Positions 1 through 64,000 of a stretch of 64,000 bases of DNA are shown one piece after another (position 1 is the stretch's first letter; each line of letters starts with the position of its first letter). Source of the stretch: a virus; IMG/VR virus record IMGVR_UViG_3300027896_000001, positions 1 through 64,000 of that record. The stretch is one strand, 5' to 3'. The position numbers and the translations under genes were made by a program. Under the pieces are notes generated by a model. It was not told the DNA's origin, made no database searches, and saw only the letters and a list, made by a program, of their open reading frames with translations.

Positions 1-232
1 AATTACCATTGTATTGTATAGGAAAATAAAATCTACAAGAACTTATAAAACGTTTTCCAATTTGCATACTTTCAGGAAACAATCCTGATCTTTCAATTAC
101 AGGATCTTGAGGAATTTCTGTTGCTGAACATCGTTGAATTCGACCGCAAAACTCCTCTATTCTGAAAGAAGTAATTCTCTTCATTCCACCAACAAATTCT
201 ATAAAATCATTTGCGTTCCTCCTATATCTCAT
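1..232 (-). CDS. Partial hypothetical protein running off the left edge
   Basis: An open frame of 77 codons begins with ATG at 232 and runs leftward off the window without a stop. The start is supported by AAAGGAG about 6 bases upstream on the minus strand. The N-terminus begins MRYRRNANDFIEFVGGMKR and is rich in Arg, Phe and Ile. No family is recognised. It lies downstream of a terminator that closes the neighbouring leftward gene, so it may have its own promoter in 232-300. Confidence 0.6.
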   Translation of the reverse strand, partial: MRYRRNANDFIEFVGGMKRITSFRIEEFCGRIQRCSATEIPQDPVIERSGLFPESMQIGKRFISSCRFYFPIQYNGN

Positions 233-300
233 TTAAGTTCTCCTTTCATGAATCATTTCGTTTGAAAATTTCACTTTTCATTTTTTCCTTAATAGCTCAA

Positions 301-333
301 CTTAAATTAAAAAGGCCGGTTGAGTGCCGGCCT
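301..333 (-). terminator. Rho-independent terminator after the 366-1322 gene
   Basis: A perfect 7-bp stem AGGCCGG/CCGGCCT (313-319 with 327-333) has a 7-base loop and, read on the minus strand, is followed by TTTTTAATTTAAG. It lies about 33 bases past the stop of the 318-codon leftward gene, which is the expected position for the end of that operon. Confidence 0.85.
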
Positions 334-365
334 CTATATCCCCTTCCTGATTCATTATTTTACCT

Positions 366-1322
366 TTAAACTTTTTTCCAGACGCCGTATTTATAAATAT
401 GCGTCTGTTTGTTTTCAAACGAGATCATCGGAAGTCCTGAAACAATAGACGCCACCTTGAACGCTCCGTTCGGCAATGGTAGCAGATATTTTGTGTTGTT
501 AACGCTCACGAAGGCGGTATCCAGATCAACGAAATAATCGGAGACTTGTTTTGTTACAACCTTCGATTCGGATTCGTATTGAACAGTGAATCCGTAAACG
601 CGATACTTCTTGGCATTGTCAGCCTCCGATTCTGACGAGCCCTGTTTGATCTGAAAGCCTTCTTTGCCAGCATCCCCATCCATAGAACTCTTTAAATTGG
701 ATGCTGACTTACTGCTTACCACTCCACCTTCTCTTTCGGAGTCGAGAAGGGCGTTCTGGACTGTACCGGGATTAAAATCGCTTTCACGGTGTCCTATATC
801 GATTTGACCGTTGCCGCCCATCTTTCCTTCCTTCACATCTTCGAATACAGGAACAGCTCCGTCGCCTACGGCCCTGCGAACGCCGCCTTCCTTATCGAAA
901 TCATCAAGGGCATTCTGGCTGGTCGCTGGATTAAACTCAGGCTCAACGTGCTCTGTGGGCACTGGATCCTCAACGACCTTTTTTACATCGATTGGTGCGG
1001 CCGCGGGTTGTTCTACAGGCTGTTCTGTGGCCATGGTGGTCTGCGCCTCCTGAACGATCGTCTGTTCCTCTTCCGGCGCCGACTCGACAGCATCTTCAAT
1101 GCCGGCCACTTTCTCTTCCTCTTTCGCCGGATTTAATTCATCCGCAATAGCTTCGAGGATATCCTGTGGCTTTTCTTTTCCAGGATTGAATTCAACAGCA
1201 TCTTCAGGCTTCGGAGGAAGGTGTATTTCTTCTCCTTTTTCTTTTGTGTCGATCTTTACTTCCCCTTGGCCTTCCAACTCTACGGGGCCTACCTGGCCCA
1301 CGCCTTGCTTTTTTTCCTGCAT
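366..1322 (-). CDS. Acidic low-complexity hypothetical protein with FNP repeats
   Basis: This 318-residue protein is not recognised. Residues 1-210 are low complexity, rich in Glu, Pro, Gln and Val. They contain a recurring motif of the form (E/D)FNPxxxQNALxDxxxEGGV: two clear copies near residues 128-148 and 182-202, and a shorter EFNPGKEKPQDI copy near residue 44. The C-terminal 80 residues look folded (beta-rich, ending KYGVWKKV). The start is strongly supported by AAAGGAG 5-6 bases before the ATG. It is the last gene of the leftward operon and is followed by a terminator. Its first 119 bases overlap the preceding gene in another frame. The repeats could be peptide linkers or binding motifs; that is a guess. 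Confidence 0.75.
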   Translation of the reverse strand: MQEKKQGVGQVGPVELEGQGEVKIDTKEKGEEIHLPPKPEDAVEFNPGKEKPQDILEAIADELNPAKEEEKVAGIEDAVESAPEEEQTIVQEAQTTMATEQPVEQPAAAPIDVKKVVEDPVPTEHVEPEFNPATSQNALDDFDKEGGVRRAVGDGAVPVFEDVKEGKMGGNGQIDIGHRESDFNPGTVQNALLDSEREGGVVSSKSASNLKSSMDGDAGKEGFQIKQGSSESEADNAKKYRVYGFTVQYESESKVVTKQVSDYFVDLDTAFVSVNNTKYLLPLPNGAFKVASIVSGLPMISFENKQTHIYKYGVWKKV

Positions 1323-1557
1323 GATGTCTCCTTTTGTATTTACGTTTACGTGGTTCCGGTTTATTAAGATACTTTTGAAGCGCGGACAACTGCAAGTCCC
1401 CCATGTCGAGTAACTCCACAGTCGCCGAGAACTTAAGAATTTTATCTTCGTTTTTTGTTATTCCATACGGTATCCTTATGAATCGTCCTTCACTTACACG
1501 GACCAACCTTTCAACCATCGCATTAAGAGTCGCGGCCTCAATAAGGATTGTGTGCAT
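1204..1557 (-). CDS. Small protein with very basic AT-hook-like tail
   Basis: This 117-residue protein has a folded-looking N-terminal 75 residues. Its tail, from about residue 76, is extremely Arg/Lys-rich and contains GPGRPRRVGRPRGSK, resembling paired AT-hook cores (GRP flanked by basic residues) that bind the minor groove of AT-rich DNA. The start at 1557 is preceded by GGGAGGT at short spacing. Most of the tail is encoded out of frame over the first 119 bases of the next gene, so part of the basic run could be a by-product of that overlap. DNA binding is inferred from composition only. Confidence 0.55.
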   Translation of the reverse strand: MHTILIEAATLNAMVERLVRVSEGRFIRIPYGITKNEDKILKFSATVELLDMGDLQLSALQKYLNKPEPRKRKYKRRHHAGKKARRGPGRPRRVGRPRGSKDRHKRKRRRNTPSSEA

Positions 1558-1623
1558 GTACCTCCCTATTGATTAAATATTCTTTGTTCTATTATTGTTA
1601 TTACAATAAATCACCTTATATAA

Positions 1624-2553
1624 CTATCGCAAATCTACCAGTAATTGCATCGCCAATTCGAATGCTTTTGGTTCATACCGCCTGTCTATATGATTGATAA
1701 AAATGATCCTGTTTTCAAGTTTGTCGGTAATCAGGTTTCTTACTTTCCCCATTAACTGTTTACCCCAAAATCCCATAGATTCTATTCTTAAATCAGGGCC
1801 GGGAAGGATTAAACCTGATTTTTTATCCCGATGCCATTGAAGATGACAGTTACGGCAAAGGGTAATCAGATCTTCAAGCGGTTCATAATACAATCTTACA
1901 TAAGTCAAATGATGAACATTAAGAAACCCACATTTTCCCCTGGAGTTCGGTTCATACTGATGCATGCATTTTTGACATGTATATTTATCTTTTTGAACAC
2001 GATTTCGCGATGTTGTTTTCCAGAATTTAGTGTATTGATATATTTCTTTCATTGTTTTATTCGGAAACTGCCTAACATCAATATAAGGAATCAGGTCGAA
2101 AAACGATTTTATAACAACACCACTCGCATACAAATCATTTAATAATTTATTAAGCTTGTCAGGATAACTGTTTTTTCCAGAAAAAACGAACGGATCTTTT
2201 ACAGCAAAATCATTAATATTAAATGAAGACTCTTTCTCTTTTTTGTTTTTTTCCTGTATCTGCTTCACAACATCTGTTGACAGCCTTAACTGACTTAAAA
2301 AAAGCTCTTCTTCTTCTTTTAATTGGCGCTGCCTGTCCATTTCAATTGCCTCATTAACCTCTTGTACGGCACGATCTATATTTTTTTGCCCATCTGCCTT
2401 AACCACTTCATTAACTCTTGTCTCAGCCTGTTCTATCTCTGCTGTTGATGGATAAGACGCTTCATCAGGATTGAACCCGCATATCTGTTCAGTGGTTATG
2501 CCGAGCGCGGAAGCCACTTCATCCATAGTTTTACAATGTTTTTCAACAGTCAT
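1624..2553 (-). CDS. HNH endonuclease-domain protein
   Basis: The start chosen is ATG at 2553, preceded by AAGGTGG and lying 11 bases beyond the stop of the epimerase gene. An upstream ATG at 2616 would overlap that gene and lacks a ribosome site. The 309-residue product has an N-terminal segment that could be a helix-turn-helix (DEVASALGITTEQICGF), a charged helical stretch at about 45-110, and an HNH zinc-finger nuclease domain at about 190-245 with CQKC, HHLTY and CRNCHLQWH. In HNH enzymes the His residues and the Cys pairs form the metal site and zinc knuckle. It could be a homing-type or packaging-associated nuclease; the location in an accessory operon, far from any terminase gene, does not decide this. 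Confidence 0.8.
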   Translation of the reverse strand: MTVEKHCKTMDEVASALGITTEQICGFNPDEASYPSTAEIEQAETRVNEVVKADGQKNIDRAVQEVNEAIEMDRQRQLKEEEELFLSQLRLSTDVVKQIQEKNKKEKESSFNINDFAVKDPFVFSGKNSYPDKLNKLLNDLYASGVVIKSFFDLIPYIDVRQFPNKTMKEIYQYTKFWKTTSRNRVQKDKYTCQKCMHQYEPNSRGKCGFLNVHHLTYVRLYYEPLEDLITLCRNCHLQWHRDKKSGLILPGPDLRIESMGFWGKQLMGKVRNLITDKLENRIIFINHIDRRYEPKAFELAMQLLVDLR

Positions 2554-2563
2554 TGTTTCCACC

Positions 2564-3511
2564 TTACTTGGGATAATACCCCATGTACCAATTAACGAAT
2601 CTCCTGACCCCAACATCTATATTCGTTTCAGGCTTGTATCCAAGCCTCATTATCTTACTGATATCAGCTTCAGTCACTTCAACATCACCAGGCTGCATCG
2701 GTTGATAATCAATAATCGCTCTCATGTTCAAAACAAGCTCTATCTGCTTTATAAAATCCATCAATGTTTCGGTCTTATTGTTTCCAATATTATAGACCTC
2801 ACATGAAGCACAGTTATTAAGCGTTAGAATAATTCCATTCACCACATCATCAATGTAAGTGAAATTACGTTTCATATTCCCATCATTGAACACCTGAATC
2901 GGCTTTTTATTCATTATTCCATCGGTAAATAACGACAACGCCATGTCCGGACGTCCCCATGGTCCGTAAACGGTAAAAAAACGAAGCCCTGAGCAGGGGA
3001 TTCCATAAAGATGATTGTAACAATAAGCGGTCACTTCATTCGCTATCTTCGTCGCCGCATAGAATGAAACAGGTTTGTCGACCTTATCGTTCTCAGAGAA
3101 CGGCAACTTTTCATTATTACCATAGACGGATGATGATGACGCATAAACAAAGTTCTCAACATGGGCTTTATTAGCAAGCTCAATTACATTCAAAAAACCC
3201 TCATTATTCGATCGCTGATACAGGAACGGATCTTCTATAGACACTCTAACGCCTGCCTGACCAGCCAAATGGCATATTTTATTTATTCTAAATCGTTCAG
3301 CAAGCGACATCATTACCTTTCGGTTACAGATGTCCATTTTAATAAAACGAAATGTTTTATATTCCCTCAGTAATCTTAATCTGTCAAGCTTAAGTTCATA
3401 TCCATAATAATGATTTAAATTATCGATTCCAAGGACTTCAACACCATCACTGCACAACTTCTTGGCCGTATGGAACCCTATAAATCCAGCAACACCAGTA
3501 ATAAGAACCAT
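2564..3511 (-). CDS. NAD-dependent epimerase, UDP-glucuronate 4-epimerase-like
   Basis: This is a 315-residue extended short-chain dehydrogenase. It shows the Rossmann motif TGVAGFIG (residues 5-12), an acidic NAD-binding turn GIDNLNHYYG, a Ser cluster (125-128) and the catalytic pair Y151xxxK155. The stretches LRFFTVYGPWGRPDMAL and FTYIDDVVNGI are characteristic of UDP-glucuronate 4-epimerases of capsule pathways, which convert UDP-glucuronate to UDP-galacturonate. The length is normal for the family. Of two adjacent ATGs the second (3511) has the better spacing (5 bases) from AGGAGG. The phage may use it to alter host or virion glycans; the exact sugar substrate cannot be fixed from sequence. 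Confidence 0.88.
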   Translation of the reverse strand: MVLITGVAGFIGFHTAKKLCSDGVEVLGIDNLNHYYGYELKLDRLRLLREYKTFRFIKMDICNRKVMMSLAERFRINKICHLAGQAGVRVSIEDPFLYQRSNNEGFLNVIELANKAHVENFVYASSSSVYGNNEKLPFSENDKVDKPVSFYAATKIANEVTAYCYNHLYGIPCSGLRFFTVYGPWGRPDMALSLFTDGIMNKKPIQVFNDGNMKRNFTYIDDVVNGIILTLNNCASCEVYNIGNNKTETLMDFIKQIELVLNMRAIIDYQPMQPGDVEVTEADISKIMRLGYKPETNIDVGVRRFVNWYMGYYPK

Positions 3512-3523
3512 CATTTCCTCCTA

Positions 3524-3697
3524 TTAATCTTCTCCATCTATTACAAATACCTTTTGCGGTTTTTCTTTACCATATTGTAAAGTCATTACTATAGCGCTTT
3601 CTACTTCTGGATATTCAAACCCACCATCGTACGATGTTCGAACAGTTAAATCATCATCAACTTTTTCCAATATCTTTTTCAAATCCTTAACCTTCAT
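3524..3697 (-). CDS. Small hypothetical protein (57 aa)
   Basis: The start at 3697 is preceded by AGGAGG with a 6-base gap and overlaps the stop of the upstream gene by one base (TAATG), so translation is probably coupled. The protein MKVKDLKKILEKVDDDLTV... resembles small phage proteins that begin with a helix and a strand of the type MKVKDLIxxLxxxDPDxxV, whose function is unknown. It is followed by the epimerase gene after a 12-base gap. Confidence 0.65.
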   Translation of the reverse strand: MKVKDLKKILEKVDDDLTVRTSYDGGFEYPEVESAIVMTLQYGKEKPQKVFVIDGED

Positions 3698-3975
3698 TAT
3701 CTTCCTCCTGCGGATATACATCCGCCATATTCAGGGCGTCTCCACCCCCATACATGGCAATGAGGACAATTTCTCCAATCACCTGTCGTTTGAGTCATTT
3801 TAGTTCCACATCTGGGGCAGAAGTCGGTTTCAAAAACCATATTATTGAATATAACGGTCGTTTCAGCCTTTTCATCTTCAATCCAGAGTGTCTTCCCATT
3901 TTCCATATCGAGAAGAGCCCAGAAAACATGATTTCCCCTATCATCACAATGCTCAACCAAAACCGGCTTTTTCAT
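3697..3975 (-). CDS. Small zinc-ribbon protein
   Basis: This 92-residue protein carries two Cys pairs, CPRC near residue 53 and CPHC near residue 69, spaced as a zinc ribbon. The N-terminal half is beta-rich. Its ATG overlaps the stop of the upstream membrane-protein gene (ATGA) and there is a weak AAAGGA upstream, so it is probably translated by coupling. The function is unknown; zinc ribbons of this size are often nucleic-acid or protein adaptors. Confidence 0.7.
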   Translation of the reverse strand: MKKPVLVEHCDDRGNHVFWALLDMENGKTLWIEDEKAETTVIFNNMVFETDFCPRCGTKMTQTTGDWRNCPHCHVWGWRRPEYGGCISAGGR

Positions 3976-4166
3976 TTTATTTTACATCCTTTCCGCCTGC
4001 TTGGGATGTAATCAGTCCACCATCCTGTCAAAGGAATAATAGGAAACAGGATACCCCATCGGCTTCGAACATTATTTTCATAACAAATACATATACGAAT
4101 AAAGAACCATTGAATAATAAAAAAATTAACAGCACCAAGGACTCTCAACACCTTCTTCTCTTTCAT
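3972..4166 (-). CDS. Small membrane protein
   Basis: This 64-residue protein starts at ATG 4166, which has AGGAGG five bases upstream; a GTG one codon earlier is less well placed. A hydrophobic stretch VLRVLGAVNFFIIQWFFIRI (about residues 6-25) and a second weaker one near ILFPIIPL suggest one or two membrane segments, followed by a basic tail. Its stop overlaps the next gene (ATGA). No family is recognised. Confidence 0.6.
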   Translation of the reverse strand: MKEKKVLRVLGAVNFFIIQWFFIRICICYENNVRSRWGILFPIIPLTGWWTDYIPSRRKGCKIK

Positions 4167-4276
4167 CACTTCCTCCTTAAAAATATCCGTGTTACTTGGG
4201 ACTTAATCTAACGACGCTGACCGAGTTCCACTACGGTTAATAAGCCACGGTCATTATATGTCCACGCGCCATGAAA

Positions 4277-4423
4277 TTATTTAGCGGTCACTTCTCTGAT
4301 CGCCTTTTTGACCGCTTTTACCGCATTGGCCAACGTAAGATTGACACGGACCCTGGTGAGCTCAACAGCGTAGTTAAGAATCTGAATTTCTTTCGCTGTC
4401 AATCTCTTCGACGACTTTGCCAT
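4277..4423 (-). CDS. Small basic helical protein (48 aa)
   Basis: The frame from ATG 4423 to TAA 4277 is preceded by GGAGGGTTT, a good ribosome site. The product begins MAKSSKRLTAKEIQILNYAV and ends AIREVTAK. It is predicted mostly helical with an excess of Lys/Arg. It is colinear with its neighbours in the leftward operon. No family is recognised; a DNA- or RNA-binding role would fit the charge but is not shown. Confidence 0.6.
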   Translation of the reverse strand: MAKSSKRLTAKEIQILNYAVELTRVRVNLTLANAVKAVKKAIREVTAK

Positions 4424-4450
4424 AAACCCTCCTTTAATAATTATGAATGA

Positions 4451-4759
4451 TCAATAAGCAGTTGTATCAGAAAAAAAATAATCCCACAGCCTTTTAGTCC
4501 ATTTTTCTTTACGCGGTTTCTCTTGCGCCATAAGCTTTTTCCACACTTCAGCGCACTCTTTACTATCACTTCCTGGACGCCAACAGGTGAAAATAGGACA
4601 CGAAAGACAACTTGACGGCATTTTAGGATCAGTTATTTTGAGTAAAGAAAATTTTAATTCTATCCATTCCCAAAATTCTTTTGTTGGGCCGGCCACATGA
4701 GCATATTCAATCCACGGATTTTCCCCTGTTTCTTTTCTATACAATTCATCTATTTTCAT
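4451..4759 (-). CDS. Small Cys-containing hypothetical protein
   Basis: This 102-residue protein has AAGGAG six bases before its ATG. The middle contains CLSCPIFTCW, three Cys that together with a later CAE could hold a metal, and the protein is rich in Trp. The first 14 bases overlap the end of the upstream gene. No family is recognised. Confidence 0.65.
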   Translation of the reverse strand: MKIDELYRKETGENPWIEYAHVAGPTKEFWEWIELKFSLLKITDPKMPSSCLSCPIFTCWRPGSDSKECAEVWKKLMAQEKPRKEKWTKRLWDYFFSDTTAY

Positions 4760-4970
4760 TTATTTCTCCTTGCTGCTGATCTGGTCCGCAACCCCTCTGT
4801 ATAATTTTAAATCGTTCTTTAGCGCCCTCCCTGAAGATATAATACTTCTCTTTTTGACAATCAATTTTCCTTCCACATACAACGCATTCATGAATACCGA
4901 TCTTCCCAAGTGTTAATGATTCGGTTTCAGCGGTTCTTGCTGCACAACTTTTACAGAAAAACTCCACCAT
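4746..4970 (-). CDS. Small zinc-ribbon-like protein
   Basis: This 74-residue protein contains CKSC near residue 6 and CVVCGRKIDC near residue 29, a pattern expected for a four-Cys zinc ribbon. The ATG follows directly on the TGA of the upstream gene, with GGGG close upstream, so translation is probably coupled. Function unknown. Confidence 0.65.
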   Translation of the reverse strand: MVEFFCKSCAARTAETESLTLGKIGIHECVVCGRKIDCQKEKYYIFREGAKERFKIIQRGCGPDQQQGEINENR

Positions 4971-5477
4971 TCATTCCCCGCATTCCCCTTTTTGACGCGA
5001 ATCAATTGACGCTTTCCCATCCCTGTTGTTCGAAATGATATTATCAAGCCTTTCCATCGTAGGCATCATGGTTGAAATCTGCAGGAAGTCGGTCGTCTTG
5101 AGATAGATCTGGAACTCGAGGCGCAATTCATTCTCAGGATCGATAACACCAACCTCGCACGTCTTCAGGTATTCCTTAAAGAATAGAATGGCATTTATGA
5201 GCTTCTGCTTCGTGCATGCCGGGATCCTTACATGGTATTCACCATTCGGTTCCCCATTGACGTACACTTCCCTCACGTCGAAGTTATGAAAACGAGCGTT
5301 TCCATACGAAACCCTGTCCACCTTCTTGGCCGGCGACACTCCTATTCCTTCAGGATCAGACGCCATCATGTTTTCCGAGAAGTGTTTCAACCTCTCGTCC
5401 GTCAGAAAAGCCTTCGCGGCTGCTTCGAGGTCGTTTTGAGGAACGAACTCGTACGACCTCATCCTGGGTTCATTCAT
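4971..5477 (-). CDS. Hypothetical protein (168 aa)
   Basis: The start at ATG 5477 is preferred: it has AAGGAG 10 bases upstream and overlaps the previous stop by 8 bases. A longer frame to 5600 would run through most of the upstream gene. The protein is mixed alpha/beta with a basic, polar C-terminus ending GECGE and shows no motif I recognise. It is the second gene of the leftward operon. Confidence 0.65.
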   Translation of the reverse strand: MNEPRMRSYEFVPQNDLEAAAKAFLTDERLKHFSENMMASDPEGIGVSPAKKVDRVSYGNARFHNFDVREVYVNGEPNGEYHVRIPACTKQKLINAILFFKEYLKTCEVGVIDPENELRLEFQIYLKTTDFLQISTMMPTMERLDNIISNNRDGKASIDSRQKGECGE

Positions 5478-5706
5478 GAACAACCATCTCCTTTTTAACG
5501 ATGAATTGATCGGGATTTCTGACGTATAATTCGACGAAGGCGCAGAGGACATTCTGCATTGTTGATTTTTTCTTGTGGGTAAGGACTTTAAACTGGTCAC
5601 GGATTTGCTTCTTTAACTTAAAACAGAAAGGCACCATATTGTTCTTCAAAAGTTCAAGAGTCAACTCTGTAGGCGGCTCAGGAGCTTTCGTAGTTGAATC
5701 CGGCAT
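5470..5706 (-). CDS. Ribbon-helix-helix-like small protein, possible regulator
   Basis: The start at ATG 5706 has GAGG six bases upstream; a GTG 12 bases earlier is less well placed. The 78-residue product has a polar Pro/Thr-rich N-terminus, then VPFCFKLKKQIRDQFKVLTH and a second helix TMQNVLCAFVELYVRNP. This matches the strand-helix-helix layout of CopG/Arc-type ribbon-helix-helix DNA-binding proteins. It is the first gene after the leftward promoter, a usual position for an autoregulator. Repressor function is inferred. Confidence 0.6.
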   Translation of the reverse strand: MPDSTTKAPEPPTELTLELLKNNMVPFCFKLKKQIRDQFKVLTHKKKSTMQNVLCAFVELYVRNPDQFIVKKEMVVHE

Positions 5707-5751
5707 ATTCTTCCTCACTGTTTGAGATGTGGTTTTTAAGTTTCCCCTAGA

Positions 5752-5781
5752 AATATAATATAAAATATACTAAAGTGTCAA
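5752..5781 (-). promoter_or_regulatory. Sigma-70-type promoter for the leftward operon
   Basis: On the minus strand TTGACA (5781-5776) is followed after 18 bases by TATATT (5757-5752), or after 17 bases by TTATAT. The first start codon lies about 40 bases downstream. This is a close match to the bacterial housekeeping consensus, so the leftward operon is probably transcribed by the host polymerase. Confidence 0.65.
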
Positions 5782-5948
5782 ACTTTCTTTTTAAAGCACC
5801 CTTTTTATGTTCATTTTCATTTAATTGACAAGATGCTACAATATGGTGTTTTTAAACGATTAATTAAATTACACTAATGATAGGTTTCACGGCTTTTCCA
5901 TTTTTATCCTGAAGCCTATATAGCGCTTAACTTGAAGAACGCTCTTGA

Positions 5949-6011
5949 AAAAACTATCATTTCCGTACCATTTTTATGATCAAAAATCAAATTACAAAAA
6001 TGATAGTTTTT
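5949..6011. repeat. 14-bp perfect inverted repeat in the control region
   Basis: AAAAACTATCATTT at 5949-5962 is exactly complementary to AAATGATAGTTTTT at 5998-6011, with 35 bases between that include TGATCA flanked by A and T runs. This could be a pair of operator half-sites or a cruciform. Confidence 0.7.
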
Positions 6012-6160
6012 GAAAGTGCGTTTTTCGGTTTAATCGATTAAGAAGCACTTTCTGAAAAATGTAAAAGCGATGAAACCTAACATACTCGTAATTTATAAAA
6101 ATTCTTTGTAAGTCTATGATGTTTATAGTCTTATCCTATGGTACGATTTTTGCTACGTAT

Positions 6161-6238
6161 ATAACATGAAAACCCTATGTAATTCCCGGTAAAATCAAAG
6201 AGTTATTATATATATATATTCTCATGTTATAGGGTTTT
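6161..6238. repeat. Overlapping inverted repeats flanking a TA run
   Basis: ATAACATG (6161-6168) pairs with CATGTTAT (6223-6230), and AAAACCCTAT (6169-6178) pairs with ATAGGGTTTT (6229-6238). The order of the halves is swapped between the arms, so the two pairings compete or form a pseudoknot. A TA-rich run lies between. Confidence 0.65.
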
Positions 6239-6538
6239 ACTCTTTTGAATCTGGGATGTATTTTAAAAATAAATTTTTCAAAAGTTTTTTTTAAAAGTAT
6301 GTATTCCGTGTGCACGAAAATCTTTTAGTTTTTTCCAGACCAACTCGAAAAGAGGAAAGCTGGCATCCCTATATATAATAGGTCTTGGAATTAAGTTAAA
6401 AAATAGACAAAAATATTTTTTACACCTGTCCCAAAAACACATTATATTATTTATGTTGTATTTTATAATATTCTAACTTATATTAATAGGGACGCGCGCA
6501 CATGAATACTTTCAGAACAACCCAAGAAAGGAGAAGAT

Positions 6539-7363
6539 ATGGATCAAGCACCGCCCAGTTCAAATGAGAGGAAGCCTGCGCCGGCCGCTGGTATATTCCC
6601 GAAGAAAGAGGCGATCAATATGTCGCCACAGACGAGACCTGCGCCACAGAAGCCTGAGAAGCTTGCCGAGGCGCCGCCGAAGGAAACGTTCCCGGATCCG
6701 TTCAAAGTCCAGGAGCAGATGATGGCGAACCTGAGGAAGGACGCGCCGAAAAAGGACGCGGGGGAAGACGATGTTGAAAGAATCAATGATATGATAAACA
6801 ACCCGATGGCAACTCCGGAGGACGATGATTCAAACATAACGCCGGAGGACATGAAGCTGGCCGAGGAGCTCATCTTCAAGGGATATGCCGAGTATTCTGC
6901 GGAGATGCCGCGGTTCCCGGGAAAGAAATTCGTAATTACTTCCACGAATGCGGAAGAGATGGGAATAATCGATGATATCATATTTGAAAAGATCAGGTCG
7001 GAAAAACAGAATGCGGATGGAACGGTTGAAATGCCGGAGAACGCGGTGAAGGTGTTGAGGAGCGCGCTGTTCGTTGCTCTTTCATATCGAGGGCCTGATG
7101 GAAGGGATTTTGCCGCAGAACCTATCTGTCAATTAAAGACGTTGAAGATGGGGATATTGAAACTGGGCGACCTGATGAGCGAGGGGAATATAAAAAACGC
7201 AGAAGAACTAAAAGACAGTATTAAAAAAGCCCTGATGAAAAGGGCGATAATGGTAAAGAGATTCCCAACAACGCTGATCGACTTTCTTGCCGACGCCAAA
7301 TACAAATTCGACCTCAAAATGCTTCGAATCATGAATGATAAAAATATAATCCCAAAATCCTAA
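6539..7363 (+). CDS. Tail assembly chaperone (G-type), first frame
   Basis: This 274-residue protein has a Pro-rich disordered N-terminus (about 1-70) followed by a mainly helical acidic domain (about 100-270). Its ATG has AAAGGAG six bases upstream. It lies upstream of the tape-measure gene and ends one codon after a perfect -1 slippery heptamer, the layout known for the paired tail-assembly chaperones of tailed phages (lambda G and GT). Family assignment rests mostly on this context, because chaperone sequences diverge strongly. It is the first gene of the long rightward structural operon. I infer that it coats the tape measure during tail assembly. Confidence 0.7.
   Translation: MDQAPPSSNERKPAPAAGIFPKKEAINMSPQTRPAPQKPEKLAEAPPKETFPDPFKVQEQMMANLRKDAPKKDAGEDDVERINDMINNPMATPEDDDSNITPEDMKLAEELIFKGYAEYSAEMPRFPGKKFVITSTNAEEMGIIDDIIFEKIRSEKQNADGTVEMPENAVKVLRSALFVALSYRGPDGRDFAAEPICQLKTLKMGILKLGDLMSEGNIKNAEELKDSIKKALMKRAIMVKRFPTTLIDFLADAKYKFDLKMLRIMNDKNIIPKS
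7351..7357 (+). promoter_or_regulatory. Programmed -1 frameshift site CCCAAAA
   Basis: In the zero frame the heptamer reads C CCA AAA, a canonical X XXY YYZ slippery site, followed by TCC and the TAA stop. Slippage by -1 enters a frame that reads ATC CTA AGG ACC ACT and continues without a stop into the 7378-7674 frame. That frame is open upstream only from 7342, so the overlap is short and contains exactly this site. Confidence 0.8.
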
Positions 7364-7377
7364 GGACCACTACCGGG

Positions 7378-7674
7378 GTGGCCCGCGCGCATTTCCTGAT
7401 AACAGGGATGAAGCATGATTATGGGTCACTCAACGAGGCTATCGCAATACACACCTTCACTCGTCAAAGAAACATAGATTTCATGGCGGCTGTCTTTGCG
7501 GTAGTGGATCCTACATCAACCAGGAAGGCTGTAAACCTGTTCAGAGGCGCGATGTTCCCCGAGGAACGAAATAACGATCTGGAATATATCAAGAAGGCGC
7601 AGGAACTGATGGTAAAGGCAAGGGAATTGACAATTATAATCAGACCAAAAAAACTGGGCAGATACGGTGATTAA
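7378..7674 (+). CDS. Tail assembly chaperone C-terminal (T-type) part, made by -1 frameshift
   Basis: A 98-codon frame can be counted from GTG 7378, but it has no good ribosome site. It is more likely the C-terminal extension of the preceding protein, entered by slippage at CCCAAAA (7351-7357), giving a fusion of roughly 378 residues. The sequence (MARAHFLITGMKHDYG..., NNDLEYIKKAQELMVKAREL) is alpha-helical with a basic end. In lambda-like systems the extended form is made at a few percent and links the chaperone to the tail protein. Independent initiation at GTG cannot be excluded. Confidence 0.65.
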   Translation: MARAHFLITGMKHDYGSLNEAIAIHTFTRQRNIDFMAAVFAVVDPTSTRKAVNLFRGAMFPEERNNDLEYIKKAQELMVKARELTIIIRPKKLGRYGD

Positions 7675-7675
7675 A

Positions 7676-7990
7676 ATGCATTACCTTGTCTGGGTTTTGA
7701 TATCAGCTGTATTTGTATCTATCGCTGATTACTTCTCGAAGAAATACGCCATATCGAGAAGTTTGCTTTTTCTTGCTTTATTTATCGGAATGGACATGAT
7801 TGGAGTTGTTGCCTGGCTGCCGGCTATTGTACAGAAGAACTCACTGTCAATAGCCGGTTCTATTTGGGCGATAATGAACTTTATGGGTTGTGTCCTGATA
7901 GGGGTCTTTATTTTTAATGAGAAATTAAATATATTAGAAATGATCGGTATGGTAACCGCCATAGCATCAATTGTATTATTAAGCCTGTAG
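7676..7990 (+). CDS. Four-helix small membrane transporter-like protein (SMR/DMT type)
   Basis: This 104-residue protein has four hydrophobic segments (about residues 2-22, 30-47, 54-75 and 82-103). The C-terminal half, SIAGSIWAIMNFMGCVLIGV followed by FNEKLNILEMIGMVTAIASI, matches the small multidrug resistance/EamA-like pattern in which a short E-K-L loop joins helices 3 and 4. The usual N-terminal Glu of EmrE-type pumps is not evident, so export activity is uncertain. The start at ATG 7676 follows GGTG and lies next to the previous stop. Its place among tail genes is unusual; a holin-like or membrane-altering role is an alternative. Confidence 0.6.
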   Translation: MHYLVWVLISAVFVSIADYFSKKYAISRSLLFLALFIGMDMIGVVAWLPAIVQKNSLSIAGSIWAIMNFMGCVLIGVFIFNEKLNILEMIGMVTAIASIVLLSL

Positions 7991-7998
7991 GAGGGATT

Positions 7999-8178
7999 AT
8001 GTTCAGAGGGTTCATTATTGAAAGTAAAGAATACATGGATTATCCGGCGTGTGGAAGGTGGTATTTCTGGAGCAGGTTTCCAATCGCGCTGGTGAAATAT
8101 TATTTTTTTGGATTGTGCGATATAATAAGGCTTAAAATCATTTTTTCAAAAACATTCAAGAGAAATAAAAATGGATGA
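7999..8178 (+). CDS. Small hydrophobic/aromatic protein (59 aa)
   Basis: The start at ATG 7999 is preceded by AGGAGG with a four-base gap and lies nine bases after the previous stop. The product is rich in Phe, Tyr and Trp, with a hydrophobic stretch FPIALVKYYFFGLCDIIRLK that may associate with the membrane, and a basic end. Its last 8 bases overlap the next gene. Not recognised. Confidence 0.6.
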   Translation: MFRGFIIESKEYMDYPACGRWYFWSRFPIALVKYYFFGLCDIIRLKIIFSKTFKRNKNG

Positions 8179-8374
8179 ACAGGCTGGAAAACCTCTTTTA
8201 GGCCCATGGAGATGTGATGGGTGCGGAGGGATATTTGAAAGCCTGGATGTACCAGGGCAGGCTTCCGCAGGATGGGAAAACGGTAAATATGTGGAGAAAA
8301 CATTCTGCGTCGAATGTGTAAGAAAAAGCCTGCCTATACAGGGGTTGGAAGGGGATAGAAATGAAAAGCCCTAA
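8171..8374 (+). CDS. Small zinc-ribbon protein
   Basis: This 67-residue protein has CDGC near residue 15 and CVEC near residue 46, the two knuckles of a zinc ribbon. It overlaps both neighbours slightly, so translation is probably coupled; the ribosome site is poor. Function unknown. Confidence 0.6.
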   Translation: MDEQAGKPLLGPWRCDGCGGIFESLDVPGQASAGWENGKYVEKTFCVECVRKSLPIQGLEGDRNEKP

Positions 8375-8630
8375 GAATATTGACCAAAGAGTAAATCAAA
8401 AGAAATACGGCGATGAGTTTGACAGGATCTTTGGAAAGCGCGACACGATGGAAAGCGCGACCGGAAGATATCAATGGGATAGTGAAAAAAGACGGCTTGT
8501 AAAGGTTGGTCCTGAGTTTTGCGCATGGCATATGCGTGAGACCTATTCTATTCCGCAACTTCTCAGTGATGGTGTGAGGAAAATGGAACCGATTCATTTA
8601 AAAACGAAAGAGGTGATGCATGCTTCTTGA
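8361..8630 (+). CDS. Hypothetical protein (89 aa)
   Basis: The ATG at 8361 is preceded by GGGGA. The product is polar and basic, begins MKSPKNIDQRVNQKKYGDEF and has no motif I recognise. It overlaps both flanking genes by about 10 bases, which marks it as part of the same operon. Confidence 0.6.
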   Translation: MKSPKNIDQRVNQKKYGDEFDRIFGKRDTMESATGRYQWDSEKRRLVKVGPEFCAWHMRETYSIPQLLSDGVRKMEPIHLKTKEVMHAS

Positions 8631-8946
8631 ATTACCGGTACGGTGGAGTAAAAAACAAGATATCCCTGAAATGCCAGGGGAATCGGTAACGGATGATGTT
8701 GTTTCAAATATAACAGTCAGAATCGATGAAATAATGAGCGTCGGTCACACTGATAAAGACTGCTGTAGTGTGGAGATGCTGAACGGAACATGCTACGAAG
8801 TGATGCTCGCTTACGATAAAATGATCGAAATATGGCAGGACAGCCTCGAAACGATTGGCGGCATTTTCATTGCGCGTCAGCCTAAAATGGCGGCAAAATT
8901 TGTAAGCAAATCCGAACCAGGAAGAGCTGGAAGCGGAATAAATTAG
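8620..8946 (+). CDS. Hypothetical protein (108 aa)
   Basis: The ATG at 8620 follows GAGGTG. The protein is mostly beta in character in its first 60 residues (ITVRIDEIMSV, SVEMLNGTCYEVML) and has a basic, Gly-rich end. It is the last small gene before a terminator hairpin and the tape-measure gene. Not recognised. Confidence 0.6.
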   Translation: MLLELPVRWSKKQDIPEMPGESVTDDVVSNITVRIDEIMSVGHTDKDCCSVEMLNGTCYEVMLAYDKMIEIWQDSLETIGGIFIARQPKMAAKFVSKSEPGRAGSGIN

Positions 8947-8975
8947 ACAGAACACATTCAAGCAATATATAATTA

Positions 8976-9015
8976 AGGGCAGCAGCCATTGGCTGTTGTC
9001 CTTGTTTTGTTTTAT
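8976..9015 (+). terminator. Terminator between the small genes and the tape measure
   Basis: AGGGCAGCAGCC (8976-8987) pairs with GGCTGTTGTCCT (8991-9002) with two G-U pairs and a 3-base loop, followed by TGTTTTGTTTTAT. It separates the chaperone block from the tape-measure gene and may be leaky. A weak promoter could lie in the T-rich 9003-9035. Confidence 0.65.
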
Positions 9016-9060
9016 ATTATACATTATAGCACCTCTTTTTTTTACCTCTGAAGGATCATC

Positions 9061-12000
9061 ATGGCGCCTCCAGGTTATGATAATGTTCCTCTAGGCTCCG
9101 ACCAACCTATTACGCCCGGCAGTCAGGACGCAAATCAGATAAGCTATGCTGATATGATGCGGTATCAGATGATATCGCAATACCAGCAGAGGTATGCCGA
9201 CCAGCAGCGTTTTATTCCAACAGCCCCTCGATTCCGCTATGGAGTTAATGATATTCCGGAACGCAGTTTCTTTCAACGCCAGAACGAAGTAAACAGGATG
9301 TCTTTGAGTTCTGGTCTTACAAAAGGCATGGCTGATATGGCCGCGTGGGGAGCGGCTTCTCTTGGATTAACGGCGCTTGGGGTGGGAGGAATGTCTGTCG
9401 CAGGAATAGCCGTTCCAATGATCGCGCCCTTAATTCCAATGCATTTCTTTACAAAAGGCGTCGACATGACTTTCCAGCGGCAGAGAGCCATGCAGGGAAT
9501 GGCGGCCGATATCCAGCAATACAGGGAACAGATTGGAATGCCTGGAATGTCTTATTTTCAGGCAACGCAATTTGGTTCGAATATGGCGGGAGGAATGTTT
9601 GCACAAAGACAGTTCTTCAATCCTCAGCAGCAACAGGAGATTCTTAAGATCGGATTGGCGAACAATCTGATAAGCGCCAAGGGTGTTGGAATGAATACCG
9701 GTGATATAAAAACCCTTGAAACGAATGTAAAAAAATTCACCGAGGTAGTGCAGACTGCAGTTAAGACTTTAAACACGACGATTGTCGGCGGGGCGTCGGT
9801 CATAAAAGAAATGCAGATGCAGGGATTCGGAACGATGAACCAGATACAAACCGGATTACTTACTGCAAAAGCATATGGGAACATGACTGGATTGGGCGCG
9901 CAGAATTTATTACAGATAGGCGCAGCGGGAGCAGCAGCGACTCAGGGAACTCCATGGCAGGCAGCGGCTGGGGCGACGATGTATCAGTCTGGGGCTGCGC
10001 AGGCCGCTTATATGGCTAAGGGATGGAATCCGCAATATCAACAATCAGTAATGATGGCTGGCGGAGTTGCTCGTGCCGGCGCTCTTATTGCTCAGACACA
10101 AATGAATTTCATGCAGTCCGGAATGGGTGCTAGGGCCGCGGCTTTTCTGATGGATGCAAAAGGAAATCTTGATGCAAGACAATTAAACAGGTTGATGACT
10201 GGAGAAGTAACAGGACACGAAATGATGATGAGGGGTTCTGAAATTGCGCATCAGATGGGCCCAGGCGGAAGAGTAATGTTCCAGAGGAGAAGGTCGGAAC
10301 TTTGGAACGAATTGGCGAAAAATAATCCTGAAGTCATTTCTAAAACAATGATGGAAACATTTGCGGCCTGGGGAACGAGCAGGAGAGGGACAGCCGAACA
10401 ACAAGCTCAGGCTTTTGCAAGAATGTATTCTGGTGGGGATGAGAGGGCGGAAAATGCGCTTGCTGACTGGCTGATGGCTCCGAAGGGTTTTTCTGCAATG
10501 GGGGCTGAACGCCAGGTATCTGCAATGTTGGGCCAAAAGGTTGGTCCAGCACAATCCGCCATGCGAACTTTATATAATAGTTTGCTTACTGCGCCTCCAG
10601 ACCAGACTCTTGGTTGGAATTTTGGAGATTTTACCAGGGCTGGAATATCCGCTTTTAATACAGTTGATGCTGCGATGTATTCAACAGGCGGGGCTAAAGG
10701 ATATCTTGGAAGGCGTATCGGGCAGAAACTTGAAGATGTGGTGAACCGTGTTACTGGAAGTAAATACGGAGTATTCAACAGGTATGATATCGGAAATACC
10801 GAAAGGGCTTATAGAAAATTATACGGACTGGCCCCGACGACGCTGACTGAAGAGGATATTGCTCAATATCAAAAATACTCCACTCGGAATAAACCTCCAT
10901 ACGCAAAATCAAATATATACGCAGGAGATATCGGTGAAATTGATTTAAGGAAAGAATACGGGATTAATGTCGAAGCTAATTTCAGGAACATGACGAGAGA
11001 AGACCTTTTAAGAGTTGCACAGACGACGATGACAGGACTTGGTGAAGGAACAATGGTTTCTGTGTTGAAGAACCGCGATTTCTTAAAGTCCGCTAATATC
11101 CCGAAAGAAATCGCGAACCGGATGATTTACAATAAAGACCATATGGCCCCGGAAAAGATCGGGTTGTCATATATAAATCAACTAGCTGACTTTGTATCGA
11201 AAACAAATAAACAGGCCGATGCATTAACCGCTGAGACTGTTAATTTTAAAAAGACGATAGATCAGGAAGGTGGAGTTTCGCATACTGAGTACGCTACAGC
11301 ACAAAGGCATGTTAACTGGCTTCCTGCAGAGGACCAGGATAGACTTGCCATCGCAGACACAAGAGGAATGACCAAACAGCAAAAGATGGAAGTGATGGCG
11401 GCAAAAGAAAATCTGGCGTACAGATTAACGGCGAAAACTCAAGGACTTGACATAGATAAATTAATGGGATTTTCTGATGTAACTGGATTACGAAGAAAAC
11501 AAGTGCAGGATTTTAAAGAAACATTAGGATTAGCCGCAGTAAGAAGGCCCGTTGCTGGAGGTGTGGCTGGCGCTGTATTAAGTCAACTTCCCGGCCCATT
11601 TGGATATGCAGGGGCAGTTGTAGGGGCAGTTGTTGGCCAAGGAGCAATTTTTACTCGTTTTAGTCAGGCTCGTTTGGAAAGAATTGCCGGACTTAAGGGT
11701 GGAATGAACACTGATCCAGCAACAACAATGGCCGCGCTTCTTGATAAAATTCAGGCCGGCGGCGTAATGCAAGGAAAGGTTTCTCAAGCGGATTGGGATT
11801 GGCTTGGTAGGCGTGGTCTTTACAAAAGAACAGATATGGGAGGTGCTAAAAGAAATCTGACTGCTGAGGCTGATGAGATTATAGCTAAGTATGGAAAAAT
11901 GGTTGAAGAAGCTCAAGTAACAATGAAATACGCAAAAACAAAAGAGGCGTTGTCCGGAATCAAGACACAAAAACTGGCTAACATTAAAGGTTACGACGCT

Positions 12001-12453
12001 GCTTCTCTGGAAGCAAAAAGATTTATTGAAAGCACCGGAGTTGGAGCCCAAGGGCTATCAGAAGGTGCTATAAAAGTCCTGGCTGAATCCGAGGGAATGT
12101 CCGCAGCAAACGTAAGAGAATTGGCTAAACAGGGAGGCAACGTTCTTGCCAACAGGATTTTTATTCCGTCAATAACGAAAAGTGAACAGAAGAAAACACA
12201 GGCTTGGGGAGATATATTAAAAACATTAATGGCGCCGACTACTGATAAAAGTCAATTCATGACTTTCTTCAATCCTGATACTCAAAAATTTGAAACTGAA
12301 ACAAGAGAAAAAATATATAAAAAATACCAGAAACAACTGACCGATGCGCAAAGAACCGATCTGACGCCTGAAGAGGCCGCGAAAGGGAAATCACTCTCTT
12401 CCTATGTCGCGGCGCCCATTCTGAATTACTGGTCGAACAGATGGATAATGTAA
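9061..12453 (+). CDS. Tape measure protein
   Basis: This 1130-residue protein is the longest in the tail block and follows the chaperones. It is mostly helical and rich in Ala, Gly, Gln and Met, with hydrophobic segments near residues 93-135 (a Gly/Ala-rich pair of helices) and 826-870 (AGGVAGAVLSQLPGPFGYAG...). Tape-measure proteins span the tail tube, set tail length and are ejected into the host envelope, which fits these segments. AAGGATCATC precedes the ATG. No lysozyme or peptidase motif was seen. The assignment rests on length, composition and position. Confidence 0.75.
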   Translation: MAPPGYDNVPLGSDQPITPGSQDANQISYADMMRYQMISQYQQRYADQQRFIPTAPRFRYGVNDIPERSFFQRQNEVNRMSLSSGLTKGMADMAAWGAASLGLTALGVGGMSVAGIAVPMIAPLIPMHFFTKGVDMTFQRQRAMQGMAADIQQYREQIGMPGMSYFQATQFGSNMAGGMFAQRQFFNPQQQQEILKIGLANNLISAKGVGMNTGDIKTLETNVKKFTEVVQTAVKTLNTTIVGGASVIKEMQMQGFGTMNQIQTGLLTAKAYGNMTGLGAQNLLQIGAAGAAATQGTPWQAAAGATMYQSGAAQAAYMAKGWNPQYQQSVMMAGGVARAGALIAQTQMNFMQSGMGARAAAFLMDAKGNLDARQLNRLMTGEVTGHEMMMRGSEIAHQMGPGGRVMFQRRRSELWNELAKNNPEVISKTMMETFAAWGTSRRGTAEQQAQAFARMYSGGDERAENALADWLMAPKGFSAMGAERQVSAMLGQKVGPAQSAMRTLYNSLLTAPPDQTLGWNFGDFTRAGISAFNTVDAAMYSTGGAKGYLGRRIGQKLEDVVNRVTGSKYGVFNRYDIGNTERAYRKLYGLAPTTLTEEDIAQYQKYSTRNKPPYAKSNIYAGDIGEIDLRKEYGINVEANFRNMTREDLLRVAQTTMTGLGEGTMVSVLKNRDFLKSANIPKEIANRMIYNKDHMAPEKIGLSYINQLADFVSKTNKQADALTAETVNFKKTIDQEGGVSHTEYATAQRHVNWLPAEDQDRLAIADTRGMTKQQKMEVMAAKENLAYRLTAKTQGLDIDKLMGFSDVTGLRRKQVQDFKETLGLAAVRRPVAGGVAGAVLSQLPGPFGYAGAVVGAVVGQGAIFTRFSQARLERIAGLKGGMNTDPATTMAALLDKIQAGGVMQGKVSQADWDWLGRRGLYKRTDMGGAKRNLTAEADEIIAKYGKMVEEAQVTMKYAKTKEALSGIKTQKLANIKGYDAASLEAKRFIESTGVGAQGLSEGAIKVLAESEGMSAANVRELAKQGGNVLANRIFIPSITKSEQKKTQAWGDILKTLMAPTTDKSQFMTFFNPDTQKFETETREKIYKKYQKQLTDAQRTDLTPEEAAKGKSLSSYVAAPILNYWSNRWIM

Positions 12454-12463
12454 GGAGTTAATT

Positions 12464-13522
12464 ATGGCACAATCAACGTTCCAGTCTCCGATCGACACCG
12501 ACGATTCAACGAGCAGACTGCGTCCTTATCTTTCAGGAATTACCAACCACGCAGACCCGATTGCGACCATAATTCTTTTTAAGGAAGGGGAGTCTCCCAA
12601 GATAGACAGCTCTGAATACAAACACGATTATCTCGCTAATTTCGAATTGGTAGTCGAACCTCTCTTTCCTGATTCTTTCAGGACCGGAGTAATCGGGTAT
12701 CCGGAACTTCCTGCGGGAAAAGTCCCGATCCTTACTCTTGACAATAAGAACGATTATTACGGGGTATTCAATAATTTCTCCGTTACCGGCATAAGCGAAT
12801 CGCATGACCAGATCTCGAAAGTGCATATGAATTTCAGCGCCAAATGGAATGTCTTTTTCTTCGGCAACACTCCAAATGTCTATCAGTTCAGAGGGTATTT
12901 TCTTGACACAATGGAATATCCGTATTACCAGGAATTCCTTATAGCGTTTGAAAAATACCTTTCCGGAAGGAAAGCGGTGGAACAGAAGATACATACGAAA
13001 CTCATGGTGTCCGGGCAGATCATTGACGGGTATCTTTTAAGCCTTGGGGTCACCCATAACGCGCAGTTGCCGGCAATGAAAGAGTTTCAGTTTTCCATGC
13101 TTGTGAAGGGTGTTTCCTGGGTGAGATACAATTATGTCGGGATGGGAAAACTAGGCAACACGAAGGATGTTCACAAAACAGTAATCGATATGAATGCGCT
13201 GTCGAATATAGACAGGCTCTCAAACCCGAAATATCTTGGATTGATCGATCATAACATAAGCGAGGATACATCCGGGAAATCGGCTCCATTAAGCCCGTTG
13301 CCGACACAAACTATTCCAGCAGCAAAGAAAACGAAAAAGGCTAATACAGCTAAAAACAATTCTACTGCGGTTAAAGCCGCTGAATTTAATGCTAAACTTG
13401 TGGCATCTTCTACTTCGAATTATTATGACGGAAAAGGATTTAGTGGACCAAAATCAAAACCTGATTCAGATTATATAAAATTTACAACCGCTGTTGCTGA
13501 TAAAACATCGGTTTTTAAATAA
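12464..13522 (+). CDS. Tail/baseplate structural protein between tape measure and hub
   Basis: This 352-residue protein starts 10 bases after the tape measure, with AAGGAG upstream. Residues 1-230 look like a beta-rich folded domain; residues 255-352 are Lys/Ser/Thr-rich and probably disordered. Genes in this position usually encode tail-tube-end or baseplate centre proteins (for example T4 gp48/gp54 or LysM-type equivalents). No LysM motif was seen, so the exact role is open. Confidence 0.55.
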   Translation: MAQSTFQSPIDTDDSTSRLRPYLSGITNHADPIATIILFKEGESPKIDSSEYKHDYLANFELVVEPLFPDSFRTGVIGYPELPAGKVPILTLDNKNDYYGVFNNFSVTGISESHDQISKVHMNFSAKWNVFFFGNTPNVYQFRGYFLDTMEYPYYQEFLIAFEKYLSGRKAVEQKIHTKLMVSGQIIDGYLLSLGVTHNAQLPAMKEFQFSMLVKGVSWVRYNYVGMGKLGNTKDVHKTVIDMNALSNIDRLSNPKYLGLIDHNISEDTSGKSAPLSPLPTQTIPAAKKTKKANTAKNNSTAVKAAEFNAKLVASSTSNYYDGKGFSGPKSKPDSDYIKFTTAVADKTSVFK

Positions 13523-13531
13523 GGGATAAGG

Positions 13532-16255
13532 ATGCCAAGAGGATATAATCTGTCCTTTAAAATGCACATGGAAGGAATTGAGGTTCCTTTCAAGAGTGCG
13601 AATATTATCTGTACGCCGAACGGAGTGGAAGCCAACATTAACATCTATCACAACAAATATGTTTACGACATAAAACCTAAAACGATGGTGCAGATATTTT
13701 TTAAGGACTGGGCGCCGAACGGAGGAAAACCTGGATGGAGACTGATGTTCGATGGGTTCTTCTCAAGTTACTACAAGGAGGACGAATCCACTCAGGGAAG
13801 AATGATAGGAATCGTCTGCAGAGATTTCAGGATGGACCTTCGTAAAGCTCCGGCAGCGCTTGCATATACCGGGGACTCCGAACGTACATCACGGCATTTA
13901 TTCAACATGCATGGCCTTTATACACGCACGGTTGTTCCTGGAATGAGCACTCCGAAGCATCCTAAGAGCGTGGCGACGAGGGAATACGAAAATCAATTAA
14001 GCCCTTTGTCAAGCGAACTCAGGTACATTGCAGGAACAGCTTACGGGGCAGGGGCAAAACAAGACCCGAAGACAGGGGAATGGTTTTATTCAAAAAAGTA
14101 CGCTGACACTCCAGTTGATAAATGGGGAAAAGCGGATTGTAGATTTTTCCTCGACGCCCTTATTCGTGGGATATGGACTGAGGCTGTCGGCGGCACATCT
14201 GTCGGAGCGTTTCTTAACAAGAGAACGAAATGCGATAAAAGGTTCCTAATCCCTTCAAATAAAGCAGGTTACAACTTCTGGTCAAGACAGTCGGCCGGCC
14301 TTCAGATGGGTTCATATGTCATGATGGATTCGAGATTTGTGAGCCTCGAAGTTGCTATTATGAGAATAGCCGCCTTGTTTTCGGTACGGGTTTATTCATG
14401 CAACACGCCGGCATTGATACCGATAAGTGAAACAGTCAATGGACAACCCAATCCTACAATCGATTACATAATGGATCAGAAGGTAAGAAAATTTCTTGTT
14501 GACAGGGCGAGTGCTGAGTTCGGCGCTCCATACATACTCAACGAAGGCATGCTTCTTCCTCCACTTGAATTCACGGCTCCACCAAACTGCAACCTGTTCC
14601 TTCCTCCCATATGCAACCGCGTTTCCTGGCAATATGATATGGACGCCGATATCACTCGCGGGTATTATTCAGTCGTCAATAGTCTTTCAGGATATGATTC
14701 GACGCAGGGACTCAACATGCTTGGTATCCAGGTTCCGAATCTTTTGTTCGACCTGAATGACCAGGAGGGAAGCAAGAAAGACAAGTATGGAAGACGGAAA
14801 CCACCGATAACACTTGAAGAGAGATACAAAGGGGTTTCACTGACATATGGTCAAGTGAACCTTGATCTTGCAATGAATGAGGCGAACACGGAACAACTCG
14901 ATTCTATTCTAAGAAAAAAACAAGCAAAGATACGGGAGACCAAGACAGAAGAAATTACAAGAGGGGGTTCTGTTACTTCTCCTGCGGTGTTAAACCACCT
15001 TGCCCCAGAATTAAGGGAACAGGCTGAAAAAAATATAAATGACAAATTGGAAAAAATGAAGATAAGCACGCAGGTTCCCGTACAGACCGCTACCACAAAT
15101 GCAATGCGGCGCCATGCTATTCTTAAATACTTAAATGAGAAATATGCTGGCAGGGTCATAACGATCGACATGATGTTCAACCCATATCCCATGTGCGGAT
15201 TTCCCGGAATGTTTGTTGACGATGACGAGGCTGGTGGAGAACAGTCTTCCAAATCGGTACTTGGAATGGTCCAGCAAGTCAAACACATCATTCATATTTC
15301 TTCCGAAGGGGCTGAGGCAAGCACCACGGTAATCATGAACGACGCAAGGTTTATCGATGAGCCGACCGATTTAAGCCCTGATGGAAATGCGTATTATTTA
15401 AAACCGACAGATCCGATTGCCGCTGAGATAGATCCCAAAACTCTTAAATTCGTAAGCGAAATGAAAGCCAACCCGGTGCATCATTATGTCCCGGAACCGA
15501 AACAGGCAACAGAAAGAGTGGTCAACCCGAGGGCTTACGACCTTAATCAAAACAAGGAAATAAAAGACTATATATACGTGAAGGACTTTCTTTCGATAAC
15601 GCAGAGGTGGTCTGAAGGAGGAAAGTCGAATAAACTGTATGTTGATTCGGATTATGAGCCTCAGCGCATATGTAAATTCTACAAGGATGTTCTTCAGCAT
15701 TCAAAACCGCACTTCATGATAGGGACAAGATTTGTAGAAAACAGGAACGTTTTCTTCGTATATGACTCGATGCATGAGGCCCTTGTTGAACTTAAAAACA
15801 CGAAGAAGGAACTGCTTACCGAATACGACAGGGCTATGGAATTCATTTCAAGAGGAATATGTTCCGCCGATGCTTTTTATCAGGGGATACTCGGGGCGTC
15901 GGTACAGGGGGAAATACTTGAACCTGATCCTGCGCATCCTGGAAATTATATATCCAAAGGTTTCGGTTACATATGCAATACAAATAATTTCGACGACACT
16001 AGGATTGAGGACGAATATTTTGGAGTGACAACGGCATTGTGGAACAGCGGAAAAATAGAAGAACTTAAGGCCGCGCCTCAAGCCGCGCTGGCTAAGGGCT
16101 GGACACAATCAAAAGGGTTAATGACGCATGAAGGGCAATGCAGCAGCATCCTTGAGACAATGCCTATTACTGCTTTCATAGAGGAGCGAAAACAGTCTGT
16201 CAAAAAGTATATTACAAGTACAAGCCAGACTGCTCAAGGGATGCGGTTCAAATGA
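13532..16255 (+). CDS. Baseplate hub protein (gpD/gp27-like N-terminus)
   Basis: This 907-residue protein has near its N-terminus the pattern VQIFFKDW...LMFDGFFSSYY...GRMIGIVCRDFRMDL. This matches the beta-barrel hub repeats of gpD/gp27-type proteins, where a glycosylase-free 'FdG.I' strand is followed by 'G..ltl.crD'. The rest includes a charged helical insert near residues 430-500 and a mixed C-terminal half. It would form the ring at the distal end of the tail tube that docks the spike. Its stop overlaps the ATG of the next, tagged gene (ATGA). Confidence 0.6.
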   Translation: MPRGYNLSFKMHMEGIEVPFKSANIICTPNGVEANINIYHNKYVYDIKPKTMVQIFFKDWAPNGGKPGWRLMFDGFFSSYYKEDESTQGRMIGIVCRDFRMDLRKAPAALAYTGDSERTSRHLFNMHGLYTRTVVPGMSTPKHPKSVATREYENQLSPLSSELRYIAGTAYGAGAKQDPKTGEWFYSKKYADTPVDKWGKADCRFFLDALIRGIWTEAVGGTSVGAFLNKRTKCDKRFLIPSNKAGYNFWSRQSAGLQMGSYVMMDSRFVSLEVAIMRIAALFSVRVYSCNTPALIPISETVNGQPNPTIDYIMDQKVRKFLVDRASAEFGAPYILNEGMLLPPLEFTAPPNCNLFLPPICNRVSWQYDMDADITRGYYSVVNSLSGYDSTQGLNMLGIQVPNLLFDLNDQEGSKKDKYGRRKPPITLEERYKGVSLTYGQVNLDLAMNEANTEQLDSILRKKQAKIRETKTEEITRGGSVTSPAVLNHLAPELREQAEKNINDKLEKMKISTQVPVQTATTNAMRRHAILKYLNEKYAGRVITIDMMFNPYPMCGFPGMFVDDDEAGGEQSSKSVLGMVQQVKHIIHISSEGAEASTTVIMNDARFIDEPTDLSPDGNAYYLKPTDPIAAEIDPKTLKFVSEMKANPVHHYVPEPKQATERVVNPRAYDLNQNKEIKDYIYVKDFLSITQRWSEGGKSNKLYVDSDYEPQRICKFYKDVLQHSKPHFMIGTRFVENRNVFFVYDSMHEALVELKNTKKELLTEYDRAMEFISRGICSADAFYQGILGASVQGEILEPDPAHPGNYISKGFGYICNTNNFDDTRIEDEYFGVTTALWNSGKIEELKAAPQAALAKGWTQSKGLMTHEGQCSSILETMPITAFIEERKQSVKKYITSTSQTAQGMRFK

Positions 16256-16977
16256 ATATACTTGAACAAATTAAAGAATCTGCATTGATTGATGAGCTTG
16301 AAAAAATAGCCCTCAATGCGCTTGAAAAAAGGGAATTGGCTAAAAAGTTCGGACTTATTTTCGAGGGGACGGGAAGAAACTGGGCGTTGAGAAATTTACG
16401 GAAAGGGAAAAACTGGGAACAACTTGGATCGGTGAGCCAAAAACATCTTAATGCCGCAATGCCTTTAATAAAAGAAACAACTCCCAAAGGAGTTGAAATT
16501 GGATTTTCTACATATGGAACTAGAAGGTCTCCGATATTACGCGGAGGAATCGGAATGACTCCGATAGGTACTATTTCAAATAAAATTACGAGGACATTTC
16601 ACACTCATCCGTATATTGGACTCGCAAAAACATCGCCTGATAAACTTTTGAAAGATATATTTCTTTCAACATTAAAGATCACCGGAAAAGGGAATATGGG
16701 TAAAAAAGAAATTAGAGAAGCGACTAAAGCATATGTAAAATCTTCAGTTTTTAAAAAGATGGTTAAACACATGAATAAAGATTCGAAAAGAATGCTGGAA
16801 ATGAGACCTCATTTGATGGCGCATCCTAATCCTGAAAATATCAAAGGCCTTACTGATTTAGCATCAATGCAATTAACTCCTCAAGCATATCATAATATAT
16901 TAAATTCAGATGCTATGATCCTTGGTATTCATAAAATAAGACCTAAAGGATTGCGAGAAGTTTACAGACAATTATAA
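16252..16977 (+). CDS. Tagged protein with a possible JAMM-type metallopeptidase motif
   Basis: Residues 1-20 are the shared tag (MNILEQIKESALIDELEKIA). The 241-residue protein then has KGVEIGF (Glu82) and FHTHPYIGLAKTSPD, in which H117, H119, T127 and D130 fit HxHx7(S/T)xxD of JAB/JAMM peptidases, with Thr replacing the usual Ser. This is a plausible but diverged MPN domain; peptidoglycan or isopeptide cleavage are the known activities of relatives. The start overlaps the hub stop. If packaged, it might be delivered at infection. It could instead be a structural relic. Confidence 0.5.
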   Translation: MNILEQIKESALIDELEKIALNALEKRELAKKFGLIFEGTGRNWALRNLRKGKNWEQLGSVSQKHLNAAMPLIKETTPKGVEIGFSTYGTRRSPILRGGIGMTPIGTISNKITRTFHTHPYIGLAKTSPDKLLKDIFLSTLKITGKGNMGKKEIREATKAYVKSSVFKKMVKHMNKDSKRMLEMRPHLMAHPNPENIKGLTDLASMQLTPQAYHNILNSDAMILGIHKIRPKGLREVYRQL

Positions 16978-16987
16978 GGAGAACACA

Positions 16988-17353
16988 ATGAAAAACTTTA
17001 TCATATTAACAGTATTGGTTATGGCTATCAGTTTTTTATCTTATTCCGATATAGATTCCACAAAAGCGGCCAATCTTGTAAAAGTCACCGAACGCACCAG
17101 CAATACTTCGTTTGGAACACGTTGGGCGTTTTCTCCAGTGGCGGATTATCCTGTAGAGATGATGAAGAAAGTAAAGACTCCGGACCTTTCAAAAGGGAAA
17201 GTGTACTGTTGCAAGGAAGGCGTAGGCGGGGTGATCTGGGTCTATGAGGATACGGCGTGTATTCTGATAAAAACATGGAATTCGAAATCCGACACGACGT
17301 ATAAGTTTTTGTGGTTTATGTATAATAAAAATAAATTTACATATTTAAAGTGA
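16988..17353 (+). CDS. Exported small protein with signal peptide
   Basis: This 121-residue protein begins with Lys-Asn and a hydrophobic stretch FIILTVLVMAISFLSY, followed by a plausible cleavage site near STKA|ANL. This is a typical Sec signal. The mature part is about 95 residues with CC near residue 74 and another Cys, so a disulfide is possible. AAGGAG precedes the ATG. It lacks the shared tag of its neighbours. A role in the periplasm or envelope (superinfection exclusion, lysis) is conceivable but not shown. Confidence 0.65.
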   Translation: MKNFIILTVLVMAISFLSYSDIDSTKAANLVKVTERTSNTSFGTRWAFSPVADYPVEMMKKVKTPDLSKGKVYCCKEGVGGVIWVYEDTACILIKTWNSKSDTTYKFLWFMYNKNKFTYLK

Positions 17354-17360
17354 GGGGATT

Positions 17361-17669
17361 ATGGGTTTTTTTAATCAAATAAAAGAAGCCGCCTTTATCG
17401 ATGAAATTGAAAAAATCTCTATGTCATTAAATAAGATCACTTCCGCACTCGCCGTAAGAAGGGTCGGAAAGGTCAGGGGATGGAGTCCGCAACGTTCAAG
17501 AAGGTTTGTCGAAACCCATCCATTATCTCCTGGACAGGAACGTGTTTCGTCGTCAATTCAGGTTGGGCCAGGGTCTCCATGGAGATCGCAAATGAAACGT
17601 GAAGTTGCCGGAGAACAAGGAAGAAAGGGCCTTTCCGGAAAAACTTATTTAAGATCTTTTGAAGAATAA
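17361..17669 (+). CDS. Tagged small basic protein
   Basis: The 102-residue protein starts with the shared tag MGFFNQIKEAAFIDEIEKIS and continues as a Arg/Ser/Pro-rich basic chain (RRVGKVRGWSPQRSRRF) without evident fold. Its charge would suit packaging with DNA. GAGGGG lies upstream of the ATG. No family is recognised beyond the tag. Confidence 0.65.
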   Translation: MGFFNQIKEAAFIDEIEKISMSLNKITSALAVRRVGKVRGWSPQRSRRFVETHPLSPGQERVSSSIQVGPGSPWRSQMKREVAGEQGRKGLSGKTYLRSFEE

Positions 17670-17679
17670 CGGAGGGAAT

Positions 17680-18087
17680 ATGAATATTTTTGAAGAAATC
17701 AAACAGGCGGCATTTGTAGACGAATTGGAAAAAATAGCCTCAATCACATCGAATGTTAATGCGTATATTTTAAAAGCAAAAGGCGGATTGAAGCCTTTAA
17801 AAACATTCAAGAACAGAACAATGAGGGGAAAACAACTTCCTGATCCAGGACAGGTTAAATATTCAGGTGCGGTTGAAGACATGCAACTCCGAATGTATTT
17901 GGCAAAAAAATCAGAAGAAAAAGCCGCCGCGGCCGCTGCAACCGCCGCCGCTGCAAAACCCGTTACGCAAAGTATACAATCCGTAGCAAAACCGGTCGTA
18001 AAGCGCCCAAGCATATTATCAGGAATTGCGGCTAGAGTAAGAGGGGTTGGAAAAGCACTCAGGCCATTGCGGGCAATAAGGGTTTAA
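17680..18087 (+). CDS. Tagged basic protein with Ala-rich linker
   Basis: The start at ATG 17680 has GGAGGG upstream. The 135-residue product begins MNIFEEIKQAAFVDELEKIA, then has a Lys/Arg-rich section, an Ala run (about residues 84-96) and a basic C-terminus (SGIAARVRGVGKALRPLRAI). No enzyme motif is visible. It follows the previous tagged gene after a short gap and is probably virion-associated if the tag is a packaging signal. Confidence 0.65.
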   Translation: MNIFEEIKQAAFVDELEKIASITSNVNAYILKAKGGLKPLKTFKNRTMRGKQLPDPGQVKYSGAVEDMQLRMYLAKKSEEKAAAAAATAAAAKPVTQSIQSVAKPVVKRPSILSGIAARVRGVGKALRPLRAIRV

Positions 18088-18137
18088 ACATTGTACTCTA
18101 TTTCGAGCAAATGCTCTCAGAGGTTATTTTCTTAAAA

Positions 18138-18623
18138 ATGAATACATTAAAAAAACTATCATCTTTAATCGATAATCTTTCCGTCATCCAGAAATTTGCC
18201 GACGACCTTGGCGGGGGCGTTCATAAGGAGAAGGAGTTCCGTTTCCATCTTTCAGAACTCCCCCCTGAATGTGACATCGTTAAGCCTATTATCATCAAGC
18301 AGGGGATTTTGAAAGAGATAAAAGATGGCGATAACGTCGTCGCATATTGTAGAATTAGAATGAAGCAGGAACCTGGTAAAGTGCCGAAGTACAGTTTGGG
18401 AGTGAAGAACTTTCAAAAGAACGAGGAGTCTGAAACTGAAATCTCTAAGGATACTTTTGACGCTTTTTATCCGGACAATCTGGAAAAACCGCAGGAGAAA
18501 AAGCGTTACGAAATCAACAACTGGGAGATTGATGAGATTGATGACGGCACAATCATCGCTGAACAGGAATATAAAAACAAACAGAATTTAAACGATATAC
18601 CAGGACACTGGAAAGTTATATAA
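18138..18623 (+). CDS. CYTH-like (triphosphate tunnel metalloenzyme) protein with degenerate tag
   Basis: From ATG 18138 the N-terminus MNTLKKLSSLIDNLSVIQKFAD looks like a diverged form of the shared tag, which favours this start over ATG 18111; neither has a clear ribosome site. The following 135 residues fit a CYTH pattern: EKEFR (variant of ExExK), IKQGILKEI, CRIRM, YSLGVK, an ETEIS strand, KKRYEI, EIDEIDD and AEQEY...IPGHW. CYTH enzymes hydrolyse or cyclise triphosphorylated substrates using Mg or Mn in a beta-tunnel. The substrate is unknown and the first motif is altered, so activity is uncertain. Confidence 0.5.
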   Translation: MNTLKKLSSLIDNLSVIQKFADDLGGGVHKEKEFRFHLSELPPECDIVKPIIIKQGILKEIKDGDNVVAYCRIRMKQEPGKVPKYSLGVKNFQKNEESETEISKDTFDAFYPDNLEKPQEKKRYEINNWEIDEIDDGTIIAEQEYKNKQNLNDIPGHWKVI

Positions 18624-18637
18624 ATAAAGGAGATTGT

Positions 18638-19063
18638 ATGGAATCAATTCTTGAAAAATTAGCAAAGAAAACTCATCCCGTTTCTGAAGCGCAGAGGCGT
18701 TGGGCTTTTGCGGCTGAAGAACGTGGCCAGCTTCCAAAAGGGAAGGCGCATACATGGTCAAAAAGAGTGGAGGGTGAAAGCCTCCCTGAAAAAACTGCAA
18801 GCCTTTTTGATCAAATTAAAGAAGCGGCGTTTGTTGATGAACTGCAAAAAATTGCTATGCGAATGACGGGCGCAAGAGCCGCTGAGAATGAATTATTCCA
18901 TCGTGTTTCTGCGGCTGGAACTCGTGCTGGAAGAGAAGCGTCGCATATATCGTCTAATGAAAGATGGATTGCCCATAGAACAAGACAGGCTGAAGAAGCT
19001 GAAAGGACCAGAATGCCAGGATGGGCCGGACAAACAAGCAGTTATGATCGGTATGGACAATAA
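18638..19063 (+). CDS. Tagged protein with N-terminal SEAQRRWAFAAEERG module
   Basis: This 141-residue protein has AAAGGAG before its ATG. Residues 1-52 form a short basic module, SEAQRRWAFAAEERGQLPKG followed by HTWSKRV and LPEK, a type seen in other phage proteins whose function is not established to my knowledge. The shared tag is internal, at about residues 55-73 (SLFDQIKEAAFVDELQKIA), followed by an Arg/Glu-rich tail. The internal position suggests the tag was fused downstream of an existing module. Confidence 0.6.
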   Translation: MESILEKLAKKTHPVSEAQRRWAFAAEERGQLPKGKAHTWSKRVEGESLPEKTASLFDQIKEAAFVDELQKIAMRMTGARAAENELFHRVSAAGTRAGREASHISSNERWIAHRTRQAEEAERTRMPGWAGQTSSYDRYGQ

Positions 19064-19105
19064 ATAAAAAAACTTGAATTATAAATTTAAATATTGGAGG
19101 GTCGT

Positions 19106-19459
19106 ATGAATATGTTTGATCAAATCAAAGAAGAGGCGATGATTGATGAGTTGCAGAAAATTGCAGACGGAGACGAGTTGGCTGCCGATGTGGGCCGTGG
19201 AACAATGTTGGGTGGTGGATTGGGAGTTGCCGGCGGAGCCGCCCTTGGAGGAATCGCAGTGCATAATGTAAATAAAAGTCTTGCTGAAAGTTCAAAACTG
19301 CTCAGACAAATGGGTCTTGGGCGCATGCCGAAAATAAAAGGAAGTGTCGGCAAAGGGGCTCTTGTCGCAGGTTTGATTGGTGGATTGGTAGGATCCGGAT
19401 TAGGCGCAGGGGCAGGCGCGGGGATAGGCGGATTGCGTCAATTGAGCAAGGAGAAATAA
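19106..19459 (+). CDS. Tagged glycine-zipper membrane protein (one repeat)
   Basis: The start at ATG 19106 follows GGAGGGTCGT. The 117-residue product has the tag (residues 1-22), then two Gly/Ala-rich hydrophobic segments (about 34-52 and 86-110) separated by a basic amphipathic linker containing KLLRQMGLGRMPKIKG. Such glycine zippers form tight helix packing in membranes. It is homologous to both halves of the next protein. A membrane-inserting, ejected virion protein is my inference. Confidence 0.65.
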   Translation: MNMFDQIKEEAMIDELQKIADGDELAADVGRGTMLGGGLGVAGGAALGGIAVHNVNKSLAESSKLLRQMGLGRMPKIKGSVGKGALVAGLIGGLVGSGLGAGAGAGIGGLRQLSKEK

Positions 19460-20227
19460 ATGGAAACAATTTTTGATCAAATAAAAGAAGCGGCTATTGT
19501 TGACGAACTTCAAAAAATAGCCGATGGGGATCTCGGCGAAATGACCGGAGCAGGCGCCGGAATAGGTTCTCTTGCCGGGGCGATCGGGGGAGGAATATAC
19601 GGACGCCATAGGGTGGTCAAGGAAATGAAAGGGTTAAAAAATCTTCTCAGGTCAGCCAGGAAAGGCCTTGGGCCGATGAAAGGAAGACTTCCAACGATAC
19701 GTGGAAAAGGTCCTCTTGGAGAAGGCATGCTTATTGGATCACTGGTCGGCGCGAGCCTTGGCGCGGGCATCGGTGCGGGTGGAGGAGCCACCGTAGGAAC
19801 GCTCAGGCAGGCCCTGACAAAAACTGGAGGAGACATCTCCGAAGGTTCCGGAACGGGCGTTATGCTGGGCGCAGGACTTGGAGGAGTGGGCGGAGCGGCT
19901 TATGGCGTGCATGCGGTACATTCAAATGTTAAAGGGTTAAAAGGTGCCGCCAGCACTCTTAACAAACAACTGAATGCTTTGAAAAGAGTTAAGGGAATGG
20001 GAATACCAAGAAAATTAAAAATCCCGACCATCAGAGGGAGGGGCCCATTGGTAGGAGGAGCTATCGCCGGCGCAGCGCTCGGAACAGCCCTTGGAGCTGG
20101 ATTGGGAGCGGGTATAGGGGCTGGCGCAGGAGCCGCCAGACGGTTTTATCAACCAGAATATATGTATGAGAAATATGAAAGCAAGGACGCTATAGCCGAT
20201 GACAATCGGTTTGAAAAGGTTTATTAA
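19460..20227 (+). CDS. Tagged glycine-zipper membrane protein (two repeats)
   Basis: This 255-residue protein has AAGGAG before the ATG and starts with the tag METIFDQIKEAAIVDELQKIA. It contains two copies of a unit made of a Gly-rich helix, a basic linker ending in (L/I)PTIRG(K/R)GPL, and a second Gly-rich helix (LGAGIGAG type), at about residues 28-120 and 130-230. The preceding gene has one copy, so the family grew by duplication. The C-terminus is charged. A pore-like or membrane-spanning role during DNA entry is inferred from composition. Confidence 0.65.
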   Translation: METIFDQIKEAAIVDELQKIADGDLGEMTGAGAGIGSLAGAIGGGIYGRHRVVKEMKGLKNLLRSARKGLGPMKGRLPTIRGKGPLGEGMLIGSLVGASLGAGIGAGGGATVGTLRQALTKTGGDISEGSGTGVMLGAGLGGVGGAAYGVHAVHSNVKGLKGAASTLNKQLNALKRVKGMGIPRKLKIPTIRGRGPLVGGAIAGAALGTALGAGLGAGIGAGAGAARRFYQPEYMYEKYESKDAIADDNRFEKVY

Positions 20228-20694
20228 TGAATTTTTTTGAGACAGTAAAACAAGGATCATTCATCGACGAGCTTCAGAAGATCGCCTTCAAGGAATCTTT
20301 TGGGCCTAACGGCGAACTGATCACCGATTACATTAAAGGTGATTATGCGGTCAGCAGAGCAAGACAAAAAGAACCTATACCATTCAATGCCGCAAGAGTA
20401 GTTGGAACAGTCGGTGGTGGTTTAGGCGGAGCTGTTATAGGTGGCCTGGCAAACCTTCCAATGCTTGCAATCGGAAGGAAGAAGAAATGGAGTGATAAAC
20501 AAGTATGGGCGGCCATGAAGAGCGCCCAGAGAATAGGAAGCATTGCAGGCGGCGCGCTCGGTCTTGCAACCGCTTTGGAATTTGTCGAATCGCCTTTACT
20601 GAAATCTCGAGGGATTAAAAGAAAAGGTCTCATACATCCGACTTATAAAATCAGCAGGGAAGCGCAGCAGAAATATAGAATTCATCCTGACTAA
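20227..20694 (+). CDS. Tagged membrane-associated protein
   Basis: This 155-residue protein starts in a TAATG overlap with the previous stop. Residues 1-20 are a diverged tag, MNFFETVKQGSFIDELQKIA. Two Gly/Ala-rich hydrophobic segments follow (about 59-80 VVGTVGGGLGGAVIGGLANL and 98-115), with a basic C-terminus. It is probably a further member of the glycine-zipper group of this locus. Confidence 0.6.
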   Translation: MNFFETVKQGSFIDELQKIAFKESFGPNGELITDYIKGDYAVSRARQKEPIPFNAARVVGTVGGGLGGAVIGGLANLPMLAIGRKKKWSDKQVWAAMKSAQRIGSIAGGALGLATALEFVESPLLKSRGIKRKGLIHPTYKISREAQQKYRIHPD

Positions 20695-20702
20695 GCGGTG
20701 CT

Positions 20703-21392
20703 ATGAATGATACCGAACAAATTCTCAAGTGGCAGAAAACGAAAGACCCGAATCTTTTCGCTAATATGGTCATTCGTTATCAACCAGTTATTAATTCAGT
20801 GGTCAATAAATTCCGGACAGTCGGGCTTCCGCCGGCAACACTGCGCGCCCATGCTACCACGCAACTGATAAAATCCTTCGAGTCGTTTGACCCTTCACGG
20901 GGAACGCAACCCACGACGCACATATGGAATAATCTCCAGAAGGTCCAACGCGTCGCCTCGGAAAGCCTAATGTCCGGACACATTCCTGAGAACAGAAATC
21001 TTAAGAGATCTACATACAATATTGTTCAGGATAATTTGACCGAACAACTTGGAAGAGAACCTAACGTTGAGGAAATGAGTGACGAACTTGGTTGGGATAA
21101 AAGAGAAACAGCCAGGATGCAGTCGGAGATGAAGGGCGAAACAACTGCGAGTAATGCCGAATTCGATTTTTACGGGAATAGTACAACATCCAGGTCGAAG
21201 GACAGACAACTTGTAGATTATCTGTATCATGAACTTTCCGGCCCCCAGAAAGTGATATTCGAACACACATTCGGCTACGGCGGAAAGGACATACTTAACA
21301 ATAAAGAAATAGCTAAGAAACTCAACATGAACGAGATGATGGTGCATCGAATGAAAAAGGACATGTCGAGAAGGGTTCAGGAGATGAGATGA
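20703..21392 (+). CDS. Sigma-70 family RNA polymerase sigma factor
   Basis: This 229-residue protein matches a compact sigma factor. Region 2 lies at about residues 25-85, with FDPSRGTQPTTHIW equivalent to the FDP.RG..F.TYA..W motif. Region 3 lies at about 108-130 (LTEQLGREPNVEEMSDELGW). Region 4 with a helix-turn-helix lies at about 178-225 (LNNKEIAKKLNMNEMMVHRM). It would redirect host polymerase to phage promoters, probably late ones. It lacks the shared tag although it is embedded among tagged genes. Its stop overlaps the start of the next gene. Confidence 0.85.
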   Translation: MNDTEQILKWQKTKDPNLFANMVIRYQPVINSVVNKFRTVGLPPATLRAHATTQLIKSFESFDPSRGTQPTTHIWNNLQKVQRVASESLMSGHIPENRNLKRSTYNIVQDNLTEQLGREPNVEEMSDELGWDKRETARMQSEMKGETTASNAEFDFYGNSTTSRSKDRQLVDYLYHELSGPQKVIFEHTFGYGGKDILNNKEIAKKLNMNEMMVHRMKKDMSRRVQEMR

Positions 21393-22096
21393 AGAAAAAA
21401 GAATTCGCACCAGGTCTTCCCTCTAAAGAGAAGACGCATAAAATAAGTCAGAAGGGCCAAACTCGTTTGGTCATTCAGGAACATAATGCGTCTCATCATC
21501 ATTATGACATGCGCCTGCAGTCGGGAGATAAAGCGCATAGTTGGGTCATTAGAAGTCTCCCAGGAGAGAAACCTAAAACACTTGCAATAAGGCAACCGAC
21601 TCATACTGCGAAATATATGAACTTCGAGGGAACGATTAAATCTGGATATGGCGCGGGAACAGTCAAGAAGGTTTATGACGAGAAAGTTCATGTCCTTTCT
21701 GCGACGAATGATAAGATAAAAATGCAGACGCCGCAGGGGAATTTTACGATGGTAAAAATTAAAGATCCAAAAGATAGGAATTGGCTTATGATAAAAACAT
21801 CAGTATTGGAGAAAGGTATGTTCGACCAAATTAAAGAAGCGGCGCTCATCGATGAATTAGAAAAAATTTCTGCAGGTCAATATACGAAAGTTTTTCAACA
21901 ATTAAAAGGAACTCCTAAATTTGATATATCAGAGTTATATCCAGCTGTGACGAAAATAAGGCAAAGAATTGGAAAGTTAAGATCATTTCTTCCTTCCGAG
22001 CATATAGGAAGAAAAGCAAAGTTATCTAATTTAGAACGTGATTTGACTACATCTTTACAAGAATATAAAAGTAAAAGACAAAACTTAATGTATTGA
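21389..22096 (+). CDS. LigD-type 3'-phosphoesterase (PE) domain fused to the shared tag
   Basis: Residues 20-137 match the phosphoesterase domain of bacterial LigD. VIQEH (H32), HHYDMR (H38, D40, R42), SWVI, a His-Tyr pair (H72, Y76), FEGTIKSGYGAGTV and WLMIK correspond to the metal-binding and catalytic residues of that domain, which removes 3'-phosphate and 3'-ribonucleotide ends before ligation. The shared tag follows at residues 144-162 (MFDQIKEAALIDELEKISAG), then a 70-residue helical tail. An internal GGAGAAAGGT before Met144 could also start a short tag-only protein. A ligase gene lies just downstream, so the two would rebuild a split LigD end-joining module. Confidence 0.85.
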   Translation: MKKKEFAPGLPSKEKTHKISQKGQTRLVIQEHNASHHHYDMRLQSGDKAHSWVIRSLPGEKPKTLAIRQPTHTAKYMNFEGTIKSGYGAGTVKKVYDEKVHVLSATNDKIKMQTPQGNFTMVKIKDPKDRNWLMIKTSVLEKGMFDQIKEAALIDELEKISAGQYTKVFQQLKGTPKFDISELYPAVTKIRQRIGKLRSFLPSEHIGRKAKLSNLERDLTTSLQEYKSKRQNLMY

Positions 22097-22108
22097 TAAA
22101 ATTTAACT

Positions 22109-22130
22109 ATGCTTAAGAATCCTATAACAA
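22109..22130 (+). repeat. 22-bp direct repeat of the ligase gene start
   Basis: ATGCTTAAGAATCCTATAAC plus AA at 22109-22130 is repeated exactly at 22514-22535, where it forms the first codons of the ligase gene. It encodes MLKNPIT in both places. The upstream copy lacks a ribosome site. Confidence 0.85.
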
Positions 22131-22147
22131 TGAAATTGGAGAAAGAT

Positions 22148-22336
22148 ATGTTCAATCAAATTAAAGAAGCGGCATTTATTAATGAGTTAGAAAAGATATC
22201 AGTTAGAGGTGATTATAATAAAATGTTAAATTTAAAAGGCCGCCTTGCAAAAAGGCTGTATAAAATTTATCATTCACCCGAAAAATTTAATCCTAATACT
22301 GCGAATGTTGTTTCTGAACATTATGGTAAAAAATAG
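22148..22336 (+). CDS. Tagged small protein, frame probably continues after -1 shift
   Basis: ATG 22148 is chosen because TTGGAGAAAGAT precedes it; an in-frame ATG at 22109 has no ribosome site. The 62-residue product starts MFNQIKEAAFINELEKIS. It ends at TAG right after a run of six A (22328-22333). A -1 shift there opens a further 54 codons (to 22494) whose start, SEHYGKKIAPLEKKL, resembles SEHIGRKAKLSNLER in the tail of the preceding protein. The gene may therefore be a paralogue of that tail, either frameshifted by mutation or read by slippage. Confidence 0.55.
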   Translation: MFNQIKEAAFINELEKISVRGDYNKMLNLKGRLAKRLYKIYHSPEKFNPNTANVVSEHYGKK

Positions 22337-22494
22337 CTCCTTTAGAAAAAAAGTTATTTAATAGAATGGATATATTAAGAAATCGTTTATTTCAAAGGGG
22401 AATAACAGATGTTGGTATGAAAACAAATGATTGGAATAAATTAGAAAGACTTGGCCAAATGCGACAGAACATTGATTTAAGTGTATGGCATTAA
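22330..22494 (+). other. Frameshifted continuation of the tagged small protein
   Basis: This -1 frame reads KIAPLEKKLFNRMDILRNRL and continues to ...DLSVWH before TAA at 22494. Independent initiation at ATG 22366 (42 codons) has no clear ribosome site. It fills the otherwise empty 177 bases before the ligase gene. Confidence 0.45.
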
Positions 22495-22513
22495 AATTGA
22501 TTGATTTAAAAAT

Positions 22514-23668
22514 ATGCTTAAGAATCCTATAACAACAAAACCTGATTACAAAGAACTTGAAGAGCCTACTGCCTATACGGATGACAGTATCGTTCTTCAG
22601 CCAAAAGTGGATGGTTCTCATTCATTAATTGCATTGCATTCAAACCGCGATAACGATATCTATTCATATCGGATAAGTAAAAGGACTGGTAAATCGATTG
22701 ACCATTCAGCACAGATTCCAAAGATAAGAGATCTTGAAGTTCCGAAGTTTCTTGACAATACAGTTATTCGTGGCGACCTGTTCGGCAAAACGAAACATGG
22801 CGTGATGCCTGCGGAACAGATAGGCGGAATACTGAATGCCAGCCTTGAAAAGAGTTTTGCGAAACAACGGGAATCTGGATGGTTAAGGCCCTATGTATAC
22901 AATATAGAAAAGTTTCACGGAAAAGATGTTTCCAACGAACCTTATGCTGTCAAATTCCAATTGCTGAAAAAAATAGAATCGGCATTGCCGCAATTGGAAG
23001 TGGCTGAAACCGCATTTACTCCTGAAGAGAAAAAGAAACTTGTTGAAAAAGTCAAGAAAGGTAAACATCCTGACACTGTCGAGGGAGTGGTGGAATGGAA
23101 CCTGAACAAACCTGGCGGCGATCCAGCAAAGGTAAAATTCAGAGATAATTTCGAAGTGTACATCCGGAACATATTTCCTGCGGTAAATCAGAAGACGGGA
23201 AGGGAAAAGAAAGAAGCCGGCGGTTTCGAATACAGCCTTACCCCGAAAGGGGAGATCGTAGGAAACGTCGGAACAGGTTTTGATCGTTCTGAAAGAATCG
23301 ATATGCTGAAGCATCCCGAGAAATGGGTGGGAGAGGTGGCGAGGGTGAAATCACAGCAGCAATACGGATCGGGGGCATTGAGGGCCCCATCGTTCTATAC
23401 ACTCCATGTGGAGAAGAACCTGCAGAAAGCGGCATATGATGATTTTTTCAGATATGGATTCGTAGATGAATTGGAAAAAATAGCGGCAACTCTGAAAGAA
23501 TTGAACAAGGCCAGCGTCAAGGTTTATGATAAAAGAGTGGGGCCTCCTCCCGTCCAGCGTCATCATGAAGAGGTCGGTCCGACTCAGATTAAACACAGGG
23601 AAGATGCCGGAGAACAGGGCGGTTCAATATCCACCGGAGGCGGGTCTATAGAAATTTCAGGTATATAA
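22514..23668 (+). CDS. ATP-dependent DNA ligase with C-terminal shared tag
   Basis: This 384-residue protein has the nucleotidyltransferase motifs in order. Motif I is KVDG with the adenylated Lys at residue 31, motif III VIRGDLFG (84-91), motif IIIa-like YVYNIEKF, motif IV TVEGVVEW (about 191-198) and motif V AKVKFRDN. An OB-fold-like region follows (GNVGTGFDRSERIDMLKHPE...ALRAPSF). The shared tag then appears as DDFFRYGFVDELEKIA at about residues 308-323, followed by a polar tail. It seals nicks using ATP and is paired with the upstream phosphoesterase. No DNA-polymerase/primase domain of LigD is present. The ribosome site is poor. Confidence 0.88.
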   Translation: MLKNPITTKPDYKELEEPTAYTDDSIVLQPKVDGSHSLIALHSNRDNDIYSYRISKRTGKSIDHSAQIPKIRDLEVPKFLDNTVIRGDLFGKTKHGVMPAEQIGGILNASLEKSFAKQRESGWLRPYVYNIEKFHGKDVSNEPYAVKFQLLKKIESALPQLEVAETAFTPEEKKKLVEKVKKGKHPDTVEGVVEWNLNKPGGDPAKVKFRDNFEVYIRNIFPAVNQKTGREKKEAGGFEYSLTPKGEIVGNVGTGFDRSERIDMLKHPEKWVGEVARVKSQQQYGSGALRAPSFYTLHVEKNLQKAAYDDFFRYGFVDELEKIAATLKELNKASVKVYDKRVGPPPVQRHHEEVGPTQIKHREDAGEQGGSISTGGGSIEISGI

Positions 23669-23676
23669 GGACGCAT

Positions 23677-25746
23677 ATGCCACCGACAAAAGAAGCATGC
23701 CAGATCTATGTCGACGCACAAACGGCGAAAGCCAAGATATTAAAACAGTGGTTTAATATCCGTGACGCCATTCAAAAACTTCTGTCTACTAAAATCAAAC
23801 TGCAATTCGGAATTCTTAACATAGCCGACGTGATAGGCGCCGAAGTCCTCTCTGCTGTCGAGACTCTTGCGGCATCCATAGCGCAGGCGGCGCTTGGGGC
23901 GTTATCCCAGGCGGCCACGGCTGTCGTTGAAACTGTGCTGAAGGAATTGCTGAAGATACTGCTCGCGTTCCCAACTGCTGTATTTTCTCTCGTGGCTATT
24001 CCATTAAATCAAGCAAGAGTATCCTGCAACAATGAAAGATTATATCTGATAAAGGCGAGCAACAACATAAGGGCTGTTCTCGGGCTTATCATAAAATGGA
24101 CCGGCGGCCAGGCAGGAGACCAATATTATCAGAAGATGGTAGAAGCGATGCCGTATATTACAAAAGCCCTTTCCTTGATTAAAGACATGATTGTCCAACT
24201 TCAGGGGGAAACATCTGATGAGGCGACACCAAGAAACGCCGTATTTAATGAAGAGAAATTTTTCGAACTGCAGCACAACCTGCGCGCCGCTATAAACATA
24301 ACCATGCCGACATCGGTGATAGAAGATAATCTTCAGATTACCGCAACAGTCGAACAGAACAGGTTGGATATATATAAGGAACTGTCTGAAAATATAAAAA
24401 AGGAATATGCCAGGAAAAGGAGCGATATCTCCACTAAGTTTTCGAAGGACATGGACGGCGCGGAAGGGTTTAACGGGTTGGCAAGGGCCATCAGAAAAGA
24501 ACAGGTAAAAAGCGATTATTCTACGCAACTGAACATGTTGTCAATGTGGAAGAAAGAACAACTGGCAAACGCGCAAATGAAAGCGACAATCCAGTCGGCT
24601 TCCAATGGAAGCAATTACGTTCAGGCTCTTTCAGGATTCGCCGACGCGTTCATGTACGATATGAAATTTCTCATGAGCAATCTCAACGATTTTCATCAGA
24701 ACATGGTTATGGCGTACACTAATTATAAAATGAGTCAGTTGATGTGCAACAGCATTTACAACATAAGAGAGTTGATACGCGGACTGATTAATGAGATAAT
24801 TAACTTAATAAGGGAAAGTTCCAATGTAGCGGGAACCGCTGTTATACAGTCGCTTGCGGTGTCTCAGGCTATGATGGAAATCGTGTATGAAACATTTTCA
24901 AAGGATATAGAACGGTTTAATTCGTCTGATAGCAACATCTCGTCGATTGAATTGTCTCAGGCGCTTTTTCTGGACAATCAGTTATTGGCTGCCGCAGACG
25001 CGAACATTAACGCGACGATAACCGACAGCCTTATAAAACTGATAAACAGTGATGATCTTCTTAAAGATGAGGCTGGGCAATTTGATGCTTTTCTTAACAG
25101 AATTAAGAATATTCCTGACTGGGACGGTACTCTCGGAGTCTGGGCTGTTGATATGCTTCATATTTCTGTCTCTCCTTACGTGCAGGTAATAGCAGACTCC
25201 GTCAATCTTCTTACAAGCGTTCCGACTTTATCAATATCAAAAAGGGGATCAGACCAGCAGACGATAAGGAAACTTTTAGTAAGAGTTGAAAATTCGTTTG
25301 CCGCTATAAAGAAACATAATACACTGGTTTATAATGTCCTTTATTCTTATGAACCATATGTCGGGTCTGAGGCCGGCAACCTGATGAAGATGCTGGCTGG
25401 AACCGGGCTCCTGCAGAATTTCGCTCTCGGAATGAGCATCGCGGGGCTTGTGACAACGATAGGGGCGAATGTCGCGACACGAGGATTCGGATCGGTTTTT
25501 CCAAGCAATTCGGCGTGCAGAAAATTATATCCGGAATTATTCACTGACGCCGACTTGAATCTTGCCGCGGCAAAAGAGGCGCTGAATGTTCAATCGGCTG
25601 AATTAAGTAATGATTTTAATGCCTGGTTGGAGAAGAATAAATTCAATATAAACAAACAAAGACTGGATGTGTCAACATTTGAATTATATCCGTCTGATCT
25701 TCCTTGGGACGCATATAATAATGCCGATGCCGAGCCGGTAACTTAA
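23677..25746 (+). CDS. Large helical structural protein (689 aa)
   Basis: The ATG follows a weak AAGGACGC. The protein is almost wholly alpha-helical, with hydrophobic helices near residues 50-110 (including FPTAVFSLVAIPL) and near 570-590, and long amphipathic segments between. No enzyme motif or shared tag is present. It sits between the ligase and baseplate wedge-like genes, so a baseplate or internal virion role is probable. Confidence 0.55.
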   Translation: MPPTKEACQIYVDAQTAKAKILKQWFNIRDAIQKLLSTKIKLQFGILNIADVIGAEVLSAVETLAASIAQAALGALSQAATAVVETVLKELLKILLAFPTAVFSLVAIPLNQARVSCNNERLYLIKASNNIRAVLGLIIKWTGGQAGDQYYQKMVEAMPYITKALSLIKDMIVQLQGETSDEATPRNAVFNEEKFFELQHNLRAAINITMPTSVIEDNLQITATVEQNRLDIYKELSENIKKEYARKRSDISTKFSKDMDGAEGFNGLARAIRKEQVKSDYSTQLNMLSMWKKEQLANAQMKATIQSASNGSNYVQALSGFADAFMYDMKFLMSNLNDFHQNMVMAYTNYKMSQLMCNSIYNIRELIRGLINEIINLIRESSNVAGTAVIQSLAVSQAMMEIVYETFSKDIERFNSSDSNISSIELSQALFLDNQLLAAADANINATITDSLIKLINSDDLLKDEAGQFDAFLNRIKNIPDWDGTLGVWAVDMLHISVSPYVQVIADSVNLLTSVPTLSISKRGSDQQTIRKLLVRVENSFAAIKKHNTLVYNVLYSYEPYVGSEAGNLMKMLAGTGLLQNFALGMSIAGLVTTIGANVATRGFGSVFPSNSACRKLYPELFTDADLNLAAAKEALNVQSAELSNDFNAWLEKNKFNINKQRLDVSTFELYPSDLPWDAYNNADAEPVT

Positions 25747-25793
25747 TGTGGCTAAAATGGTCAGAAATAAGTATTTTCTTTAAAGGCGCATAA

Positions 25794-26234
25794 ATGGACA
25801 TTGATTTCATAACAGATTTAAGAGAAGGATTCGCAATATCTCTCGGAGACAATCCTCAGGCTGTTTCAGGAAACAGGGCTCTTGTCAATAGATTCGAGCT
25901 TACGTTCCTTACGAAACGAAGACAATTCATACTTGGGAACAAGTATGTTGCCGATACTTATGGCGGGGATGCCAGTAAATTCATAAACAGGCCCCAGGTA
26001 TTGAATGACATGCAAAGCATCTCTGCGTCTATAACAACCGCTATAGACCAGACCGTACAATCAATATTAGACGATCAGCCGGCCGAAATACCGGAGACCG
26101 AAAAACTGGAATCGGCTGAATTGATAAGTCTCGACATTACTGACGATGTAGTAGTGGCAGTGATTCAAGTGAATCCGGTTGAAGTGGAATCATATGATGA
26201 TTTAAGATTTAATCTTCCGATTACAAGGAGTTAG
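25794..26234 (+). CDS. Baseplate wedge protein, gp25-like
   Basis: The protein has 146 residues. The first half, with LREGFAISLGDNPQAVSGN and FLTKRRQFILGNKY, followed by a C-terminal beta strand pair (ELISLDITDDVVVAVIQV), resembles the gp25/W-type baseplate proteins that start sheath assembly, in which a short alpha/beta domain ends with strands. It is placed shortly before a J-like gene, which is the usual order. The characteristic EPR motif of gp25 is not evident, so the call is moderate. A conventional ribosome site is weak. Confidence 0.45.
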   Translation: MDIDFITDLREGFAISLGDNPQAVSGNRALVNRFELTFLTKRRQFILGNKYVADTYGGDASKFINRPQVLNDMQSISASITTAIDQTVQSILDDQPAEIPETEKLESAELISLDITDDVVVAVIQVNPVEVESYDDLRFNLPITRS

Positions 26235-26236
26235 TT

Positions 26237-26635
26237 ATGGAATTGTTTGAACAGATTAAAGAAGCGGCTTTTATTGATGAGTTGGAAAAGATTTCCACAC
26301 CAAGTTTAAAAAGAATTTCTAAAGCACTTAAAGTAAGGGGATTGTTAGGAAACGCTTCTATATACGAAGGAAAGGAAAATCAATATTTAAGAGAATTAAT
26401 TTCGGGAAAACATTCAACAAAAGAAATTAGAAATGCAGCTTTTTCTCCTGAATCAGTATTGGCTGATAAATTAATATCAAAAGGTATAGAGCCATCCAGA
26501 GGAATAAAAAAAACTCTTTTAAGAAGTTTTCCTATTAGAAGAATTACAGAGGCGTCGCCAGAAACTAGAAAATTAGTAAGTCAACTTGATTGGGAACCTG
26601 CAAATATATGGCACAAAGGACAAAGAATATATTAA
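26237..26635 (+). CDS. Tagged small protein (132 aa)
   Basis: Three bases after the previous stop, the protein starts MELFEQIKEAAFIDELEKIS and carries AAGGAG upstream. The remainder is Lys/Arg/Ser-rich (SLKRISKALKVRGLLGN, ...IRRITEASPETRKLVSQL) and probably helical. No family beyond the tag. It lies inside the baseplate gene block. Confidence 0.65.
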   Translation: MELFEQIKEAAFIDELEKISTPSLKRISKALKVRGLLGNASIYEGKENQYLRELISGKHSTKEIRNAAFSPESVLADKLISKGIEPSRGIKKTLLRSFPIRRITEASPETRKLVSQLDWEPANIWHKGQRIY

Positions 26636-26643
26636 GGAGAAAT

Positions 26644-26877
26644 ATGCTAAACACATTCGAACAAATCAAAGAAGCAGCTTTTATTGATGAATTGGAAAAA
26701 ATTGCGGCCAAAGTGCGATTCCCTATGCCTAAAAGAGGAAAACTTCCAAGAGTAGCCACACCTTCAATGAGAAGGGGCGCTCCGATTACTCGTGGAGAAG
26801 CGTGGCAGCCGCCGGCGCGCGCACAATCGTACGCAACACCAAAAGGTAATCCGATGTCATATGGCGAAGCATGGTAA
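26644..26877 (+). CDS. Tagged small basic protein (77 aa)
   Basis: ATG 26644 follows AAGGAG. Residues 1-21 are the tag MLNTFEQIKEAAFIDELEKIA; the rest is Arg/Pro-rich with a duplicated short motif RGEAWQPPAR and MSYGEAW. It appears disordered. It lies directly before the J-like gene. Confidence 0.65.
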   Translation: MLNTFEQIKEAAFIDELEKIAAKVRFPMPKRGKLPRVATPSMRRGAPITRGEAWQPPARAQSYATPKGNPMSYGEAW

Positions 26878-26891
26878 AGGAAGAATAATCT

Positions 26892-29846
26892 ATGTTTAAT
26901 TTTACAGCATTCATCAGGCGCAGGTGGTCCGAATATTCCAATTCGTCCGGCCAGAAAGGCACGGTTATTGATGAACTTGCTGTAAAACCCACCGGGCTCG
27001 TGCTCGCCGATTTTTATAACACGCTTGTAAGTGAGAAGAGAGTTAATGACGCTTCACAGTGGAAGAATATGAGCGAACCGGAACTTGATATTTTCGGAAA
27101 CAAATTCTTCACTCCGCGCATCTACGGTGATTATGCTTTTGGATACGCAAGAATCTGGTTTGACGAAAAGAAAAATATAGAGATAACTGTTGATGCAAGA
27201 TTCGTTTCCGATGGCGGGCTTCAGTATCGTCCAGTTCAGGCGGGATACGTGAACAGCGGGTCTTTCGTGCGGTCAACGGACCGGTTTGGCTTGTATTACA
27301 TAGACGTCCAAATCATCGCTGTCACGAAAGGTAATGAATACAATATAGACAAGGGAGTGATATCCCAACTCACCGGAATTGATTTTACCTACAAGACAAT
27401 CACCAATCCTGAACCAATCGCAAACGGTTCAAAATTCGAGAATAATGAAACCTATTTCAAACGTCTGAATTACGCGGTAAACGACAGAAGTATGATGAAT
27501 AAACGAAGCATCTTTGCCAAACTGCCTGAATTTTTTCCTGTAGTCCGGTCGATGTATATCTCAAGTCCGGGCGACCGATACATGATGCGCGACCTGGTTG
27601 AGGCCGTTGACCTGTCTGTTCCCATAAAAAGATCGGATTATCTTGGGAAGACACAAGGCGAAAACATGGTTAAGAGCATCGCCTTCAAGCAGATTTTTCC
27701 TTATGAGGCGGGAAACCAAAATGGTTCGAAATGGAATCCGTTTTCAATTCCAACCGATTATAATTATCCTCTGACGATAGAGCCCGTCGATATATTAAGT
27801 TCGGAACCAGCGAAACACGGATACGCACTTAATCAGGAGTTTGACGATGCCGACTATAAAGGTTTGTTTTTTGACGATTATAAGACTTTTATTGAAATTG
27901 CTACACATGATCTTTATAATATTTCTAATGACGCTCTGGGTTATTCTCCTGTTGCTATTCCTAGTATAAACTGGGTTTATGGAGCGCACGGAATGCAGAG
28001 CGGAAATTTCGGACAGCTTGCGGACGGAGTGACTGGGATAGACGTAATTAATTTCAAAACGAACATGCTGTCTCTTGCCGGCGGGGCTTCAAATCCCGTA
28101 TCGGTTGGACTCGATATAAAGAAAAGAATCGGGATCAAAGTGGCAGGATCATTCATATGGCCTGCGGTCTCCGGAGAAAATCCTGCAACAGCAAAAAGCA
28201 ATCTTCAAATAATGGTCGGTGGCATTAACGGGAACCAGATAGACGGATTTACGGGAATAGGCTTCGGTGTCCGTGTTACAAAAGAATTCGTACCTGGCAG
28301 TGCCGATCTTAACGCCATACTTTATTTTGCTCATTCCGAAAGATATCAGTCCGTTCAGGTTTACGGAGATGAAGGAGACATGTCTTCGGTGACTGATACC
28401 GGCGCCCTTGCTGAAACGCAATTCAGGATAGAACCCGGTGTGGAATACGAATTTGAATTTATTGTTTATGACGATTTAAGGTTGACTCTCTATCTTGACA
28501 AATTGACAAACAAGGTCATCAGCGATCCTGATGAAATAGAAAATCAGAAACACTGGATGCTTCCGTCAACAGCCCTGAACATCTTCGGCCAGCAGATATT
28601 CTCCAGTACGACCAATCGTTATGGCACGACAATGAAGGCGACACTTGAAACCTTATCATTAAGCAAGGACGATATATGGACAATCAACAATTTGCGCGCA
28701 TTCGACATTTCGGAAAAAAAGGCCACCGCGTTATTCGCACTTAACATTGAAAACCTGGAGGAACCGATATCGATATTTGCGCGTGCGTCCGGTTCCAGTT
28801 GCGTAGACGGGTTGCAGGGAGACGGATACATAGCGTATATCTGGGACAAAGAACAACCGAATATTGCTGGAGCATCTTCCGAACTCACTACGGGAGGATG
28901 GGTTGAATTGTTTGCGTTGTCGAATCCGGACGGTTCGAGGAATGCGCTTGAGGCTTTGTTTAAGGCCGACATAGATAATCTTGACAGGTATAAAATACAG
29001 AACAGGTTCGGAAAGAACATTTTCATCATGTTTGCCACCACAGGTAATTCAAAGATGAAAAGCCTGTATTCAAATCAGACCGAACAGGATATTCATTCAA
29101 TTTTACACGTTGATTACGTCAAGGCGGAAAGCGGCAATTTCTCATCTTATCATGCGAACAACAAGGCTGACCTATATCTTGCAACCATCAGTAATGCCGA
29201 AGAACTGGACGTTCAAACAATTACGCTTACAAAAGAATCGACCGAAAGCTTTTTCGAAATGAGCGAAGATAGCGGATGCATAATGCCGGTGGTCGATATT
29301 ATTTCAGTCATTATCGGGGAGGCCTCGGCAACGGCGCAGAACCTTGGGCAGAGCGACTATACCGCGGTCAGGGAAGACCCTCTTTATACTGGATCGGCAA
29401 AGGAAAAAATTCGAATCATACTTACAGGATATGACGCCTCCTCGATAACTGTTCAGTATACTTCGTTCCCTCAAATAAGGAGTATACAGAACTTCTTCGA
29501 CAGTTCCGATTATGGTAAAGTATTCGGAGACATTCTCGCCAGACACAAGTATCCGATCAACCTTACCTTCACCATCTATTTCACCGGATCGTCTACGGAG
29601 ACGCAGGTAATCAACACGATCAAACAATATTTCGATGAACATAACGATGGGGTGTTTGTAATCAAGGATCTGATCAGTTATCTTTACAACCAGCAGATTG
29701 TCAATAATGTCCAGGAACCGATAACAATCTCTTATTCAAGATACAACAACCAGAACCAAATAGAAAACGGAGATTTCACTGATCAGATAGAAGCGAGGGA
29801 TATCGATTTCTTCAGAGTTAAATCCATATCCGCCAGCAAACTTTAA
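26892..29846 (+). CDS. Baseplate J/gp6-like wedge protein
   Basis: This 984-residue protein begins with GTVIDELAVKPTGLVLADFYNTL, matching the N-terminal helix of baseplate J-like proteins. It then has DVQIIAVTKGNEYNI followed by ISQLTGIDF and a TNPEPIANGSKFENNETYFKRL stretch, the core J pattern (G..yN, T..N...GG...Etde..r.R). A beta-rich middle (about 360-760) and a second alpha/beta region near 780-950 follow. gp6/J forms the inner baseplate ring and controls sheath contraction. The length is well above a plain J protein, so extra domains are inserted. Confidence 0.65.
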   Translation: MFNFTAFIRRRWSEYSNSSGQKGTVIDELAVKPTGLVLADFYNTLVSEKRVNDASQWKNMSEPELDIFGNKFFTPRIYGDYAFGYARIWFDEKKNIEITVDARFVSDGGLQYRPVQAGYVNSGSFVRSTDRFGLYYIDVQIIAVTKGNEYNIDKGVISQLTGIDFTYKTITNPEPIANGSKFENNETYFKRLNYAVNDRSMMNKRSIFAKLPEFFPVVRSMYISSPGDRYMMRDLVEAVDLSVPIKRSDYLGKTQGENMVKSIAFKQIFPYEAGNQNGSKWNPFSIPTDYNYPLTIEPVDILSSEPAKHGYALNQEFDDADYKGLFFDDYKTFIEIATHDLYNISNDALGYSPVAIPSINWVYGAHGMQSGNFGQLADGVTGIDVINFKTNMLSLAGGASNPVSVGLDIKKRIGIKVAGSFIWPAVSGENPATAKSNLQIMVGGINGNQIDGFTGIGFGVRVTKEFVPGSADLNAILYFAHSERYQSVQVYGDEGDMSSVTDTGALAETQFRIEPGVEYEFEFIVYDDLRLTLYLDKLTNKVISDPDEIENQKHWMLPSTALNIFGQQIFSSTTNRYGTTMKATLETLSLSKDDIWTINNLRAFDISEKKATALFALNIENLEEPISIFARASGSSCVDGLQGDGYIAYIWDKEQPNIAGASSELTTGGWVELFALSNPDGSRNALEALFKADIDNLDRYKIQNRFGKNIFIMFATTGNSKMKSLYSNQTEQDIHSILHVDYVKAESGNFSSYHANNKADLYLATISNAEELDVQTITLTKESTESFFEMSEDSGCIMPVVDIISVIIGEASATAQNLGQSDYTAVREDPLYTGSAKEKIRIILTGYDASSITVQYTSFPQIRSIQNFFDSSDYGKVFGDILARHKYPINLTFTIYFTGSSTETQVINTIKQYFDEHNDGVFVIKDLISYLYNQQIVNNVQEPITISYSRYNNQNQIENGDFTDQIEARDIDFFRVKSISASKL

Positions 29847-29857
29847 AGGAGGAACAA

Positions 29858-30010
29858 ATGGGTTCTTTTTTTCAGAAACTCGGAACAGTTGTCGTTAACT
29901 CGGTGATCAAACAGGTTCCAAACCTGGTAGTAGGCATTTTCAAGGCTATTATGAAAAAGAAAACAGACCCAACTCAACCTACGGTCGTTGACAAGCAAAA
30001 ACCGAAATAA
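29858..30010 (+). CDS. Small amphipathic protein (50 aa)
   Basis: AGGAGGAACAA precedes ATG 29858. The product MGSFFQKLGTVVVNSVIKQV... has a hydrophobic/amphipathic N-terminal 30 residues and a Lys/Pro/Thr-rich tail. It is next to a tagged gene but has no clear tag itself. Not recognised. Confidence 0.6.
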   Translation: MGSFFQKLGTVVVNSVIKQVPNLVVGIFKAIMKKKTDPTQPTVVDKQKPK

Positions 30011-30019
30011 GGAGACATC

Positions 30020-30286
30020 ATGGGCTTTTTAGACGAAATCAAACAGGCGGCGTTTGAAGACGAATTACTCAAAATCGCCGGAAAAGGGAAAATCATAAAA
30101 GATACGGCCATAGCCTTGCTTAAAAAAAGAAAGCCCATAAAGGCCCTTCATATGTTTGCCCAGCAACATCCTGCAGGATTAACCGCTGGAACCATTGTCG
30201 GAGGGTTCGGCGCTGATGTCGCCGGAGGATATCTTGGAAGCCATAGTGGGGTCAAACACGGCTTGAAGCAAAGCGCAGAAAAATAA
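30020..30286 (+). CDS. Tagged small protein with Gly-rich segment (88 aa)
   Basis: AAGGAG precedes the ATG. The protein starts with MGFLDEIKQAAFEDELLKIA, followed by a basic helical stretch and a short Gly/Ala-rich segment (TAGTIVGGFGADVAGGYLGS) like the glycine-zipper proteins upstream. It is the last recognisable tag copy in the window. Confidence 0.65.
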   Translation: MGFLDEIKQAAFEDELLKIAGKGKIIKDTAIALLKKRKPIKALHMFAQQHPAGLTAGTIVGGFGADVAGGYLGSHSGVKHGLKQSAEK

Positions 30287-30298
30287 AGCGTGGTATAA

Positions 30299-30862
30299 AT
30301 GAGAAACCTATGGGCCAATTATTCAAGTCTTGTTTCAGGAACGGGGTTGTCCAAAGATGACCCTTTAAGTTATCAACAAGTGCGTAACTATTTTAATCCG
30401 CTCATAGGGGATTCATGTCTTATAACGCCGGCTGCAGACGACGTATTGAATTCAACAGGAACAATAGATTTAATAAACGATCCTACAGTATTTAGCATCA
30501 ACAGGCCGCCAATTGATGGGAAAATAATAATCAAGGCCGAATCTGATACGGCCGATCCTTGGAGAATCGAAACTCTTGGGAACGAATCTCTCATAATAAA
30601 TCTTTTAAAAAATGAAGTAGGAAAATATATAAGCGAAATCGAATTGCGTGATTTTGCTATTTTTCAAAACAATCCAGGAAATGTTGTCACAATATTGTCT
30701 AACATGCTTCTTGGAGAAGAAGAGTTCATGAGCATTACATTCAGGGATTTTTTAGTCATCGCAAAAAATAATCTTGATGTTGCGGCGCGGCCAAACAGTG
30801 AAGTAAAATGTTACGGATATTCGTGGTCGGCAAACAAGATATATCTGGTTCCTTCAAACTAA
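30299..30862 (+). CDS. Hypothetical structural protein (187 aa)
   Basis: The ATG lies 12 bases after the previous stop, with a weak ribosome site. The protein is mixed alpha/beta (for example PIDGKIIIKAES, LRDFAIFQNNPGNVVTILSN) with no motif I recognise. It is the first gene of the receptor-binding block and is likely a virion component. Confidence 0.55.
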   Translation: MRNLWANYSSLVSGTGLSKDDPLSYQQVRNYFNPLIGDSCLITPAADDVLNSTGTIDLINDPTVFSINRPPIDGKIIIKAESDTADPWRIETLGNESLIINLLKNEVGKYISEIELRDFAIFQNNPGNVVTILSNMLLGEEEFMSITFRDFLVIAKNNLDVAARPNSEVKCYGYSWSANKIYLVPSN

Positions 30863-30903
30863 CGAGACAACAATGTTGTTCATTTATTCAAAAAGGGGTG
30901 GCA

Positions 30904-31308
30904 ATGAACAAAAAGCCGGAGCAGATAAGACCTTCCGAAAAAAATCAAATCAATGAACCACTTAAAATCGTAGAAGAACTTGGAATATTTTCTGAACGCG
31001 CAAAGACGAAGATAAATTTTCAGAATGTCAATATCTTTGTATGGGACAACGAACCGAATAAATCGTCAACCAAGATCGAGATGGACCATTTTCATGATGG
31101 CGCGAAATGCTGCAAGGTAGTGTGCGGAGAGTGCGAATGGTCCGGTTGGGGAATAAGCGTCAAGGATATTGGATTGATAGCCGGCCTGGGCGCAGACTTA
31201 TCGAAGTTTAAAGGCGGGAAACTTCATCTTTATATCAAAGGAAACGTCCCCAGCCTTGGCATTTCGATAGGATGGTATAATATAGAAAAGGCGGGCGCAC
31301 ACGTATGA
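30904..31308 (+). CDS. N-terminal half of a carbohydrate-binding-like module
   Basis: ATG 30904 follows GGGGTGGCA. The 134-residue product has FQNVNIFVWDN, a core with WSGWGISVKDIG, DLSKFKGGKLHLYIKG and LGISIGW. This is the first half of a common beta-sandwich carbohydrate-binding layout (GWaGWG...dlS.y.gG.L.F.ik...i.IgI). The expected second half (KLDLTKYGY...W..ieiPL.DF) is missing here but is found at the end of the next protein. Its stop overlaps the next start (ATGA). It would be a fibre component. Confidence 0.5.
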   Translation: MNKKPEQIRPSEKNQINEPLKIVEELGIFSERAKTKINFQNVNIFVWDNEPNKSSTKIEMDHFHDGAKCCKVVCGECEWSGWGISVKDIGLIAGLGADLSKFKGGKLHLYIKGNVPSLGISIGWYNIEKAGAHV

Positions 31309-32309
31309 AAAATGTGACGCTCACCTGCATAATTGGAGTAGACCCATTAAAATACGATCTTAATCTGATTGCTCATTTTATTAAACATTACAGGGATATG
31401 GGAATTGAAAAATTCCTTATCGCTGCCAATGCGGAAAGTGAAGAAAGAACAACCGAAGGCGTCAGAATATTGCGGGAATTAGGCATAGAGCCTGTTTTGT
31501 GGATCGGGGAGTTTTTTGAGTTTACAAAATGCAATATTCTTCATCAATTGCAAAAGAAAGTAAAAACCAAATGGACGTTCGTTGTTGATAGTGATGAGTT
31601 TGTCCAAATAAGCAATCTCAAGGCTTTACTTCATACATGCGAGAAAGAGGGTTACATAGCGGTAAGGGGAAACTTCGTAGACAGGATAGCCGCATCGAAT
31701 AAACTTGAACCTGTGAAATCAGATGTCTCGATATGGGAACAGTTCCCGAAGGAAATGGATGTTATAAAACTCTTGGGAGGGGTGACTGAAAAAGCATTCC
31801 TGTTCAAGACCGGACAACACCTGTCTTCTCATGGAGCTCATGGAATATATGATAAAAGATCGACTAAGTTCTGGGGAAAAAAATGGCTTCTCGAAGACAA
31901 GTATTATCATCCTATCTGGTTCAGGGTCGCTCACTTCAAATGGACATTTACCTGTCAAGTAAGATTATCGGCGCGAGTAACGTCGTTTTTAAAGGATTCC
32001 AGGCATTCATGGGTCGGGGAAATAAAAGCGATATGTAAAGCCATAACCGGGGGCAATCTTAATTTTGAGCAACTGGATCAAAGTAAGAAGCCAATAAAAC
32101 TTGATCTTACAAAATACGGATACGTTCCTGGAGACGATAAATGGCACAAAATAGAAATACCGCTTGCTGATTTTGGGAACGTTGATTTTGAGCATATATC
32201 TTATTTTATTTCATTCGGGTCTCCTGCGAAAAATAACAATCCCGAGGATTATGTTCCCGGGTCTTCATACATGATAAGAGACGTGACGTGGGTGACAGAA
32301 GATGAGTAA
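31305..32309 (+). CDS. Glycosyltransferase-like domain fused to the C-terminal half of a carbohydrate-binding module
   Basis: Residues 1-230 of 334 look like a GT-A glycosyltransferase of the GT2/GT92 type: TLTCIIGVDPLKYDLNLIAHF, a conserved FLIAANAE turn, and FVVDSDEF with a DxD-like metal site (D95, D97). From about residue 255 the sequence changes to IKLDLTKYGYVPGDDKWHKI and ISYFISFGSP, the second half of the carbohydrate-binding fold begun in the previous gene. The arrangement suggests insertion of a transferase gene into a binding-module gene. The sugar and target are unknown. Confidence 0.6.
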   Translation: MKNVTLTCIIGVDPLKYDLNLIAHFIKHYRDMGIEKFLIAANAESEERTTEGVRILRELGIEPVLWIGEFFEFTKCNILHQLQKKVKTKWTFVVDSDEFVQISNLKALLHTCEKEGYIAVRGNFVDRIAASNKLEPVKSDVSIWEQFPKEMDVIKLLGGVTEKAFLFKTGQHLSSHGAHGIYDKRSTKFWGKKWLLEDKYYHPIWFRVAHFKWTFTCQVRLSARVTSFLKDSRHSWVGEIKAICKAITGGNLNFEQLDQSKKPIKLDLTKYGYVPGDDKWHKIEIPLADFGNVDFEHISYFISFGSPAKNNNPEDYVPGSSYMIRDVTWVTEDE

Positions 32310-32988
32310 ACTTGTATGGAACGATGAGTTCAATTACAATGGATCCCTTGACCCCAAGAAATGGAGTTATGAAATAGGGCTTAATCCTTATAATGCCGAA
32401 AAACAATACTATACAAATAGAAAAGAGAACATAAGAGTTGAAGATGGTGTAATGATTATTGAAGCCCTGAAACACATTAATGACTACACGTCTGCGCGCG
32501 TGCATACCAAAAACAAAGGAGATTGGAAATATTGCCGCGTTGAAGTGCGCGCAAAACTTCCAAGCGGAAAAGGAACATGGCCGGCGATATGGATGCTTCC
32601 TACTGATGAAATTTATGGAAAATGGCCAAACAGCGGCGAGATAGACATCGTTGAACACGTTGGATCAGATCAGGGGAATATATTCTGTTCAAATCATACT
32701 GTTCATTCTTCAAGTAAGACGGCAAACATATTGGTAGACGATTGTTCAAAAGCATTCCATAATTATAGTATAGAGTGGGGTCACGACTGCATCAAAACAT
32801 ATATTGATGAACAGTTGTACGGATCTTTTACCAATCCGGGGAAAGGATGGACTTACTGGCCATTTGACCAAAGGTTCCATCTTGTAATCAACCTGGCCTT
32901 GGGCGGAACTCTCGGAGGAGAAATTGACAATGCAATATTTCCGCAAAAATTCGAAATAAAACATGTAAGAATATATTCATTAGATTAA
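32302..32988 (+). CDS. GH16 endo-beta-glucanase (laminarinase-like)
   Basis: This 228-residue protein is a complete glycoside hydrolase family 16 domain. It has LVWNDEF at the start, YTSARVHTKNKGDWKYCRVE, GTWPAIWMLP, and the catalytic SGEIDIVEHVG in which E113, D115 and E118 form the ExDxxE site. It also has FHLVINLALGG near the end. Such enzymes cleave beta-1,3 or beta-1,3-1,4 glucans, or other beta-galactan-type polymers. It has no signal peptide, so as part of the fibre block it is likely a virion depolymerase acting on host surface polysaccharide. It overlaps the previous gene by 8 bases. Confidence 0.88.
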   Translation: MSKLVWNDEFNYNGSLDPKKWSYEIGLNPYNAEKQYYTNRKENIRVEDGVMIIEALKHINDYTSARVHTKNKGDWKYCRVEVRAKLPSGKGTWPAIWMLPTDEIYGKWPNSGEIDIVEHVGSDQGNIFCSNHTVHSSSKTANILVDDCSKAFHNYSIEWGHDCIKTYIDEQLYGSFTNPGKGWTYWPFDQRFHLVINLALGGTLGGEIDNAIFPQKFEIKHVRIYSLD

Positions 32989-32998
32989 GGAGCTTCCA

Positions 32999-33862
32999 AT
33001 GGAAGAAGTATATCGTAATAACGGAGAAGCGACACGCGTTGCTGTGAATCTGGTGGATGCCAATGATTCACCTAATTATATGGACAATCCTGTTTTCAAT
33101 CCTGGATCCGTTATTCTCATGAAGCACAACGGGTCTATATGGGAATACGAGGATATATCCTCAAGTATTGAGTTTGCCGGAATACACAGAAAACAGGTAA
33201 TTGTTCCTCTCAGCGCGGGACAGTTACAGACCGACCATCCTGAATATCCGATCATTATTCAGTTTCAGGATACTGAAGCATCTATAACAACAACTCCGGC
33301 ACCAACAACAACCCCCGCACCAACAACTACTGGAACAACAACACCTGCACCAACGACAACCCCGGCACCAACAACTGGAGGGCCAACCACACAAGCTCCG
33401 ACGACAACTGGAGCCCCTTATGTGAAATTGTGGTACGATCATACCGTAAAAATATGGGTCAATGATATCCCAGCGAACCTGATGCGCATCAATAAAGTTC
33501 CGAACGCATCGGCTGAACTTACTCTTAAGAACCTGCATATCCAGGCCACTGACGGAGACGCTTTTACTCTTTATTCGAAAGAGGGAAGTTGTTTTGTGCT
33601 AAATGGTTTCAGATCGGCAATGACAATCAGGTCTCCAAGCAATGCGATTGATATTGATGCTGGAGACTGCGGTATCAGTATCATCAGCGGATCAGACGGA
33701 ATTCGTTCTAAGGAATTTAAATTCATTGAGGCTATGATAAAAAACCGTATAAGGAGAAATTTCCCTGAAGATGGTGATGTGACTGTTTATGACCGCAATA
33801 GTATTGACGTCTTGTACAGGATGCACGTTACTGAAGAAGAAAGAACAAGAATTCTCGGATAA
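32999..33862 (+). CDS. Tail fibre protein with Thr/Pro-rich linker
   Basis: AAGGAG precedes the ATG. This 287-residue protein has a beta-rich N-terminal domain (about 1-95), a Thr/Pro linker of repeated TTTPAP units (about 97-140) and a beta-rich C-terminal part ending in a basic helix. The linker would give a flexible, possibly glycosylated spacer. The N-terminal domain may attach to the virion. No family is recognised. Confidence 0.6.
   Translation: MEEVYRNNGEATRVAVNLVDANDSPNYMDNPVFNPGSVILMKHNGSIWEYEDISSSIEFAGIHRKQVIVPLSAGQLQTDHPEYPIIIQFQDTEASITTTPAPTTTPAPTTTGTTTPAPTTTPAPTTGGPTTQAPTTTGAPYVKLWYDHTVKIWVNDIPANLMRINKVPNASAELTLKNLHIQATDGDAFTLYSKEGSCFVLNGFRSAMTIRSPSNAIDIDAGDCGISIISGSDGIRSKEFKFIEAMIKNRIRRNFPEDGDVTVYDRNSIDVLYRMHVTEEERTRILG
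33285..33420 (+). repeat. ACN-type low-complexity repeat encoding Thr/Pro linker
   Basis: Repeated ACAACAACT/CCGGCACCA units code for TTTPAP repeats. Similar tracts recur in other genes of this block at about 35075-35190, 36733-36760 and 42675-42728, and shorter Thr runs at about 43135, 44432 and 44655. Confidence 0.8.
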
Positions 33863-33869
33863 AAAAAAT

Positions 33870-35375
33870 ATGCCGTATAGTATAAGTTTTGATAATAACA
33901 GCGGATGGTATTTGCCTAATCCAAGAACTCCATCGGATTACGCTTCTATGGCGGCTATACCTTATTCAGGGAATGGCTTTTATACTTTAGATGGTTCTGA
34001 TGTTGCTAATGGGGATTTAACAGCTCTTAAAGGGGGGCCTCCTGCTAAAGGCGACGTATGGTTTCCATCAAATTGGCCGGCATTTTTTGCCGGCATTGAC
34101 GCTGGAGAGTTTGCAACAGTTCAAGAAGCTCTCGATTCTATATTTTTTGGTCCTAGCCATTCTTGGTATGTTTATTATGGAGTCGCTCTTAATACTTCCA
34201 ATGATACAGTGGATAATGGATTTGCAACTATAAAAGGATCCCCATTATCAGCTGGAGATGTTTTCCAGATCAGTTCATATACTCCAGAAGCGCCATGGGA
34301 TATGGATGCAATGGAGTATTCCGGAAAATCCTTTTATCATGGCATGCAGGGTTTCGGATTGTATATCAGTCCTGACGGACTGCATATGTATGTTTTCAAC
34401 AATAGCGGACCTCAACTTCGTCAATATTCTTTAGGCACAGCTTTTGATTTATCTACTGTAACTTATACTGGAAAAACGCTTTCCTGGACGCATGGATCCG
34501 GACCAAGAAATATTTTCTTTTCGACTGACGGAACAAAGATGTACGCGTCTGAGGGAAGCGCGGGCGGTCCGGTTTATCAATATAGTCTCAGCACTCCTTG
34601 GGACATAACCACGGCAACAGATTCATGTTCGTATTCTCCTGCACAAATTTTAGTGTGGTTATATGGATTGACTTTTTCAAATGATGGAACAAAAATGTAT
34701 TGTTGCGATACTGATTATGGAACCAGTACGCCAATTGTTTATGAATATTCGCTTTCAGTTGCCTGGGATTTATCTTCAACAGTAACTTATTTGGGAAAAA
34801 GCCTTAATCTTAGCGGACAATGCGCGCAAGTATACGGGATCTGTATTTCTACCGACGGAACAAAGTTTTATGCAGGCGGTAATGATAATACGATTTTCGA
34901 ATACGTTCTTGGAACACCATTTGATTTAAGTACCGGAGCTTATACCGGAAAATCATGTAGTCTTGGCGCTTCAGGAAGCGTAAAATCGTTTGGCGTGGTC
35001 ATGTCAAATGATGGCGTTCGTATGTATTCGAACTGTGCTGATAGCAAGAATGTTTTTGAATATTCAGTAGAAGAAACGACTACAACAACTACTGCCGGCC
35101 CGACTACAACGTCTGGACCAACAACGACTCCTGGGCCAACAACGACTCCTGGGCCAACATCAACCACAACTCCCGGACCTACGCCACCGGTGGAACTTCC
35201 AGTAATGGAAACATTAGCTTTATATGGATATAAAAGTCCTATAGAAATGCTTGCACTTGCTACTTATGGATGGATGCAGGAAGCCGAACCTGAACCTCCT
35301 ACCGGAGCTGCATTTCTGTATATTTATGACGGGGTGATTAAGACAAATCAACTTATAGATTTGATATTGGCATAA
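33870..35375 (+). CDS. Beta-propeller tail fibre protein with Thr/Pro linker
   Basis: The start at ATG 33870 lies 8 bases after the previous stop; only a weak GGAT precedes it. From about residue 130 the 501-residue protein has at least five propeller-type repeats of the form ISxDGTKMYxxxxxxxxVYEYSLSxxWDLSTxTYxGKS. This is a family seen in phage and bacterial surface proteins. A TTTTTTAGPTTTSGPTTTPG linker follows (about 402-440), then a short C-terminal domain. It is probably a receptor-binding fibre. Confidence 0.7.
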   Translation: MPYSISFDNNSGWYLPNPRTPSDYASMAAIPYSGNGFYTLDGSDVANGDLTALKGGPPAKGDVWFPSNWPAFFAGIDAGEFATVQEALDSIFFGPSHSWYVYYGVALNTSNDTVDNGFATIKGSPLSAGDVFQISSYTPEAPWDMDAMEYSGKSFYHGMQGFGLYISPDGLHMYVFNNSGPQLRQYSLGTAFDLSTVTYTGKTLSWTHGSGPRNIFFSTDGTKMYASEGSAGGPVYQYSLSTPWDITTATDSCSYSPAQILVWLYGLTFSNDGTKMYCCDTDYGTSTPIVYEYSLSVAWDLSSTVTYLGKSLNLSGQCAQVYGICISTDGTKFYAGGNDNTIFEYVLGTPFDLSTGAYTGKSCSLGASGSVKSFGVVMSNDGVRMYSNCADSKNVFEYSVEETTTTTTAGPTTTSGPTTTPGPTTTPGPTSTTTPGPTPPVELPVMETLALYGYKSPIEMLALATYGWMQEAEPEPPTGAAFLYIYDGVIKTNQLIDLILA

Positions 35376-35386
35376 TAAGGAATTAT

Positions 35387-35905
35387 ATGAAAATTTTTAT
35401 CCCATATTCCAAGGACAGGCCGATCAAACCGGAAGTTCTGTCTTCTATACCATCTCCTTACGATGTAGTAAAAATTAACTGCACTTTTGACAAAAGCATT
35501 ATAAAACCTCAACGGATAATAATGGCGGAGAAAAAGTTTAAAGAAATCGCTTTAAGAGAAGAATATGATTTTTATATATACTTGCAAAGCGATATTGTTT
35601 TTTTAAGAAAAGAAAGTCTTTTAATGATGGAGTTATTTTTAAAAACTCATACCGATTTTGGGGCTGTGGCATTATCTAGAGTAAACATAATAAAAGGCGA
35701 CATAATTTATGATAATGATAAAAAAAATTACATTGTTAGCGGGTGTACGATGTTTACAAGGCATGGACTTGAAAAAGTTAAATTTGAATATCCTGATAAT
35801 AAGAAAAGACCGTCGGCAGCAGCTATTTCAATTTCTCTTTTTGAGGCTGGGTTAAAATACGGATACGTGGGAAGAGCAGCCGTAATAAGACATATTAGAG
35901 GATAA
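35387..35905 (+). CDS. Small glycosyltransferase-like protein (GT-A type)
   Basis: AAGGAATT precedes the ATG. The 172-residue protein has an N-terminal strand MKIFIPYSKDRP, a DFYIYLQSDIVFL segment with an SDI in the place of the DxD motif, and a C-terminal GYVGRAAVIRHIRG resembling the end of GT2-type domains. It is shorter than a full GT-A domain and clearly more AT-rich than its neighbours (for example 35530-35720), which suggests separate acquisition. Activity is uncertain. Confidence 0.5.
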   Translation: MKIFIPYSKDRPIKPEVLSSIPSPYDVVKINCTFDKSIIKPQRIIMAEKKFKEIALREEYDFYIYLQSDIVFLRKESLLMMELFLKTHTDFGAVALSRVNIIKGDIIYDNDKKNYIVSGCTMFTRHGLEKVKFEYPDNKKRPSAAAISISLFEAGLKYGYVGRAAVIRHIRG

Positions 35906-35906
35906 A

Positions 35907-38900
35907 ATGGCAACTGATATTTTTTATGACATATCGCTTGATGGTCATGGCGACGGAAGTGAAGAAGATCCTTTCACTTGGGACGATGCCATGGATAATG
36001 AGAACGAATACGGATGGATAAATCCGTGGGGTGATACTAATTTTTATATTCGTGGAATCAGACATCTTTCTTCAGGTGATATTCATATTTGTGAGTCATG
36101 CGCGGCTTCCTGCCGTTTGTTGCCATGGGACCTTGAACAATACGGACCATGGAGAATCGGGATAGACTCAGGATCAATAACAATATTTGGTTATGAAACG
36201 CCAGGTTATGAATTGAATGGAGCTGTTCTAAAAGCAACGACAGTAACTATTGACAGTCCATATTATAGTCTTCCTGTTTATCGTACTATTGTAATGGCAG
36301 ACACCATATATCTGAACATTAATTATTACAGTCCAGATTCGTATGTCAATTATATATCCGGATCTTCTTTTATAGCCTCTAATCATATTGGTTTTGATGG
36401 CGCCCCTGATCCTTATACAAGCCGTTTTATGGATTGTATTTTTGAATTTTCTACCGCCTCTATATCATCTTCAAGTTATGTTGACTTTTTTTCATGTGTA
36501 ATGCCTGCCGGCTTGGGCGGCGGTCATCCATCGTTTTCAAATTGTCAAACAGACTGGACTTCGACTGAATGGCCTGAATGGAACGATACGAATTTAGCTC
36601 ATTGGGCACAGAGTCTTCTGTCTGTTGGCATTTCAACTCCTCCTCAACCGGGAACTCCTCCATATTCCAATTATGCAACTGGAATGGCTGGAGAAGCCAG
36701 GACCGGAATCGGATTTCTGTATTTTGACACTCCGACAACAACAACACCAGCTCCGGAATTATATCATATAGAAATACATCATTCTGAGACAAACAGGCCG
36801 TCATCCGACCTTGTGGCGTCCAATGTTTTTGATACCACGTTTGAATCTGAGGCTGTCAATCAACTTCCAAGCGAAATGCTGGCTAAAGATTTTAATATCA
36901 GTGAGTTTATTTACAGCAATTATCAAATCAATAATGAGGGGTCGGGGGAAACATTCTGGCTTGATAATAGCGTTGTTTATGGAATGAAAGGTTTGAGAAG
37001 GTATGGAATCGGTTATTTCTATTTCTATATTGCTGTTCCCAATCCTGATGTGGTAGAGCCTGTTGAAAGCCAGGATTATACTGAAGAACTCCCAACCGAG
37101 ATTAAGTTCTGGGATTGGCTTACGACATTCTGGGATTTTCTTACCGATAAAGATCGCGAGATGTTCGAGAATTACTGGCTGGGAATGAAACTGTGCGGAG
37201 ATTCTCTGCTGAAAAAAGCCAACAGGATGATGAGCGCGTCAGGCCCCGAGAGTTCAACTGAGCATTTATACGAGGATTATTATGAACTTCTCGTGAGCCC
37301 GCTTGTTTCCAAACCGATAAATCTCGATCCTACGAATCAAGGAGAGAACTTCATCATTCGTCCGATATCAAAACTGCTTATTGAGCCGGAATACGGTGAG
37401 GACATGAAGCCTGTATATCATGACATGATAGAAATATCAGCCACGGATTATTACAAAATCAGGTCAATTGGACTTGGCTGTTATGTCGTTCTTCGGGTCA
37501 ATAACCAGGACGTTCCTGACCAGTTCTTTAAAATATACAACCTCATGTCGTCCGAAGAATCGCAATCAAGCGGAAGATATTATCCTCCGGCCGGAAATAT
37601 ATGGCAGATAGACCATTATGTTCCCGACAAAACAAAGTTTAAATACATGATAGTTATTGAAGGAGACCTGTCATATATCGATGATAATTCTTTTATATTT
37701 TATCTCACTACAGGGCGCGCGTACGATGTTGATGCGTGGGTTGTTTCCCTTCCTGTTCTTCATACCCATATTTCAACAGGTTTCCCCATTGAGTTCAAGA
37801 ACGGCAGGGATTACGACCTGAAAGAACACATAGTAGAGTTTAATCACAACATTTTTGAATCCAAAGAAGTAAGCGTCGCTGACATTCTGTATTGCGCCAA
37901 AACCCCGATTATAGAACATTACCTTTACGATATGTTCGGGAAAATAGTAGGCATACCGGATTGGCTGGCCTATAACCACAACAACATCTCAGGTAAAGCT
38001 GCGATTAATGCCGCGCTTCTTTCTCTTCAGAACATCAGCACCGTGACTGATTACTGCAGGGCGTTGAATGTGTTTTACGGGCTTCCGGTGGCGCCAAGGA
38101 ACAGCAAGGTGATCGGGCTTTACGAATCATACGCTTATGAGATTACTGATATTTCTGAAGACCATAACACGATAACCATTTCACTGCCGGCCGGGTCAAG
38201 CCTTCATCCATTCGTTCAGCCGGGCGGACGGTTCATGTGTGAGGGAAAGAAGGATGTCATCATAGACGGGGTTTTGGATCGTGATCTTGGAACAGTGAAA
38301 TTGCGGGACGGGTCTGAACTATCCGTTGGTGATTCGCTGTTTATAAAATTGAGAAATAAATTTATATTGAAAGACGCTGTTGCAGAGACTCTTGAAGACG
38401 CGTCCTATGTTATAATTTACAGTCCAGAGGGGCACGAAGCCATTCAGCATCTTGTAGACTACATAAACACCACATCTGGAGGAAAGAGATATCCGGAGAT
38501 GCTCATTTACGGAACCGAGAAATTGGCACACAATATAAACGGCATTTATCATATAACTAAATCGGAACCGTTGCCGGGTTCAGCTCAAATAGTAAAATTG
38601 ACATTGTATAAAAAGGCTGTATCAGAAGAGCCGTTGTATAATGATTTTATCGGTTACAATCTTTTTGAAGACACGGCTGGAAACAAACATGGTGTTGTGC
38701 ATATTCCCTGGCCGACCCACAAGTTCTTGTATCTGCTCATGGAGGGGAATGAATATTTCAAGGCGTATTTGGACTCTCCTATTGACACCGTTTTTGATGA
38801 AGAAGACTCCGTAATCAAGTATCAGGTTCTTGCCAGAAACGTGTCTGTTTTCACAAAAAACATGTTTCCAAACTGGGATCAGTTCGATCATTTCAAGAGA

Positions 38901-39005
38901 TATAATGGCCTGAGTCTTGAGTCTGATGTGCTTGAGGTTACGAAGTCGCTTCCAGGGGCTTTATACGGAAATTATTTCCCAAGTGGTTATATCGAGACAA
39001 AATAA
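35907..39005 (+). CDS. Large tail protein with N-terminal beta-solenoid and baseplate-type domain
   Basis: GAGGATAAA precedes the ATG. Of 1032 residues, 1-270 are beta-rich with parallel-helix character (SSGDIHICESC..., FYIRGIRHL), then a short TPTTTTPAP linker near residue 275. From about 395 there is a helical segment IKFWDWLTTFWDFLTDKDRE followed by beta-rich structure to the end. The C-terminal part may contact the baseplate while the N-terminal part is the exposed domain. No enzyme motif was found. Confidence 0.6.
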   Translation: MATDIFYDISLDGHGDGSEEDPFTWDDAMDNENEYGWINPWGDTNFYIRGIRHLSSGDIHICESCAASCRLLPWDLEQYGPWRIGIDSGSITIFGYETPGYELNGAVLKATTVTIDSPYYSLPVYRTIVMADTIYLNINYYSPDSYVNYISGSSFIASNHIGFDGAPDPYTSRFMDCIFEFSTASISSSSYVDFFSCVMPAGLGGGHPSFSNCQTDWTSTEWPEWNDTNLAHWAQSLLSVGISTPPQPGTPPYSNYATGMAGEARTGIGFLYFDTPTTTTPAPELYHIEIHHSETNRPSSDLVASNVFDTTFESEAVNQLPSEMLAKDFNISEFIYSNYQINNEGSGETFWLDNSVVYGMKGLRRYGIGYFYFYIAVPNPDVVEPVESQDYTEELPTEIKFWDWLTTFWDFLTDKDREMFENYWLGMKLCGDSLLKKANRMMSASGPESSTEHLYEDYYELLVSPLVSKPINLDPTNQGENFIIRPISKLLIEPEYGEDMKPVYHDMIEISATDYYKIRSIGLGCYVVLRVNNQDVPDQFFKIYNLMSSEESQSSGRYYPPAGNIWQIDHYVPDKTKFKYMIVIEGDLSYIDDNSFIFYLTTGRAYDVDAWVVSLPVLHTHISTGFPIEFKNGRDYDLKEHIVEFNHNIFESKEVSVADILYCAKTPIIEHYLYDMFGKIVGIPDWLAYNHNNISGKAAINAALLSLQNISTVTDYCRALNVFYGLPVAPRNSKVIGLYESYAYEITDISEDHNTITISLPAGSSLHPFVQPGGRFMCEGKKDVIIDGVLDRDLGTVKLRDGSELSVGDSLFIKLRNKFILKDAVAETLEDASYVIIYSPEGHEAIQHLVDYINTTSGGKRYPEMLIYGTEKLAHNINGIYHITKSEPLPGSAQIVKLTLYKKAVSEEPLYNDFIGYNLFEDTAGNKHGVVHIPWPTHKFLYLLMEGNEYFKAYLDSPIDTVFDEEDSVIKYQVLARNVSVFTKNMFPNWDQFDHFKRYNGLSLESDVLEVTKSLPGALYGNYFPSGYIETK

Positions 39006-39023
39006 CTATATTTATAGTATAAT
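38994..39023 (+). promoter_or_regulatory. Possible internal promoter
   Basis: GAGACA (38994-38999) and a perfect TATAAT (39018-39023) are 18 bases apart in the gap between two fibre genes, with the next ATG 19 bases downstream. The -35 match is only four of six. Confidence 0.3.
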
Positions 39024-39041
39024 AATCGTGAAAGGCCGTTC

Positions 39042-39470
39042 ATGAAAACAAAACCAGAGATACGCAAAAAAATGCTGGAAGTTCTTAAAGACGCTATAAC
39101 GGTCGGTCATGACATTTATGTTCCCGAAAAAATAATAAGGTTTTACGATAATGAGCATCACTGTCTTTGCGAACTTGGTTATAATTCATTGGAACAGAGG
39201 GTTGAGGGTGAAAAAGTATCATACTTATTTTTGGCTTCGGATAACGGATACGTCCTTCGTGGAACCACAATAGCGGCCGGCCGAGTATTAACTTTAGAAA
39301 TTCAAGGAGCAGTTGCTGGAATAAACGAACTTGATGACTCTTTAATAATAGGCACTGTTGGCAATATCATTTCGAAATCTTCCGATCTTAAATTCAATAT
39401 GACCGATTGGCCTAATGAGGCCAATATTACAGTCACAAGAATGGCTATTGTTCTGCCGCAAGGCACCTAA
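39042..39470 (+). CDS. Hypothetical tail protein (142 aa)
   Basis: The ATG follows GAAAGGCC. The protein has a short N-terminal helix and a beta-rich body (LTLEIQGAVAGINELDDSLIIGTVG) ending in a strand. It fits a small fibre or adaptor domain in the receptor-binding block. Not recognised. Confidence 0.6.
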   Translation: MKTKPEIRKKMLEVLKDAITVGHDIYVPEKIIRFYDNEHHCLCELGYNSLEQRVEGEKVSYLFLASDNGYVLRGTTIAAGRVLTLEIQGAVAGINELDDSLIIGTVGNIISKSSDLKFNMTDWPNEANITVTRMAIVLPQGT

Positions 39471-39484
39471 AAACGGAGTAGTTT

Positions 39485-40912
39485 ATGCAAACCTCGGTAT
39501 GGCGTGAAATCCTCGATGATTCTATTTCTGGAGATAAAATACACGGTGGCGTTATTGATTATCTTGACAGCCTCGATACTGAGATTCTTCATGTTCCATC
39601 TCAGACAAATCATCAGCGAACAGGCACCGGAACAATAGATGGAGCTGGTTTTTCAATTGGATTTTTACAAAAAATAGGATTTATAGGAGCGCATGATTTC
39701 GTTGCTCAAGGTAATCCCGGTCCGTCTGCAAATTTTATTGTAAATAATACTTCAGGTCTTCCTGTAGCAAAACTTTCAAGCATAGGCAACGCAAGTATTC
39801 TTGAGCTTTTTGATGAAAGTGGTTCTGTTTCAAAAGCAAAATTAACCGGCGCTTCTAATGGAATAAATTATTTAATAAATAGATTGGTTATAGGACAAAC
39901 TACTCCTTTATATCCTGCTGTGTATGGTGCAACCCTTCTTGACGTGGCTGTTGGGATTTATTCTCCAGCTCTTTTATCTGAAGATACAAAATTTCGTCAT
40001 CCATCCTCGTCGGCAGTTGTAAGTTGTCGCGCGTGGTATGCTCAATATTTAGGTTATAAAATTTATTTGGATACTATTGCTGCTCTTGGAATACAAGATG
40101 TTCCGGCAGAAGCGTTTGATTCTCTTTCCAATATGGGAACTGATATTTCGATATCTCATGAGCAATGGGAATTGCTCGGTTTGCTTGATCAAGATGTAAG
40201 TAATGGAGCAGACGTTGCTTTTGGAAGAATAGATTGTAATGAAATGCATGCCACAAGCATATGCTCTGCATATCAGTTTGGAGTTTCCGGAACTGGATGC
40301 TGGATACATTCTAATGAGGATATAACTGCTGACGGTGACATATCGGCAGTTGGCGATGTTAATGGTGATACAGTACATGGTAATTTATTGACAACAGTTA
40401 ATGGAATGAAAGAGCACGGACGAAGCGTCGCGGCCGGTTATTGGGAAGAAACTTATGACATTACTCAACTTAACACTAGCGATTTTTGTTTTAATTTTTA
40501 TACCAATAATACACCATTGGCATTTGAGGATGCAAGCAGAGTCAGTGGAGGATATGCAAAATATACAATAATTGGAAATACTGTTCATCTTTCATTAATG
40601 GTTGATTGTAACAGGGCTGCCGGAGCATGGAACAGGGTTGTAATAAATTTTGGAAGTTCAGCTGCAGGGGTAAAATTAAAACCACTTGAAATTGCATTTG
40701 CTCTTAGTTTTTTTGAAGGATCTGTTCGTTGGAGAAACCCGACTGCATACCTATACGGTGACGGAGTAGCCAGCGTGCCTTGTGAGGTGTGGATCAGAGA
40801 TCAATCAATATGGATTCGTAGATGCGATAATGGTAATTTTACTATAGGCCTTCCTGGAGGCGGATTCAATAATTCATTTAGTCTTTCGTTGACATATCAA
40901 AAAAATCCTTAA
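39485..40912 (+). CDS. Tail fibre protein (475 aa)
   Basis: The ATG follows GGAGTAGTTT. The N-terminus VWREILDDSISGDKIHGGVI is typical of fibre proteins that bind the baseplate. The middle is beta-solenoid-like with NGDTVHGN turns. The last 150 residues, IIGNTVHLSLMVDCN through AYLYGDGVASVPCEVWIRD, resemble the beta-sandwich tip domains of phage fibres. No lytic motif is evident. Confidence 0.65.
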   Translation: MQTSVWREILDDSISGDKIHGGVIDYLDSLDTEILHVPSQTNHQRTGTGTIDGAGFSIGFLQKIGFIGAHDFVAQGNPGPSANFIVNNTSGLPVAKLSSIGNASILELFDESGSVSKAKLTGASNGINYLINRLVIGQTTPLYPAVYGATLLDVAVGIYSPALLSEDTKFRHPSSSAVVSCRAWYAQYLGYKIYLDTIAALGIQDVPAEAFDSLSNMGTDISISHEQWELLGLLDQDVSNGADVAFGRIDCNEMHATSICSAYQFGVSGTGCWIHSNEDITADGDISAVGDVNGDTVHGNLLTTVNGMKEHGRSVAAGYWEETYDITQLNTSDFCFNFYTNNTPLAFEDASRVSGGYAKYTIIGNTVHLSLMVDCNRAAGAWNRVVINFGSSAAGVKLKPLEIAFALSFFEGSVRWRNPTAYLYGDGVASVPCEVWIRDQSIWIRRCDNGNFTIGLPGGGFNNSFSLSLTYQKNP

Positions 40913-40928
40913 CTTAATAAGGTGAACT

Positions 40929-41489
40929 ATGAAAACACCGCAAGTGATTAATCTGAATGAGGACAAAGTTCTTTGTTTTGACGGCGATAACGTCATCGAT
41001 GACACCGATCAGTTGCCGCTTGGCAAGTCGCATCAAAAGACATCGATTTCGGTTCAGCTCGATGCATGGGACTTGATGTCCAATTCACACGTTGGCCCAA
41101 TAACCGAAGCAATGCTGGAATATCATAGTGAAATAGACTGCTGGACAATGGATGTCAGCACTATATTTGGATTCGCGACTGATCGCCATAAATATGTCAT
41201 GATGATCTCCGCAACCGACGACTCCAACATGAGAGATTTTAAAGTTAATGAATTCTGCATAGACAACGACTCTTTCGAGGCGACACTGATGCGTCTGCCT
41301 TATCAAATAGAAATCGGTGGTGGAGAAGCGTGGATGAGATGGTATGCCACTACTGGTGATTTTGGCAATCCGTCACTTGCGCTCTATGAAGCTAAAGCAT
41401 TTGAAGGCGGAGTTGGAATAACCTACGCGACAGACGTGTCAAGAGTTACTCATAGAGGACCGATTGTCTCAACGAATCAGCCTCAATAA
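40929..41489 (+). CDS. Hypothetical tail protein (186 aa)
   Basis: AAGGTGAACT precedes the ATG. The protein is beta-rich with VLCFDGDNVIDDTDQLPLGK near the N-terminus and VEIGGGEAWMRWYA near the end. It lies between fibre genes and is probably a virion accessory protein. Not recognised. Confidence 0.6.
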   Translation: MKTPQVINLNEDKVLCFDGDNVIDDTDQLPLGKSHQKTSISVQLDAWDLMSNSHVGPITEAMLEYHSEIDCWTMDVSTIFGFATDRHKYVMMISATDDSNMRDFKVNEFCIDNDSFEATLMRLPYQIEIGGGEAWMRWYATTGDFGNPSLALYEAKAFEGGVGITYATDVSRVTHRGPIVSTNQPQ

Positions 41490-41501
41490 TTTAAGGAAAT
41501 C

Positions 41502-42731
41502 ATGCCGGCAATAAGAGCAAACAGTTTCGCCAATCCAATAGGCGATATGGCGGCCTTTGATCATGGGATAAAGGCCGTTGCTTCATCTATTACGTTTTCT
41601 GTCGGAACGCAGGCAGGGACGGAAGAGGGATATTTAAGAAAAAACGTCGCTGGAGATTCCGTTGCCGCTATTGTTACAAACGGCATTCTTGAATTCAGTT
41701 TTCCTCAGACTCATCCATTAATCGGAATAGGAGACCAGGTTCAAACATCGGAAGGCAATTATTATCTGAACAGAAAAATATCTCCGTCAGTATGGGAAGT
41801 ACGGGTTCCAACTGGTGTTCCTGATAGCGCGCCTGTTGAAGCGCTGGTCACTACAATAGATAAAATGTATCCAAGTCTTGCCGCGGCAATGGACCCTGGC
41901 ACCGGAATACTCAATCTTCTTGGAACGTCTGATTTAAAAGCGCTTCGAATGGCTTTACGCATTGCTCTTTATGAAATGACAGAAACAATTTCTTCTCCTA
42001 TAGAAGTGAGTTCCGACTGGGTCACTGATGAAGAACACAATGTCAATATTTTCACTCCTTATGATATAAGAACAGAATGCAATTCCAGACAACGCCATTG
42101 GGGAGTGAAAGGGTCTGGATACAAACTCATTGTTACCAATCCCAGCATGGGAATGATTATAGCGGAACCGTACTGCAGGATCGAGGGCCTTCATATTGAT
42201 GGCGGAAACGGCCATGATAATGTTCTTATTTATCACGGATCGGATGGCCTGTTTAAAACAAAAATTCTTAATAATATCCTGAGTTATGGCAAGACCGGGG
42301 TTTTTGCAGATGAAGAACCGGCGGGAAATCAGGTTGTTGCCGGAAACATTATATATGGAATGTATCAGGCAGGAATTGAAGCTACGCATCGTCGTTTTAA
42401 TATTTATAATAATACGATTGTAAAATGCAATTACGGAATTACCATATCTGGAAACGGCACGCCTTATGTTAAAAACAACCTGGTTCAAGAATGCTCTGTG
42501 GATATAAATGTTTCTGACGAATCAAGTCCTTCATCAAGTGAGAGTCCGTCATCGAGCGAAAGTCCATCGGCAAGCGAGAGTCCGTCTGAGAGCGAAAGTC
42601 CATCATCTAGTGAGAGTCCGTCATCGAGTGAGTCGGAGAGCCCAAGTCCGTCAGCAAGCGAATCATCAACCCCAAGTGCGACTACAACACCGGCACCAAC
42701 CACACCAGCACCAACTACACCGGCACCATAA
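41502..42731 (+). CDS. Tail spike, beta-helix module with Ser/Pro linker (upstream part of split spike)
   Basis: AAGGAAATC precedes the ATG. This 409-residue protein has a module that recurs four times in the next gene. It consists of a FSVG strand region, ECNSRQRHWG, a V/IEGLHIDGG core and right-handed beta-helix rungs (NNTIVKCNYGITISGN). After about residue 338 it changes to a Ser/Pro/Glu linker (SESPSSSESP repeats, then TTPAP) and stops. The terminal beta-helix segment expected next in the module is instead encoded at the start of the following gene. The stop and next ATG overlap as TAATG. Confidence 0.65.
   Translation: MPAIRANSFANPIGDMAAFDHGIKAVASSITFSVGTQAGTEEGYLRKNVAGDSVAAIVTNGILEFSFPQTHPLIGIGDQVQTSEGNYYLNRKISPSVWEVRVPTGVPDSAPVEALVTTIDKMYPSLAAAMDPGTGILNLLGTSDLKALRMALRIALYEMTETISSPIEVSSDWVTDEEHNVNIFTPYDIRTECNSRQRHWGVKGSGYKLIVTNPSMGMIIAEPYCRIEGLHIDGGNGHDNVLIYHGSDGLFKTKILNNILSYGKTGVFADEEPAGNQVVAGNIIYGMYQAGIEATHRRFNIYNNTIVKCNYGITISGNGTPYVKNNLVQECSVDINVSDESSPSSSESPSSSESPSASESPSESESPSSSESPSSSESESPSPSASESSTPSATTTPAPTTPAPTTPAP
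42525..42728 (+). repeat. Tandem low-complexity repeat encoding Ser/Pro/Glu and Thr/Pro linker
   Basis: Imperfect 18-base units close to AGTCCGTCATCGAGCGAG are repeated about seven times (SPSSSE repeats). They are followed by CCGGCACCAACCACA units (TTPAP). The tract lies exactly at the boundary between the two spike frames. Confidence 0.85.
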
Positions 42732-45700
42732 TGAAATATTTAGACTATAATATCACAGACGACGCCACCGCTACCGGAGACAATAGTTATCCGAATACCA
42801 CGATTATATTCAAGGATGCGGATAATGACGACTATAGGCTCGATCCGCGCGCTGATGATGAGGCGGTAAAAAGTGGTGTCGATTTGTCTGCGGATTCCTA
42901 TTACAATTTTGATCACGATGTCGCCGGAAACAAGATAGATGATACATGGCAGATCGGCGCTTATCATTTCACTCGTGAAATAAGGGTCGCTGTCGGAAGC
43001 CCTGTGTCAACTGATTTAAAGACGGCTACAAGTCCCCTGACCGCTTCTGTTGACGAAGGGATAATGACATTCAGCGAAGACCAGGTGGATGAAAGGCTTT
43101 GTGCAGGATGTGTTGTGGCTCTCAGTCCGATAGGTACGACGACAACCGCTGCGCCATTAATCGATGAATTTCTTCTTTATGAAAAGATAGATACAAAGAA
43201 CTGGATAGTCCTGAAAAAATATCAGACCGGGAGTGGAGAATATGAGGACATAGGAAAAGCAAATTTCACTCAAGGCGACATGACTGTTGACAGCATAAAG
43301 CCGCATGATGAATCGTTGTTTTCCGCACTTTACGATAACCTAAGCGGAGAGGCGGGAATCGTTACTGAAAATGGCGACAGAATCAATTTTAAAACGTCCG
43401 ATATTAAAGCAAGCGTTTATTGTTTGTTTGGCAAGGATACGGTTGGCGCAAAAGTAAATGATGAAATGACATTTGACGAAACAAGAAACCTTACCGTTAA
43501 AACCCCTATCGACATCTTAAAAGAGTGCAATTCGAACCTTCGTCATAACGGTGTATTCGACGAATCAAAATGGTGGGTGGAATCTGCCGGCGCCTGTCTT
43601 GATGGTATTCAAATGCCTGTTGATTACATGACTGTGGAAGGCCTTCAACTGAATGCTGTCAATTACGGTATAATAATCACCGGGAAAGAGTTTAAAGCAT
43701 CCAGCAATATCGTTCGAAACGCCGGTCTCGACGGCATACAGGTTGACTCGTCAAATCCCAGTTCATGCGCAGCAGTCGTTAACAACATGATTTATGACCA
43801 TGTAGATAATGCTATTAAAATAAAACATAACGACTATGTTGGAAACAATTCATATATAAACGTTTACAACAACACCATGGTTGGTGGCAAACACGGCATC
43901 AATGTTGAAAGAAGGCCGGACAAGACCTATACGAACGTTGTTCGAATGCGGAATAACCTTGTTCAGGACACTTCAGGCCGCGCTTACATCATAAACGTCT
44001 ACGACCCCCATACAACCCCTCTGGAATCGTGCTGGGGCGGGGATACATCGCTGTCGAGGTATGAGGGCCGGCTGAACAAACACTCGGTTACAGTCAACTT
44101 CAGGGACCGCTATTCCAAGGACTATCATCTGGCGTTTGCGGACTCGATAGCCATGAAGGACGCTCCATCCTTGAGCGCAGATCCAGATTATGCGTTTAAC
44201 CTGGATTATGAGGGAGATGACAGGGCTTGGAGAAAATGGGACATTGGAGCGGATAATTTCCTTATTGGCGCAGACAAGAAAGTGAATTTTTCACTCGGAA
44301 TGTATGAAGGAAATTTGGATGAAACTCCGCAGGATCGCCTAGTTTCTATTTCAGGATCGGTTTTGACTTTCAAAGGCGGCGCGATCGGCTCGAGAATCGG
44401 TGTCGGAGACAAGGTGCTTTATACTGTTCAGACCACGAGCACAACAACAGGGACTGCGTCTCCTGTTTTGTCTGCTTGTTATCTTTCAGAAAAAGGCAAT
44501 TCTGATACGTGGATTGTAAGGACATATGATGGCGGTCTCGTTGACGATACAAATGGTGATGCGCCGGTGACAAGTATTAAAAGAGTTACTCACAATATTA
44601 ATGATGCGCTTGATGTTAACGGATTGGAAGAGATAGCTTGTGAATACAGCGGAAAAACAACTACCACTACCACGTTTTTAACATCGAAAGATCTGGTCTC
44701 TGCAAAAGCAAGCATTTTTGTTTGGTGTTATAATGACGGTGGCGTTGATTCTACTACTGCTGATATAAAAGGATGGACATGTTCTGATGATTATAGGCTT
44801 AATATTCTTACTCCATTCAGCACTATAACTCAATGTGGAAAAAAGCAGCGGGCTTCAGCGAAATGGGATACAGAAAAATATACAATAAGCATTGTTTCCG
44901 GAAGTCCGACTGATGTGATATTGATTGAAGATAAATTTGTAAATGTAATAGGTATTCAATGTTTGGTTTATTTGAATACTATTTACGGAATAAGAATGAA
45001 TAATACTGCTGGATCTAATATTATTTTGAATAATTTTATAAGAAATACTTTGGTTGGCATTGAAGTAGAATCCACTATAACTGATTGTGTCGTGGCGAAT
45101 AATGTGATAATTGGCGGGCAGATAGGAATAAGGGCGTATTCGGGCGTTGCCTATAATAATACAATTGCAGAGTTTACTCAATGCGGTATAAAATCAAATG
45201 ATCCGACTACTTTAAAATTAAGAAATAATATATCTGTTTCGCATTTGAGCCCAACAGAAGGGTGTTATTATCTTGGTAGTGGAGCAGATATAGAATATTG
45301 TCTAAGCAGTGATGCTTCAGCAACAGTAAACGAAGGCTGTGTAATAAACGTATGGATTAAATTTGAAGATCCTACAAATTATGATTATCATTTAAAAAGG
45401 GATGATTGGTATGCGATAAACTTCGGTACTGATCTTTCTTCTGATGCGGATTTTCCGTTTAATTACGATATTGATATGGATATGCTTGATGCGGATTCAT
45501 GGTCATTAGGCGCTGACAGCATTCCTGATCTTGAAACATTGCATTTGTATTTTGCGATTGGAAAAAATACAGATAATTTTTATACAGGGTCTGCAACTTT
45601 TTCAATAATTGGGGGAGTTGCTGTATTTAAAGAAAAACAAGATAATGAGAATTTTGGCATAGGTCAAGTTATTACCTATGATATTAATAAAACCTGTTAT

Positions 45701-48700
45701 CTTGGACATAAAATTTCAGAGGATGAGTGGGAGGTAATGGATCGAAATGGATTGCCTCCTGATGATATACTTAATGCTACTGTAATTTCAGTAAAAAATG
45801 TTTTTAATGAGATTGCGACTGCTATTGGAATAGGAACTGGAAGTATAAGTGAGTTGATTGGTGACTCGAGTACGCCTTTTATGTCGTTAAAAAAGGCAAA
45901 ATATCAGATAAATTTTCCAGTTTATAAAAATTCGACACCTCATTCTGAACAAATTGTAGTAGAACTTTATGAAACTGATGAAGAGAATTTTATCAGAGTT
46001 TACGCGCCATCTGATATAGCGACAGAATGCGTTACGAGACAAAGACATACCGGATGGTGCCCAAGCAGCATTGCTTCCGCGACTCGGATATTGGCAACTC
46101 AGTTTATGATAAATGGAGTGGTATTAATAAACATTCCATATACAGTATTTGAAGGATTGGTAATTGACGGCGGCGGAGATCATGGCGGAAATCATAATAA
46201 TGCAATCGGATGTATTGGCAATCCTGAAAAAGTAAAAATAATCGGATGTATAATTAAAAACTGTGCTGATGGTATTTATAATCTAACAACCTCTTCCGTA
46301 ATTATGGCAAACAATGTTATTTATGAATGTACAAATAATGCAATTGTTACTGGCGGATTCGATATCGTTTATAACAATACAATGACAAAAATTGACCTAA
46401 CATGCCTGATGAATCAGTACAGTGATATTGTCGTAAATAACATTGCCACGGTTCCCTTAATGGGTGGAGTGTATGTTTGTTATAACGATAATTCAAATTT
46501 AAAAAACTGTTTAAGCGAAGATGGTTCAGCAGGGACAATTAATGACTGTCAACCAAATATCACTATTAATTTCACTGATCCTGATAATGAAGATTTTCAT
46601 TTAAAAGACGGGGCGGACTCAGAAGCAAAAGGAACAGGACTGCAACTCGCTTCTGATTCTTATTATCCTTTTAATGTTGATGCACAGAATATTCAACGAA
46701 GAAAACGATGGGATTTGGGCGCACTTGAATTTGAAACAAAGAAAGTTTATTTCGCTGTAGGGTCATCAACAAATGATTTTAAAACAATGCCTTCTTCAGG
46801 AACGCTTGATTTTAATATTACTTTAACAGAAGGAACCAGGCCGGAAGAAATACATAGTGTAATTGAATTTGGAAATGAAGATGGATTGATTGATCAAATA
46901 AATTCGGGATTAGGAGTGGGAAATGAAATTGTCTCTCAAGATATTCCTGATGGGTGTTTGTTAAAAGAGAAAATTGATTATTCACATTGGATTGTGACGG
47001 ATTATCATGGAGACAACATTGCTGCATGTACTGGAAATGTAGATCAAATAAAAAGGCCATTTAACGATCTCGCAACTGCATTGGCAAACGTATGGTTTAA
47101 TTATCTTACAAGTAAAGATTTAATAACCCAAAAAGTCCAACTTAATATAGCGTGCTATAATGATGCGGCCGGTTTTGCTAGTGATCCTGGTCTTGCAAAT
47201 ACCGCATATATTTCATCAGACAATAATTATTATCTTAAAATATATACACCAGTAGATACGCAGAAAGAAGTTAATCTTCCCCAAAGGCATGATGGATACT
47301 TTGGGTGGATAGGTGAAACGTTTCATTCCGGATTTTATATAGACACTGCGGGAGAATACGGTCTGAATTTATGGGCAACGGATTATGTTGAAGTTGAAGG
47401 TTTATCAGTAATGGCGCAGAATGGGATCGCCTCGCATGGAATACAAATTTCAAACAGCAAAAGCTTTGCTATTATTGGAAACATAGTAAAATCGTGTACA
47501 GGAGATGGAATACGCACTCAAGGGTCGCGGATGAATGCCCGTGATTTTATAATAAATAATTTGGTGTATAATTGCGGTGGAGACGGAATAAGAACCGGAT
47601 CATTTGTTCCGGCAACAAATTCGAAAACTTACATTTATAACAATACGGTATATAATTGTAAAAGGGGAATACATTTTTGCAATGTGACAGAAGGAGATTC
47701 AATAATCGGAATCGCTGTGAACAATATATGCCAGAAATCGAAATATCAGGATTATGTTGATGAATATTCAGGAATCAGTGGATTTTTCTCCGTAGATAAT
47801 TGTATAAGCAAAGACGAATCTGTTAAATTTTATGATGGGGATTTGAGTTATAAAAATACAACAATAAAATTCTCAAATCTTTCTTCTGAAAATTTTAATC
47901 TCGATAAAACTGATTATACAGCCGTAGATACAGCAATTGATCTTTCACAAGTTTCTCCATATAATTTCATAGATGATATTGCTCTAAAACCAAGAGAGCC
48001 GGGTTATTGGGACAGAGGAGCTTTTGAAATTATAGAAATTATCGGATCCGGAGAACTTGGAATGGCGCCTATTTTAATGGAAAGGTATGGAGCTTCTGCA
48101 GGAGGAGCGATACCGACACTTGTACTTCATTTAAGAGAGCATCTGTTGGCCGGTGTTGATCCGGATTATCAATTCACAAGCATAAGTGCTTTAAATACAT
48201 TTTTAGATAATAATGATTATTATGATTCTTATAATCTTGAAATAAATGTAGAAAGCAATATAGCATTCAGCGGAATTTTTTCTTTAAGAAATCGCGGGAC
48301 AACGCGGGAAGTCATAATCCAGACTTATGCGGAAGAATTGAAAAATGGGCCGGCTTCACTTAAATATCGTAACGGACCGTTTGTTGATGACGCTTCTGTT
48401 GAAAAGAAAATTGTTTGCAAAAATTTAAAAATATATTCTGATCCTGAGTCTACAACTCCAAACGATTATTTACTTGGTGTTGCCGCGCTTACACGTCAAA
48501 TAGATTTTATTAACTGCATAGTGCAGGTTAATAAAGATGCTGTTGTAAATACAGCGCCAAGTTGCGTAATAAATACAATTAATTCAATAATCGTTTATGC
48601 CAATGGAGATATATCGAACATATTAGTTCTTTCAAAAGAAAATGCTGGAAATTTCATAGGTAATTCCACTATTCTTACTTATACCCATCTTGATGCGATA

Positions 48701-49534
48701 ACATTTAATACTACAACAGCAAACTCTACCGACATGGTAAAAAATACTTTAACTTATAATTATTATTCGCATGGAAACATAACATTTGAAATATCAAATG
48801 TTCGTAAGTATAATTGCAAAGAAAATATTAATCCTTTATTCCGTACATTGTCTATAAGTTTGCCATTTGATATTGAAGAGGTGATGTCGGATAGTTTTAA
48901 GCCAAGTAACGATTCTCCTCTTATCGATTCGGGAGACAATGCGTCTCTTGAGTATTTGCCTTATGTGATAGAAACTGACATTATTGGAAATGAAAGAATA
49001 TATAATTTCGGTGTTGTGGATATCGGTCCGTATGAACTTCAGCTTCATATACTATCTTTTAAAGCACAAAATATTTCTTCTATTTTTCAGGCAAAACTGT
49101 TTCTTGATGAAGAAAGTGATCCAAAGAAATACATTTCTCCTGATTTAAAAATAGTGTTTATCGACCTGTATGATCAATTTTATGATAACCCAGATTACCG
49201 TGAAGAATTTGTAAGAGAATCAAAAATTATTATAATGTTGAAACCTATGAAAAGCGATTATATTATCAAAACAGATAAACAAAATCTTCTGGTAAAAGAA
49301 TTCGAAGCCTATTATGACGCAACACTTGAATCAATAATAATTACGAAAGGCAATGATCTTCTCGGTAATCTTTTTAATAACATATTTACCGACAACAGGT
49401 ATGTTTTTGAATTCAACGAAATAACTCATAAATTTATTGTTTATTTTTATGATACCTATGATAAAGGTGTTTCTGGAGATAAAAATCCAGTGAAAAATGT
49501 GCAATTTGGCGGTACATCTCTTATCTTGAATTGA
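42731..49534 (+). CDS. Giant multi-module beta-helix tail spike
   Basis: This 2267-residue protein contains four further copies of the spike module, whose first strands start near residues 85, 516, 936 and 1337. Each has a VAVG/FAIG strand, a CNxxxRHxG-type motif, beta-helix rungs of the NNxIxxxxxGI type, and a closing part FxDPxNxDYHL...GtDLSsDxxYPF...WDIGA. This closing pattern is seen in bacterial right-handed beta-helix proteins. The last 500 residues differ and may be the terminal fold. Thr runs interrupt modules near residues 135, 567 and 640. Spikes of this kind bind or cut surface polysaccharide; no catalytic site was identified. Confidence 0.7.
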   Translation: MKYLDYNITDDATATGDNSYPNTTIIFKDADNDDYRLDPRADDEAVKSGVDLSADSYYNFDHDVAGNKIDDTWQIGAYHFTREIRVAVGSPVSTDLKTATSPLTASVDEGIMTFSEDQVDERLCAGCVVALSPIGTTTTAAPLIDEFLLYEKIDTKNWIVLKKYQTGSGEYEDIGKANFTQGDMTVDSIKPHDESLFSALYDNLSGEAGIVTENGDRINFKTSDIKASVYCLFGKDTVGAKVNDEMTFDETRNLTVKTPIDILKECNSNLRHNGVFDESKWWVESAGACLDGIQMPVDYMTVEGLQLNAVNYGIIITGKEFKASSNIVRNAGLDGIQVDSSNPSSCAAVVNNMIYDHVDNAIKIKHNDYVGNNSYINVYNNTMVGGKHGINVERRPDKTYTNVVRMRNNLVQDTSGRAYIINVYDPHTTPLESCWGGDTSLSRYEGRLNKHSVTVNFRDRYSKDYHLAFADSIAMKDAPSLSADPDYAFNLDYEGDDRAWRKWDIGADNFLIGADKKVNFSLGMYEGNLDETPQDRLVSISGSVLTFKGGAIGSRIGVGDKVLYTVQTTSTTTGTASPVLSACYLSEKGNSDTWIVRTYDGGLVDDTNGDAPVTSIKRVTHNINDALDVNGLEEIACEYSGKTTTTTTFLTSKDLVSAKASIFVWCYNDGGVDSTTADIKGWTCSDDYRLNILTPFSTITQCGKKQRASAKWDTEKYTISIVSGSPTDVILIEDKFVNVIGIQCLVYLNTIYGIRMNNTAGSNIILNNFIRNTLVGIEVESTITDCVVANNVIIGGQIGIRAYSGVAYNNTIAEFTQCGIKSNDPTTLKLRNNISVSHLSPTEGCYYLGSGADIEYCLSSDASATVNEGCVINVWIKFEDPTNYDYHLKRDDWYAINFGTDLSSDADFPFNYDIDMDMLDADSWSLGADSIPDLETLHLYFAIGKNTDNFYTGSATFSIIGGVAVFKEKQDNENFGIGQVITYDINKTCYLGHKISEDEWEVMDRNGLPPDDILNATVISVKNVFNEIATAIGIGTGSISELIGDSSTPFMSLKKAKYQINFPVYKNSTPHSEQIVVELYETDEENFIRVYAPSDIATECVTRQRHTGWCPSSIASATRILATQFMINGVVLINIPYTVFEGLVIDGGGDHGGNHNNAIGCIGNPEKVKIIGCIIKNCADGIYNLTTSSVIMANNVIYECTNNAIVTGGFDIVYNNTMTKIDLTCLMNQYSDIVVNNIATVPLMGGVYVCYNDNSNLKNCLSEDGSAGTINDCQPNITINFTDPDNEDFHLKDGADSEAKGTGLQLASDSYYPFNVDAQNIQRRKRWDLGALEFETKKVYFAVGSSTNDFKTMPSSGTLDFNITLTEGTRPEEIHSVIEFGNEDGLIDQINSGLGVGNEIVSQDIPDGCLLKEKIDYSHWIVTDYHGDNIAACTGNVDQIKRPFNDLATALANVWFNYLTSKDLITQKVQLNIACYNDAAGFASDPGLANTAYISSDNNYYLKIYTPVDTQKEVNLPQRHDGYFGWIGETFHSGFYIDTAGEYGLNLWATDYVEVEGLSVMAQNGIASHGIQISNSKSFAIIGNIVKSCTGDGIRTQGSRMNARDFIINNLVYNCGGDGIRTGSFVPATNSKTYIYNNTVYNCKRGIHFCNVTEGDSIIGIAVNNICQKSKYQDYVDEYSGISGFFSVDNCISKDESVKFYDGDLSYKNTTIKFSNLSSENFNLDKTDYTAVDTAIDLSQVSPYNFIDDIALKPREPGYWDRGAFEIIEIIGSGELGMAPILMERYGASAGGAIPTLVLHLREHLLAGVDPDYQFTSISALNTFLDNNDYYDSYNLEINVESNIAFSGIFSLRNRGTTREVIIQTYAEELKNGPASLKYRNGPFVDDASVEKKIVCKNLKIYSDPESTTPNDYLLGVAALTRQIDFINCIVQVNKDAVVNTAPSCVINTINSIIVYANGDISNILVLSKENAGNFIGNSTILTYTHLDAITFNTTTANSTDMVKNTLTYNYYSHGNITFEISNVRKYNCKENINPLFRTLSISLPFDIEEVMSDSFKPSNDSPLIDSGDNASLEYLPYVIETDIIGNERIYNFGVVDIGPYELQLHILSFKAQNISSIFQAKLFLDEESDPKKYISPDLKIVFIDLYDQFYDNPDYREEFVRESKIIIMLKPMKSDYIIKTDKQNLLVKEFEAYYDATLESIIITKGNDLLGNLFNNIFTDNRYVFEFNEITHKFIVYFYDTYDKGVSGDKNPVKNVQFGGTSLILN

Positions 49535-49540
49535 GGAATT

Positions 49541-52500
49541 GTGAATTTTGTAAATCCATCAAGATCAACATATCATCACAACGTAATATCAGCGCTATCT
49601 GATGAAAACAGATTTGTGGCCAGTGGGCGTGCAAAAGGATATGCTGTTGACAGTTATTCGTGGCTGGCTGATTTTCTTTTTAAATATTCAGTAAACAAAA
49701 GTGTTAATCCTCACGTAGCGTATGTTTCTTTTTTCAGCGACAGGGAAATAATGTATGAGGAATTTGGAAATGTAGAACATTTATATATCGCTTATCCTTT
49801 TTTAACTTCTTATTCCAGGCAAAAACTTCCTTCAAATAGTTATGAATTGACAAAACAACAATATTCTGCAATAAGTAATAGAGGCGCGGAATTCGATATA
49901 ATAGAATACCTGAACATTTCTGATCAAAAAAAAGTAAAAGAAGAAACTAATCCAACTTCATTGAGTTACAATCATGGTTTTTGGAGGGCGCCGGCTTTAA
50001 TTGCCTCTGGGCGACGAATGAAACTTGACCACGTTATTGACCAGGGGGCCAGCGCTTTATACAACAAAGCTGAAAATTATAATCGTTATTTCTGGGCATA
50101 TCAATGGGCAAATTCATCCCATATTGAATTAACCAATGCCGATATTATTCTTGGAACATACGATGAAGATCTGCTGCAAATGTATCCTAACGCCGCCTGG
50201 GATGAAATCAATACTTATACATCTTTTGATGCGGGGCATACAGAAGAAATAAGAAAACTGATTGATGTTAAATTCAACGTGGCAAATCAAAAATATTTCT
50301 ATTTTGATAAAATGATTGAATGGGTTGCATATTACAACGATACTGTGCATTATTATGAACAACAATTTATGCCATATTATGGATTTGTGAATTTTTACAG
50401 TATTGACTGGGCAGAAATACACCCGTTTACATATTTGGGAACATCCGAATATGGGCAAATGGTAAGTTTTTTTCCTGAAATAATAAGAAAAGGGATTGTG
50501 GAGCCCGCAAAAGTCATAGCGAATTGGGGAAACCGATCAACCCCTGATGGCGGTCAACTTGTTTTTAATAACGGCGTCCACATGAACGATCCTTCAGATC
50601 AATCGCGTATTGTTTATAATGCATGCCGGCATATGTTGAATAAACCGCAATTCACTAATTATACCACAGATTTCCAGGTATTCAAGAAAGATCTGGCTGG
50701 AAATATCTTATACTCTGGAATAGATATTGACACTGAACGTAACAGAAGATATTCAGCCGTTGTCATGACTGAACCTTATTTTGTCACTGTGCCAGTCGGA
50801 AACGGTGAAATAGTAAATTACATGTTTGTCACTAAAGATAATTCTCCAATGACTATTAATAATGACCCCACTTCAATGTTTTTAAAAATTAAAACAACAA
50901 AAAGCATGATTGCAAAAATAGACCAACTTCTTCAAACAGCTGATTTTAATACCGACATCATAGAGACATTAACAATTAATGATCCAAGAAACGTATCAAA
51001 AATATCTAAATTTCTGGGTTATTCAACATCCGAACAATATTATTGTGATTTTGCAAGCAGTGATGAGCAGTTCATAAAAAGGCAGGATGATTGTCTTGAC
51101 GATTTGATAGGAGGAGACGGCACAACTCGAGGAATTGCCGGACAAGGAAAGCATGTTACTTTTACGGTATCTGACGGTTCAGAGCAATACAGCGGCGCAC
51201 TAAGAAAAATATGCGGACTTGGCTGGATAGCGAAGACCGTGATAAATAATAAAAATCAGATATCAGGAGTTAAAAACGAACTTGTTTTGTATTGTACGAA
51301 TTATGAGGCTGTAAATTCTCCTGGAGAAACACCTATAACGAATATTTCGAAAGAACTTATTTCAGATTATACCATAATTGATAAAACTGTTCCGTATGAA
51401 ACTTTTAAGCCAATGCTTAAGCTCCCTGGAATCAATGGATATGTTAAAATAATCGAACGAAACCGCCATTTTAAAATTACCAGAGCAAGCGATGGAATGT
51501 ATGAAGTCGTCTATAACGTAGAATTTCCGTATTGCCCGGGGTCTTACACTGAGCGCGTTACAATGAATTTTGCTGGAGATAATTGGTATAATAATCCTGT
51601 TCCAACTTATAAACAAACATGGATTTTAAAAAAACTGTCATATATACCAGCCGGTTCCCAAGAAGTGTTTTTATCAGACGAAGATTCCAGACAAGATATC
51701 AGCAATGACCGTTATGCCCCATTTGCCGATGATTCGTTTTGTGTTCATAGTGTTCTGGCTCAGCGCGCAGCATCAGGTTTAATAATTACGGAACCATTTC
51801 AACTTGGCGGCGGAGAGGAAGACGTAATAGAGACTCAAAAGAATCTTGTTGAATATCCGGCTGATTTGGTCTGGATGCTTGAAAAATTTAAAATGCTTTC
51901 TTTAATCAAATCGAGGGTTCCAGGATTTGAAAGATATGGAACATACGACGTTATGCTTGTTGATGATCCTGACAACAACCATTATTCAAAAGATATTAAA
52001 CTTTTGGGTTTAGTGGATAACAGGCAATGGAGATTTGCAAAAGAAAAATTCAGTTCATATATTAATAGGGAAAATCCATCGTATGTATGTGAAATAGATG
52101 TTTCTGCATTATTCAATGATTTCAAACAGTATCAGAAAACAGATTCCGGAGTTCCGGATGTAAAACGCTGGTTATACGGATATCTTGCCGGATTTGCGCA
52201 TACAATGGCCGACGCCGATGTTTCTGTTGATCATTCTGTAGAGATAATTGATGACTTTCCGGTTACCGAAAAAATATCAACAATGCAAAACAATGATTTG
52301 GAGTCAACCTTATCCGAATCAGATATAGCAATAGAAATATGGGACAATAAATCATTATTAGGCATCGAAGAAGAAACCAATATATATGGCGGAAACTGGC
52401 GCCCATTTTCTCCTATAAGTTCTGATACCCAAAAAGCTCCTGGAAAACTTATTATTGAGGGATTGCAGATAAGCCATATAGACGGCAGCGCTGTTGACGG

Positions 52501-53251
52501 CGTGACGAATATTTTTGGAAACATATATTCTGTTTCCATTGGTTATCTTGATAGTTCTTTCAGCCTCATGTTTCCGGATTTTGTCAATTTTAATAAACCT
52601 TCAAATATTTTGGAAGGCAGATCCAATCTTGCCCTTTCAATCGGGAATTCGGTTAATGGAATTAAATCATATCATATAATTTACATAACAAAGTTAACGG
52701 ATGATCTTGGAGTAAGACAGCTTTTCAGGGCATATATTTACTGTGATGATCCGGACGATCTTCCTGTATTTGATCCTGAAAATCCTTCAGGAAATCCCGG
52801 TCCATTCAGTATTTATGAACCTAAAAAACAAATAAGCAAAAACGTCACATTTGATTTATATACCAGCCAAGTAATTCAAAATCTAGCTGATAATATTATT
52901 GTAAGATATATTGACATGCAATCAACTCTTGAAAATGAAGATCTTTCTTTGCCTGATCGTGAAAAATATATTGATAATAATAAAAAAATATTCTTTCGAA
53001 TTCGTGTTATTAAAAAGAAGAATTATTCAGCATCCAACGATTCGAAAGACATAAGCTCCATTCAGTATAAGGGCCCGGCTATAGACGATGAAGATTTAAC
53101 GGTTACTCAAAAAGAATGGAGTAATTTTCCATGGGCTACCGTAACCGGCGATACCGTAATTATAGATGAAAAATTTGACTGGAGAAAAATTTTAACTCAG
53201 GAAATTGTAAGAAAACTTGGAATGACTTATTTCAAATGTTCATCTAAGTAA
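49541..53251 (+). CDS. Large tail structural protein (1236 aa)
   Basis: The GTG start at 49541 has GAGGAATT upstream and lies six bases after the previous stop. The protein is long, Asn/Tyr-rich and beta-heavy with a helical middle, and shows no motif I recognise. It is adjacent to the spike and fibre genes, so it is probably a tail fibre or baseplate-attached protein. Codon use is AT-rich like the end of the spike gene. Confidence 0.55.
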   Translation: MNFVNPSRSTYHHNVISALSDENRFVASGRAKGYAVDSYSWLADFLFKYSVNKSVNPHVAYVSFFSDREIMYEEFGNVEHLYIAYPFLTSYSRQKLPSNSYELTKQQYSAISNRGAEFDIIEYLNISDQKKVKEETNPTSLSYNHGFWRAPALIASGRRMKLDHVIDQGASALYNKAENYNRYFWAYQWANSSHIELTNADIILGTYDEDLLQMYPNAAWDEINTYTSFDAGHTEEIRKLIDVKFNVANQKYFYFDKMIEWVAYYNDTVHYYEQQFMPYYGFVNFYSIDWAEIHPFTYLGTSEYGQMVSFFPEIIRKGIVEPAKVIANWGNRSTPDGGQLVFNNGVHMNDPSDQSRIVYNACRHMLNKPQFTNYTTDFQVFKKDLAGNILYSGIDIDTERNRRYSAVVMTEPYFVTVPVGNGEIVNYMFVTKDNSPMTINNDPTSMFLKIKTTKSMIAKIDQLLQTADFNTDIIETLTINDPRNVSKISKFLGYSTSEQYYCDFASSDEQFIKRQDDCLDDLIGGDGTTRGIAGQGKHVTFTVSDGSEQYSGALRKICGLGWIAKTVINNKNQISGVKNELVLYCTNYEAVNSPGETPITNISKELISDYTIIDKTVPYETFKPMLKLPGINGYVKIIERNRHFKITRASDGMYEVVYNVEFPYCPGSYTERVTMNFAGDNWYNNPVPTYKQTWILKKLSYIPAGSQEVFLSDEDSRQDISNDRYAPFADDSFCVHSVLAQRAASGLIITEPFQLGGGEEDVIETQKNLVEYPADLVWMLEKFKMLSLIKSRVPGFERYGTYDVMLVDDPDNNHYSKDIKLLGLVDNRQWRFAKEKFSSYINRENPSYVCEIDVSALFNDFKQYQKTDSGVPDVKRWLYGYLAGFAHTMADADVSVDHSVEIIDDFPVTEKISTMQNNDLESTLSESDIAIEIWDNKSLLGIEEETNIYGGNWRPFSPISSDTQKAPGKLIIEGLQISHIDGSAVDGVTNIFGNIYSVSIGYLDSSFSLMFPDFVNFNKPSNILEGRSNLALSIGNSVNGIKSYHIIYITKLTDDLGVRQLFRAYIYCDDPDDLPVFDPENPSGNPGPFSIYEPKKQISKNVTFDLYTSQVIQNLADNIIVRYIDMQSTLENEDLSLPDREKYIDNNKKIFFRIRVIKKKNYSASNDSKDISSIQYKGPAIDDEDLTVTQKEWSNFPWATVTGDTVIIDEKFDWRKILTQEIVRKLGMTYFKCSSK

Positions 53252-53298
53252 GTTGATTAAATAAGGCAAACATTGTATTTTGAAGTATGGAGGACCCG

Positions 53299-54396
53299 AT
53301 GGTCGCAAATTTAAGGGCTGAACCAATAGAAGGCCATGTTACCGACAGCGCCGGGAATGTATTAAGAAATGCCGTAGTGGTAATTAAACAACTTACCCCC
53401 ACAGGCAGTTACGTTGTTGATACGGTTCAATCGGACGATGACGGGTATTTCATTTCAAAACCAATTCCGGCAGGCGTTTATGATATATACGAATCAGGCA
53501 TTAAAATTTCCAGAGTAATCCATCAAACAATTGGTGGCGGAATTCAATGTTTTAAAGCTGATACAGAAAATTATGATCTTACAAAAATAGGGAATTTTCA
53601 AACCCTTGCCGAAACAACACCTCCGACATTACAAAAGTATAAAGCATTTATTCAACTTGAGCCTGGTTATATTGATGTTGCTCATTATGGCAGCATATTC
53701 CCTATTTACGATCAGAATATTTTAGCAGCCCCTGAAGCACAAACACTAAATGAATTAAATGAAATTGCGAAATTTTTTGATTTTTCAGACAAATCAAGAA
53801 TAACTGTAAGTCGTTTTGACGTGGAGTATTTTTCTCCTTTAACAGCACTGTCATCTTCGTATAAACGAATACGCTGGGCCGGCGTTCCGGCAATACGACT
53901 TTATGGAGATTCAAAACTTATAATTCCGCTCGATTATTTTTCAATTGTTCCAAATCTTCCAAAGATCACCCGGCCAACAAGCGATAGTTTTGGCGCAACC
54001 GATATAACGGTTACATCCTATGACCCAAATTACATAACAATTACCGAAGGTACAGGTAGCCAATTATCAGAATTGGTGCAATTGATTTCGCAAGGAGACA
54101 TTATAAAATTAAGAATGAAAGACAACACAACGCCGTGGTATTGGTATGGAATTGTTGTCAGCATGTCTTCTAATAATGGCGTTGAAAGTATCACTCTTGA
54201 AAAATGGAAAAGTTCGCGATTTTTGTCTGATGATTCAATGGCGGCAGGAAAGATTGTAGATAAGCTTTTTGTATTCGATGGGTTATTTCCCAACATCATG
54301 AATATTGATGAAGAAATCAATCAAAGATTTACTATTATAGAAAATATTTTTGCACAAGACAGCGATACCGAATTGTATAATTATAATAATCAATAA
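53299..54396 (+). CDS. Virion protein with carboxypeptidase-regulatory-like (CnaB-type) domain
   Basis: The start at ATG 53299 has GGAGG five bases upstream; ATG 53287 overlaps that site and is not preferred. The 365-residue protein begins with EGHVTDSAGNVLRNAVVVIK...DDDGYFISKPIPAGVYDIYES, a typical CnaB/carboxypeptidase-regulatory beta-sandwich (about residues 9-66). A second mixed domain and a helical C-terminus follow. Such domains are common in phage fibre and head decoration proteins. Confidence 0.65.
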   Translation: MVANLRAEPIEGHVTDSAGNVLRNAVVVIKQLTPTGSYVVDTVQSDDDGYFISKPIPAGVYDIYESGIKISRVIHQTIGGGIQCFKADTENYDLTKIGNFQTLAETTPPTLQKYKAFIQLEPGYIDVAHYGSIFPIYDQNILAAPEAQTLNELNEIAKFFDFSDKSRITVSRFDVEYFSPLTALSSSYKRIRWAGVPAIRLYGDSKLIIPLDYFSIVPNLPKITRPTSDSFGATDITVTSYDPNYITITEGTGSQLSELVQLISQGDIIKLRMKDNTTPWYWYGIVVSMSSNNGVESITLEKWKSSRFLSDDSMAAGKIVDKLFVFDGLFPNIMNIDEEINQRFTIIENIFAQDSDTELYNYNNQ

Positions 54397-54441
54397 ACAT
54401 AATGGGTGGCCTTTTAACATTAAAAGAGGAGGAAAGTGTTT

Positions 54442-54864
54442 ATGAAAAAGGAAGAATTAGCAGAAGTTGACAAGGAACAAAAATCAATAATTGCGGTTGC
54501 GTATCTTCTGCGCCATGTAGAACTACAACCCGAAGAAACAAAATCTTTATTCAAAAAGCTTGAAGAATACGATAAGGGCGCACGAAACATTCAAGCAACA
54601 ATCAGAGAAGCTCAAAAATCCATCACTGAACTGAGATCAAACATGGACCAGGTTATCGGTTCCATAACTGCCGTTTCAGAATTGATTTCAGAAAAAATTC
54701 CACCTGAAAAAATAGATGAATTCTGTCTTGCTTATACCCCGCCAATGGAAGTTCAAACTGCAATGAGGCGTCCTGTTCCAAGGCCTTCTGCAGAACCCGA
54801 CATGGCCGGGTCGACGGCAAAAAAACTTCCTCCTATGCAGCCTCTTAAAGGAGACATTAAATGA
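54442..54864 (+). CDS. Coiled-coil protein, possible fibre chaperone or adaptor
   Basis: AGGAGG lies nine bases before ATG 54442; GTG 54436 is too close to it. The 140-residue protein is helical with a coiled coil (about residues 20-85, KKLEEYDKGARNIQATIREA) and a Pro-rich C-terminus. It overlaps the next start by 4 bases. Size and position fit a small assembly chaperone or adaptor, but nothing proves it. Confidence 0.55.
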   Translation: MKKEELAEVDKEQKSIIAVAYLLRHVELQPEETKSLFKKLEEYDKGARNIQATIREAQKSITELRSNMDQVIGSITAVSELISEKIPPEKIDEFCLAYTPPMEVQTAMRRPVPRPSAEPDMAGSTAKKLPPMQPLKGDIK

Positions 54865-55865
54865 GGAGAGTAAACATAAAAAGCGGTCTGAAACAACGTC
54901 TTCCTGATATTCTGGGAACTGACGGCGCTTTTGTTGCTAATGACGCCGTGGCAGAACAGGATATCTTTGAACTTAATCCATGGTCAATTCAGGCCGCGTT
55001 GCTTTCCAATATTGAAAGACTTGTAAAAGCAGTTGTTGGAGATTCATCTACGGGCAGGCCCATGCAGGGCCTGCTTTTATCAAAAGTTACAGCGTATCAG
55101 TATCAAGTAAGCGCAGGATATGGATTCACTCCTGATGGAAAAATCATAACAATTGGATCGTCATTTACTATGTCTGTTCCAATACCATCAGGTGATTTTT
55201 ATGTTTATTTAAAACATTCTTTAGCAATAGCGCCGGAAGCAAACCATGTTTATGGAAAAAATACCACATTTGTAGCAGAGACAACCAGAAAAGAACTTGT
55301 CATAGATGATTTCGGCGAAGTACATAAAACAGACATTGTAAATTATTTGAACGATATAGTTGAAGCTGGAGATGAAAAACAGGATTGTACCGGATATGTT
55401 TATCTTGGAAAAATAACTGTAGCAGGAGGACAAGGAATAGTAGCAGATTCTGACATCATAAACAATCCCAATAGAGGATTGCAAAATGATGTTGTAAATA
55501 CCGTCGCTGCACAAGTAATTTCTGAACTTGGAGAAACAATATTATCCGGAAATTTTTCAGCCACTTCTCACACTTCAGAAGAGATTAATTTACCTTCTGG
55601 ATATTATTTTACCAATTGTATTATTATTGCCGCTCATGTCGTTCTTCCAAGTTATGATGTAGATAATCCAGGTGATACCACGGCAAAAAAAAGAATGCTT
55701 CCCTTTTTATGGACTGATTATGAAGATACAGGATCTCTTGTAATTGTTTCTGCAACATTATTAGATACCGATAAAATACGAATTTATGCAAATAAGCACA
55801 ATGGGAGCACTAATATAGACCTTAATGGTGGATCATATACTTTTGTTTTAAAGAAAATTTCTTAA
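54861..55865 (+). CDS. Putative fibre or baseplate adaptor protein (334 aa)
   Basis: The protein starts in an ATGA overlap and has AAAGGAG upstream. It begins with a polar N-terminus (VNIKSGLKQRLPDIL), then a helix-rich section (SIQAALLSNIERLVKAVVG) and a mixed beta region with MQGLLLSKVTAYQYQVSAGYGF...DGKIITIG. This layout is common in phage proteins that follow fibre genes. Not assigned to a family. Confidence 0.55.
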   Translation: MRRVNIKSGLKQRLPDILGTDGAFVANDAVAEQDIFELNPWSIQAALLSNIERLVKAVVGDSSTGRPMQGLLLSKVTAYQYQVSAGYGFTPDGKIITIGSSFTMSVPIPSGDFYVYLKHSLAIAPEANHVYGKNTTFVAETTRKELVIDDFGEVHKTDIVNYLNDIVEAGDEKQDCTGYVYLGKITVAGGQGIVADSDIINNPNRGLQNDVVNTVAAQVISELGETILSGNFSATSHTSEEINLPSGYYFTNCIIIAAHVVLPSYDVDNPGDTTAKKRMLPFLWTDYEDTGSLVIVSATLLDTDKIRIYANKHNGSTNIDLNGGSYTFVLKKIS

Positions 55866-55892
55866 TATAAACGTTAACGACGGAGCAAACCA

Positions 55893-56570
55893 ATGAAATA
55901 CGCCATTGATGGAAAGTATCCTATTGAGACCAAAGATCAGCTGGAAAAAACAGCTGCCTATTTTGACAAGTTTCTTCCAAGATTTCATCCAAAAGACAGA
56001 ATTAAAATAGCCTCAACGATGGAAAAGCGCGCGGAAGAACTTGGTGTAAACCTGACTCGTGACTGGATAACAAATTATTCAAGGCCGTTAAGAGGAACGG
56101 CCACGGTGTCTCCGGATTTCGAACGCAATATTGAAATGCGAAAACAGGCATGCGCAGGAAAAACACTTACAATTTCAGGGCAACCGGTTAAAGCTGAAGT
56201 GCTACTGGAAAAAATCGCAACCAGCATAAACGAGCATGGTACTTTTGTCATTGTCGATGAATTGTTCAGTTTTGACAAATTGGCCGGCCTCGAATATCAA
56301 TGGGACAAATCCATTGTCGACCCGGTAATGACGGTTTTCGGAAGCCTTTCCAATCCCGAGTATGATGCGGTTAAAATATTCGATAATATAACAAATTACG
56401 GAATAAAGAAACTGGCAGTAATGGGCGGCGAAGTTGCCAGAGTTCTCACACAACGCCTGGGTAAAGACACGACAAAAGCCTTCCTTAGAGATCCCGAAGA
56501 AGCAATGCACAAACTCAACGATGATCAAAAAACAGTCGCAAGAGACGTATTGCACCATTACGGAATGTAA
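55893..56570 (+). CDS. Hypothetical head-proximal protein (225 aa)
   Basis: CGGAGCAAACC precedes the ATG. The first 60 residues (MKYAIDGKYPIETKDQLEKT..., HPKDRIKIASTMEKRAEELG) form a module I have seen in other large-phage proteins of unknown function. The rest is mixed. It lies three genes before the portal end of the block and has no shared tag. Confidence 0.6.
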   Translation: MKYAIDGKYPIETKDQLEKTAAYFDKFLPRFHPKDRIKIASTMEKRAEELGVNLTRDWITNYSRPLRGTATVSPDFERNIEMRKQACAGKTLTISGQPVKAEVLLEKIATSINEHGTFVIVDELFSFDKLAGLEYQWDKSIVDPVMTVFGSLSNPEYDAVKIFDNITNYGIKKLAVMGGEVARVLTQRLGKDTTKAFLRDPEEAMHKLNDDQKTVARDVLHHYGM

Positions 56571-56572
56571 TA

Positions 56573-57316
56573 ATGCAAAAATTATCTCAGTCTTTATTAG
56601 ATGCCCAAATTATCGGCAATAAAGAAGAAGCCGATAAAATAAAGGCACAAATAGACGAAAGATTCAAGGGCGCTCTTCCTAAGCCAAAAGAAAATATTGT
56701 CCGTTTCAATACTATTTTAAATGACGACAGAGCCCCGGCAAAAAAAGTATATATCTTTTTAAACAGCGAACTCGGAACAAACTGGTGGGAATGGGAGATG
56801 GAGACGGTCGATAGATTGCTCTGGATGAAATTCGGAATAGCTATTGAAGATATTAACCGGGATAAAATTTTTGCAATAAGACATCTGTGTCGAAGCGATC
56901 TTGCTTTTAATGATTGGTGGGAATTCAATCAACTTGCTCTTTCATTTTCAGGAAGTATTGCTGATTTTGATATGATACGAAAGCCATCAATCGGAATGGT
57001 TATCAATGCCGTCAAAACCATGAACATGATACGCCCTGAAAGACAATGGGTTTTCGGAAAAGATGTCATTTCTTATATTTGTATTCTTTTAAAAGAAGAT
57101 GGAATTTACGCTCCTCCTCCATCACTTGTAAACTTAATAGAAGAAAAATTTGTAACAATGATTTCTACGGAACTGCAACAAAAGTGGCCGCTTATTAAGG
57201 CCCGTTATATGGAACTTGTTGAAGAAAAAAATACCGATATTAAAGAAGATGTTGTTGATATACAGGCTCGCAGGATTTTTTCTGCTGAAGCCGCATCTGT
57301 TTCTTATGGCGCATAG
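56573..57316 (+). CDS. Hypothetical protein upstream of the portal (247 aa)
   Basis: The ATG follows the previous stop by two bases (TAATAATG), so translation is probably coupled. The N-terminal 45 residues are a charged helix (EEADKIKAQIDERFKG), then a Trp-rich domain (NWWEWEMETVDRLLWMKFG). It is directly upstream of the portal gene, a position often taken by portal-associated or head assembly proteins. Not recognised. Confidence 0.6.
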   Translation: MQKLSQSLLDAQIIGNKEEADKIKAQIDERFKGALPKPKENIVRFNTILNDDRAPAKKVYIFLNSELGTNWWEWEMETVDRLLWMKFGIAIEDINRDKIFAIRHLCRSDLAFNDWWEFNQLALSFSGSIADFDMIRKPSIGMVINAVKTMNMIRPERQWVFGKDVISYICILLKEDGIYAPPPSLVNLIEEKFVTMISTELQQKWPLIKARYMELVEEKNTDIKEDVVDIQARRIFSAEAASVSYGA

Positions 57317-57324
57317 GGGATTAT

Positions 57325-59439
57325 ATGTATGAAGATGTAGGCGGCGGTACTATAATATCTCCTGCTACTGGAACGGGATTGCAGGGTGGAGGAAACATTC
57401 AGGTTTCTTTTTCCCGTGGCAGCATCCGTTACGACAGCCCTTTTCTGGACATGACGTCTACATTTATTCCAAGAACAATTAAAGGAATTCTTAAATTTAT
57501 TGCCGCTTATGTATGCAGTGACGGATTGTTAAGTCAATGCATAGCAAAAATGAGTGAATATCCAATTACGAATCTTATTTATAAAGATGATGACCCCTCT
57601 GCGCTTAATGATGATGAAACAATAAAAAAATGGAAAAATATTCTTGAAAATTCGATGGGAATTCTTCGTTCTCTTAAACAGGCGGGAATGGATTATCATG
57701 CATATGGAAATTCAATTGTTTCCATAAATTATCCTTTTAAAAGAATGCTGCTATGTCCAAGATGCAAGAAAAAGCATACCGCGGACGGCTTAAAAGTTAA
57801 ATTTGAAATGTTTAAATTTAAAGCGAAATGTCCAAATTTGAAATGCGGATATGAAGGAGAAATGGATGCAACCGATCTTAATACAAAAGAAATCAGCAAA
57901 CTCGGGATTGTACATTGGGATATTCTTTACATAGATATTAAATACAATTCAATTACCGGAGACCATTTTTATTACTATACAATTCCTGCCGATCTTCAAT
58001 TTGCGATTCGGCGCGGAGATATGGACATTGTAAACGGAACACGTCTTGAAATTATTCGAGCTGTTGAAAAGCGAAAACAATTAAAATTGATGGCTGATAA
58101 TGTGTTCCATCTTAAACGTCCGGCGCCACAATACATCGTGCCTGGTGAAAGAGGATGGGGAATTCCTGCCGTCATGCCTGTGCTCAAGGATGTATTTCAT
58201 ACGAAGGTTCTGAAAAAAGGAAACGAGATGATCGCATTTGATCATATCGTTCCGCTTCGTATTTTGTTTCCGGAAGGCACTGGAGACGTAAGCCCTCATG
58301 CGACAATTAATCTTTCCGATTGGCGCGCGAAAATTGAACAAGAAATACGTCGATGGAGAAGTGACCCCAACTACATATCGATAGTTCCCATTCCTCTTGG
58401 AATGCAAAATTTCAGTGGGGACGCTCGCTTGTTAATGGTGACGCCTGAAATAAAAGCAACAGAAGATACAATAATCACTGGTATGGGTGTAATACCTGAG
58501 ATTATTCGTGGAGGAGCATCGTGGTCTGGAAGTAATGTATCCCTTCGAGTGATTGAAAACAGTTTTATCAATCATCGTACCGATATGCACAGCATGATAG
58601 ATTTTATTGTTAAAAATGTATCCAGTTTTATGGGGATACCGAAAATCAGCATCAAGATGGCTGATTTTAAAATGGCAGACGATCTTGAAAAGAAAAAGTT
58701 GATGATTCAAATAGCCAGTCAAAGTGGAGCTGATTCTCTTGTTTCGAAAACTTCAGTCATGCGGGAACTTGATCTCGATCCTGATCAGGAATATAAAAAT
58801 ATTCAGGAAGACCTGAAACGCAGATTGGAATTGAAAGTTCAGGAAGCTGAAGGACAAGCAGAGGCTCAAGGAGCAGCCACGATCATTCAGGCCCTATATG
58901 CTGCCGACGCCCAGATAGAACAAAACAAACGGATGGAAATGAACCAGAATGAAGCTCTGCGGAAGCGTGATGAAGCCAACGCTAAACAAAGCCAGCAAAA
59001 TGCTCCTGGAGTACAACAGGATGTGGCTGCATTATCTCAAAAACGTGGACAAGACCCATCCATGGTATCCATACCGAACCTGATTCTTATCATTACTCAA
59101 AGGTTCGCAAAACTGGCACAATTTGATGTTGGTGAGTTTAAAATACGCATGCTGGCAATGAAAGCTGCGACTCCAAGTCTTTATGCAGAGGTTTATAAGA
59201 ACCTTAAAGAGATGAATCTTATAGCTTTAGATACATTACCTCAAGAACAAATAGAACAAATGGCTAAAAATCCCGCAGCTCAAGAGGGCGCCTTACCAAC
59301 TCACTCTCAAGGGGCAGACAACGCAGAAACGCCTGCAAGCCCTGCAGAAGCCGGGGCAGACCCAAACGTAGTTGCTGCTGAACCTGTTAGACAACTGCCT
59401 GAATCAAGGCCTCCACGTTCTTCTAAAGCCCCAATTTAG
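57325..59439 (+). CDS. Portal protein with inserted zinc-ribbon
   Basis: This 704-residue protein has the portal layout: an N-terminal wing (DYHAYGNSIVSI), a core with VFHLKRPAPQYIVPGERGWG and IPAVMPVLKDVFHTKVLKKG, the WRAKIEQEIRRWR stem region, and a helical C-terminal wing that ends in a Pro/Ala/Glu-rich tail. Portals form the dodecameric DNA channel of the head. Unusually, CPRC (144-147) and CPNLKC (169-174) form a probable zinc ribbon inserted in the wing. The GGGGATT ribosome site and the tight spacing place it at the end of the rightward operon. Confidence 0.85.
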   Translation: MYEDVGGGTIISPATGTGLQGGGNIQVSFSRGSIRYDSPFLDMTSTFIPRTIKGILKFIAAYVCSDGLLSQCIAKMSEYPITNLIYKDDDPSALNDDETIKKWKNILENSMGILRSLKQAGMDYHAYGNSIVSINYPFKRMLLCPRCKKKHTADGLKVKFEMFKFKAKCPNLKCGYEGEMDATDLNTKEISKLGIVHWDILYIDIKYNSITGDHFYYYTIPADLQFAIRRGDMDIVNGTRLEIIRAVEKRKQLKLMADNVFHLKRPAPQYIVPGERGWGIPAVMPVLKDVFHTKVLKKGNEMIAFDHIVPLRILFPEGTGDVSPHATINLSDWRAKIEQEIRRWRSDPNYISIVPIPLGMQNFSGDARLLMVTPEIKATEDTIITGMGVIPEIIRGGASWSGSNVSLRVIENSFINHRTDMHSMIDFIVKNVSSFMGIPKISIKMADFKMADDLEKKKLMIQIASQSGADSLVSKTSVMRELDLDPDQEYKNIQEDLKRRLELKVQEAEGQAEAQGAATIIQALYAADAQIEQNKRMEMNQNEALRKRDEANAKQSQQNAPGVQQDVAALSQKRGQDPSMVSIPNLILIITQRFAKLAQFDVGEFKIRMLAMKAATPSLYAEVYKNLKEMNLIALDTLPQEQIEQMAKNPAAQEGALPTHSQGADNAETPASPAEAGADPNVVAAEPVRQLPESRPPRSSKAPI

Positions 59440-59477
59440 GGTTGCGGCCGCCACCCAGTCCTCCGCCGCGATCCGTG

Positions 59478-59512
59478 CGGTGGCCCAAAGTGGAGAAATC
59501 CATCTGGGCCAC
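59478..59512. other. Stable GAAA-loop hairpin after the portal gene
   Basis: GGTGGCCCA (59478-59486) pairs with TGGGCCACC (59504-59512); an inner TGGA/TCCA stem closes a GAAA tetraloop (59494-59497). It has no U-tract, so it is a structured RNA element or mRNA-stabilising hairpin more than a terminator. Confidence 0.6.
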
Positions 59513-59574
59513 CCATTTATGTTCTAAATTGAGACATGATAGGTAAAAAAAAGTTCTGATGATGGGTAAAAACA

Positions 59575-59596
59575 GGAACCCTTTCGGGTTCCTTTT
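59575..59596 (+). terminator. Rho-independent terminator of the rightward structural operon
   Basis: GGAACCC (59575-59581) and GGGTTCC (59586-59592) enclose a TTTC loop and are followed by TTTT. A preceding A-rich stretch lets it work in both directions between the convergent operons. Confidence 0.85.
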
Positions 59597-59623
59597 CCGG
59601 AATACGAAAATGGTTAGAAGACA

Positions 59624-59959
59624 TTATCCCACCGGCGTTCCCACCGACTGTTCCGACTGATACGGGTCAGAGTTCATTAACGCTTCGAGAACCGATTTTT
59701 CAAATGCTTTCAGAGAATTTGTCTCCAAAACCACACCGGTCTCATCGAGAATTCTGAACAATGTTTTAGGGTCAACCTCCAGATTACACACCTTTCCACC
59801 ATAACACGAATGAATAATAACTTCATTTGTTTTCTGGCCTCCAGGTTTTCCTCCGGCAGAAGGTTTACCATACCTGCAATCAATCGAGCCAATCGATGAA
59901 AATGGGACTATGAATGTCTTCATACCATTTTCGCCCAATTGGATTATGTGCAGTACCAT
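59624..59959 (-). CDS. Hypothetical protein downstream of the ubiquitin-like operon (111 aa)
   Basis: The ATG at 59959 has AAAGGA upstream at a rather long spacing. The protein has an N-terminal strand (VLHIIQLG), a Gly/Lys-rich loop near residues 31-42, a beta-strand pair and a C-terminal helix, ending SVGTPVG. It is separated from the modifier gene by a strong hairpin, so it may be transcribed separately. No family is recognised. Its place next to the modifier operon and its Gly ending make it worth testing as an associated factor. Confidence 0.6.
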   Translation of the reverse strand: MVLHIIQLGENGMKTFIVPFSSIGSIDCRYGKPSAGGKPGGQKTNEVIIHSCYGGKVCNLEVDPKTLFRILDETGVVLETNSLKAFEKSVLEALMNSDPYQSEQSVGTPVG

Positions 59960-59985
59960 ACATGTTCTTCTTTCCTTTTTTGGTT

Positions 59986-60017
59986 AAATCAAGGGAGAAT
60001 TTCTTCTCCCTTGATTT
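59986..60017. terminator. Perfect 14-bp hairpin after the modifier gene
   Basis: AAATCAAGGGAGAA (59986-59999) is exactly complementary to TTCTCCCTTGATTT (60004-60017) around a TTTC loop. Read leftward, it follows the modifier stop at 60052 and has TTTAACC after the stem, a weak U-tract. It probably terminates or attenuates the operon before the 111-residue gene. Confidence 0.65.
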
Positions 60018-60051
60018 TCTTTACACTCGATTGATAGAAACGCTCGGAAGA

Positions 60052-60528
60052 TCAGTTGCCTTTGACGACTTGGCTGCAAATGACGCGTACTTTGCCACTC
60101 GACGGCCTTTGCAGAACGTAATCGATTTTTACAGGCTCGTTAACGCCGGCAATCCTGAATTCGAAAGCAGGATCGCCGTTGGCCCGGAAAAACGATGAAC
60201 GGTCAGCGTCGGGAAGCTGATCAAGAGTTTGTTTGATGGTATACCCGTCCATGGCGGGGAGGGTTATCCCCCTCCCTCCGCCAAGACGGAGAATTTCGAC
60301 CTCGAACGGGTCCAGGTTGCCCTTGACCATTTTGGAGATATAGATCACATCGCCATCGTACAAGGTCGTGTCAAGGTAAACGCGTTCCTGCCGGCGAGTT
60401 ACCTCGCCTTCGACGAATTCCCGTTCAGCCTGTTCGAAGAGTTTTTCCACCGTCGAATTCGGTTCGAGGGCGAAACTTTGAATCTCCGTATTCAGCTGAA
60501 CAATTTTTACTACGATATGATTTGGCAT
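60052..60528 (-). CDS. Tandem beta-grasp (ubiquitin-like) modifier
   Basis: This 158-residue protein contains two beta-grasp-like halves. Half 1 (residues 4-71) has HIVVKIVQLNTEIQSFALEP, TVEKLFEQAE and VYLDTTLYDGDVIYI, the usual ubiquitin/ThiS/PRTRC-C pattern of strand-turn-strand, helix, and L.DGD.I. Half 2 (72-158) is more diverged. Both halves end in VKGN (68-71 and 155-158), so the repeat boundary is clear. No C-terminal GG is present; removal of Asn by the neighbouring JAB peptidase would expose Gly. I infer it is the substrate of the adjacent E1-like enzyme. AAGGG lies about 10 bases upstream of the ATG. Confidence 0.7.
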   Translation of the reverse strand: MPNHIVVKIVQLNTEIQSFALEPNSTVEKLFEQAEREFVEGEVTRRQERVYLDTTLYDGDVIYISKMVKGNLDPFEVEILRLGGGRGITLPAMDGYTIKQTLDQLPDADRSSFFRANGDPAFEFRIAGVNEPVKIDYVLQRPSSGKVRVICSQVVKGN

Positions 60529-60564
60529 GATTTAATACCCTTTCCAGTATTTTGTTGTTATTAA

Positions 60565-61347
60565 TTACATCACTTCTGTTGAAATTGGCATAGCTAATAC
60601 TGGTTCTTCGCCGAAACATCGTAGATAGAACGTTTCAGGATATAGAGAGAATTGAACTTCATTCCACTGCATATAACCCTGATCTTTTCCACCTCTGATA
60701 TTATCGTCTCCGTACCGCATATTAAAATGTTGAATTATTCTTCCAACTGCAAGACTTGACAAAAAACTTACAGTTGAAACTATTGACTGACTTGTTCCGC
60801 ATAAGGAATTTTCAGCGACGTCATCGGAATACAACGTCTTTTTCCACTCTTCAACGTGCGCACCATTGTTCGGGTTAAACGAATAGATCCGACCATCTTT
60901 CAAACCCATTCTCGTTTCTACCAACAAATCAGTATTAAACGGGAATCGCAAGTGTTTGTCGAAGATTTCCTTCCTGCTCGACATTGTGTCAGTTAGCAAG
61001 AAAACGTAAGTGGATCTTAATAGATCCGAGTTGGTTTTGTCATCAACCATCTGATTGTAAGCCTCGATTTTGAAGCCGCATTTTCTTAAAATTATTTCAT
61101 TAAGGGCCTCAACTTTGGGCTTTCCTATGTGGCCTTCCTCATAAATCTGATTGGCTAGATTGTGAGGCTCGACCTTATCTCCATCGAACACACGTAATAC
61201 TCCCTGGCCATGGGCGGCGTCTCCCCAACCCATTTGGGCAAGAAGTAGCGCGACATACGAACCGGTCGCGCCGACCCCAATCAAGGAAATTGATTTATCT
61301 TTAATTTGTTTAGGATCGAGGAGCCCAGATTGGCGTGAATAATCCAT
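60565..61347 (-). CDS. ThiF/E1-like adenylyltransferase
   Basis: This 260-residue protein has the E1 core: ISLIGVGATGS with GxGxxG at residues 24-29, FDGDKVEPHNLANQ (55-67) for ATP and metal binding, GKPKVEAL, LLTDTM (D120), and SLCGTSQSIVSTV with a candidate catalytic Cys183. It lacks the C-terminal ubiquitin-fold extension of eukaryotic E1, as in bacterial ThiF, MoeB and PRTRC-type enzymes. It would adenylate the C-terminus of a beta-grasp modifier. GAGGAG lies seven bases upstream. Directly preceded by the JAB gene and followed by the modifier gene. Confidence 0.88.
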   Translation of the reverse strand: MDYSRQSGLLDPKQIKDKSISLIGVGATGSYVALLLAQMGWGDAAHGQGVLRVFDGDKVEPHNLANQIYEEGHIGKPKVEALNEIILRKCGFKIEAYNQMVDDKTNSDLLRSTYVFLLTDTMSSRKEIFDKHLRFPFNTDLLVETRMGLKDGRIYSFNPNNGAHVEEWKKTLYSDDVAENSLCGTSQSIVSTVSFLSSLAVGRIIQHFNMRYGDDNIRGGKDQGYMQWNEVQFSLYPETFYLRCFGEEPVLAMPISTEVM

Positions 61348-61348
61348 G

Positions 61349-62230
61349 TCAGAACTCCTCGTACCGTTCCATCATTCGTTTTACTTCTGCTTCCGTGGCT
61401 TCCGGGTGCAAGCCACGGTACATTTCATCTTCTTCATCCATCGCTCCTCCATTAAATTGTGGAGGTGTAGCTCCCGGAAACACCTTCGGAAGAGGAGCGC
61501 GATAATCATCACGATGATAAACAAATGGAGCCGTGTAACTTGTCGGCTCAGGAGGTATATTAATTTTTTTAAGTTCTTCGATTTTTTCTTTTATTTTTTC
61601 AGATTCCGGATCAGCTGTGCATGCTTCCATGATTTTTGCAAGTTTCAATCCATGGGCAAGGTTTGAATCCAGAACTCCTTTAATTTCTGTAAGCTTTTGT
61701 GTTAATAATGTTTCGTTGTCGAATTCCTCGGCAGACCAAACAATATTGTCAAATCTTATTTGTTTTGCATAGTCAAAGAATGAAACCGACATTAATCCGT
61801 CATTGTTAACGATAACCCTGATAACATCGGCTTTTGTCGAAGACATTCTTTCCAATGCTTGTGTATCGTCTTGACCTGAAGCGAACACTCCCATTGAATG
61901 ATGGGAATGTCCCCATAACATCATTTTACTTATATCTTCTTCGCGGCCATGTGAAAGAAGCCATTCTATTAATTTCGCTTCTCCCTCAGAGGATATCTCA
62001 CACGTAGCGGCTGACGCTAATTGGTGTTTGGGATAGAAAATATCTCTGACAAAATAAGAATATTCCGCAACCTTGTCGACAACCCCATAAAACCCAATTT
62101 CATGGGCATGTAAATCGACAAGGTTTTCAATCCATTTCAGGGAAAGCCGTGAGAAAACGATCGTCGGGGGAGTCTTTCTCTCAGGCTTTAAAATTATATA
62201 TGTTGGTGCTGTTTGCGTGTTCTTCATCAT
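61349..62230 (-). CDS. JAB/JAMM (MPN) metallopeptidase
   Basis: This 293-residue protein has a complete JAMM motif: Glu44 in HAHEIGF, then WGHSHHSMGVFASGQDD, in which H108, H110, S118 and D121 fit HxHx7SxxD. An N-terminal strand-helix region and a charged helical C-terminal 130 residues flank it. Prokaryotic JAB proteins cleave isopeptide bonds or process modifier precursors; in this operon, trimming of VKGN ends or removal of conjugates is the likely job. It overlaps the previous stop as ATGA. Confidence 0.9.
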   Translation of the reverse strand: MMKNTQTAPTYIILKPERKTPPTIVFSRLSLKWIENLVDLHAHEIGFYGVVDKVAEYSYFVRDIFYPKHQLASAATCEISSEGEAKLIEWLLSHGREEDISKMMLWGHSHHSMGVFASGQDDTQALERMSSTKADVIRVIVNNDGLMSVSFFDYAKQIRFDNIVWSAEEFDNETLLTQKLTEIKGVLDSNLAHGLKLAKIMEACTADPESEKIKEKIEELKKINIPPEPTSYTAPFVYHRDDYRAPLPKVFPGATPPQFNGGAMDEEDEMYRGLHPEATEAEVKRMMERYEEF

Positions 62231-63453
62231 TGTGCGGCCGCCACTTCAACCTGTTCATGATAAAGTGGAAAATATTTTGCATGGCATCCCCACCCGTCAT
62301 CAAGATCAGGATTTTTGATAAATCTGATTAATATTTCTGAAGCCATGACAATGTCTTTTTTAGAAAAAGCGGTAAACAGTTGTTCAAACGCTTTTCCAAA
62401 ACAAACATCTCCACCATGTATGATATGACCGCCGTCCCAAGCTTCGCCGCCATATTCAATGTGGCGAGTCCTGTTTTTGATCTTTATCAGATCATGAGGG
62501 ATTTGTCCTGAGGAAAGTTCGCACAATAGGATGTTTGAATTTATTAGGATTTCGTATTTTCCAAGGTCGTATCGATTGCCGTTATTCAACACCTCTGTTA
62601 TCATATTTTTAGTCAGCAAAACGATATTTCCTGTAACATCTACATAGACTTCTTCGAGGAGGTTGTCCTCTGAATTAAGTTGGTTTATTTGTGCCAATAT
62701 TTTTTCTATTTGAGGATTGGCATTAATTGGTTTTGATAATGTTTCTATTTCGTTTTGAAGAACAATCATTCTTGAAGAAAGTTTACTGAGTTCCGCGATT
62801 CTTTCAAATAATATATTGCTTGCTGACGCCATTTGATTACGCATTGCTTTTGCAAGAATAACAGAAACTATTCCTGTGTCAGCCTTTTGATGAGCCGGAA
62901 GCAATGTCGAATATTCTTTAATAACAGCCTCTTCGCTATAATCATCTTCTTCATTGTTTCGTGGGCCATCGTCTTCACGAAGAATTGGACCACGCCGGCG
63001 CACTGTTATCGCAATATTTCCTGGTGGCGGAACAGGATGCGTTCTTTGTAGCGGAACAGGATCTGTTCTTTGTGGCGGAACAGGATGTGTTCTGCCCATA
63101 TCCAGGCCTCTTTCACGTACAGGTTCTTCAGGCTGTGGAGGCAATCCTTGCACAGCCACGTACGGGCCTTCATCCATTTCTCTTGCAGGAGCGACTTCTT
63201 CTTGCGGAGCTTCTTGGGGAGCTACATTAATATAAAAAGTATCTCCTTCTCCGCCGCTAAGAACTAATGCGCCATCTGCATGAGACGAATATTGGTTTTC
63301 AATTATGTCAGCAACCTCGTCTATATGAGCACTATCAATATCAATAACAAGATCGCTGCCGATTTGTTGCATTCCTTTCGAATATTGGAAAATATCGGAA
63401 GTTACATTGTTTATGTTAATTCCTGTATTTCCCTTAATCATTAATATGGCCAT
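62227..63453 (-). CDS. Large E2-like protein with coiled coil and Pro-rich linker
   Basis: AAAGGAG precedes ATG 63453. The 408-residue protein has an N-terminal beta-rich domain (1-80), a disordered Pro/Glu-rich linker (82-170) that includes three 8-residue RTHPVPPQ-type repeats, a coiled coil (about 208-262), and a C-terminal E2-like region (about 265-390). The latter has YEILINSNILLCELS and HIIHGGDVCFGKAFEQLFTAFSKKD, with candidate catalytic Cys351 after a His and Gly pair and a downstream helix with an ALxxFI pattern. The His-Gly-Cys-Gly order follows bacterial E2-like proteins, but the family match is not certain. Its end AAAQ is GC-rich. Confidence 0.5.
   Translation of the reverse strand: MAILMIKGNTGININNVTSDIFQYSKGMQQIGSDLVIDIDSAHIDEVADIIENQYSSHADGALVLSGGEGDTFYINVAPQEAPQEEVAPAREMDEGPYVAVQGLPPQPEEPVRERGLDMGRTHPVPPQRTDPVPLQRTHPVPPPGNIAITVRRRGPILREDDGPRNNEEDDYSEEAVIKEYSTLLPAHQKADTGIVSVILAKAMRNQMASASNILFERIAELSKLSSRMIVLQNEIETLSKPINANPQIEKILAQINQLNSEDNLLEEVYVDVTGNIVLLTKNMITEVLNNGNRYDLGKYEILINSNILLCELSSGQIPHDLIKIKNRTRHIEYGGEAWDGGHIIHGGDVCFGKAFEQLFTAFSKKDIVMASEILIRFIKNPDLDDGWGCHAKYFPLYHEQVEVAAAQ
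63027..63098 (-). repeat. Three 24-bp tandem repeats in the E2-like gene
   Basis: The units at 63027-63050, 63051-63074 and 63075-63098 share GCGGAACAGGAT(C/G)(T/C)GTTCT and encode RTHPVPPQ, RTDPVPLQ and RTHPVPPP on the minus strand. Confidence 0.85.
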
Positions 63454-63469
63454 GCAGACTCCTTTGCAG

Positions 63470-63988
63470 TTAAATGGTCACTCTCACCGGCAGCGCATCT
63501 GCCAGCAAATCATCAAACTTCTTTTCTGTTTCTTTTTTCTTTTCGTAAATTAAAAACTCTTCATGATCTTCGCCCAAAGCTACGGATTCAGGGACTTCGG
63601 GCCATGTATTGACATGTTGTCCGGCCCCATCAGACGTGTTTGCCGTCTGAAGGAATATGAGAATTTGATAAACCAAATCAAATAGATTTCTTTGTCTGTA
63701 TGCTTCAACCATGCCTGTTGCAAGGTTGCCATGACAAGCGTGCCCGTCTTCAAATACATGGGGCGCGTGAAATCCTGTATTCATTCCCATACCGCCGGTA
63801 AATTTTGTATTGAAAATTCGCACAGTGTTATTCGTGTTATAGGAAAAATCAAGCATACCAATGGTGATATGAAAAGTTCCAATATCGTGCCATTTTTTGC
63901 TTCTTTCATCCTTCACGTATAAATTTTTCGTATATACATGAACGGTTCCTTCACGAATATAAATTGCTGAAACTTTATTAATAGCCAT
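63470..63988 (-). CDS. Small E2-like protein
   Basis: This 172-residue protein starts with a strand-rich part and has near its middle FHAPHVFEDGHACHGNLATG (residues 73-92). In it His74, Pro76, His77, Gly82, Cys85, Gly87 and Asn88 resemble the (H/A)PH...dG..C.GN signature of bacterial E2-like and PRTRC-B-type proteins. The following helix VEAYRQRNLFDLVYQILIFL fits the E2 helix. Cys85 is the candidate acceptor for the activated modifier. The ATG at the right edge lacks a visible ribosome site; TATAAT lies six bases upstream. It is the first gene of the conjugation operon within the window. Confidence 0.6.
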   Translation of the reverse strand: MAINKVSAIYIREGTVHVYTKNLYVKDERSKKWHDIGTFHITIGMLDFSYNTNNTVRIFNTKFTGGMGMNTGFHAPHVFEDGHACHGNLATGMVEAYRQRNLFDLVYQILIFLQTANTSDGAGQHVNTWPEVPESVALGEDHEEFLIYEKKKETEKKFDDLLADALPVRVTI

Positions 63989-64000
63989 AGTGTCATTATA

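Follow-up and report, generated by a model that had tools for sequence, protein, structure and literature searches.

A phage-borne cassette of E1, E2-like and JAB genes with a tandem beta-grasp modifier whose two halves end in an invariant KGN motif

To our knowledge every known ubiquitin-like pathway uses a C-terminal glycine of its modifier (alanine in some bacterial cases); a glycine in this position fits the channel of the E1 enzyme and survives as a thioester. Among the described bacterial systems BilABCD, an ISG15-like anti-phage system, combines a tandem beta-grasp modifier with E1, E2 and JAB proteins, its E1 being an IAD-AAD pseudodimer with a Cys domain, and BilC exposes the C-terminus of the modifier (PMC11354881). 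The PRTRC or type 6d operons encode a JAB protein, an E1, an E2 family member and a small ubiquitin-like protein, PRTRC protein C, which consists of one domain ending in a single glycine. Two ubiquitin folds in tandem, joined by a short linker, are found in ISG15, FAT10 and linear di-ubiquitin, and single domains with a Gly-Gly end in sulfur carriers and modifiers such as ThiS, MoaD and SAMP2. A C-terminal asparagine is adenylated in E1-type fashion by MccB of microcin C7; its substrate is a heptapeptide, and we know of no E2-like or JAB partner of this enzyme. The cassettes described here define a family that is a variant of the bacterial and phage E1/E2/JAB systems and not a member of the Bil, PRTRC or polyubiquitin groups. 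The literature covered, which included few subscription papers and no preprints, yielded no published description of them.

The window, by which we mean the whole 64,000-nucleotide stretch of viral DNA analysed, carries at 60052..60528 on the (-) strand, like all features of this locus, a gene for a tandem ubiquitin-like modifier of 158 aa, recognized from its open reading frame, an AlphaFold2 model, Foldseek matches and ten further homologues. Its N-terminal beta-grasp half (residues 1-71, 60316..60528) has predicted strands at residues 5-11, 17-21 and 61-64 and a helix at 27-33, and its C-terminal half (residues 72-158, 60055..60315) predicted strands at 75-81, 88-92, 122-126 and 147-153 together with helices. 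The first half closes with SKMVKGN (VKGN at residues 68-71, 60316..60327) and is followed by LDPFEVEI, in which LDP leads into the strand that opens the second half; this half in turn closes with SQVVKGN (VKGN at residues 155-158, 60055..60066) abutting the stop codon. The translated frame thereby bears out the first-pass annotation, which had placed VKGN at both of these ends and had pointed to the absence of a terminal Gly-Gly from either half; a GGG lies internal to the second half at residues 83-85. The gene is present as a single copy in the 174,649-base virus record that contains the window, in the whole of which neither a second modifier nor another KGN-ended open reading frame of at least 50 aa was found.

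The AlphaFold2 model, built from an eight-member alignment, folds as two beta-grasp domains (mean pLDDT 85.5), whose arrangement is uncertain because the pTM is 0.51, and predicts the KGN tails to be disordered (residues 67-71 and 156-158 at pLDDT <50). With this model Foldseek recovered from the PDB linear di-ubiquitin as the top match (E 3.7e-7), ISG15 as the next, and FAT10 and the tandem domain of OASL among the best; viral models yielded ubiquitin of giant viruses, a Caudovirales protein that is uncharacterised and, further down the ranking, a protein of a crAss-like phage. The phage modifier differs from ISG15, FAT10 and di-ubiquitin in its low identity to them (about 10-14%), its lack of Gly-Gly and its phage origin. 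The two halves are homologous in a profile comparison (hhalign E=2.5e-7), and remain so when the last four residues are left out (1.7e-5). The earlier proposal of two beta-grasp halves, which depended on such homology, is thus upheld by the tail-trimmed comparison and by the agreement of AlphaFold2 with Foldseek. About 19 residues are identical between the halves of the window protein, which have diverged outside KGN, unlike the near-identical, GG-ended repeats of polyubiquitin. The N half resembles ThiS, MoaD and SAMP2 in fold and tail length, and that of one homologue (L012) passes the Pfam ThiS cutoff (28.0 versus 22.5 bits); the window modifier itself gives no Pfam match. The differences from these carriers lie in GN for GG, the tandem form and the JAB and E2-like partners. 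In PHROG the modifier weakly matched a major head protein (E 0.005); this match spans residues 10-58 only, found no other support and was rejected.

With the modifier and the E1 as queries we recovered ten more loci, all distinct and either phage or phage-like (L002, L003, L011, L012, L017, L019, L020, L043, L044 and L045), which together with the window protein give the 11 members counted below; L018 and L013, duplicates of L017 and L012, were left out. All 11 modifiers are tandem proteins of 154-178 aa, with pairwise identities of 33-79% (mean 46%), and in place of a ThiS/MoaD-type Gly-Gly each has [VT]KGN at the ends of both halves (22 of 22 sites). The 11 members all agree in just 19 of 158 columns, and six of these make up the two KGN motifs (hypergeometric P about 1.4e-6); in the N half of the eight-member alignment KGN accounts for three of just six invariant columns. 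Shuffled sequences would be expected to contain 0.45 KGN per whole family, as against the 22 observed, and never exceeded 4 in 2000 shuffles. On these figures the invariant KGN is not due to chance. The residue after the internal KGN varies across the 11 members (L, V, Q, S, D or A) and usually leads to an acidic or proline stretch and then to the strand that opens the second half. The position after the terminal KGN is also variable (stop, F, S, R, L or K): six of the 11 have no tail, and the remaining tails are L, KS, RW, or 14 or 21 residues long, the last being that of L011. Such variable tails behind a fixed motif look like those of a trimmed precursor, and none of the 11 modifiers ends in KG-stop. 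The sole match in the cellular genome collection (L020:1944-2629) lies on a 4.5-kb contig in a euryarchaeal MAG bin from LacPavin sediment, with a broken E1 reading frame and an intact modifier; this contig is probably phage DNA inside the MAG bin. The annotated phage collection contained no modifier homologue at an E limit of 10.

The two best PDB matches of the N-half profile, individually weak, are MoaD 1vjk (E 0.037) and ThiS 1f0z (E 0.55), both chains of which we take to end in GG. From the DGD turn onward the HMMER alignments of the N half with each of them have no gaps; as printed, they end in MoaD at K, residue 96 of 98, and in ThiS at residue 63 of 66. Extension to the chain ends superposes K-G-N on x-G-G, with Gly70 at the penultimate and Asn71 at the terminal glycine position, in a sequence-derived frame that could be off by one. 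The frame of the C half is uncertain, because its profile gave no MoaD/ThiS-type match in the PDB and its turn is one residue farther from KGN than that of the N half.

The genes of the operon are transcribed in the order E2-like a, E2-like b, JAB, E1, modifier and a small conserved protein. The E1 is a ThiF/E1-type adenylyltransferase of 260 aa (60565..61347) which exceeds the Pfam ThiF gathering score (75.4 versus 28.1 bits) and has the GxGxxGS nucleotide motif of this superfamily, as GVGATGS in the window and as GxGATGS in the ten loci besides L020. Its cysteine, Cys183 here, lies within CGxSxSI in all 11 loci, L020 contributing a fragment, and its best PDB profile matches include MccB, PaaA and UBA6. 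The adjacent JAB/JAMM metalloprotease of 293 aa (61349..62230) displays the metal-binding motif E...HxH(x7)SxxD, formed by HSHHSMGVFASGQD and Glu44. HxH...S.QD recurs in 11 of 11 loci, and across the family the region gives weak Prok-JAB, PRTRC_A and desampylase matches, all below cutoff. The JAB protein that the first-pass annotation had placed in the operon of the modifier is hence present with its JAMM motif intact in every locus, and here it is accompanied by an intact E1.

That annotation omitted both E2-like proteins, which are an additional point. E2-like b (408 aa, 62227..63453), whose gene overlaps that of JAB by 4 bp, has a putative Cys in GGDVCFG; of E2-like a the C-terminal part (63470..64000) falls in the window, with a putative Cys in PHVFEDGHACHGN that is invariant in 6 of 6 sequences. 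Its whole gene occupies 63470-65755 of the 174,649-base record and encodes 761 aa (full open reading frame in L008), mostly beyond the window. The two are paralogues (hhalign E=1.6e-15) with their candidate cysteines aligned (PHVxxDGHxCxGN and GHxxxxGxxCxG), and both align, more weakly, with the E2-like protein encoded by a Xanthomonas phage. A search for the E2/UBC fold by AlphaFold2 and Foldseek returned a poor model (pLDDT 65.6) with no significant PDB match, the Knl1/Nsl1 complex appearing at E 1.1; the Cys motif and the gene context make an E2 fold plausible. As E2-like a and b are paralogous and the modifier halves homologous, duplication in this lineage extends from the modifier to its putative carrier. 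The small conserved protein downstream of the modifier (111 aa, 59624..59959) has a weak PUB-like Pfam match (E 0.15). Homologues of it follow the modifier in L002, L003, L011 and L012, and an open reading frame of similar size takes the same position in L017, L019, L020 and L043-L045. Directly upstream of the operon (positions 65806-66165 of the L008 record) is a gene for a small protein which, by eye, we take to be VRR-NUC-type nuclease-like; it is conserved in L002, L011, L012, L017 and L019.

Like BilABCD, then, the phage cassette unites a tandem beta-grasp modifier with an E1 and a JAB protein; the E2-like proteins, assigned by Cys motif and context, are putative counterparts of the Bil E2. 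It departs from the Bil pattern in its E1, a single ThiF domain and not a pseudodimer with a Cys domain, its two E2-like proteins, its lack of an encoded terminal glycine and its carriage by phages; PADLOC gave no match for the modifier, JAB or E2-like proteins. With PRTRC it has in common the four activities, that of E2 being putative here, a stand-alone ThiF-type E1, a modifier devoid of GG and an E2-like cysteine in a GxxCxG context, whereas PRTRC protein C is one domain ending in glycine and the phage modifier is a tandem. Membership of PRTRC, suggested by the VKTNG end of that protein, was rejected on the NCBIfam scores, the ThiF, A and C profiles being either below cutoff or without a match (PRTRC_ThiF 35.9 versus a cutoff of 144.75, PRTRC_A 12.4 versus 101.8), and protein C as a relative of the modifier on dissimilar profiles (hhalign probability 0.1%).

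Rows of modifier, E2-like, JAB and E1 genes also occur in crAss001, DAC15, bajarodcaudo virus 1 and Flavobacterium phage FpV4. The crAss-like and FpV4 cassettes are, like the present family, phage-borne and arranged in a row near replication genes, but their modifiers are single beta-grasp domains in which a long extension comes after KSGA or KSGG (L004:2286-6696, crAss001 gp79-gp76; L034:1495-5672, DAC15; L005:2625-6636, FpV4). In crAss001, DAC15 and FpV4 the cassette genes are annotated merely as thiamine biosynthesis, metalloprotease or hypothetical protein. A gut-phage group has comparable gene rows as well; its ubiquitin-like proteins (L006:3191-3427, L046:1115-1345, L048:143-394, L049:1085-1312) carry K[MA]DNA with LAA, R, AA or nothing behind it, an extension of 0-3 residues, and NA seems to stand for GG in this group because a relative (L047) reads KADGG-TN. 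In one gut phage the E1 gene is directly followed by one for a protein (L006:6888-8225) that is presumably reverse-transcriptase-like, from a YADD motif seen by eye. The tails of L002 and L011, ending in LAA and IAA, and the ALAA end of the L006 modifier prompted us to consider ssrA-like degrons; a conserved degron was ruled out, as the ends seen among L006 relatives are DNA-R, DNA-AA and DNA-stop. Xanthomonas phage PhiXhv-16 encodes a candidate ubiquitin-like protein ending in SGG (L007:2808-3230) and an 892-aa E2-like protein (L007:3310-5988) adjoining a ThiF gene, with no JAB gene seen nearby. Since KSGA and K[MA]DNA ends are found in other phage cassettes, non-GG ends are not unique to the KGN family; judging from the encoded ends, a fixed Asn is unique to it among the cassettes examined.

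We consider it an even call that these genes constitute a phage-encoded, self-contained pathway of E1, two E2-like proteins, JAB and tandem modifier, the modifier being an ISG15/BilA-like tandem of ThiS/MoaD-type beta-grasp domains and Asn a functional end residue replacing glycine. The flexible KGN tail would be the end that enters the E1, with Asn occupying the terminal-glycine position as a functional residue and, in the version we prefer, being retained when the E1 engages the tail; JAB would trim any extension beyond the second KGN and later cut conjugates. The tandem unit probably serves as a linked pair, since the internal KGN is separated from the next strand by no more than about four residues; such a use, which the first-pass annotation had raised as an alternative, fits an ISG15/FAT10-like architecture. 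The Asn looks functional, and not like a disposable cap, because it is invariant at all 22 sites, KG-stop ends are absent and the MoaD/ThiS frame sets it on the terminal glycine. That the modifier is activated and also attached through this residue, the E1 adenylating the Asn carboxylate and both halves keeping a usable KGN, we regard as doubtful, and we know of no ubiquitin-like modifier conjugated via Asn; such attachment might possibly proceed by a C-terminal succinimide reacting with a target amine. MccB is an E1-type enzyme that activates the C-terminal Asn of MRTGNAN (PMC12250964; PMC13255007); it converts the activated Asn to a succinimide and makes no thioester (PMC12250964), and yields thioesters once the Asn of the substrate is replaced by Gly (PMC13255007). 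Because this route leads to a succinimide without a thioester, a Cys relay should work poorly with a terminal Asn, and the conserved relay cysteines of the E1 and E2-like proteins speak against Asn as the end residue.

Those same cysteines, being of the thioester type in the E1 and both E2-like proteins, are better suited to a glycine end, and it is a genuine if tentative possibility, put forward in the first-pass annotation and the main rival of our reading, that KGN marks the end of a precursor. JAB would then cut KG|N, perhaps at the internal site as well, the single glycine so exposed would be adenylated and passed as a thioester to the E2-like proteins, and Asn would act as a P1' recognition residue. 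The operon has an intact JAB, the cut is chemically easier than Asn as an end residue, and PRTRC protein C normally closes with a single glycine (VKTNG, VKTKG, KSKG). Moreover, Iyer et al. 2006 predicted that JAB frees a phage ubiquitin-like domain at its last glycine (PMC1779556), and processing of BilA by BilC exposes a glycine (PMC11354881). However, no member has dropped the Asn at its last codon, and a KG end would fall one residue short in the MoaD/ThiS frame. In modifier precursors the P1' residue tends to drift, yet this Asn is invariant in 22 of 22 cases while P2' onward is free. Conservation and frame favour Asn as the end residue; thioester chemistry and the conserved cysteines favour the KG|N cut. 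Alternatively, the tandem protein might not be conjugated at all, its KGN tails only docking in the E1 or JAB and the linked dimer serving as a scaffold or an inhibitor, perhaps of a host ubiquitin-like defence. The missing GG, the hindrance that Asn at the reactive position would pose to a thioester relay, and the equal conservation of two tails of which just one is a free C-terminus are consistent with this. We nevertheless hold it unlikely, given a single operon, conserved across the family, with its own Cys-bearing E1, two Cys-bearing E2-like proteins and JAB, and lengths beyond the last KGN that vary as if trimmed. It is highly improbable that the two halves have VKGN in common by chance or through recent duplication: they are indeed homologous, but with about 19 identical residues the window halves have diverged outside KGN, and KGN persists in both halves of 11 of 11 members down to 33% pairwise identity.

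A double-headed phage tag with Asn at the usual reactive glycine raises the question of how it is activated, and the cassette supplies small, expressible proteins for a direct test. With E1, E2-like and JAB proteins retained and Asn fixed in both halves, the family tests how strict the rule of the C-terminal glycine is. It also shows phages to carry complete modification cassettes of a type known mainly from bacterial defence.
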